From: an uncultured Thermogutta sp.
GTDB taxonomy: Bacteria; Planctomycetota; Planctomycetia; Pirellulales; Thermoguttaceae
DNA: 33,441 bases
Assembly (NCBI GenBank): GCA_937128505.1
Contig: CAKZMM010000030.1
Coordinates: 1 to 33,441, forward strand
Reading direction: 5' to 3'
Within the stretch, counting starts at the first letter, position 1, and each line of letters opens with the position of its first letter. The position numbers were made by a program, and so were the translations under genes. The notes beneath the pieces are model-generated. The model saw nothing but the letters and a program-made list of their open reading frames with translations, had not been told where the DNA came from and ran no database searches. Shown one piece after another: positions 1 through 33,441 of the stretch.

Positions 1-656
1 GGAGCAGGAGCGGGCTGCGAGGGCTGCTCCGGCTGAGGTTGCGGTGGTTGCTCAGGTTGAGGTTGTGGTGGTTGCTCCGGTTGAGGTTGTGGTGGTTGCT
101 CAGGCTGAGGTTGCGGTGGTTGCTCGGGCTGTGGTTGTGGTTGTTCCGGCTGCGGTTGAGCTTCCGGCTGAGAAGGTTGCTCAGCGGGGGCTGCCGGTTG
201 TTCCATGGCGGCCGGCTGCTCAGCAGGTTGTTCCGGGGCCGGAGCCGGGGTTTCCGCCTGAGGCTGCTCGGGTTGAGCTGCGGGGGCTTCCGCCGCCGGT
301 TGAGCGGGCTGAGCTTCCGCCGCCGGGGCCTCTTCGGTCGGCTTCGGGGCTTCAGCCGCGGGTTGCTCGGCGGCCGGCTGTGCCTCAGAAGGCTCCTCAG
401 GTTGAGCCATTTCCTCAGGCTTGGCCTCCTCCGGCTTCGTTTCCGCGACAGCCTCCGGTTGTTCTTCTGGTTTCGCCGGCTCAGCACCGATATCCGGAAC
501 GCTTTCCGGAGGAGTGGTCACCGTGGGCGCGGGCGGCCGATCAGTTACCCGCGGTGGCGTAACCGGGGTCGGACCCTTACCTTGCGGCGACGGACAGCCG
601 CTTAGATACACCACAAACAACGCAATCATCACTACCGTTACAAACGCCCTTGACAT
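1..656 (-). CDS. Proline/glutamine/glutamate-rich lipoprotein, N-terminal part (runs off the left edge)
   Basis: An open frame begins with ATG at 656 and runs to position 1 without a stop, giving about 218 residues, so the C-terminus is outside the window. A GGAGGG ribosome binding site lies just upstream of the start. The N-terminus MSRAFVTVVMIALFVVYLSGC is a short signal peptide ending in a lipobox (LSGC, Cys21), so the product should be lipid-anchored. After Cys21 the chain is almost entirely Pro, Glu, Gln and Ala. It ends in the window with five units of an eight-residue repeat, PEQPPQPQ. Such regions are extended and probably span the periplasm or cell wall; any folded domain would lie beyond the edge. 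The function cannot be named. Plus-strand open frames here are composition artefacts. Confidence 0.85.
   Translation of the reverse strand, partial: MSRAFVTVVMIALFVVYLSGCPSPQGKGPTPVTPPRVTDRPPAPTVTTPPESVPDIGAEPAKPEEQPEAVAETKPEEAKPEEMAQPEEPSEAQPAAEQPAAEAPKPTEEAPAAEAQPAQPAAEAPAAQPEQPQAETPAPAPEQPAEQPAAMEQPAAPAEQPSQPEAQPQPEQPQPQPEQPPQPQPEQPPQPQPEQPPQPQPEQPPQPQPEQPSQPAPA
22..141. repeat. Five tandem 24-bp units inside the lipoprotein gene
   Basis: Units start at 22, 46, 70, 94 and 118 and differ from each other at only a few positions, mostly silent on the minus strand (CAA/CAG and CCG/CCA exchanges). Each unit encodes the octapeptide PEQPPQPQ or a close variant. The period is a multiple of three, so copy-number changes keep the reading frame. 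Confidence 0.9.
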
Positions 657-889
657 TTAACCCTCCGTCCAAAACTCTCAAAAAAAGGTGACTCAAACTT
701 TCTGGGGAAAATTTGTCGTTCCCCACTCCCAACCAAAATACCCTCTTTGCCTGTCGGAGCTGCCCTTTGCTGCTTCTGAACCCGGCAAACTCACGCTATT
801 TCCCGCAATTTAACGCGCCTCGGAGAACCGTACACCCGCGGTAAGCTTAACAGTTTGTTGCGATACACGTCTTGAAAGGCAACCTCCGG

Positions 890-923
890 CCAGTTAATCC
901 CCAAAACCAGTTAATCCCCAAAA
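890..923. repeat. Exact 17-bp tandem duplication
   Basis: The unit CCAGTTAATCCCCAAAA occupies 890-906 and again 907-923 with no mismatch and no spacer. Confidence 0.95.
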
Positions 924-1081
924 TTTTAGTTTGTGGATCGGCAGATGCAAGCATCAACCGTGTCACCCAACCGTAAATAGCGCTCCAAATCAGGAGAACT
1001 TTTGCGACTTTAACAGATCCCAACCTTTGGCTTTAGCCGCACGGTGGTAAAGCCGATCCATCGGTTAGGTTTAGTCGGAGT

Positions 1082-1116
1082 ACATGCGGAGCTAGTCCAG
1101 CTTGGACTACCCATGT
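1082..1116. other. Inverted repeat / possible RNA hairpin upstream of the kinase gene
   Basis: TAGTCCA (1093-1099) pairs perfectly with TGGACTA (1103-1109) across a three-base loop. An outer pair, ACATG (1082-1086) and CATGT (1112-1116), can extend the stem across a small asymmetric internal loop. No T-tract follows, so it is not an obvious intrinsic terminator. It lies about 165 bp before the kinase start and could be an operator or part of a leader RNA. Confidence 0.5.
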
Positions 1117-1279
1117 GAGGGGTAGCTCGAACGAGGACTGAAGGGGTAGCCATTCGGCAATAAAGATGTTCATTTGGGGATTCAATCGCTTCACTCCGAT
1201 GCCAAGTCCCTGAAACGACTTTCTACCCCGAGGATGCTTTTCGGTTTCACTGGCTTCTTCTCAGCCGTTAAAGGTGGTC

Positions 1280-2257
1280 ATGACCCACTCAGCAGCTTCT
1301 CGGCTTGGCCTTAAAGGAACGCTCGGACGGCTGCAACCGGCGCATATCCCTGAAGATTCGCAAGCGACGATCACCGTTAGCCCCCTACCGCTACCGCAAG
1401 TGGTGGGCCCTTGGGAGTTGGTCCGATCGCTTAAGGAGGGGAGGCTTTACCGGCTGTTTAGCGCCCGACCCCGGGGGCAGAGCGAAAGGTTGCCGCCGGC
1501 TTACGCCATCAAGTGCCTTCGTCCGGAATTGGAGCACGAAGCCCGGGCGGTTGCCTTTCTGGCCCGCGAGGCCGCCGTGGCCCAATCGGTGAAAAACCGC
1601 CGAATCATCCCGGTTTTTGCAAGCCAGCTTGATCGGCCGCCTTATTTTTTGGTCATGCCTCTTTTGGAGGGTCAGGATCTGGCCAGCTATTTAGGAAGGA
1701 TGGGCCGATTGAGTATTCCCCAGGCTTTATGGATTGCCCGCCAAACTGCCGAAGGACTTGCGGCCCTGCATTCCCAGGGATGGATGCACGGAGATGTTAA
1801 GCCGAGCAATATTTTTCTATCGCCCCTCGGGCAAGCGACGCTGTTGGATTTGGGTTTTGCGCGTCGTTTGGATCCGCCGGAGCCCACAAATGCTTCATGG
1901 CTTTTAGGGACCCTCACCTACATGGCTCCTGAAAAGATTACCTCGACGCTTCGCGCCGATATCCGCAGCGATCTTTACAGCCTGGGGGTCATTTTTTACG
2001 AGATGTTGGCAGGCCGCCCACCTTTCACGCATGCTCAACCCGGGGATTTGGCCCGGGCCCATCTTCAGGAAGTCCCCCCGGAGATCACCAGATTCCGCCC
2101 CTACATTCCGCGGCGCCTTGTTGCCCTTTTACGTCGGCTCCTCGCAAAAGATCCGTTACGCCGGCCACAAACCCCCGAAGAGCTGGTGGAAAGACTCGTC
2201 GACCTTGAAATTGCAACTTTCGATACGCGCGATCCCCAGCCGTGTAGCGGGAATTAG
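1280..2257 (+). CDS. Serine/threonine protein kinase, Hanks type, cytoplasmic
   Basis: The protein has about 325 residues and one protein kinase domain from about residue 43 to 310. It would transfer phosphate from ATP to Ser/Thr of unknown targets. Numbering from the upstream GTG at 1274, the visible motifs are the ATP-binding Lys in YAIKCL (Lys80), HGDVKPSN (172-179, catalytic Asp174), DLG in place of DFG (192-194) and the activation-segment end MAPEK (APE 218-220). The glycine loop is poor (SLKEGRLYRLF, no GxGxxG), and Gly replaces Arg of the usual HRD, so this is a non-RD kinase. No membrane segment or sensor domain follows. ATG 1280 was chosen because AAAGG lies five bases upstream; GTG 1274 is the alternative. 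The gene stands alone. Confidence 0.9.
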   Translation: MTHSAASRLGLKGTLGRLQPAHIPEDSQATITVSPLPLPQVVGPWELVRSLKEGRLYRLFSARPRGQSERLPPAYAIKCLRPELEHEARAVAFLAREAAVAQSVKNRRIIPVFASQLDRPPYFLVMPLLEGQDLASYLGRMGRLSIPQALWIARQTAEGLAALHSQGWMHGDVKPSNIFLSPLGQATLLDLGFARRLDPPEPTNASWLLGTLTYMAPEKITSTLRADIRSDLYSLGVIFYEMLAGRPPFTHAQPGDLARAHLQEVPPEITRFRPYIPRRLVALLRRLLAKDPLRRPQTPEELVERLVDLEIATFDTRDPQPCSGN

Positions 2258-2330
2258 CGGCTCCCTGGCGTAAATGCGCACAAACCTTCCAATGTTGGGC
2301 AGCGGGAAGCCTACAGGCGGCCGGAAAGCT

Positions 2331-2400
2331 TGAATTGGTCTAGAAAGAATGCTGGGAAGGCTGAATTCGTTTAGAAAGAATAAAGAATCTAGAAAGAGTT
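2331..2400. repeat. Degenerate 31-bp direct repeat downstream of the kinase gene
   Basis: TGAATTGGTCTAGAAAGAAT at 2331 recurs as TGAATTCGTTTAGAAAGAAT at 2362 (period 31). A third partial copy, TCTAGAAAGAG, begins at 2388. Confidence 0.75.
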
Positions 2401-2491
2401 CTTGCGAGGCCAAAAGTCGGATTTTGCGTGGGTATTTCTCAAGTTTCGCCCAGGCGGAGATCCTGCAGCACGTTTCCCAGAAATCCGCCGG

Positions 2492-3772
2492 TTAATCCGG
2501 AATGGTGATTTTTCCCCGAGGATCCCTCAGCCGGTACAAGGTCTCCCCGGCATGGTCGACGACCAAGATGCCTTCGTTTTCGCGGCCTCGAAAAAAATCC
2601 ACATCGATTGACGCAGGATCGCAATATTTCAGATTGACACGTTCTACCCGCTCCTTCGGGATCCCGGTGGCTAATGTCACGGTGATACGGGGTTTTTCCA
2701 CGCCATTCTCATAAGTACCGATTCCCCGAACGTGAGTGGAGTGCGCCAGCACACCCCCGGGAACATCGCGGAACTTGTCCCACTGCTTTAAGAAGTAGTC
2801 GCGCACATGGTAGCCGATTTTGTCCAGATATTTGCCGTGGGTATAAGAGATTTCGTTGACATGCGGTGCATAAATGATGAGTTCCCCCCCATCCGCCACG
2901 ATGGGTTCCAGTTTGTACATCACCTTTCCGGCTACCCAAATGTCGTCGTACATTTCCGGGGCAATGCCCAGGACCAACCGGTAGGGATTCTCTTGGTAGA
3001 CGATGTGGAGCTTGTCGGATAAATCCGCTGCACGCGACCAGGCCTCTTTCGGCTCCCCGATGTAAACGCCTGCCAAGTGGTCGCGGTGGACCACCAGATT
3101 AATATTGAGGATCGGCCGATGGATCATGGTCGCCGCTTCGTTGATCAGCTCGCGGACCGGCGTATGCTTCGTGCCGATGATCTTGATACAGGTGATCACC
3201 GCGGAAAACCAGTGGAAAAAGTTGATAAAGTTCCACTGACTGATCCCCGGGAAAATGTATTTTAGACCGCCGGAAAACCCGACGACCTCGTGGGGGAAAG
3301 TCGGCCCGAGGATCATGAGCTGATCATAGTCAAAGATCATCTTGTTGACACCGATCGGGACCGGCTGATCCATCCGGCCGCCGGTAATTTGGCGAATTCG
3401 TTCCGCGGGGATCGTGCCGATCATCTGAAAGGTGTCGGGTTCCGACCACATGTGATTGAAAATACCGACTTCGCGATAAAGTGAGCTCCGCTCCCCATTG
3501 CAGATGCCCAGCATATGGTGGATTTCTTCCTTGGGCATAGGTTGATGAGTGCCGAGGGCAATCAGAAAATCCAGCTTCCGCACCCGCCAGATCAATAGAT
3601 CGACCATGGCCCGAAACAGCATGGGCAGCGGACACGATCGGGTTTTATCCGGAATCAGCACTAAAACGCGCTTCCCGGCAAGCTCCATCGCGTCGAATGC
3701 CTGCTTGAGGAGATTGTAAGTTTCCCCTTCGTCCAAATATCCGTCGGTCAAGCCCTTTCCTGCCAAAAGCAT
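2492..3772 (-). CDS. LarA-type protein (lactate racemase domain, DUF2088 family), nickel-pincer site conserved
   Basis: The product of 426 residues resembles LarA, the enzyme that racemises 2-hydroxy acids using a covalently bound nickel-pincer nucleotide. Numbering from ATG 3772, visible landmarks are PDKTRS (41-46, the family DxxR), LGTHQP (73-78, His76; the family GTHR has become GTHQ) and HEVVGFSGGLKYIFPG (161-176). His161, Lys171 and His187 are spaced 10 and 16 residues apart, the same as His174, Lys184 and His200 of characterised LarA, so the cofactor site seems intact. The actual substrate is unknown because the family is broad. ATG 3772 is preferred, with GAGGGG about nine bases upstream; a TTG at 3796 is also in frame. 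No larB, larC or larE cofactor genes are in the window. Confidence 0.85.
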   Translation of the reverse strand: MLLAGKGLTDGYLDEGETYNLLKQAFDAMELAGKRVLVLIPDKTRSCPLPMLFRAMVDLLIWRVRKLDFLIALGTHQPMPKEEIHHMLGICNGERSSLYREVGIFNHMWSEPDTFQMIGTIPAERIRQITGGRMDQPVPIGVNKMIFDYDQLMILGPTFPHEVVGFSGGLKYIFPGISQWNFINFFHWFSAVITCIKIIGTKHTPVRELINEAATMIHRPILNINLVVHRDHLAGVYIGEPKEAWSRAADLSDKLHIVYQENPYRLVLGIAPEMYDDIWVAGKVMYKLEPIVADGGELIIYAPHVNEISYTHGKYLDKIGYHVRDYFLKQWDKFRDVPGGVLAHSTHVRGIGTYENGVEKPRITVTLATGIPKERVERVNLKYCDPASIDVDFFRGRENEGILVVDHAGETLYRLRDPRGKITIPD

Positions 3773-3802
3773 GGGAACGATCCCCTCGATCAACAATCAA
3801 GT

Positions 3803-3846
3803 AATCTGCTCGACGAATTCATCTGTTAGTTAATCCGCTCGACAAA
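3803..3846. repeat. 29-bp direct repeat upstream of the LarA-like gene
   Basis: AATCTGCTCGACGAA at 3803 recurs as AATCCGCTCGACAAA at 3832, a period of 29 bp. Confidence 0.7.
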
Positions 3847-3950
3847 CGAAAATGAAGCGCGTCAAACTGAAATCAATTTGTGCGATCAATGAAAGCACTT
3901 CTCGTTTGGCCGCCGGATCCGTTTCGTAGCTTGGGGCTTTGTAAGACTTC

Positions 3951-4004
3951 GAAACCTACCCTGAGACCAATTTGATCGGAACCTACCCTGAGAGTAATTT
4001 CAAA
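3951..4004. repeat. 27-bp tandem repeat, two copies
   Basis: Units at 3951-3977 and 3978-4004 are directly adjacent and share ACCTACCCTGAGA plus flanking bases, with the 3' ends more diverged. Confidence 0.85.
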
Positions 4005-4662
4005 AGCCGGGAGCCAGCGTTTAAGCTCGCTTTAGCCGGTGGTTTGGTACCGCACGGCCGCATGAGCAAATCCGAATTCGTTATTCCAAGGCTTACACCA
4101 CCATCATTTTACTGAGGAACCGGCTTTTTTGGACCGATAGGCTGCGGCGGTGCCTCCTTTAAATTGCCGTCCTTTAGGCCAGTTAATCATAGGGGAATCA
4201 GCAAAAAGGAGCAATACTCGCGGGAAAGGGGCCAGCGATCGTGTGAGAAGCCCTTTGGGAGATCACTCCTCCAGCAGGCTCTCGACTTGTATTCTGCGGC
4301 GGCTTGCAGCGAGCGCCGGGCACTTTGGCTAAGCACTTTTGCCCGAATTTTCGGGGTTCGCGGTGCTGATGCGGTCCTCATCGGCCATGAAACTCCCTAA
4401 AAGCTACCAGGAAGCTTGGGGCCGAATTAAGCTTCAAGAGAACGAAGCGTCGCTGCACCGACTTCGAGGTTATATCGGGAGGAACTGTTGCCGCTTGAGC
4501 CGCCGTTTTTGGGCTGCAGTTGAAAGGCCTCTTTGAGGGGGGCTTTGCGTGGGGAGCTTTTTTTCGAAAAGCAGTGGTGAGCTACCAGGTTAAATAGCAG
4601 CGAACATGACCTCAGGCTTTGCATCCGCGATTTTTCGCGCCGATAGCCGGGGTTTTCGCAGC

Positions 4663-4706
4663 AGATACACAACGGATCCGCTGGGAGATACACAATAGAT
4701 CCGTGG
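4663..4706. repeat. 23-bp tandem repeat, two copies
   Basis: AGATACACAACGGATCCG at 4663 is followed at 4686 by AGATACACAATAGATCCG, a period of 23 bp. It lies about 150 bp upstream of the beta-helix gene. Confidence 0.85.
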
Positions 4707-4852
4707 AGTTTTCGATGACCCATGCGAAGCTTCGGCCCCAGTAGAAGTGAATTACTCGAGAAAGTATGCCGAGCTTCCGCACTAATAATCGGAATGCTAA
4801 GCTTGCAAGCGGTACCACGAACGACCTTTGGTTCGAGAAGGAGGGCTCAATA

Positions 4853-6538
4853 ATGAGTTACCGAAGCAGTTCAACACTCCGAGGGATTTTGGTGAGCAGA
4901 GATGCCCCGGGGGCAACCCCGGCATTGTCTCCGAGGAATCGATCAAGCGGCGGCTACTGGCTGCGGGTCGGATCGCGGTCGGCACCAGAGCTCCCGCCGC
5001 CTACCAACTCTTGTGCTTCATTTTTTGACCGAGTTGCAGCGAGTAATCAAACCCGGCTGGGCTCAAGGGGCGGCGGCGATTCCCCGGAGCGAAGGAAAGA
5101 GCTCCGTAGGCTTGGCCGATACAGCCTGGTAGCCGCCCTCGTTTTAAGCCTCGCGTTATGCGAAGCGGTCACGCGCGCACTGGAGAACGTAGCGGGCCCC
5201 GCTTCGAAGCCTGAAGGAAGCTCGGTTGCCGATTGGCGGGATGTCCGGTCGTTTGGAGCTCGTGGTGACGGGCAAACGGATGACACGGAAGCGATCATCC
5301 GGGCCATCGCTGCTGCGCGTTCCGTGTATTTTCCCGCGGGGACGTATCGGGTGACACGACCCATCGAAATCGTGTTGTCCGAAACCGGTCCGGTTGCCCT
5401 ATGGGGTGATGGGACGGCGCGGATCGAGATGGCCGGAGCCGGTCCCGCGTTTCGGTTTATCGGGAGCCATACGGGAACGGCGGCACCTCGGACCGTGAAG
5501 CCCCAAGTTTGGGAGCTGGAGCGAATGCCGAGCGTATCGGGTTTGGAAATTCTGGGTCGCCACCCCGAGGCGTGCGGAATTGAAGCCACGCTGACCATGC
5601 AACTCGTCCTACGCGGGTTAAATATTCGCGAAACCCTCCATGCCGTTCGGCTTTACGTCCGCAATCGAAACGTGATCATCAGCGATTGCCACATTTACCA
5701 AAACCGCGGCGTGGGAATCTTCTTGGACGACTGCAATCTGCATCAGATCAATATCACGGGCTGCCACATCAGTTACAACGAAGCCGGGGGAATCGTCGTC
5801 CGCGCCGGTGACGTCCGCAACATTCAAGTTACAGGATGCGATATCGAAGGGAACATGCCGCTGGATCCCGTCGTTGCTCAGAAGGCACCACCCACCGCCA
5901 ATATCTTAATCGACAATACGGGGGCTGCGGGCGGCACGGCGGAAATCGCGATCACAGGTTGCACCATCCAGCACACCCATCAGGCCAATGATTCGGCCAA
6001 TATCCGTTACATTGGCCGAGATGGGAAAAATCGGGTTTGGGGCCACGTGGTCATTGCCAACAACGTCCTGTCCGATGCCCAGTTTAATATCGACCTCCTC
6101 CAGGCTCGGGGAGTCAGTATCGTGGGCAACACCTTCTGGCACGGGGTGCAATACAATCTGCGAGCGGTAGATTGCTCGCACTTGGTCATCGGACCTAATG
6201 TGTTGGACCGTAACTTGGAGTACGAAGCCCAGGCCGATGCCGCCGAAGGGGTGCTCCTGCGTAGCTGCACGGATTGCACGATCGCGGGATTGCACATCAG
6301 TGGAACGCGCCGTAATCCTGCCGGTTTGGTGCTCCAACAATCCCGACGGATCCATATCAGTGGTAGCACGGTTTTGGATTGTGAAAACGCCGGGATCATG
6401 CTCGATCAATGCACCGACTGCTATCTGCACGGCTGTTTGCTGCGGCCTAAAGATGGCGATACCACCGGTTGGGTACCGGTGCGCGAAATCGAGGGGCAAA
6501 ATAATCAGATAGAGCTGCGGCCTCAATCCGGCGGCTAA
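4853..6538 (+). CDS. Right-handed parallel beta-helix protein (pectate lyase 3 superfamily), exported or anchored
   Basis: The protein has 561 residues when started at ATG 4853, which has AAGGAGG at 4838-4844. The frame stays open upstream to ATG 4766, but that start has no such site. Residues 129-170 carry the opening of the pectate-lyase-3 fold (DVRSFGARGDGQTDDTEAI, then YFPAGTYRV). About ten irregular helix turns follow, each with a G/N-C/N-type rung such as ITGCHIS, VTGCDIE, ITGCTIQ, IANNVL, IVGNTF and HISGSTV. This fold is typical of polysaccharide lyases, hydrolases and epimerases, but no catalytic residues can be assigned. A hydrophobic stretch at 91-105 after RRLGRY looks like a signal or anchor. 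It is preceded by an unusual low-conservation segment of about 88 residues, so the true start may lie further downstream. Confidence 0.82.
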   Translation: MSYRSSSTLRGILVSRDAPGATPALSPRNRSSGGYWLRVGSRSAPELPPPTNSCASFFDRVAASNQTRLGSRGGGDSPERRKELRRLGRYSLVAALVLSLALCEAVTRALENVAGPASKPEGSSVADWRDVRSFGARGDGQTDDTEAIIRAIAAARSVYFPAGTYRVTRPIEIVLSETGPVALWGDGTARIEMAGAGPAFRFIGSHTGTAAPRTVKPQVWELERMPSVSGLEILGRHPEACGIEATLTMQLVLRGLNIRETLHAVRLYVRNRNVIISDCHIYQNRGVGIFLDDCNLHQINITGCHISYNEAGGIVVRAGDVRNIQVTGCDIEGNMPLDPVVAQKAPPTANILIDNTGAAGGTAEIAITGCTIQHTHQANDSANIRYIGRDGKNRVWGHVVIANNVLSDAQFNIDLLQARGVSIVGNTFWHGVQYNLRAVDCSHLVIGPNVLDRNLEYEAQADAAEGVLLRSCTDCTIAGLHISGTRRNPAGLVLQQSRRIHISGSTVLDCENAGIMLDQCTDCYLHGCLLRPKDGDTTGWVPVREIEGQNNQIELRPQSGG

Positions 6539-6718
6539 CACGCCCGATGGCTGCCGCGGAGAGCCTCTCGTTCGATACTTACGCGGTTTACGTCTGATGG
6601 CTACGCCATGAGCGTCGCACTTTCGAGAAAAAGCGGGTTTTCGATCTTTCCGCTTGGGTTCGAGCGGTTGATCTCCGCAGCTCAAGAGGATGAAATCCGC
6701 GGCTCACTACCAAAACAG

Positions 6719-6738
6719 ATCGATAAAAATCGATAAAA
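6719..6738. repeat. Exact 10-bp tandem duplication
   Basis: ATCGATAAAA is present at 6719-6728 and 6729-6738, about 25 bp before the permease start. The two copies form an A-rich tract in the probable promoter or leader. Confidence 0.8.
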
Positions 6739-6761
6739 AAACCGAGTAGTAAACCGATTCC

Positions 6762-7811
6762 ATGGATTGGCTGATTCAAGCATTCATCGGATTTGCGGCC
6801 GGTGTACTTGGAGGATTACTGGGAATTGGGGGCTCGCTACTCATTATTCCCGGATTGATCCTTTATTTGAGTCACACACCGCAAGGCTACGGCGGAAGCC
6901 ACCAACATCTGATTCAGGCCGCGGCGATGATCTGTAATGTGTTTGTGGCGGCTCCTTCGGTAGTTTCTCATTTCCGGGCCAAAGCGGTGATGCCGCAGGT
7001 CCTCACGCGGTTGGTGCCGTCGGCTTTGGCGGGGATCATCCTCGGGGTATTTCTGACCAACACACAGCTTTTTGCCCGCGAAAAGGGGGTGTATTTGGCC
7101 CTCGGGCTTGCGGGCTTTTTGGCTTACGAAGTCCTCACCAATTTATGGCGGCTTTTGGGTGGTGGCGAGATTGGTGAAAGCGACGGAGACCAAGCCGCAG
7201 GCGACAAATTCTATGCGGCCTCCGTGGTACTTGTTGGACTTGTGGTAGGCGTCAGCGGTGGGTTACTGGGAATCGGCGGGGGTGCCCTGAGCGTTCCCTT
7301 GCAACAGCTCGTGCTGAGGATCCCGCTACGCCGGGCGATAGCCAACTCGGCCGTCACGATCGTCTTTGTCTCCACCTTCGGAGCAGCCTACAAGAACCTA
7401 ACGCTTCCGGCCCATGGATTTACGCTTAGCGACTCGCTGCGGCTGGCGGTCATGCTTATTCCGACGGCAATTGTCGGCAGCTATTTTGGGGGGCAACTCA
7501 CCCATCTGCTGCCGCGACGCCTGTTGCGGTTGACATTCATTTGCTTTTTATCTGTTGTTGCTTGGCTAACCTACACTCGCGCCATGGAGGCGCTCCGCAG
7601 TCTGCCGGCAGAGGCCACCGAAAAACAACAGGTGACCCTCGCTCCTTGCGACTTCTCCCGCAATTCATTCGAGAATATTGGGTTTTGGGCGGGATTGCGA
7701 GATCGGTTCAGTCCATCTAAGCGGGGGAGAGAGATTGCCCCCCGGAGTGACGTACCGGTAAACACTACGAGTGCTTCCAGAGTTGGCGGTCCTAATCGGT
7801 CGAAACCTTGA
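6762..7811 (+). CDS. TauE/SafE-family membrane permease (sulfite/organosulfonate exporter type)
   Basis: This is a 349-residue inner-membrane protein of the TauE/SafE (formerly DUF81) family, whose members move sulfite, sulfonates or related anions; its own substrate is not known. The internal duplication typical of the family is clear: GVLGGLLGIGGSLLIIPGL (residues 14-32) recurs as GVSGGLLGIGGGALSVPL (163-180). About eight hydrophobic segments are present up to residue 272. The last 65-70 residues are hydrophilic, Arg/Ser-rich and not typical of the family. They may be a random extension after loss of an earlier stop. No clear ribosome binding site precedes ATG 6762. The last 20 bp overlap the end of the convergent trmL gene. 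Confidence 0.88.
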   Translation: MDWLIQAFIGFAAGVLGGLLGIGGSLLIIPGLILYLSHTPQGYGGSHQHLIQAAAMICNVFVAAPSVVSHFRAKAVMPQVLTRLVPSALAGIILGVFLTNTQLFAREKGVYLALGLAGFLAYEVLTNLWRLLGGGEIGESDGDQAAGDKFYAASVVLVGLVVGVSGGLLGIGGGALSVPLQQLVLRIPLRRAIANSAVTIVFVSTFGAAYKNLTLPAHGFTLSDSLRLAVMLIPTAIVGSYFGGQLTHLLPRRLLRLTFICFLSVVAWLTYTRAMEALRSLPAEATEKQQVTLAPCDFSRNSFENIGFWAGLRDRFSPSKRGREIAPRSDVPVNTTSASRVGGPNRSKP

Positions 7812-8271
7812 GCCAACCGATTTGGCGCACCGCTTCAAACACCGCAACGGCGACGCTAACCGACAGGTTTAAACTGCGAACCTCCGCGCGAATGGGAATT
7901 CGGAGCACTCGGGGCCAATGAGCATGGAGGAGCGACGCGGGCAAGCCTTGCGTTTCGCTTCCGAAAACAAGCACATCGCCGGGTCGGTAGCTCGCTTCGT
8001 GATAGGGGCGACGAGCCCATTTCGAGAAAAACCACATGCGTTCCAGCGGCAAATGCGAGGAGAGTTGACCCCAGTCATCAACCACCTGCCAGTTTAGATG
8101 AGCCCAATAATCCAAGCCCGCCCGACGCAGGTGTCGATCCGTTATGTGAAAACCCAAGGGCCGCACAAGCCAAAGCTTTGCTCCCACGGCTACACAGGTT
8201 CGGCCTACGGCTCCTGTGTTGTAATGAATCTGCGGTTGATGCAGGACCACATGAAGGATCGGTTCGTACAC
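7792..8271 (-). CDS. trmL: tRNA (cytidine/uridine(34)-2'-O)-methyltransferase, TrmL-like
   Basis: A 159-residue SPOUT-class RNA methyltransferase, the full usual length for TrmL. These enzymes use S-adenosylmethionine to methylate the 2'-hydroxyl of the wobble nucleotide 34 in certain leucine tRNAs. The three SPOUT motifs are in order: NTGAVGRTCVAVGA (18-31, with the conserved Asn and Arg), VFGSETQGLP (102-111) and RIPIRAEVRSLNLSVSVAVA (124-143), which form the trefoil knot and cofactor pocket. The start is GTG at 8271; the N-terminus MYEPILHVVLHQPQIHYNTG fits the family start. Only a weak AGGA lies close upstream. It converges on the TauE/SafE gene, and the two reading frames overlap by 20 bp. 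Confidence 0.92.
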   Translation of the reverse strand: MYEPILHVVLHQPQIHYNTGAVGRTCVAVGAKLWLVRPLGFHITDRHLRRAGLDYWAHLNWQVVDDWGQLSSHLPLERMWFFSKWARRPYHEASYRPGDVLVFGSETQGLPASLLHAHWPRVLRIPIRAEVRSLNLSVSVAVAVFEAVRQIGWLKVSTD

Positions 8272-8613
8272 GTCCTACTGGGACCGCAAGTGCGGAGAAA
8301 TCAATCCAAAGTCTCTTTAGTCTATCTTTCTTTGTTGCTGAGGTTTTTTGTTCCTCACTCAGCATCGATCAGGCCACCCCGCAATATTCGCCGCGGCATG
8401 CCGATCTTCCGCGAGCACAGCGTGGCAATTGCCGTCGCGATAGCCCATTTCGCTTTTTGCCGGGCGAAAATCGGCCCTACCCTAGATTTGCGCTGATTTA
8501 AACTTGCCACCAACCGCGGTCCACTCCTTGCCGGCGCGCACCGTTCGGGTACGGCAAGCCGTGGCTTCGCGAGCCGGTTGCCGAGGCAATTCGAACTTGC
8601 GTGACGGAGGTAC
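8272..8613. other. Intergenic region of about 340 bp
   Basis: This lies upstream of trmL and downstream of the oxidoreductase gene (both minus). No convincing gene or RNA is seen. Apart from a faint AGTCTCTTT / AGTCTATCTTT doubling near 8308-8330, no clear repeat was found, unlike most other gaps. Confidence 0.55.
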
Positions 8614-9792
8614 CTATTTTACTTCGCTCAAGGACACCGGGCGACGTTCCGCAGCGCTAATGAGCGCCGCCTCCAAGACCCGCTGAGTTTGATAAGCGTC
8701 CTCAAAGTCCGGGATCGGAACGGTCGGCTCCTCACCCGCCAGCACTTTGAGGATGTCATAGGCCTGGTTCACAAAGCCGTGCTCGTAGCCGATGATATGG
8801 GCATCCGGCCACCAATTGGCAACATAGGGGTGGTCTGGGGCATGGGTGCACATGATGGTGGTCCACCCTTGGACGGCCCGAGGGAGTGTGGCATCGTAAA
8901 TCTGAAGCTCGTTCATCCGTTCGAAATCGAACTTCAGGGCTCCTTTGGTCCCATTGATTTCAAACATATTCCGGTTTTGATTCCCGGTGGCTTGCCGGGC
9001 GGCCTCGAAGCTGGCTACCGCACCATTGGCAAATCGGGCCAAGAAAAGCACGGTATCGTCTACGGTCACGTCGCCATACTCTTCGCCGGCTCGACCTGCA
9101 CCTAAAGTCTCCCCCGCCGGGCCTGTGGGGAGTTTTCTTCGTTTGATAAAGGTCTCGGCAATGGCCCCGACAACTTCGGTGATTTCCGACCCGGTGACAA
9201 AGCGCGTCATATCGATGATATGAGCGTTCAGATCGCCGTGGGCACCCGAGCCGGCTAGAGAGCGGTCAAATCGCCACAGCAAAGGGACGGCCTCGCTGGC
9301 CCAATCCTGCAGGTAAGCGGCCCGAACATGCCGGATTTCACCCAGGACTCCTTGCTTGACCAATTGATGAGCCAAAGCCACGGCCGGACACCGGCGATAA
9401 TTGAACCACACAAACGTCTTCACGCCGGCGGCCTTTGCCGCCTCGACCATCGAACGGGCATCATCCAGTGTGCCGGCTAACGGTTTTTCGCAGCACACGG
9501 GCTTCCCAGCGGCCAACGCGGCTTTCGCAACGGGAGCATGCATGTGGTTAGGCGTCACCACATCCACCAGCCCGATCTCCGGCGACCGAACTACCTCCTC
9601 CCAATTCGTGGACGAATGAAGCCAGCCCCAATTGGCCGCAAATGCCGGCGGGTTCTCCTCCGGCTGCCCATAGACGGTGTGCATAATGGGTCGAATGGGG
9701 GGCTTAAAAAACCTCGCTACCTGCCCCCAAGCGTTCGAATGGGATCGGCCCATAAACCCTTGACCAATTAACGCGACATTGATCGTCTGCAT
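8614..9792 (-). CDS. Gfo/Idh/MocA-family NAD(P)-dependent oxidoreductase
   Basis: A 392-residue, two-domain oxidoreductase of the family that includes glucose-fructose oxidoreductase and inositol 2-dehydrogenase. The Rossmann motif VALIGQGFMGRSH lies at residues 6-18, the conserved EKP (CCEKPL, Glu102-Lys103) closes the nucleotide domain, and GDLNAHIID (186-194, Asp187 and His191) provides the probable catalytic residues. The C-terminal substrate domain is complete. Substrates are usually sugars or cyclitols; the exact one cannot be read from sequence. ATG 9792 has AGGAG eight bases upstream. The frame stays open upstream to 10167, but that extension has no family similarity and an unlikely composition. 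No signal peptide is seen from the chosen start, so it should be cytoplasmic. The gene stands alone. Confidence 0.92.
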   Translation of the reverse strand: MQTINVALIGQGFMGRSHSNAWGQVARFFKPPIRPIMHTVYGQPEENPPAFAANWGWLHSSTNWEEVVRSPEIGLVDVVTPNHMHAPVAKAALAAGKPVCCEKPLAGTLDDARSMVEAAKAAGVKTFVWFNYRRCPAVALAHQLVKQGVLGEIRHVRAAYLQDWASEAVPLLWRFDRSLAGSGAHGDLNAHIIDMTRFVTGSEITEVVGAIAETFIKRRKLPTGPAGETLGAGRAGEEYGDVTVDDTVLFLARFANGAVASFEAARQATGNQNRNMFEINGTKGALKFDFERMNELQIYDATLPRAVQGWTTIMCTHAPDHPYVANWWPDAHIIGYEHGFVNQAYDILKVLAGEEPTVPIPDFEDAYQTQRVLEAALISAAERRPVSLSEVK

Positions 9793-10282
9793 ACATCTGC
9801 TCCTTGCGTGGTCTGGACCTCTGATTGAGCCGCCGTCAGTCGCACACGTATTTGGTTTGGTCCCTGCCCAAAATTTTGGCACCGCAACGGGTTCCTGCAT
9901 CGCGGGAGCGATCTGCCCAAAACGGTCCAAAACTTCGACGCCGTTTATAGACTGCAATTTTGGAACTTTCAAGGGGCGGCGAATCGAATCCGAAGGTCCT
10001 TTGTGGCACATCCGCCCTCTTTGTAGCTTGTCCTCGTTGGCAGGGTATCTCACGCGCGACGGCACCGGAGAATCTCGCCGTTGATCTACCCCAGTTTTCC
10101 GCGATCGGCTATCATGACCATAGGGGCGGTCGGATGAAATCGCAGCTCGAACTGTCAGAAAACCCAACGAGGTGGTTTTAGCTTAAAAGTTCGGGGGCAG
10201 GTAAATCCGTCCACTGGTCCGCTTCCCGCGAGATCTTCCTCTCCGTAAAGGGTTTACCCAAACCCGTTAAAGCTAATAAACT

Positions 10283-10313
10283 AAATCCGTAAAGACAAAA
10301 ATCCGTAAAGACA
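10283..10313. repeat. Exact 15-bp direct repeat, period 16
   Basis: AAATCCGTAAAGACA occurs at 10283-10297 and 10299-10313, separated by one base. A related CTCCGTAAAGGG lies about 45 bp upstream. Confidence 0.85.
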
Positions 10314-10370
10314 TAAGCAAGTTAACAAGCGACGCGATTTAAACCCAGGTAAAAGCTGCTGAATCCCCTT

Positions 10371-10478
10371 TTCATGAAAAGCAACGATCGAATTTCATGA
10401 AAAGCAATGATGGACAATCACGAAAAATGGACAATCACGAAAAGCGGTGATCCACAATCGCGAAAAGCAATGATCGAC
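10371..10478. repeat. Degenerate 22-23-bp tandem array, five units
   Basis: Units begin at 10371, 10394, 10416, 10433 and 10456. The shared core is C(A/G)(C/T)GAAAAGCAATGAT. The third unit is shortened to 17 bp by loss of the centre. The last two units (23 bp each) differ at four positions. Confidence 0.9.
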
Positions 10479-10623
10479 AGGGAATTTGAGGAGGTGGATA
10501 AGGAATTTCCGGATTAAGAATTTCCGCAGAAATATCGACCGAATATGGGGCGTTGTAGTTGAGGGGAGGCCCCGGCCGCACAATCCGGGATAATCCTGCA
10601 AACCCAGTAATGGAGGATCGACG

Positions 10624-11226
10624 ATGAACGCAGGCAAGCGACTTGGTTGGCTAGCGGGCTTGATTGTGGGGGTTGCGATCGGGCTAGTACTGGGGGGATT
10701 GTGGCCCCCAACACCTTTGAATGCCGTGGCGACGGACCGCGGCGAAACCTTCGCCCTGGCCACAGGGTTTGTGGACGAAGGGGTGGAGGCGGTTTATTTC
10801 CTCGATTTTCTGACCGGCACCTTGCGGGCCGCCGTCCTTTCGAATCAAACTCGGGGTTTTCGTGCCCGTTATGAAGCCAATGTGCTGGCCGATCTGCAAG
10901 CCATCATCGAAGAGAGCAATGCCGGTTTGGCGGCCGCAAATTCTCAACGCGCAAAGGCGGGCCTACCTCCGCTTCAACCGCTACAGGTTCCCCAAAACCC
11001 TAAGTTTCTCATGGTGACCGGAAGTGTGGATATTCGCCGCGGTGCAGCGGGGCGGGTTCGGCCTTCGGCTGCCGCCGTGTATGTGGCGGAAATGACCACC
11101 GGAATCGTATTGGTTTACATGGTACCTTGGGATCAAGGTGCCCACGCCGCTAACCAGCCGCAGACCGCTCCACTGACGCTCTGGACAGGCGACCGATTCG
11201 CAACGGCGATTATCCGCACTCAATGA
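10624..11226 (+). CDS. Membrane-anchored protein of unknown function
   Basis: A 200-residue protein with a single N-terminal hydrophobic segment (about residues 8-26, rich in Gly, Ile and Val) that ends in WPPTP, so the remainder is probably outside the cytoplasm. GGAGG at 10612-10616 fixes the start. The soluble part contains a beta-rich pattern (TFALATGFVDEGVEAVYFLDFLTG, shown here only by its ends TFALATG and FLDFLTG), a central Ala/Gln-rich helix about residues 83-105, and a C-terminal half with YVAEMTTGIVLVYMVPW. No named domain was recognised. It may belong to a planctomycete-specific family with a small beta-propeller-like or sandwich fold, which is a guess. Confidence 0.75.
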   Translation: MNAGKRLGWLAGLIVGVAIGLVLGGLWPPTPLNAVATDRGETFALATGFVDEGVEAVYFLDFLTGTLRAAVLSNQTRGFRARYEANVLADLQAIIEESNAGLAAANSQRAKAGLPPLQPLQVPQNPKFLMVTGSVDIRRGAAGRVRPSAAAVYVAEMTTGIVLVYMVPWDQGAHAANQPQTAPLTLWTGDRFATAIIRTQ

Positions 11227-11482
11227 GGATTTGGTAATCCCAGTAATCCGCGAAGGCTGCCCGGAATCTGGAAGGATTGCTACTGAGGCGCTAGCCAGCC
11301 AAGAATTGGAAGCATTTCGAATGATCAAAGTAAGAATTCGGCGGCGACCCCCCCTGCCTCAGCCGGGCCCCTGCCCGAGGGAGTGTTCCCAGAAGACCTG
11401 ACATCTAAAATACCCTGAGACGGCAGGAAGGATTTGATCTGTATTAGCCCCGCGAGACGAGATTTTAACGGGCTTCGACTCG

Positions 11483-11545
11483 TAGCCTCCTTTTGGTGTC
11501 AAAATTATAGCTTCCTTTATTATAGTCTCCTTTTGATGTCAAAAC
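11483..11545. repeat. Degenerate direct repeat, three partial copies
   Basis: TAGCCTCCTTTTGGTGTCAA at 11483 matches TAGTCTCCTTTTGATGTCAA at 11523 (period 40). A shorter related TAGCTTCCTTTAT lies between them at 11508. Confidence 0.75.
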
Positions 11546-11642
11546 GATCCGTGTGATAATCAGAAGAAAATCGTCACTGTGAAAACCGAAGAATTGCCCG
11601 GCGGGAGGGCATTCCCTATTGATGGTTTGTGCGTAGTAACGG

Positions 11643-11702
11643 TTTATCCTTACGGATTAATGTTTCCGTTACGGATTAATGGTTATCGTAACAGATGATC
11701 GG
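11643..11702. repeat. 20-bp tandem repeat, three copies
   Basis: Units at 11643, 11663 and 11683 are directly adjacent and exactly 20 bp each. The first two share TTACGGATTAATG; the third is more diverged (TAACAGATGATCGG). Confidence 0.9.
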
Positions 11703-11752
11703 TTCATGATTTCGGAAGGATGCAATCGCGGAAGGAGGAGGCATTTGACACA

Positions 11753-11928
11753 CGGAGAAGGATTCATCCTCACGCGGAGAACGGGAAAGGATGCATTCCC
11801 AAAACGAAAAGGAAGAAAGATCCATTCCCAAAAGGAAAGAGGAAAACGGAAGGATAAGGGAGAAGGATACATTCACAAGACCAAAAGGGAGAAGGATACA
11901 TTTCCAGAAGGAAAAGGATGCAGTGGGA
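11753..11928. repeat. Purine-rich tandem array, about 28-30-bp units
   Basis: Units start at 11753, 11783, 11811, 11858 and 11887, with a 17-bp remnant at 11841 and a partial unit at 11916. The consensus begins GGGAGAAGGATACATTC and ends in an A-rich tail. The last two full units are exactly 29 bp and share GGGAGAAGGATACATT. Confidence 0.88.
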
Positions 11929-12022
11929 CAAGGAAAAGGGGCCAGTCGCAGGGAGAATTGATTGCCGATAGGCGACGAATTGATTGCTAAAAGGTAGCGA
12001 CTCAGTCACTATAGCAGGTCGA

Positions 12023-12226
12023 ATGATTCAAATTGAAGTGAATGGGCAAGAATGGGCGGTTCCCGAGCAAATAACCGTCGCCCAGCTTTTGGAGCAACTC
12101 GGGCTGGCGAACCGACCGGTTGCCGTGGAGATTAACGGTGAATTGGTCCCCCGGGGCGAACACGCTAAGCGGCAATTGGTGCGCGGCGACCGTGTCGAGA
12201 TCGTCACTCTGGTAGGAGGCGGGTAA
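12023..12226 (+). CDS. thiS: Sulfur carrier protein ThiS
   Basis: A 67-residue ubiquitin-like protein ending LVGGG. The C-terminal Gly-Gly is the site that is adenylated and turned into a thiocarboxylate, which donates sulfur to ThiG for the thiazole ring of thiamine. The pattern MIQIEVNGQ, then [11 protein letters not shown], then [12 protein letters not shown], then [13 protein letters not shown] is the family layout. ATG 12023 has AGG six bases upstream; the frame stays open to 11984, but the extension does not fit the family. It lies 17 bp before thiG and is presumably co-transcribed. No thiF or other thiamine gene is nearby, so activation must depend on a gene elsewhere. Confidence 0.95.
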
Positions 12227-12243
12227 ACGGAGGCATAACGTCA

Positions 12244-13083
12244 ATGGCTGTTGCGGTTCCTACGGTCGATCCTTTGCGGATCGGCTCCCATGTGTTTCAG
12301 AGTCGGCTCATTGTTGGCACCGGCAAATATGCCAGTTTTGAGTTGATGCAACAGGCGCTGGAGCTTTCCGGAGCCGAGTGCATCACTGTTGCCGTACGGC
12401 GGGAGCGACTCATCGATCGCCAAGGACGAAATTTGCTGGATTACATCGATACAAGCCGCTACACGATCCTGCCGAATACCGCCGGTTGCTTCACGGCTGA
12501 GGATGCCATCCGCGTGGCACGGTTAGGACGCGAAATTCTGTCCCAGTTGGGTAATCCCGGGGCCAATTGGGTGAAATTGGAAGTCCTTGGTGATTCCAAA
12601 ACCTTGCTTCCCGACCCGGTAGCCACCATCGAAGCAACCGAGAAGCTGGTGGCCGACGGTTTCGAAGTGCTGGTTTATACCACGGATGATCCGGTGGTGG
12701 CTCGCCGGCTCAAACAAGCGGGGGCCACGAGCGTAATGCCGGCCGGAAGTCCCATCGGGAGTGGTCAGGGGATTCTGAATCCTAACGCCATCCGCATCTG
12801 CCTCGAATATCTCAAGGATGGTGATCCGGACTATCCGGTGATTGTCGACGCGGGCGTCGGCACGGCAAGCGATGTGACCATCGCCATGGAGCTTGGGGTC
12901 GATGGTGTGCTCCTGAATACGGGAATTGCCCATGCGAAAGACCCGCTGCGTATGGCCCGGGCGATGCGACTTGCGGCCGAGGCCGGACGATTGGCGTATC
13001 TGGCGGGGAGAATCCCGAAAAAACTCTACGCCACGGCAAGTAGCCCCATGGAGGATACCATTGCCCCTTTGCGACGGGGGTAA
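12244..13083 (+). CDS. thiG: Thiazole synthase ThiG
   Basis: A 279-residue (beta/alpha)8-barrel enzyme that joins 1-deoxy-D-xylulose 5-phosphate, dehydroglycine and sulfur from ThiS into the thiazole phosphate of thiamine. Visible family signatures are GTGKY (25-29), VAVRR (49-53), PNTAGC (77-82), WVKLEVLGD (109-117, with the Schiff-base Lys111), [20 protein letters not shown] and [10 protein letters not shown], in the normal order and at the usual length. GGAGG at 12229-12233 serves the ATG. The C-terminal end, including the stop codon, is copied 59 bp downstream as a non-coding direct repeat. Confidence 0.97.
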
Positions 13084-13147
13084 GCCATCTACCCACGTGA
13101 CGTCTATGAGCGCGATACGATTTCCCGCTTGCGACGGGGATGAGCCA
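13065..13147. repeat. Direct repeat of the thiG 3' end across its stop codon
   Basis: CCCTTTGCGACGGGGGTAAG begins at 13065 and is echoed by CCCGCTTGCGACGGGGATGA at 13124; the similarity continues through GCCA on both sides. The first copy contains the thiG stop codon, the second lies in the spacer, so the 3' end of the gene was duplicated. Confidence 0.8.
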
Positions 13148-13598
13148 CGAAAGCCGCGATTTACCCCTCAAATTGTCGAATTGGTTGAAAGCCGGGGCCG
13201 ATCGAAGCGAAATTTGTAGTTCTTTGCGACCGAAGATCTCTCTCGACGGATCACCCTGCGAATTGCCCGCCTTGACGGCTCAATTTGCTGAAAGCATCTA
13301 TTCTGCCTTTATTGCTGAAAGTATCTTTTCTTCGTTCAACTTTGCATGGGGTCGACTTTCCAGCTTTGCATGCGGTCCACTTTCCAGAAGTATGCTGAGT
13401 GCCCTCTTTTTCGGAGGGGCTCTCGATACGCTCCTTGCTGACTGATGGAATCTCTCCCGGTACGCGGCCGGTGACCTAATTGAGCGCGCTTCAATTTCCC
13501 CCAACCAATTCCTTCTTCGCTCACCCGACGCCAAATTCTCGAGCACCGAAGGGGAAGTCTGCCCCTTGCCTAAAGGGCATCACCTACAATGGCATTCC
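13084..13598. other. Intergenic region of about 515 bp between convergent thiG and sulfatase genes
   Basis: No gene is supported. The stretch contains the copied thiG end, a repeat cluster at 13285-13385, and a weak imperfect hairpin at 13560-13579 (TGCCCCTT / AAAGGGCA) without a T-tract just past the sulfatase stop. Confidence 0.6.
13285..13385. repeat. Two adjacent short repeat pairs
   Basis: TTGCTGAAAGCATCT at 13285 recurs as TTGCTGAAAGTATCT at 13312 (period 27). Immediately after, two exact-length 24-bp units lie at 13338-13361 and 13362-13385, sharing CTTTGCATG, GGTC and ACTTTCC. Confidence 0.88.
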
Positions 13599-15149
13599 TT
13601 ACTCAGGAATAGGGTCGTCGGGATGAATGGGTTTGCCCTCCCAAACCGCCGCGCCCGTAGTTGGATTGTACGTGAGAATGCGCGATTCGCTTCCCGGGGC
13701 CGGCGGCACATCCACCCGAGGGATCCAGCGACGATGCTCGGCCACAACCTCCGCATACTGGGGATCACCTGCGAGGTTCGTCCATTCATGGGGATCGCTC
13801 GCCAAATCGTACAATTCTTCCGAGCCATCCGCATACCGAATGTAACGCCATCGCAACGAGCGTACTGAAAAATTCCCTTGATTGTGCGATGTAATGGCGG
13901 GTCGCTCCCGCGGAGTTTCGGGGTCACGCAGTTGAGGGACTAAGCTGATTCCCTCCAAATCATCCCGCTGAGGCAAGCCGCACAAATCGACAAGGGTTGG
14001 ATAAATATCTAACAATTCCGCCGGTTGCCGGCAGCGACCACCGCGGGTAATTCCGGGTCCGGCGAAAATCAGCGGAACGCGGGTCGAACGTTCCCAGAGC
14101 GTATTCTTGCCGGTGATCAATTTTTCCCCTAAGTGGTATCCATGGTCAGACCATAGGACCACGACGGTGCGGTCGGCGAGCCCCCTTGCCTGTAGAGCAT
14201 CAAGAATTCGACCGACTTGGGCATCCATGAAGCTGATGCAACCCAAATAGCTTCGCACGAGATTCCGCCATTGGTTCGTTTCCCGGACCCAACGCAACCG
14301 GGGCTCCGGCAAATACCAATGCAGGTACCAACTGAAGCGCGGCGTATCGTCGCGATCTTTCTCGTTTACCGGCGGCAGGATCGAGTCGTCATCAGGATAA
14401 AGCTCGTACCAATTCTGGGTCACATAACACGGTACGTGGGGAAGAAAGAACCCGATGGCCATCAGGAATGGTTGATCGGCCTCCATTTTCTCAAGCTGCT
14501 CCACAGCCCAGGTTGCGATCTTATAATCCCCTTTATCCTCGTCGCGATGGTCGAAGGTTCCCCAATCCATCAACGGGTGGTTTCCCATGGGAGTCGGGGG
14601 GATAAGCTTCTGCGATGGTCGGACGCCAACTCCCGCCGGCGGTCCCCAGACATGGAACTCGGCCGGCCGGTCTTTCGGGGGGACGAAATGGTAAACTTTT
14701 CCCGCACAATAGGTGCGGTATCCATGCCGTGCAAAATGCTGCGGGAGCGAGACGCGCTTTTCCCAAGCCGGCACGGTCCGGAACCAAGGGGATAACCCAT
14801 AGATTCCCGTAGTGCTCGGGCGAAGGCTGAGCATCAAGCTGGTCCGTGAGGGTGTGCATAGAGGAGCCTGAGTGTGGGCATTCAAAAAAACGGTGCCCCG
14901 GGCCGCCAGGCGGTCGATATGGGGCGTTTTCACTAGCGGATGCCCGCCCAGGCATCCCACCCAGTCATTGAGGTCGTCGATCGCTATCATGAGGATATTC
15001 GGGCGGCTGATGCCGGCATGATCGTGGGTGTCACCTGGCAAATCGTTTGCCGCAGCAAAGTTACGTTCTGTTGCGAATTCGTCGCCGACAAAAAGGGAAA
15101 TCGCACCGGCAATCGCCACAATCCGTATTACGTCAAGCACCCGACGCAT
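13599..15149 (-). CDS. Sulfatase (iduronate-2-sulfatase-like, type I), secreted
   Basis: A 516-residue sulfatase that would cleave sulfate esters from sulfated polysaccharide or a similar substrate outside the cytoplasm. Residues 4-28 form a hydrophobic signal-like segment. The alkaline-phosphatase-fold metal site starts at NILMIAIDDLND (51-62, Asp58-Asp59). The catalytic signature CTPSR (98-102) has the Cys that must be converted to formylglycine. WSDHGYHLGEK carries the second metal Asp/His pair. The wording after the first Asp pair (WVGCLGGHP) is that of the iduronate-2-sulfatase group. ATG 15149 has GAGGTG six to seven bases upstream; GTG 15158 is an in-frame alternative. No formylglycine-generating enzyme is in the window. 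Confidence 0.92.
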   Translation of the reverse strand: MRRVLDVIRIVAIAGAISLFVGDEFATERNFAAANDLPGDTHDHAGISRPNILMIAIDDLNDWVGCLGGHPLVKTPHIDRLAARGTVFLNAHTQAPLCTPSRTSLMLSLRPSTTGIYGLSPWFRTVPAWEKRVSLPQHFARHGYRTYCAGKVYHFVPPKDRPAEFHVWGPPAGVGVRPSQKLIPPTPMGNHPLMDWGTFDHRDEDKGDYKIATWAVEQLEKMEADQPFLMAIGFFLPHVPCYVTQNWYELYPDDDSILPPVNEKDRDDTPRFSWYLHWYLPEPRLRWVRETNQWRNLVRSYLGCISFMDAQVGRILDALQARGLADRTVVVLWSDHGYHLGEKLITGKNTLWERSTRVPLIFAGPGITRGGRCRQPAELLDIYPTLVDLCGLPQRDDLEGISLVPQLRDPETPRERPAITSHNQGNFSVRSLRWRYIRYADGSEELYDLASDPHEWTNLAGDPQYAEVVAEHRRWIPRVDVPPAPGSESRILTYNPTTGAAVWEGKPIHPDDPIPE

Positions 15150-15244
15150 GGTCCACACCTCACAAAAAACGGGATAAGCAAATAGTGCTGAAAACTGATA
15201 GTAACCGGGAATTGATCGTGACTGAATGCTGCGCCTTTCCGCTT

Positions 15245-15353
15245 CTTTTACTCCGAGCAGTGCAACGATCCTACTTTTACTCCGGCCAATGGAACGCTCC
15301 TACGTTTGCTCGGGGCAGTGGAACGATTCTACTTTATTCCGCGCAGTGGAACC
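15245..15353. repeat. 29-bp tandem array, four units
   Basis: Units start at 15245, 15274, 15303 and 15332, each exactly 29 bp except the last, which loses its end. The shared pattern is CTTTTACTCCG, then CAGTGGAACGAT, then TCCTA. The array is contiguous with no spacers, so it is not a CRISPR. Confidence 0.93.
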
Positions 15354-15417
15354 CTGCCCAAACTTTCCTTGAGTTACCTGCTTACCAAAGATAGCCCGGA
15401 TGTCTCGACGAAGCAAT

Positions 15418-15455
15418 TTGGACAAAGTAAAAACAGTTGGACAAACTAAAAAGAA
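15418..15455. repeat. 19-bp tandem repeat, two copies
   Basis: TTGGACAAAGTAAAAACAG (15418-15436) is followed without spacer by TTGGACAAACTAAAAAGAA (15437-15455). Confidence 0.9.
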
Positions 15456-15665
15456 GATTGCCCAGACCAAAGAGAAACAGGAGAGCAAAAAGAACGAAGG
15501 GTTACAGCTCGAAAAAGAGAATTATTTCCCGGGATACCCCGCCGATTGTACCGTGCGGTCAATGCGGTGTTATCTCCGATGCTGCGCGAACGGGTGGATG
15601 CGATGCTCTATCGTTAGCTGCCGCTAGCTGCGAATAAGCTCGACGATCAGCAGGTCAAGCGATCC

Positions 15666-15725
15666 CTATTTCCAGCAGGGTTGCTCCTTCAAGGAAAAGG
15701 ACTATTTCCAGCAAGGGTACTATTT
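15666..15725. repeat. 36-bp direct repeat
   Basis: CTATTTCCAGCAGGG at 15666 recurs as CTATTTCCAGCAAGGG at 15702. A third CTATTT begins at 15720. Confidence 0.8.
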
Positions 15726-15977
15726 AAAAAACGTAACGGTATGGAAAACCGCACTTTGTTGCCTGCTGCATTTGGGGTAACGAGCTTTGTAACGGTAGCG
15801 AGGATCCGAAAAGCCGGGTCTATTGCCGTAGCTGCATAAGGGCAGCTTAAGGTTTGAAAGGACCGTCGCACTTCCGCGGCATCGGGGGGCAAAGGCGTGG
15901 AAACATGAATTTTGAAATTCAGGCTGGTTTGAATTCTGAATCGTCGTGCTGAGAGACTGGTCAAAAGGATGATTCTC

Positions 15978-16361
15978 ATGAAAGTGGTTCATTTCGAGCA
16001 AATCCCGAGTGCTCCCGTCCAGATGGAAGGGTCGAGCGGTTGCCGCATTCGTGTTCTCATTGGTCAGGAAGACGGAGCCCCGAGTTTTTCGATGCGTCAG
16101 TTTGAAGTTGCCCCCGGCGGTCATACCCCGCGACATTCCCACGCCTACGAGCACGAAGTGTTCGTGCTAGAAGGAATGGGTGTGGTCGTCGAGGAGAACT
16201 GCGAGCATCCTTTGCGGCCTGGGACGGTCGTATATGTGCCGCCAGGGGTTTTGCATCAATTTCGCAACACCGGGTCAGGACCATTACGCTTCTTGTGTTT
16301 GATTCCCCATCCGCTGCGTGGCACCGACAGCTCGTGCGTGGCTGCCTGCGGCTGTAGTTAA
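15978..16361 (+). CDS. Small cupin-domain protein with a C-terminal cysteine cluster
   Basis: A 127-residue single-domain cupin. Both cupin motifs are visible: GGHTPRHSHAYEHEVFVLEG (two His, one Glu, metal ligands) and GTVVYVPPGVLHQFRNTG (the remaining His). A divalent metal is therefore expected in the barrel. Single cupins act as small dioxygenases, isomerases or sensors, so no reaction can be given. The chain ends in SSCVAACGCS, three closely spaced Cys that are unusual for the family and could bind a metal or act in redox. ATG 15978 has AAGGA nine bases upstream; an in-frame ATG at 15969 is too close to that site. It stands alone. Confidence 0.88.
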   Translation: MKVVHFEQIPSAPVQMEGSSGCRIRVLIGQEDGAPSFSMRQFEVAPGGHTPRHSHAYEHEVFVLEGMGVVVEENCEHPLRPGTVVYVPPGVLHQFRNTGSGPLRFLCLIPHPLRGTDSSCVAACGCS

Positions 16362-16400
16362 AACTGTTCCGGCGTGTGGCTAAAATCGCTTGAGGACCTG

Positions 16401-16478
16401 GTCCCATCCGCGGGGGAATCCTGCGATTGCCGATCCGACAGGATGACAATGTAACACGTGGTCGCATGCGCGGGGGGA
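16401..16478. repeat. 60-bp-spaced direct repeat
   Basis: GTCCCATCCGCGGGGGAAT at 16401 is matched by GTCGCATGCGCGGGGGGAAT at 16461. Confidence 0.7.
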
Positions 16479-16500
16479 ATACAAAGCCTATTTCCTTAGA

Positions 16501-16543
16501 TTGCCGCCGCGAAGAAGCTCCTAGGGTTGCCGCCGCGAAGAAG
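16501..16543. repeat. Exact 17-bp direct repeat, period 26
   Basis: TTGCCGCCGCGAAGAAG occurs at 16501-16517 and 16527-16543. Confidence 0.92.
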
Positions 16544-16739
16544 AAAAATCGAGAAGAAGAGAAATCGAGACATATCGCATTGAAACATGTCGCAACAAAG
16601 ATCTCGGCGGGAAGCCGCCTTTCGGCGATGGGGCCTCGGAGCGAAATCTCGAAAAATGGTTGGCCACCCCAGAGAAGCTCGGATCCGGCAAGCCTCCGCG
16701 CAAACTCGCAATCATGCGTCTTTTCAGGCGGGAGCGTGA

Positions 16740-18758
<2,019 letters not shown>

Positions 18759-19251
18759 CACCTCTACTTATCCTGCCTTACTTCATCCCATCTCACGGTT
18801 TTCGCGCGCTGTGAGCCTTGTCATGAAATCTTAAACGCCCTATTTACCGCAAAGTGGCCATCTTTTCTCGCGTATATTCTCTTGACAGTAAAATCGGAAA
18901 AAGCTAGTTTTCCGCTCCCAACGGCAGAATCAGAAAAATTGATTTCTTTTGCTTTTCCTCCAGGGTCTGCCCATCCGATAAAACTTGTGACGTGTAGTGC
19001 GGCCGGGGGCTAAACGATTTTGCGGTGGTCTATGCCTCCGGCAAGTGGGACGGTTCCGGGTCGCAGTCATCCGATCACCCAGATTAGAGAAATGGGAAAG
19101 ATAAACAAGCACATTCACCCGCGGGAGCAGGGCGGACGTAACCTCTTTGCACCAAAGATCTTGAAGCAGGCACTCAATCAGCGGTAATCTTTCCGGGTGG
19201 GCCGACGGGCCACTTTTCACGAATTACCCGCAAATCCAGGATGGTTTCGCC
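18759..19251. other. Intergenic region of about 490 bp between ligA and the lipoprotein gene
   Basis: It contains the possible ligA terminator stem (18792-18815), a candidate promoter at 18882, and only a very weak repeat (CAGTAAAATCGGAAAAA / CAGAATCAGAAAAA near 18886 and 18924). No gene was recognised. Confidence 0.55.
18882..18910 (+). promoter_or_regulatory. Candidate sigma-70-type promoter
   Basis: TTGACA (18882-18887) is a perfect -35 box, followed after 17 bp by TAGTTT, a poor -10 box. It lies about 340 bp upstream of the lipoprotein start, so a long leader would result. The single good box makes this tentative. Confidence 0.3.
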
Positions 19252-20763
19252 ATGAAACGTTTTTTGAGGCATGGAGGCTACAAACTGGCAGTCATGGGGC
19301 TGGTTGTCGTCGTGGCAACGGGGTGCTCGAGCAGCGGAGGACGGCAAATCTCCGGCTGGTCGTGGTCCAAGATGAATCCCTTCTCTTGGGCGAAAAAGGA
19401 TCCGAGCACGCCACCGGCAAAACCCTCCGAGTTAGCAGGGCCGCCCGGCATGCCCAGCGCGCCCGGCTATGCGGTGGCAAGCTCCCCCAATATCCCGGCA
19501 GGTAGTGTATCGCCGTCGGCGGGACCTTATGCGGGTTATAGCAACCCCAGTTGGTCAAATTCACCCGCCGGTTACGCTGTTGGCCCCACTGCCGGGGGGC
19601 GACCTTCCTCCGTGAGCCCACAGGTAGGTCCGTATGACACGTCGGGTGCCGGTTATCGGGTTGCCGATCGAGGTCAACCGGCGGCGATGGGGGGCTCGTA
19701 TCAGGGCACCGCAACGGGTGGTCCCGGTACCAATTCCTCGCCTCGCGGAAGTTACCCGAGTAATTGGCCGAGCTATTCGGCAGGCTCTACCGGCGTGGCT
19801 CCCGCCGGAGCGACCATGCCGGCTAGCAATATTCAGGCCGGTCCGGGGGGATACGGACCCGGTGCCGCCAGAGCCGGGGTGATGCCTAGTAGTTCGGGTG
19901 CCCCTGCGGGAATCTCCAGCGGATCCTCCTGGAATCCTGCCAGTCCGCAGCTTCCTTCAAGCCAGCCGCCGTATCCCGGCAGCCAAATGGGTGGGTATGG
20001 AGTGGATGCCTCTCGTTATGGCACGGTAGGGTCTAATCCGGGCAGTTCCGCAAGTGGGACGCCTGCTTGGTCTGCCCCTGGGGTATCCGCCGGTAGTCCT
20101 GGTGCGGCGGGTGTCAACCCAGCCGGCGGGGCCGCATGGTCCGGTCAAGGCGCGGCTTGGAATCAGCCCAACGCCGGTTCAGTTACACCGGCGGCTACTT
20201 CTCCGGCCGGCGCCCCCCCTGTGATGCCGCAGGGAGCTATGCCGCAGGCAGCAAGCCCCGCGGCTAGCCATCCGGGTCAAATGCCGAGCTTTGGTGCCCC
20301 AACGACCGGAAGTGCCGGATACTCCTTGGGGGGAGCTCAGGCGGGTCCGAGTGCCGGAATGCCCGGCTCAAGCGGCAGCACAAGCCCGTGGACTCCCGGG
20401 GGCGGGACCCCGAATATGCCGGGTCGAGTAGATTACCAGCCCGGTAACACCGGCTACCAGCCTGGTCAGACCGGTTATCAGCCTCCCAGTTACCAGCCTT
20501 CCGCGAACCTTGGAACTCAACCTTCGGCAGCCGGAAGCTATCCGGGAACCAGCCCCGGCGGATCCGGCACCTCGGGCGGTTCGGCAGCGCCGTTTTTGCC
20601 CGGGAGCATCCGGCCGTATGTGCCCCCGACCTCCGGCAGCTCCACGACCACCGGTCAATCCGGTTCCACAAATCTGAGCCAAAACCCCTCTTCAACCGGT
20701 CGATTCTCGCCTGTGGCCTCGAGTTCGCCGACCGTCTGTACGCTTGACGGCAAATGCATGTAG
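19252..20763 (+). CDS. Gly/Pro/Ser-rich low-complexity lipoprotein
   Basis: A 503-residue protein with a signal peptide ending in the lipobox VATGC (Cys25), so it should be lipid-anchored. Residues 36-48 (WSWSKMNPFSWAKK region) are Trp/Lys-rich and differ from the rest. From about 50 onward the chain is mostly Gly, Pro, Ser, Ala and Tyr, with recurring AGY, GPY and SPAG elements. Around residues 395-425 there is a clear short repeat: YQPGNTG, YQPGQTG, YQPPS, YQPS. The end, TVCTLDGKCM, has two Cys. The composition suggests an extended, disordered surface or matrix protein. No catalytic domain is visible. AGGATGG lies upstream of the ATG. Confidence 0.85.
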   Translation: MKRFLRHGGYKLAVMGLVVVVATGCSSSGGRQISGWSWSKMNPFSWAKKDPSTPPAKPSELAGPPGMPSAPGYAVASSPNIPAGSVSPSAGPYAGYSNPSWSNSPAGYAVGPTAGGRPSSVSPQVGPYDTSGAGYRVADRGQPAAMGGSYQGTATGGPGTNSSPRGSYPSNWPSYSAGSTGVAPAGATMPASNIQAGPGGYGPGAARAGVMPSSSGAPAGISSGSSWNPASPQLPSSQPPYPGSQMGGYGVDASRYGTVGSNPGSSASGTPAWSAPGVSAGSPGAAGVNPAGGAAWSGQGAAWNQPNAGSVTPAATSPAGAPPVMPQGAMPQAASPAASHPGQMPSFGAPTTGSAGYSLGGAQAGPSAGMPGSSGSTSPWTPGGGTPNMPGRVDYQPGNTGYQPGQTGYQPPSYQPSANLGTQPSAAGSYPGTSPGGSGTSGGSAAPFLPGSIRPYVPPTSGSSTTTGQSGSTNLSQNPSSTGRFSPVASSSPTVCTLDGKCM

Positions 20764-21056
20764 GGCTCAGAATGCCATGAGGGCTTACCGAACCGCCGCT
20801 TGAACTTGCCGGGAAGCTTCTCTAACACAATCCGCGGAGGCTGAAAAACCCCATGGGGCCTCTTAGGGTGCGCTTGCGGTCCGCGGCGTAAGCCTCCTCA
20901 CCGTGATCGCTTTTTCCTTCCTTTTCATCCCCCTGCCCTTTCCACCTGGGTTTCGACCCTACTTTCAACCCATCTGCCCGCGAGTTTAATTTGCCCACGA
21001 ATTTAAACCGCGTCGACTTTTAAGTCCGTCGCTTTCCCGGCGAAAAAGGTACACGC

Positions 21057-21084
21057 TCCGCAGGAAGCAATCCGCAGGAAGCAA
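21057..21084. repeat. Exact 14-bp tandem duplication
   Basis: TCCGCAGGAAGCAA at 21057-21070 is repeated at 21071-21084. Confidence 0.93.
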
Positions 21085-21531
21085 GAAAAGAAGGAGCTTG
21101 GCATCGCTCTTTGGGGCGAAAGAAGCCCCGTCCAAACACATCACACACGCTGGGTACATGAGGCCTTTTCGCGGTTGGGGGAACGGACTTTGGAGCGTGA
21201 TACGCCGCCATGAGGGCATCCGGCGGAATGTTGCCATTGGTGCCTACGGCTTGGCTTTTCCCGCGTAAATGTAAAAGAAGCCTTTTCGCCGCGGCTTCGG
21301 GGCACGGTGCGGCGACTCTTTTTATCCCGCTGACCGCTTTATCCGGCAGGAGGAAGCCTTCTGCGTAAGCCGTCGCTTTAAACCGGGAAGAGGGCTACCG
21401 CAGCGCAGGCCATTGCCTGCAAGGGGGAATCATTAGTCTGGTGTGCAAAATCATCCGGGGAAATGACAAGCCGCTGCTTGCACGGGGATGATTGGGAGAC
21501 GAAGATAACAGGGCAAAACCGCAGCAAGCTA

Positions 21532-21577
21532 GAGTTTTAGACTCGGAAGAACTTGAGTTTTACACTCGGAGGCAAAA
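21532..21577. repeat. 23-bp tandem repeat containing the ribosome binding site of the next gene
   Basis: GAGTTTTAGACTCGGAAGAA at 21532 is followed at 21555 by GAGTTTTACACTCGGAGGCA. The second copy carries the CGGAGG that serves the aldo/keto reductase; the first has CGGAAG at the same place. Confidence 0.88.
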
Positions 21578-21581
21578 TAAG

Positions 21582-22598
21582 ATGAAACCGCAATCAAAAT
21601 CGGGCCGGCTGACACGACGATCCTTCGTAGGGGATACGACGCGTTGGGCCGCCACGGCGATAGTGGCTCCTGCCGTGGTATCGCAGGCCTCAGCTTCTCG
21701 CATGGGGGAGCCCTTACCACAGCGGGTTTTGGGGCGCACCGGTCTTTCAGTAAGTTTGATGTGTTTGGGCACAGCTCCGTGCGGGATTGCCCAGAGCGTG
21801 TCCACGGCGGAGGTGGCTCGCATTGTCAACGAGGCGATTGATCTGGGGATTAACTTCATCGACACCTCCGAGCGTTACGGCAACGCCGAGGAAGCTGTGG
21901 GCCTGGTCATGGAGCGGCGGCGGAAAGAGGTCATCTTGGCTACGAAGATTTGGGCCGACACCATCCCGGAAGCCGAGCAGAAGCTGGCCGAAGCATTCCG
22001 CAGGCTCAAGACCGATTATGCGGAAGTCCTTTATTTCCACAACTTGGGTCAGCGCGATATGGAGCGGGCTTTGAAGCCGGATGGGGTCTTCCCGTGGCTT
22101 CTCAAGCAGCGGGAGGCCGGCAAATGCCGGTTTGTGGGGATTTCGGGCCACAATTTGCCGGCTCGGTTCTTGCCGTTCTTGGAAACCGGTCAGGTCGACG
22201 TGGCATTAATGACCCTGAATTTCGCCGATCGCTTCACCTACAACTTCGAGGAGCGGGTTTTGCCGGCGTGTCGCGATCGAAATGTGGGCGTAGTGGCGAT
22301 GAAAGTCTTCGGGGCCCCGGATCCGGCGACAGGCAGTTGGGGCAATCCCCAAGCACTTCCTCGGGTAGGGTTGGAGAATGTCGAGCTGGCCATCCGCTAC
22401 GCTTTGAGTTTGCCGGCGGTAGCCTCGGCGAACCTCGGCGTGCACACGGTGGAGCAGCTGCGGCAAGACGTCGAGATTGTACGACGATTCCAACCCCTCA
22501 GTGCTGAAGAGCAAGCCAAGCTTGAAACCGTCGGTCGGCAATTGGCTCGCCAATGGGGAGAACACTTCGGTCCGGTAGAAGAGGCCCCAAAAGTTTAA
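21582..22598 (+). CDS. Aldo/keto reductase with Tat-type signal
   Basis: A 338-residue member of the aldo/keto reductase superfamily, NADPH-dependent (alpha/beta)8-barrel enzymes that reduce carbonyl groups. ATG 21582 was chosen because CGGAGG lies nine bases upstream and because it puts a twin-arginine signal (TRRSFVGDTT, then a hydrophobic AATAIVAPAVV) at residues 11-33; the frame stays open to 21492. The catalytic tetrad is complete: Asp94 and Tyr99 in NFIDTSERYGNAEEA, Lys122 in LATKIW, and His153 in LYFHNLG. The barrel end and cofactor region (SLPAVASANLGVHTVEQL) are present. The signal suggests folded export with bound cofactor. Its substrate cannot be told. The next gene converges on it. 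Confidence 0.9.
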   Translation: MKPQSKSGRLTRRSFVGDTTRWAATAIVAPAVVSQASASRMGEPLPQRVLGRTGLSVSLMCLGTAPCGIAQSVSTAEVARIVNEAIDLGINFIDTSERYGNAEEAVGLVMERRRKEVILATKIWADTIPEAEQKLAEAFRRLKTDYAEVLYFHNLGQRDMERALKPDGVFPWLLKQREAGKCRFVGISGHNLPARFLPFLETGQVDVALMTLNFADRFTYNFEERVLPACRDRNVGVVAMKVFGAPDPATGSWGNPQALPRVGLENVELAIRYALSLPAVASANLGVHTVEQLRQDVEIVRRFQPLSAEEQAKLETVGRQLARQWGEHFGPVEEAPKV

Positions 22599-22782
22599 GG
22601 CAAATTTTTTCCTGGGGTAAGATTTCGGATACTCCAATCAGCCCGGGCACATTAATCCCCGAGGGTATCCCGAAGTAATCACTTAAAGGTTACTCTCTCA
22701 GCGATCCGCTGCGACCCATCCCGCCGAACGTGCGCGAATGCGGGGGGATGGCATCACGGGCTGTGACGTTACGAGGAATTGA

Positions 22783-22845
22783 GGAGCCGCTCAAAACACC
22801 TTCTGGGAGTCGCTCAAAACATCGGTCGAATCGCTCGCTAATCGG
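22783..22845. repeat. 23-bp tandem repeat, third copy overlapping the M16 gene stop
   Basis: GGAGCCGCTCAAAACACC at 22783 and GGAGTCGCTCAAAACATC at 22806 are followed at 22829 by a diverged AATCGCTCGCTAATCGG. The third unit contains the last codons and stop of the minus-strand peptidase gene (stop at 22838-22840). Confidence 0.85.
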
Positions 22846-25573
22846 ACTGCGGGTTCGGCGAGGCGGTCACCAGGATATGCGGACTCGAGAAACACCGCCG
22901 GGCTGCTGCCACAATATCCTCGAGAGAAACCTGCTGAATTCGCTCGTCAAAACTTTCGTCGTAGTCGTAGCCGAGGCCGTACAGTTCATCCAAGGCCGCC
23001 TGCTGTGCCTGCTGTGCCAGAGTGGCTTTCTCTTGAGCATGGAGGGCGATGATCATTTTTTTTGCAGTCTCGAGCTCCTCAGGGGTGATTTGGCCTCGTA
23101 CAGCGCGATCTAAGTTCCGGGAAATCCGGTCGATAACCTCCCGGAGTTTCGTCGGATCAGTTTGTGCGATGACGACGAAATATCCCGGGGCCGGGCCGGT
23201 CATCTGCAAGGCATGCACCATGTAGACCAGTCCTGCCCCGCGTAACTCGTTATGGAGCCAGCCGCCAGGGTAGTTGTATCCCGAGGTGATGGCATCGAGC
23301 ACCGTCAAGGCGGCGAACGCTTTCGCATCGCGGATGCTTGTGCCGGGAAATCCCCACATGAGCATCCCCGTGGGTTTTCCGGTTTGCTTGTGCCGCCGGA
23401 TGGATTGCTCCGGGGCGTTCGGACGGTCGAACGCCAACGCCGGGGGCTGACTAGCGGGTGCCCACCGGCCGAAGGCCTTTTCCACCTGGTTTAGTGCTTC
23501 TTGGGGGTCGATGTCCCCATAGACAGTCACCACCGCGTTTTGCGGCATAAAGTATTGATGGTGATAAGCTCGGAGGTCCTCGACGGTTAACCGGCTGACG
23601 GTTCCCTCCTTCCCCCCGATCATGAGATGGTACGGGGACGCGGGCGGAAGATTATCGGCAAATAATTCTTGGATCTCTTGATGCGGATCATCGGCCCGAC
23701 GACGGATCGCTTGCAACATTAGATTCTGGGCCTTGGCGAACTCTTCTTCGGGAAGACTCGGGTTCTGGATGCATTGGGCAAGCAGGCGTAAAGCTTCTGG
23801 AAAATCTTCGCGAAGTACGGTGAGGTTGGCGGCGATTGTATTGCGGCCCGGGGTGATGCTCCAATCGGCACCGAGTCGGTCGAAGAATTCCGCGATCTCT
23901 GCGGCCGATAATTCGCCGGTTCCCTTATCCAACATCGCAGCCAGCAAGCCGGATCGGCCGGCCGTCTCGGGGCGATCGGCCAAGGCGCCTCCCAGGATGT
24001 ACGCTTGGACATTAACGATCGGCAAATGGGCCTGCCGTTTCAAGAGTACCCGTAGGCCGTTCGCCAACTGGACGCGTTGCACGGGTGTTTCCAGCCCGGC
24101 AAGACGTGCCCGCTCTTCCTGCGGGATTCCGCCTTTTGGAGCGATGACCACCCGTACCAATCGCTCCGGCAGGAAATACCGGCGGGCCGCATCGCGGATT
24201 TGTTCGGCGGTGACCTTCTGAAGTTCTTGAACGTAATGATCGTCGAACAGGGGATCACCTGCCGACAGAAACCCCTGAGCGAGGCTTTCCGCCGCGTTTT
24301 GCACCCGCTGGAGGGAGAAGAGTCGCTCGGTCACTTTTTGCTTTTTAGCTTTGGCGAGCTCTTCAGGACTGACCAATTCATCGCGAAGGCGGTAAACTTC
24401 CTCCAGCAGCGCTTGCTCCGCTTCCTTCCAGCGATCGGGCGCACAGACGGCAAAAACGCCGAACCACCCCCGCACAAACTGCGGCGTATAGCTGCTGGTG
24501 CGAACCGACAAGACCAATTGCCGCTGGTAGCGGAGCCGCTGGACCAACCGAGAGCTCTCCCCTTCGCTCAAAATGTAGGCCGCAAGGTCCAGGGGATAAA
24601 GGTCCGGATCTGCTAGCCGCACTGTGGGCCAAGCGAGGGCGAGGTCATAATTCGCCCCATCCATTTCCCGCCATGCTTCCCGGGGACTCAGCGGGAGCGG
24701 ATCATCGGGCATCGCAATAAAAAGTTCTTGGCCGCGTGGGGTTTCGCTCCAGTGCCGGGCCACCTCGGCCAAGATTTCCTCGGTTTTGACATCGCCCACG
24801 ACAACCATCACCAGATTATTGGGCACATAACGCTCGCGATAGAATTCGTAAATGGCTTCGCGGGTTGTACGGGCCAAAATGTCGGCGTAGCCGATAATCG
24901 GATGCCGGGCGGGATGCTCCAAGTACATCGTCTGGTTGAGCAGCTTCCACTGCACGCGGCGGCGGCTGACTTCACCATCGGCCAATTCCTGCTGGATGAC
25001 CTTCAATTCGCGATCAAATTCCTGCGGTTCCAGGACGCAGTGTTGCATGGCGTCGGAGACGAGCTCGATGGCCGTAGCCACCTGAGCCGCGGGGCAATCG
25101 ATGTAGTAGGCCGTCACATCGGTGGACGTGTAGGCGTTGGTGGCCCCCCCGAAAGAATCGATGATCCGCTCGATCTCTTTCTCCGTGCGATGTTTGGTGG
25201 TACCGCCGGAGACGACGTGTTCCAAGACATGGCTGAGGCCGGCTCCCAAGTGCTTCCCTTCGAAAGCACTCCCGGTATTGCGGACATAGCAGCGCACGGT
25301 GGCCACAGGCGCGGCGTGATTTTCCTGGATGATGACCGTCAGACCATTGTGTAGTGTGGCCAAAGTAACACCGCGCGGTAGATAGCGGAGACTGCTGACG
25401 CAAGCCGGAATTGCCTGGGGTGATGAATCGGTTACGGATTCCGCAGTACCGGTAACCTCGGCCGCCTGAGTTTCGATAAGCGCGAAGTTCCCCGCGACAC
25501 TAACCCCGATCAGAAGCACGCAAAAAAGCAGGCTTAATGGGGCCCGGAATGCACTGAAAAAAGTTTGCCGCAT
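22838..25573 (-). CDS. Two-domain M16 zinc metallopeptidase (pitrilysin family), exported
   Basis: A protein of about 911 residues with two M16 peptidase units in one chain. It would degrade peptides or process proteins outside the cytoplasm. Residues 1-36 form a signal peptide (hydrophobic core APLSLLFCVLLIGVSVAG). The N-terminal unit has the inverted zinc motif HVLEH (115-119) with acidic ligands downstream in EFDRELKVIQQELADGE. The second unit starts near LANGLRVLLKRQ and lacks HxxEH (GLLAAMLDKGTG at that place), so it is the usual non-catalytic partner. ATG 25573 has AAGG eight bases upstream. An in-frame ATG at 25675 with GAGGAA is a credible alternative and would add 34 residues before the signal. 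Confidence 0.93.
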   Translation of the reverse strand: MRQTFFSAFRAPLSLLFCVLLIGVSVAGNFALIETQAAEVTGTAESVTDSSPQAIPACVSSLRYLPRGVTLATLHNGLTVIIQENHAAPVATVRCYVRNTGSAFEGKHLGAGLSHVLEHVVSGGTTKHRTEKEIERIIDSFGGATNAYTSTDVTAYYIDCPAAQVATAIELVSDAMQHCVLEPQEFDRELKVIQQELADGEVSRRRVQWKLLNQTMYLEHPARHPIIGYADILARTTREAIYEFYRERYVPNNLVMVVVGDVKTEEILAEVARHWSETPRGQELFIAMPDDPLPLSPREAWREMDGANYDLALAWPTVRLADPDLYPLDLAAYILSEGESSRLVQRLRYQRQLVLSVRTSSYTPQFVRGWFGVFAVCAPDRWKEAEQALLEEVYRLRDELVSPEELAKAKKQKVTERLFSLQRVQNAAESLAQGFLSAGDPLFDDHYVQELQKVTAEQIRDAARRYFLPERLVRVVIAPKGGIPQEERARLAGLETPVQRVQLANGLRVLLKRQAHLPIVNVQAYILGGALADRPETAGRSGLLAAMLDKGTGELSAAEIAEFFDRLGADWSITPGRNTIAANLTVLREDFPEALRLLAQCIQNPSLPEEEFAKAQNLMLQAIRRRADDPHQEIQELFADNLPPASPYHLMIGGKEGTVSRLTVEDLRAYHHQYFMPQNAVVTVYGDIDPQEALNQVEKAFGRWAPASQPPALAFDRPNAPEQSIRRHKQTGKPTGMLMWGFPGTSIRDAKAFAALTVLDAITSGYNYPGGWLHNELRGAGLVYMVHALQMTGPAPGYFVVIAQTDPTKLREVIDRISRNLDRAVRGQITPEELETAKKMIIALHAQEKATLAQQAQQAALDELYGLGYDYDESFDERIQQVSLEDIVAAARRCFSSPHILVTASPNPQSD

Positions 25574-25716
25574 AAGAATGACCTTTTCTTGGGTGATGCA
25601 AAAGGTTTTCATCGATGAAATCGTTTTCTTTGCTGAGAACTCTTTCCGGATCCTTGCGAAGCTAAGCTGAGTCATGGTGTTCCTCGAATCCGGTACATGC
25701 ATTAAACGTTCAACAC

Positions 25717-25789
25717 GAGTTGAGAGGGTTGAAATACTGAGTTGAGTCTGTTCACATTCTTTGCCCATTGAACTCTTTGCCCCTTGCAC
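25717..25789. repeat. Two neighbouring repeats upstream of the M16 gene (22 bp and 16 bp)
   Basis: GAGTTGAG at 25717 recurs at 25739 (period 22). Then TCTTTGCCCATTGAAC (25758-25773) is directly followed by TCTTTGCCCCTTGCAC (25774-25789). Confidence 0.8.
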
Positions 25790-25828
25790 GACTTGCGTAA
25801 CCAGCAAGTCTCACCTCTGTTACGAGGG

Positions 25829-25899
25829 GGTGACTTGCCTTTGTGTTATCCCGCGGTAACTTGCCTTACCATTGATCATACGGTGACTTGCCATAACTG
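25829..25899. repeat. 26-27-bp tandem repeat, three copies
   Basis: Units begin GGTGACTTGCC at 25829, GGTAACTTGCC at 25855 and GGTGACTTGCC at 25882; only the heads are well conserved. Confidence 0.82.
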
Positions 25900-26152
25900 A
25901 AGCTGAGCTGGTTTGGGAGGTGGCATCGCCTCGGCCGGAGGGGCTGGTCGCGTCCTAAATTCTTAGCACGTGGGTTGCGGGAAGCAAGCTGTTGACGGGG
26001 ATTCGTGGGCGAACTGACAAAGTTTTTTGTAAAGCGGCTCTCATCGTGCGGCAATGGGACGCTGAATACTGGCAGTAGCGGGGCTTTGATCGGCGGCAGC
26101 CCGCCCAGCCGCTGTGATTCCGCGTAGCTGCTGCCGGCCGCGCACACAATGA

Positions 26153-26192
26153 TTCAAATTTCCGTAGTCGGTTTCAAATTTCCGTAGTCGGT
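26153..26192. repeat. Exact 20-bp tandem duplication
   Basis: TTCAAATTTCCGTAGTCGGT occupies 26153-26172 and 26173-26192 with no mismatch. A second short pair, ACCGGCATAT, follows near 26220 and 26241. Confidence 0.96.
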
Positions 26193-26645
26193 AACCGATC
26201 GACCGGCGCGAGGTGGCCGACCGGCATATGTGAAGTAACGAACCGGCATATATCGATTGTCATTTTAGTAGCTCTATAAGCACACAGCGAAACCTCGCAA
26301 TCGGGAGGAAAGTCCGTATCGCGTTGCTTTTTGGAAACATGGATAACCACGGAAACTGGGGCCAAGAGTTGGTCGCACGACACCCGACGGCCTTCCTCAC
26401 GCTAACCGGCTTTGCGGCAACGGGAAACTTAGAGCAAGCAATTGATCTTTCTCATCGAGGGTACGAAAAGACGCCATGCCGCAAACTACCTCCGTAAATA
26501 ATCCGGAAGGTTCGAACGGCAGTTTCCTTCAGTGTCGGTCTAAAACTTGCGATTTCGAATGCACTTTCGCCTTTAGCCGCATTTCATGCGGTCTACTCGC
26601 TCCGAAATCCTCTGTGACACCCCGGGAAAGGCCTAATATTCCAAC

Positions 26646-26699
26646 ACATTTATTATGTGCCACGACATTCGGACATCTGTTATCTGCCATGACATTTGG
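26646..26699. repeat. 27-bp tandem repeat, two copies
   Basis: Units 26646-26672 and 26673-26699 are directly adjacent and differ at about six positions (shared ACAT, TTAT, TGCCA, GACATT, GG). Confidence 0.87.
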
Positions 26700-26740
26700 C
26701 CCATCTCTAAATCCGAAGATCTGTAAATCTAAATCTTAAG

Positions 26741-26780
26741 ATCTGGAAATCGAATTTCTCATCTGGAAATCGAATTTCTC
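26741..26780. repeat. Exact 20-bp tandem duplication
   Basis: ATCTGGAAATCGAATTTCTC occurs at 26741-26760 and 26761-26780. An older related piece (AAATCCGAAGATCTG / AAATCTTAAGATCTG) lies just before it, from 26709. Confidence 0.96.
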
Positions 26781-26973
26781 AGATATCTCCCCGTGGATTT
26801 CCTCTCCGCAATTCGGTAATCAAGCCCGCTACTTCTTTGGCGTTTAAGCCGATCTTGGACGGCAGCTTGGACATCCGAGAGTTCTTAAGCTAAGTTTTTA
26901 ACAGGGACACAAAATTCTAGTCGCCGCTTTTCGGTCTGTCTTTTCTTGCCCATTTGAATCAGGAGTCGCGGGG

Positions 26974-28773
26974 ATGGTGGCAGTCAAGCTCTCTCCTCAG
27001 GTGTCGGTTTCCGGTCAGCAGTCTTCTCGGCAGTCCAAGAAAGTGCAGTGGTTCGCGGGTTGTTTCGGATCATCGGCGCAGCGGCGCGGTGCGATTGTTG
27101 TTTTATCCTCCATCTTGATGCTGATGTTGGCCGGCATGGTCGCTCTTTCGGTGGACTTGGGGTATGTCTACACGATTCAGACGGAGCTAAAACGGGCGAC
27201 GGACGCCGCCGCTTTGGCCGGGGCAGGTGCCCTCATTGAAGGTCCGGAAGCGGCCTACTTTCGCGCCGCCGACTTCCTGCTTCGCAACCCCGTCGGTTCC
27301 AGGATTCTTATCGAGGATGAAAACCGCACGCAGCGAATCGAGCAATGGCTCGCCGAGCATCCAGATGAATTTGAGTGCGCCGTGGGCCATTGGAATCCGA
27401 CTACCCGTACTTTCACGGAGAGTACCGATTTACCGTCCACCGTTCGGGTTGTAACGGCGTACCGAGCTGCGCCGCTATTTTTTGCCCGGGTTTTCGGATA
27501 TGACCAAGTGGAGGTACGCGCGGAGTCCATTGCGCGCTATCAGCCGCGAGACATCGTGTTGGTTTTGGATTTTTCTGCCTCGATGAACGACGACAGCGAG
27601 CTGCGGCGAATCAGCGAATTCGGCGAGCAGTGGCGACCGTGTGTTGAAGAAAGCTTGTACCAGATTTGGCAGGACCTAGGGTCGCCCGAGTACGGTACAC
27701 TTCCTTTCGCTCCCGATTACGTCACGCTTGTAGGCCTTGCACCCACCCGCGGCTGCCAGCCCCAAATTCATGTGAAATTTCTCGAATACGAAAGGAAAGT
27801 CTGGGTTCAATCTACGCTAGAGCTCTCTAATGTGGTGGTACAGTACTCGGATGGCAGCCGCGTGCGTTTTGACAACCTCTGTGGCACGAGCGGCACTTTC
27901 GGCAGTGGGTCCAAACAAATCGAACGTGTCTGGGTAAAATCCGGATGCAATGAAAGTGGCGAAGGGCCCGGTTACGGTGAGCGTTTCGAGCGATCTTGGA
28001 CCAACGACAATGCCCGGATCAAGAGTTGGTTCGGCCTGACTTGCGTCCCGTATCCTTATCCATCCGGCAGTTGGGACGAATACATCAACTACGTCAAGTC
28101 TAGCTCGTACATTCATGCGGCGAAATACCGCAAAAAATACGGCTTGATGACGCTGATCAACTACTGGCTGGAGCAGAAGCCAAAGTTCTCCGAAACCCCC
28201 GATTTATGGCGGACCAGTGCGGAACCAGTTTATAGCCTCAAGCAGGCCGTGGAGGTTTTCGTGGAACATCTGGGCCGGGTCGATTGCGGCGACCGGTTGG
28301 CTTTGGCAATTTATAATTCGTCGTCTGGATGGGGATTGCTCGAACACCCGTTTACCGATGATTACTCCGTGATCTCTTCGATCGTGCAACAGCGGCAAGC
28401 CGGTCATTATGACCGATATACCAACATCGGCGCGGGAATTCAGCAGGGTTGGATGCATCTGGATGCCCAGGGACGCGCCGGGGCCAAGAGAATCATCCTG
28501 CTCATGACCGATGGTTGGGCCAACCGTCCGCCGAGTAATCCGCGAGGCTTTGCCCTGGAGCAAGCGCAGATTGCCGCGAGCAAGAATTACACGATTATGA
28601 CAGTCAGCTTCAGCATCGAGGCGGATACCGAACTCATGGAGGAAATCGCCCAGATGACCGGCGGCGAGCATTTCAATGTGCCGGGCGGTAGCTCCGTCCA
28701 GGAATATCGCGAAGAACTGATCTCCGTTTTCCGAAGACTGGCTGACGACCGCCCGCTGGTGTTGGTCAAATAA
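26974..28773 (+). CDS. TadG-like membrane protein with von Willebrand factor A domain carrying a large insertion
   Basis: A 599-residue protein. Residues 37-85 match the N-terminus of TadG/Flp-pilus-assembly proteins: RRGAIVVLSSILML, a single membrane helix, then SVDLGYVYTIQTELKRATDA. The rest should be outside the membrane. A von Willebrand A domain follows with metal-site (MIDAS) residues DFSAS (199-203), Thr483 in YTNIGAG and Asp513 in LMTDGWA, so metal-dependent ligand binding looks intact. Between the first MIDAS motif and the next core strand lie about 200 extra residues (about 210-412) with four or more Cys and a beta-rich stretch (VVVQYSDGSRVRFDN). TadG-type proteins take part in surface adhesion or pilus systems. 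AGGAG at 26961-26965 sets the start. No other tad genes are nearby. Confidence 0.88.
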   Translation: MVAVKLSPQVSVSGQQSSRQSKKVQWFAGCFGSSAQRRGAIVVLSSILMLMLAGMVALSVDLGYVYTIQTELKRATDAAALAGAGALIEGPEAAYFRAADFLLRNPVGSRILIEDENRTQRIEQWLAEHPDEFECAVGHWNPTTRTFTESTDLPSTVRVVTAYRAAPLFFARVFGYDQVEVRAESIARYQPRDIVLVLDFSASMNDDSELRRISEFGEQWRPCVEESLYQIWQDLGSPEYGTLPFAPDYVTLVGLAPTRGCQPQIHVKFLEYERKVWVQSTLELSNVVVQYSDGSRVRFDNLCGTSGTFGSGSKQIERVWVKSGCNESGEGPGYGERFERSWTNDNARIKSWFGLTCVPYPYPSGSWDEYINYVKSSSYIHAAKYRKKYGLMTLINYWLEQKPKFSETPDLWRTSAEPVYSLKQAVEVFVEHLGRVDCGDRLALAIYNSSSGWGLLEHPFTDDYSVISSIVQQRQAGHYDRYTNIGAGIQQGWMHLDAQGRAGAKRIILLMTDGWANRPPSNPRGFALEQAQIAASKNYTIMTVSFSIEADTELMEEIAQMTGGEHFNVPGGSSVQEYREELISVFRRLADDRPLVLVK

Positions 28774-28776
28774 AGG

Positions 28777-28797
28777 AAAAAAGCAGATCATTCTGCC
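28777..28797 (-). terminator. Rho-independent terminator for the hydrolase-like gene
   Basis: Read on the minus strand, GCAGA and TCTGC (28792-28796 and 28783-28787) form a five-base-pair stem with a four-base loop, followed by six T (28777-28782). It sits 20 bp past the stop of the minus-strand gene, in the 43-bp gap between convergent genes. The stem is short, so strength is uncertain. Confidence 0.6.
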
Positions 28798-28816
28798 GGG
28801 GGTGCGCACTTCCCGG

Positions 28817-30199
28817 CTATTTCTGACCCGGTGCTTGTCGCTTGCTCCACGGGTAATCGCGCTTGACTACTTGAAGTTCGATAAATCGCACGAGGATCGC
28901 TTCCACGTTCAACTGCGGCACCCCCAGCAGGCTTGTCCCCTGGAGTTTGGTTCCCAATTGACCGAAATACAGCGTCTTTTGGTTGGCGGGGAGATCGGCA
29001 TCCCCCGGCCGAGCACGTTCCAAAATCGCATAGACCCGTTTGGCATCCGAGAGGAACCGCGACTCGGCCTGTCCCACCAGCATCAAGAGGGGGAGTTGCC
29101 CGCGGATTACCGGGTGATTTAATGCCGGTTGGAGATCCAGCCCCCGAAAATTCCACGGGGGCGAAATCAACACCAGGGCCTTCACATCTTGCCCCTGCTT
29201 GACACCCGGATATTGGGGCCAGCTCCAGTCTAGTCGAGCCCAATTCAGGGCAACGGCCGCGCCCATCTCGGCCCCGATGATAGTGAGCTTCTCGATATTT
29301 ACCGCTTCGGAATTGTTCTTTTCCACCAAGAACCGTTTCCAGGTTTCCATGTCGTATTGAACCATGGCGGCGAAATCAGCCGGACCAAGCCGTTCGGCAT
29401 CGAGGGCATCTCCGCCCCCTCGCGGCCCCAATCGCCGCCGACTCTGCCCATGCCCCCGCAAATCCGGGGCCAAGATCGCAAATCCTTGGTCCTGCAAAAC
29501 GGGGATCAGCGGGGCGAAGTCGCTGCGGCTTCCTTTCCACATGTGCAGTACGACCACGGGAACTGCCTCTTTGCCCGAATGGCTCGGATAGAAGGTCGCA
29601 TGTAATTCGACGCCGCCCCCCGGTTCCAAGGTCCGTTGGACCACTTCCTCCGGAGTAGGCGGGGGTTTTTTCTTCGGCGGAGCGGGCGTGGGCGGTGCCG
29701 GTTTGGGAGGCTGCGAAGCCTGTCCCGACGGAGCGGCCCCCGGCCCTGGCTGAGGGCGGGCTTGACCGGGGTTGGCCGCAGGGGGAGTAGCTGGCTGAGC
29801 CCCCGGCGGCGATGGCTGCGGTTGTGCCCGAGGTTGCGGTGTCGGTTGCCCCTGCGGTGGTATCTGGGGTTGTGACACAGGCGGAAGCGGTATCGGAAGC
29901 GGAGGAGAGTTGCCCAATGCTCCTGCTTGCGGCGGCACGGGTGGCGGCTGAGGAATCGGAGGTCCCCCCGGGTTCTGTGAATAAGCCGCACGGATCGCTC
30001 CATTCCAGCACAGCAATCCCGCAAGCGCAAGTATCGCTAAGAGGGAAATCCCAAGGAGCCGTTTTCTGCGATAGGCCCCGCCGCTCCAATTTCCCGGGAA
30101 ACCCATCCGCTGACGCAGTGCACTGGTGCGCGATGCCGCCCGGTCTCTTCTATTGAGCACCCAAAGCTCTTTCGACCAAGGGAAATGACTTTTTTCCAT
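28817..30199 (-). CDS. Membrane-anchored alpha/beta-hydrolase-fold protein with degenerate catalytic residues
   Basis: About 460 residues from ATG 30199 (the frame is open to 30370; the ribosome binding site is weak, and ATG 30106 is another choice). A membrane helix at 48-66 is followed by a Pro/Gln-rich linker of about 110 residues (75-185) and then an alpha/beta-hydrolase fold (200-445). The fold is recognised from VPVVVLHMWKGSRSDF, then GFAILAPDLRGHGQSRR. The nucleophile elbow reads GAEMGA (309-314), with Glu311 where Ser is expected in GxSxG. The usual acid position reads LMLVGQAESRF, and the region that normally has the catalytic His reads KLQGTSLLG. It may therefore be a binding protein rather than an esterase. 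The linker suggests reach into the periplasm. Confidence 0.82.
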   Translation of the reverse strand: MEKSHFPWSKELWVLNRRDRAASRTSALRQRMGFPGNWSGGAYRRKRLLGISLLAILALAGLLCWNGAIRAAYSQNPGGPPIPQPPPVPPQAGALGNSPPLPIPLPPVSQPQIPPQGQPTPQPRAQPQPSPPGAQPATPPAANPGQARPQPGPGAAPSGQASQPPKPAPPTPAPPKKKPPPTPEEVVQRTLEPGGGVELHATFYPSHSGKEAVPVVVLHMWKGSRSDFAPLIPVLQDQGFAILAPDLRGHGQSRRRLGPRGGGDALDAERLGPADFAAMVQYDMETWKRFLVEKNNSEAVNIEKLTIIGAEMGAAVALNWARLDWSWPQYPGVKQGQDVKALVLISPPWNFRGLDLQPALNHPVIRGQLPLLMLVGQAESRFLSDAKRVYAILERARPGDADLPANQKTLYFGQLGTKLQGTSLLGVPQLNVEAILVRFIELQVVKRDYPWSKRQAPGQK

Positions 30200-30340
30200 G
30201 GCTTTATTCCGCTTCTTATGTTTTGGCAAACCGCGGTTTCTAGTGAACAGCCAAATGACCCACCCGCAAAACGTTCCCTTCCTTTTGGCGAGACTGGTTC
30301 CGGCGAACTGCTTTTTTAATCCTCCAGATTTTCGTGTCCC

Positions 30341-30490
30341 GGCAAGAAGTCGATGCTCTGGCAAAAACACTATGCTCCGGCAAAAAAACTACGCTTTGGC
30401 AGAAAGACTATGCTCGGCACGAAGACTTTGCTTTGCCAAAACACAAAACACTATGCTTTGGCAAAAAACTGTGCTTCGGCAAAAAGACCT
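30341..30490. repeat. 19-bp tandem array, about eight units
   Basis: Units start at 30341, 30360, 30379, 30398, and so on to about 30490, with consensus GGCAAAAANACTATGCTYY. Most are 18 or 19 bp; one near 30435-30459 is enlarged to about 25 bp by an extra CAAAACA. Copies are contiguous, and each differs from the consensus at two to five places. Confidence 0.93.
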
Positions 30491-30501
30491 CCACGCCTAA
30501 A

Positions 30502-30576
30502 TCCACTAAATGATCAAAAACATGTATCCGGTAAATGGCTAAAGAGTTATCTCCGGCAAATGGTCAAAAGGAATGT
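30502..30576. repeat. 25-bp tandem repeat, three copies
   Basis: Units start at 30502, 30527 and 30552. The heads are TCCACTAAATGATCAAA, TCCGGTAAATGGCTAAA and TCCGGCAAATGGTCAAA. Confidence 0.9.
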
Positions 30577-30612
30577 GGGCATACGCGTTTCAGCCAAGCC
30601 TGCAAAGCTCAT

Positions 30613-30662
30613 AAAGAAAAAGCTAATACGGAATCACAAAGAAAAAGCGCATAACGAATATG
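30613..30662. repeat. 25-bp tandem repeat, two copies
   Basis: AAAGAAAAAGC starts at 30613 and again at 30638, with related tails (TAATACGGAATCAC / GCATAACGAATATG). It has the same period as the preceding array but a different sequence. Confidence 0.85.
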
Positions 30663-30950
30663 ACCTCGATCCGGAACAAGCACGAGCGACAGGCCGCCCC
30701 GGTGTATCAAGAACGTCAAAACCTCCGCTTACTCGCACCAGGGGAGTAATCACGCCCCAATACCTGATGGTAACCCCGGTGTGTCGAAGCGTCAATCATA
30801 CGACCGGTAAGGCCGCTTCCGGGTTCTCGCCCTAGGTGATAAGAAGCAGGAAAGGACTCCGAAATGAAAAACCGGGGCTACGCCAGATAGCATTGCGCTT
30901 ACATTGCGTCGGTCCAGATTCCCTCCGGATAAACCCCGTTTCTCCATTTG

Positions 30951-30978
30951 CTACTGTTCAACTGCTCCTGTTCAATGA
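30951..30978. repeat. 14-bp tandem repeat, two copies
   Basis: GCTACTGTTCAACT (30951-30964) is followed by GCTCCTGTTCAATG (30965-30978). Confidence 0.8.
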
Positions 30979-31547
30979 AAGGGTATTCTTCTTGCCCAAT
31001 GTAGGAGTATCCCCCCTCTCTCCCCCATGTAATAAAGAGGGCATCCGCTAAATTCTCTATTACTTCATTTTCTCTTACTTCTCGGGGGAAAATGGGGCGA
31101 GGCGACAGAGCATCCCGCCACTCTCCGGCGCCGCGGGAGGATTGCTTTTTCCGGGATTGATGCGAGGGGGGGCCCCTCGCGTGGGATGGGGCGAGAAGAA
31201 GCTCCGCAGGAGCCGGAGGCCAAATTTTGGTCCCGGGTTTATCTTCTATCCAAAGCCTTTCTTCCCGCTTCCGACCTTTTCTTCAAAAGGATAAGAATTA
31301 GGTGCCGGGCACCGAAGGTCAAAAAATTCGTGCCGAACAGGGATCCACGAACTTGCAAATGCCGTGGCAATCACTGCCTGCTGCATCACACCGGCAAGAA
31401 ACTGAATATCCTCGAAAATTCCCGGTGATCGGCCCCCCCTCCGGATGCGACTCTCCCGGCGTGCCACGCTTCCGGCAATGCCGCGCCGCCGGCAAATCCG
31501 CCGGCAAATCCCTGCGGCACAGAGTCGTCGACGACCGCCTGATTCGC

Positions 31548-32213
31548 CTAGTACATGGCGGCGGCATCCGCCGCAAATAAAGCCCGGGGATCGTGGGGAT
31601 AGAAATACCGCCCCAAATGGTCGGCCACTACCCGAATGAAGTCTCGGCGAAAATCGGCCTCGCGGATCTCGGCGGCAGAAACCACGTGGTTCGGCGGATG
31701 AAGAATGAGCGGAGGACGCCGCTCGAAAACGACTTCGCCCGTCTGACAGTCGAAGACCCGCAACGTCAGATCCGCTCGACCCTGGTAAATCGTTTGCCCC
31801 TTATGCAGCCGAAAATCATTGAGGTCGATGGCGACAAGCATCTCGGCCGATAAAGCCTGCCCCACTTCTACGTAGTCGTTCCAGGTATGGACATCCATCC
31901 ACTCTTCCACCCGTTGAGGGGGGATGATCTCAATACCTTTGACATTTTGCTGGAGCAACCGAGCGAGTGCTCGGGCCAAATCCTTAGCCACATTCGGATA
32001 GGCATAAATCGATTGGGTGGAGGCGGTGCATACGACGGCGACCCGCTTTTCCCGCAACCCGTTGAATTGGGCCGGCACATTCGGTCCTTTGATCAGCCAG
32101 GCGGCGGTGGCCAAGGCACTGGCGCAGCCCGGGGCGATGATCAGCAAGACAAGCCCCAGCCCGGCAAGGCCAGCCCATAGCCTGCGTGCAGAAGTGCCGC
32201 GATCAAACTGCAT
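31548..32213 (-). CDS. Exported probable lipoprotein of unknown function
   Basis: A 221-residue protein with an N-terminal signal (RRLWAGLAGLGLVLLIIAPGC). Cys30 follows an APG, a weak but possible lipobox, so a lipoprotein is likely but not certain. The mature part opens with REKRVAVVCTASTQSIYAYPN and a helix KDLARALARLLQQ, then VEEWMDVHTWNDYVEVGQALSAEMLVAIDLNDFRL in outline. This order of beta strand, helix and a 'location of activity' strand recalls the periplasmic nucleotide-independent folds of the TolB-N / CsgG-like / LptE-like type, but no family can be named. CCAGGAG about nine bases upstream supports ATG 32213. The gene stands alone. Confidence 0.75.
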   Translation of the reverse strand: MQFDRGTSARRLWAGLAGLGLVLLIIAPGCASALATAAWLIKGPNVPAQFNGLREKRVAVVCTASTQSIYAYPNVAKDLARALARLLQQNVKGIEIIPPQRVEEWMDVHTWNDYVEVGQALSAEMLVAIDLNDFRLHKGQTIYQGRADLTLRVFDCQTGEVVFERRPPLILHPPNHVVSAAEIREADFRRDFIRVVADHLGRYFYPHDPRALFAADAAAMY

Positions 32214-32417
32214 GCGATAAACTCCTGGAGAGCTTCTCCGCTCATTTTGGGTTGATACGTGTTATTGTTGAGTTCATGCGTGTTATCCGCGATCTTCGCC
32301 CCGGCATCACCTGATTTGCCCTCAAAATGCCACGTAGCAGGTTTTCGAGGATGCAACGCGGCGCACTGTCGCCGTGATTTGGAGCCCAGTAAAAACGCGA
32401 GTGCAGGTTTCAACCGA

Positions 32418-32499
32418 TTCTGAAAATACCCCGATCTCAAAAGACGGTAGCCCCGAGGTTCTGAGAATACCCCGCTGTCAAAAGCTGTTAGCCGCTGGT
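32418..32499. repeat. 41-bp tandem repeat, two copies
   Basis: TTCTGAAAATACCCCGATCT at 32418 recurs as TTCTGAGAATACCCCGCTGT at 32459; both continue with CAAAAG and a TAGCC element. Confidence 0.88.
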
Positions 32500-32771
32500 T
32501 TCCGACCTCAATCTTGCAAAAGCCTTGCGGCCACAAGAAAGGAAGCCAAAGCCGGGTGTAGACAACCGGAAAAAAACGTGGCGAAAAAACAAAAGTCAAA
32601 GAGTCTTGTTGGCAACCGGTACGTTGGCTGAAAACTGATACGCTCGAAAACTCAAGCGGGAAACCATGATTGCGAAATACACGCGGCAGAATAGCCAAAT
32701 TGCCCCCGTTATCGCAAGAGAGGTTTTTCGGTCGCGCATGCACAATTAACGTCGCGCAGGGACAAGTAAGC

Positions 32772-32840
32772 AAGTGCATTAACTCAGTGAGCGAGTGCTT
32801 TAACTGAGTAAATTAAGGGAATGATTTAACTGAGTGAAAA
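32772..32840. repeat. Degenerate 22-27-bp tandem repeat, three copies
   Basis: The element AGTGCATTAACTCAGTGA (32773), AGTGCTTTAACTGAGTAA (32794) and ATGATTTAACTGAGTGAA (32821) recurs with varied tails. Confidence 0.87.
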
Positions 32841-32860
32841 TGGAGAAAGGCCTTGTACTC

Positions 32861-32910
32861 CCGTTGAAAGGAGTGAAGCTGCACGCCGTTCAAAGGAATG
32901 AAGCTGCGCG
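32861..32910. repeat. 25-bp tandem repeat, two copies
   Basis: CCGTTGAAAGGAGTGAAGCT at 32861 is followed at 32886 by CCGTTCAAAGGAATGAAGCT; only three differences over 25 bp. Confidence 0.94.
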
Positions 32911-33013
32911 TCCTGCTTCACTCGGGCATGCCTCAGAGGAAGGAAATCTATATCTTCCCGACGTTATTTGTTCGTACATTTGCTACTTTGCATCCCGCTG
33001 CGACCTTTTCCTA

Positions 33014-33047
33014 TTTTGCCGGAGTACGCCTTTTCCCGGAGTACACC
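33014..33047. repeat. 17-bp tandem repeat, two copies
   Basis: TTTTGCCGGAGTACGCC (33014-33030) is followed by TTTTCCCGGAGTACACC (33031-33047); two differences. Confidence 0.92.
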
Positions 33048-33128
33048 GAAATCGGGACCCGGAGAATGCTGCTTCCCTTGCTTCATGCCGGGATTTGCGG
33101 CAGAGACATGGGCCCAGTACCTCCCGTC

Positions 33129-33172
33129 GGCAGAATCTTTGCAATCATTAGGCAGAATCTTCCCGATCATTA
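33129..33172. repeat. 22-bp tandem repeat, two copies
   Basis: GGCAGAATCTTTGCAATCAT at 33129 is followed at 33151 by GGCAGAATCTTCCCGATCAT; both 22-bp units end in TA. Confidence 0.93.
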
Positions 33173-33441
33173 GTCAGCCGGCGATCAATCCATTAAATCC
33201 CGGAAGGGGCTACTCGATTTTTCCCTAGAGTCACTATACTTTTCGGTCAGCCGAACTTCTCATTAACCCGATCCTCGGCCGGATTACGCGAGCAGCCCCC
33301 TTAGCGTTTTCCCATTTCATGCTGATTCCAGAACTCACAGGAGGATTCGGCCCCCCTGCATTATCGTGTGTGCGTCAGTTTTGTAGGTAGGCGTTTTGGG
33401 GTGGCGGGTGCCAGAAGCTGTCCCAGCAGGAGCGTTCACTC

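Follow-up and report, generated by a model that had tools for sequence, protein, structure and literature searches.

Gene layout, predicted fold and export signals

The window, by which we mean the whole 33,441-nucleotide stretch of contig CAKZMM010000030.1 from an uncultured Thermogutta sp. that was analyzed, carries on its minus strand an open frame of 460 codons plus a stop, the features of which are collected in Table 1. Immediately upstream of the gene, at 30341-30485, lies a degenerate tandem repeat with a unit of about 19 bases (GGCAAAAAGACTATGCTCT). A Tad-like pilus assembly protein with a VWA domain is encoded convergently with the hydrolase gene (26974-28773, plus strand), and the minus strand at 22838-25807 encodes a large M16 peptidase-like protein in which the M16 and M16_C models each match two stretches of one chain.

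Table 1. Window positions of the alpha/beta-hydrolase-like gene, its predicted parts and its recurrent neighbor C1
Feature	Position	Strand	Basis or remark
Gene of putatively triad-less alpha/beta hydrolase, 460 aa	28817..30199	-	Frame open upstream to GTG 30370; M32 (30106) is a candidate alternative start
Probable signal peptide, residues 32-74 (RRKR, hydrophobic core 49-63, AYS/Q)	29978..30106	-	Sequence and ortholog N-termini
Pro/Gln/Ala-rich linker, residues about 75-186	29642..29977	-	Sequence; length unconserved among orthologs
Alpha/beta-hydrolase domain, residues about 187-460 (modeled from 184)	28820..29641	-	Pfam, model, fold matches
Glu311 codon, nucleophile position	29267..29269	-	Bases and alignment
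Glu379 codon, acid column of active-type relatives	29063..29065	-	Alignment
Gln420 codon, catalytic His column (HGT in active-type relatives, QGT here)	28940..28942	-	Alignment
Neighbor C1, lipoprotein-like, 221 aa, PGC near N-terminus	31548..32213	-	Sequence; predicted fold, pLDDT 75.7

The predicted protein was matched by the Pfam model Abhydrolase_1 (2.7e-13; 50.6 bits against a cut-off of 25.8), and an AlphaFold2 model of residues 184-460, made with 25 relatives, reached a pLDDT of 96.3 and a pTM of 0.94. When VIA-align was run on the best 1000 chains by Foldseek rank, the thioesterase 7d78 scored highest (Z 25.4, rmsd 2.1 over 212 residues), and the lipase TTL gave Z values of 24.4-24.6. 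By Pfam, the AlphaFold model, Foldseek and VIA-align alike, the domain is thus predicted to have the alpha/beta-hydrolase superfamily fold with its nucleophile elbow, and the structure prediction and superposition on esterases proposed in the first-pass annotation bore out its view that the landmarks of the fold are kept. The elbow itself reads GAEMGA, within LTIIGAEMGAAVAL, with Glu311 inside it. Because Abhydrolase_1 matches and an alpha/beta-hydrolase domain is predicted, we regard this as a real nucleophile elbow and no chance string, and the earlier claim of a Glu-bearing elbow instead of GxSxG, together with the reading of IGAEMG from the bases near 29260-29285, agrees with the position of the Glu311 codon on the minus strand. 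PF12697 has six matches in the same genome, of which the other five have GxSxG and only this protein lacks it.

The N-terminal region is better explained by export than by anchoring. Because a hydrophobic N-terminal segment was above threshold in 29 of 32 orthologs, and an AxA-like cleavage site was found by a simple pattern in 23 of them (some doubtful, a few matches, including that of the window, lying inside or off the core), we favor export with cleavage over a permanent membrane anchor. The membrane helix of the first-pass annotation therefore stands as a hydrophobic stretch, at residues 49-63, but more likely represents the core of a signal peptide, for which AYS/Q, assigned by eye, is a candidate cleavage site. 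The Pro/Gln linker of about 110 residues that had also been described is present, with 39% Pro over the 114 residues counted, and it is no feature of the family: the stretch from core to domain spans 4 to 114 residues among the 32 orthologs, that of the window being the longest, and is at most 50 residues long in 23.

Catalytic positions across the family

The elbow, acid and His columns of the window's protein were placed by an alignment of 158 sequences. Before alignment we dropped 51 generic-hydrolase loci (L116, L119-L168), nearly all of which matched the N-terminal half only, and 38 of the remaining 196 were removed as duplicates, near-copies or rows without a domain match, leaving 125 rows from the class of the window and 33 others. 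A row was counted with the class if it came from the same class or order in the genome search or bore a planctomycete record title (the class of titled records being taken from the title), and L113, L115 and L117 were grouped with the other rows.

In this alignment Glu311 takes the place of Ser, while the acid column is occupied by Glu379 and the His column by Gln420. The acid column is Asp or Glu in all 18 relatives that have both Ser and His. One of these, L113, carries GASIGA, an Asp in QDDNYS and a His in GHGT, and in a weak second stretch found by phmmer its QDDNYS and GHGT align with the DD and HG of chloroperoxidase L, which presumably hold the catalytic acid and His of that enzyme. Because Glu379 occupies a column that is acidic in all 18, only the nucleophile and the His are clearly gone from this protein. 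To the first-pass annotation both the acid and the His position appeared lost; this is borne out for the His and is not supported for the acid, which is kept in 88 of the 125 class rows (Asp in 80, Glu in 8). A catalytic Ser-His hydrolase combines a Ser or Cys nucleophile with His and an acid, where this protein has E311 and Q420; an epoxide hydrolase or haloalkane dehalogenase has an Asp nucleophile, a His base and a second acid, where this protein has Glu at the elbow and Gln in the His column.

An initial census of 55 relatives plus the window gave Asp at the elbow in 26, Glu in 17, Gly in 11, and Arg and His in one each. Among the 125 non-duplicate class rows, the residue was Gly in 39, Glu in 38, Asp in 36, Ser, Pro, Lys and Gln in two each, and His, Asn, Arg and Cys in one each, so that Glu311, whose invariance had been put forward as a check, turned out to be variable. 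The His column holds His in only five class rows (L028, L098, L198, L199, L202), in which the elbow is Asp in L028, Lys in one and Gly in three, and the class rows with Ser (L075, L101) or Cys (L204) at the elbow are all without His. No row among the 125 has Ser and His together. Loss of the pair is, on this census, a trait of the family. As a separate observation, L075 has Ser at the elbow (GASLGA) and Gln at the His position and its sister row L043 bears Gly, a possible regain of Ser without catalysis.

Outside the class, 19 of the 33 rows have Ser, and 18 of these also have His and an Asp or Glu acid (17 from the phylum, plus L113). These active-type hydrolases from other classes of the phylum (L219, L226, L228, L244 and others, with L113) are the nearest relatives found; they share an LRGHGxS motif with the window's family and align with it over the domain. 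Their elbow (GASIGA or GASVGC), acid and HGT His, from which they would be expected to be active, are in contrast absent as a set from the window's family. L113, from a record titled Woesearchaeota, is a bacterial-looking serine hydrolase of the same family and perhaps comes from a misbinned contig. Two further outside rows, L115 and L230, have an Asp elbow with acid and His kept and are candidate Asp-nucleophile enzymes within a serine-hydrolase family.

Distribution, descent and constraint

In single-sequence searches the protein turned up in 35 of 40 genomes of near relatives, in 210 of 297 genomes of the class (with one match in nearly all rows listed) and in 94 of 392 genomes of the phylum, the window's own genome being counted each time. 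With a profile, 282 of the 297 class genomes matched, the window's own again included, although in 26 of the 282 (counted by eye) the best E value was above 1e-15 and the matches may be ordinary hydrolases. Ten of the 15 class genomes without a profile match come from the window's own order and are 94-99% complete. By these searches, the gene is common in the class and not universal.

A quick maximum-likelihood tree of 100 rows, with the trait columns excluded, took in every one of the 33 outside rows and 67 of the 125 class rows, chosen by hand to cover the spread; 47 of its 97 inner branches are unresolved and its root was placed for drawing only. All 67 class rows lie on one side of a branch with an SH-aLRT of 96, and every Ser-His row lies outside. 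The non-Ser rows L239 and L241 and the Ser row L221 adjoin the class in an unresolved position. Six rows with the family code f34 (L220, L222, L224, L225, L231, L233), which have GxG elbows and lack the His, group apart with support of 99 and probably represent an independent loss of the triad. Because the tree requires Ser and non-Ser to interchange at least 11 times, Ser appears to have been lost often in the wider family; neighboring rows also switch their elbow among E, D and G. The simplest reading is that the Ser-His pair was lost once, no later than the base of the class, where both the direction and the number of losses are what we infer from this tree.

The ratio dN/dS (NG86) was between 0.017 and 0.086 in eight of 12 ortholog pairs, three of which share one row, and the other four, including both pairs with the window, were saturated. 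Five of the eight usable ratios are rough because dS exceeded 1; the three pairs with dS below 0.8 gave 0.017, 0.086 and 0.074. Such low ratios imply that the gene is not decaying, and to judge from them some role outside the Ser-His reaction keeps it preserved. The protein thus has what characterizes a triad-less alpha/beta hydrolase, namely a fold that is kept, a nucleophile-His pair lost family-wide and a sequence under selection.

Residues were called family-specific if present in at least 70% of the family and at most 35% of the 18 active-type rows, the letter given being the commonest in the family: Q236, A241, F290, L300, N301, L305, W325, G336, D338, G376, L424, L425, I436, F439 and R454. 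G336 is a gap in all 18 active-type rows, and R454 is reached by only six of them. W451 is Trp in 113 of the 125 class rows, and few rows outside the class extend so far. By topology, that is, from strand and helix order in the model, whose last residues are less certain, N301, W325, D338, W451 and R454 would lie on the face away from the elbow, and G376, L424 and L425 on the pocket side; the five away-facing residues may form a new contact surface. The scaffold motifs H219, H250 and D283 are kept in 111, 116 and 125 of the 125 class rows, respectively. R248, H250, D283 and their neighbors are read as fold or ancestral residues because they are as conserved in the 18 active-type relatives, and a substitute triad of R248, H250 and D283 was rejected on the same ground, as it would be no new feature.

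Across 32 loci, the recurrent neighbors were C1 (16), SecDF (14), YajC (13), a VWA protein (12), YmdB (11), RNase Y (10), Tgt (10) and DUF2752 (7), counts to be read with the fact that some of the loci are too short to show every neighbor and that each cluster takes its name from a single representative, Tgt and TilS being recognized by the appearance of their sequence. In part of the loci, the gene sits between RNase Y - YmdB - DUF2752 - C1 and SecDF - YajC - Tgt, and SecDF is on the opposite strand in 13 of 14. Six loci of family f4 (L173-L178) have none of the recurrent neighbors. In the window only C1 is present, on the same strand about 1.35 kb upstream of the gene, and the contig ends 1.2 kb past it. 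A Pfam search of C1 gave no match; its PGC resembles a lipobox, and its predicted fold resembles FlgT, PelC, GNA1162 and CsgG, at modest confidence and as fold kinship only. The VWA protein beside the orthologs, of which one representative was scanned, differs from the Tad-like VWA protein of the window. Since only some of the 32 loci show the synteny, we rejected the neighborhood as proof of function; at most it hints at the cell envelope.

Interpretation and known pseudo-hydrolases

We consider it likely that the gene encodes an exported, non-hydrolytic alpha/beta-hydrolase protein that binds a protein or ligand in the cell envelope; from the data above we infer the export, the loss of hydrolysis and the binding. 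On this view an ancestor had a Ser-Asp/Glu-His triad, the Ser and His of which would have been lost no later than the base of the window's class; purifying selection would then have maintained the domain as a module for binding or scaffolding in the cell envelope. The product, which would probably be exported, would start with a signal peptide, continue with a Pro-rich spacer and end in an alpha/beta-hydrolase domain that lacks the Ser-His pair. The first-pass annotation had suggested a tethered binding protein, and binding is the better-supported half of that suggestion (no Ser-His pair in 125 rows, the modeled fold, purifying selection), while tethering is made doubtful by the signal-peptide-like segment. 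A binding domain held out from the membrane by the linker, which shares the binding with our preferred reading and differs in the tethering only, would suit the hydrophobic segment ahead of the Pro-rich stretch, but seems unlikely when 23 of 32 orthologs have a signal-peptidase-like site (doubtful matches included) and 23 of 32 leave at most 50 residues between segment and domain.

The remaining alternatives concern what became of the active site. A decaying pseudogene or a sequencing artefact would explain the lost catalytic residues and the few matches that are interrupted by a single stop, which in some cases may simply be where the gene ends; we rejected it as contradicted by dN/dS, and with open frames in many independent genomes and conserved family-specific residues its probability is negligible. 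The different chemistry with Glu that had been proposed was not borne out, with Gly at the elbow in 39 class rows, other residues in 12 and a His at the base in five. The variation in the column of Glu311 counts against a new Glu chemistry and led us to reject an invariant catalytic Glu; Glu311 is one of several replacements of Ser. The broader form of this idea is that the enzyme is active and uses Glu or Asp as its nucleophile, in the manner of an epoxide hydrolase or dehalogenase. It can point to the elbow, which is acidic (Asp or Glu) in 74 of 125 rows, to the acid column, which holds one of the two in 88, to L115 and L230, in which an Asp elbow, an Asp acid and His suggest that such a triad may exist nearby, and to the Asp-for-Ser substitution in epoxide-hydrolase candidates described in passages of PMC11878206. 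Yet only L028 among the five rows with a His base has an Asp elbow, and an elbow that is often Gly and alternates among E, D and G from one tree neighbor to the next makes it very improbable. An enzyme of lyase, isomerase or acyl-transfer type, using the old pocket without a triad, would be in keeping with the retained H219, H250 and D283, and alpha/beta hydrolases that act without a catalytic Ser exist, as passages of the same source (PMC11878206) mention. We nonetheless find it quite unlikely, as the 18 active-type relatives conserve R248, H250 and D283 just as well and the elbow, acid and His columns vary. Some residual or altered pocket function may persist, the elbow being acidic in 74 and the acid column kept in 88 of the 125 rows.

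Proteins of this kind are known. In NDRG3 of the NDRG family, the alpha/beta-hydrolase fold is kept, the triad residues are replaced and the protein is non-enzymatic, according to passages of PMC7022630; the NDRG proteins described there are human and have helices that block the pocket. The Ndr Pfam model matched neither the full protein nor the 36 family members scanned. DUF3530 (PF12048) is, like the window's family, bacterial and triad-less, but occurs in Pseudomonas, where its conserved neighborhood includes an outer-membrane assembly gene and its function is unknown; DUF687 and Arb2 are other triad-less alpha/beta hydrolases (passages of PMC11878206). Neither DUF3530 nor DUF687 (PF05095) matched any of 36 family members at 1e-3 or the full protein at 1. 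Neuroligin and other non-catalytic cholinesterase-like domains reuse an extracellular hydrolase fold for protein binding, as excerpts of PMC5943944 describe; neuroligins are animal adhesion proteins, and the likeness is one of a reused fold. No literature on the window's family appeared in open-access full text among the matches listed. So far as these searches reach, the pseudo-hydrolases described here are new as a family and known as a kind.

A more specific picture can be drawn, which we offer tentatively and think possible, if doubtful. An exported hydrolase would have abandoned catalysis early in the class and become a widely kept envelope protein that recognizes a partner via the surface opposite the old active site (N301, W325, D338, W451, R454), possibly linked to the export or outer-membrane machinery beside it in some genomes (SecDF-YajC, C1). 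Because Pfam calls the protein an alpha/beta hydrolase, it could be picked as an esterase candidate, and its sequence speaks against an esterase of the Ser-His type. The family may serve as a bacterial example of a class-wide change from enzyme to pseudoenzyme, with the active type persisting in sister classes. Planctomycete envelope biology is poorly understood, and the gene would supply it with a conserved, apparently unstudied and probably envelope-located protein.
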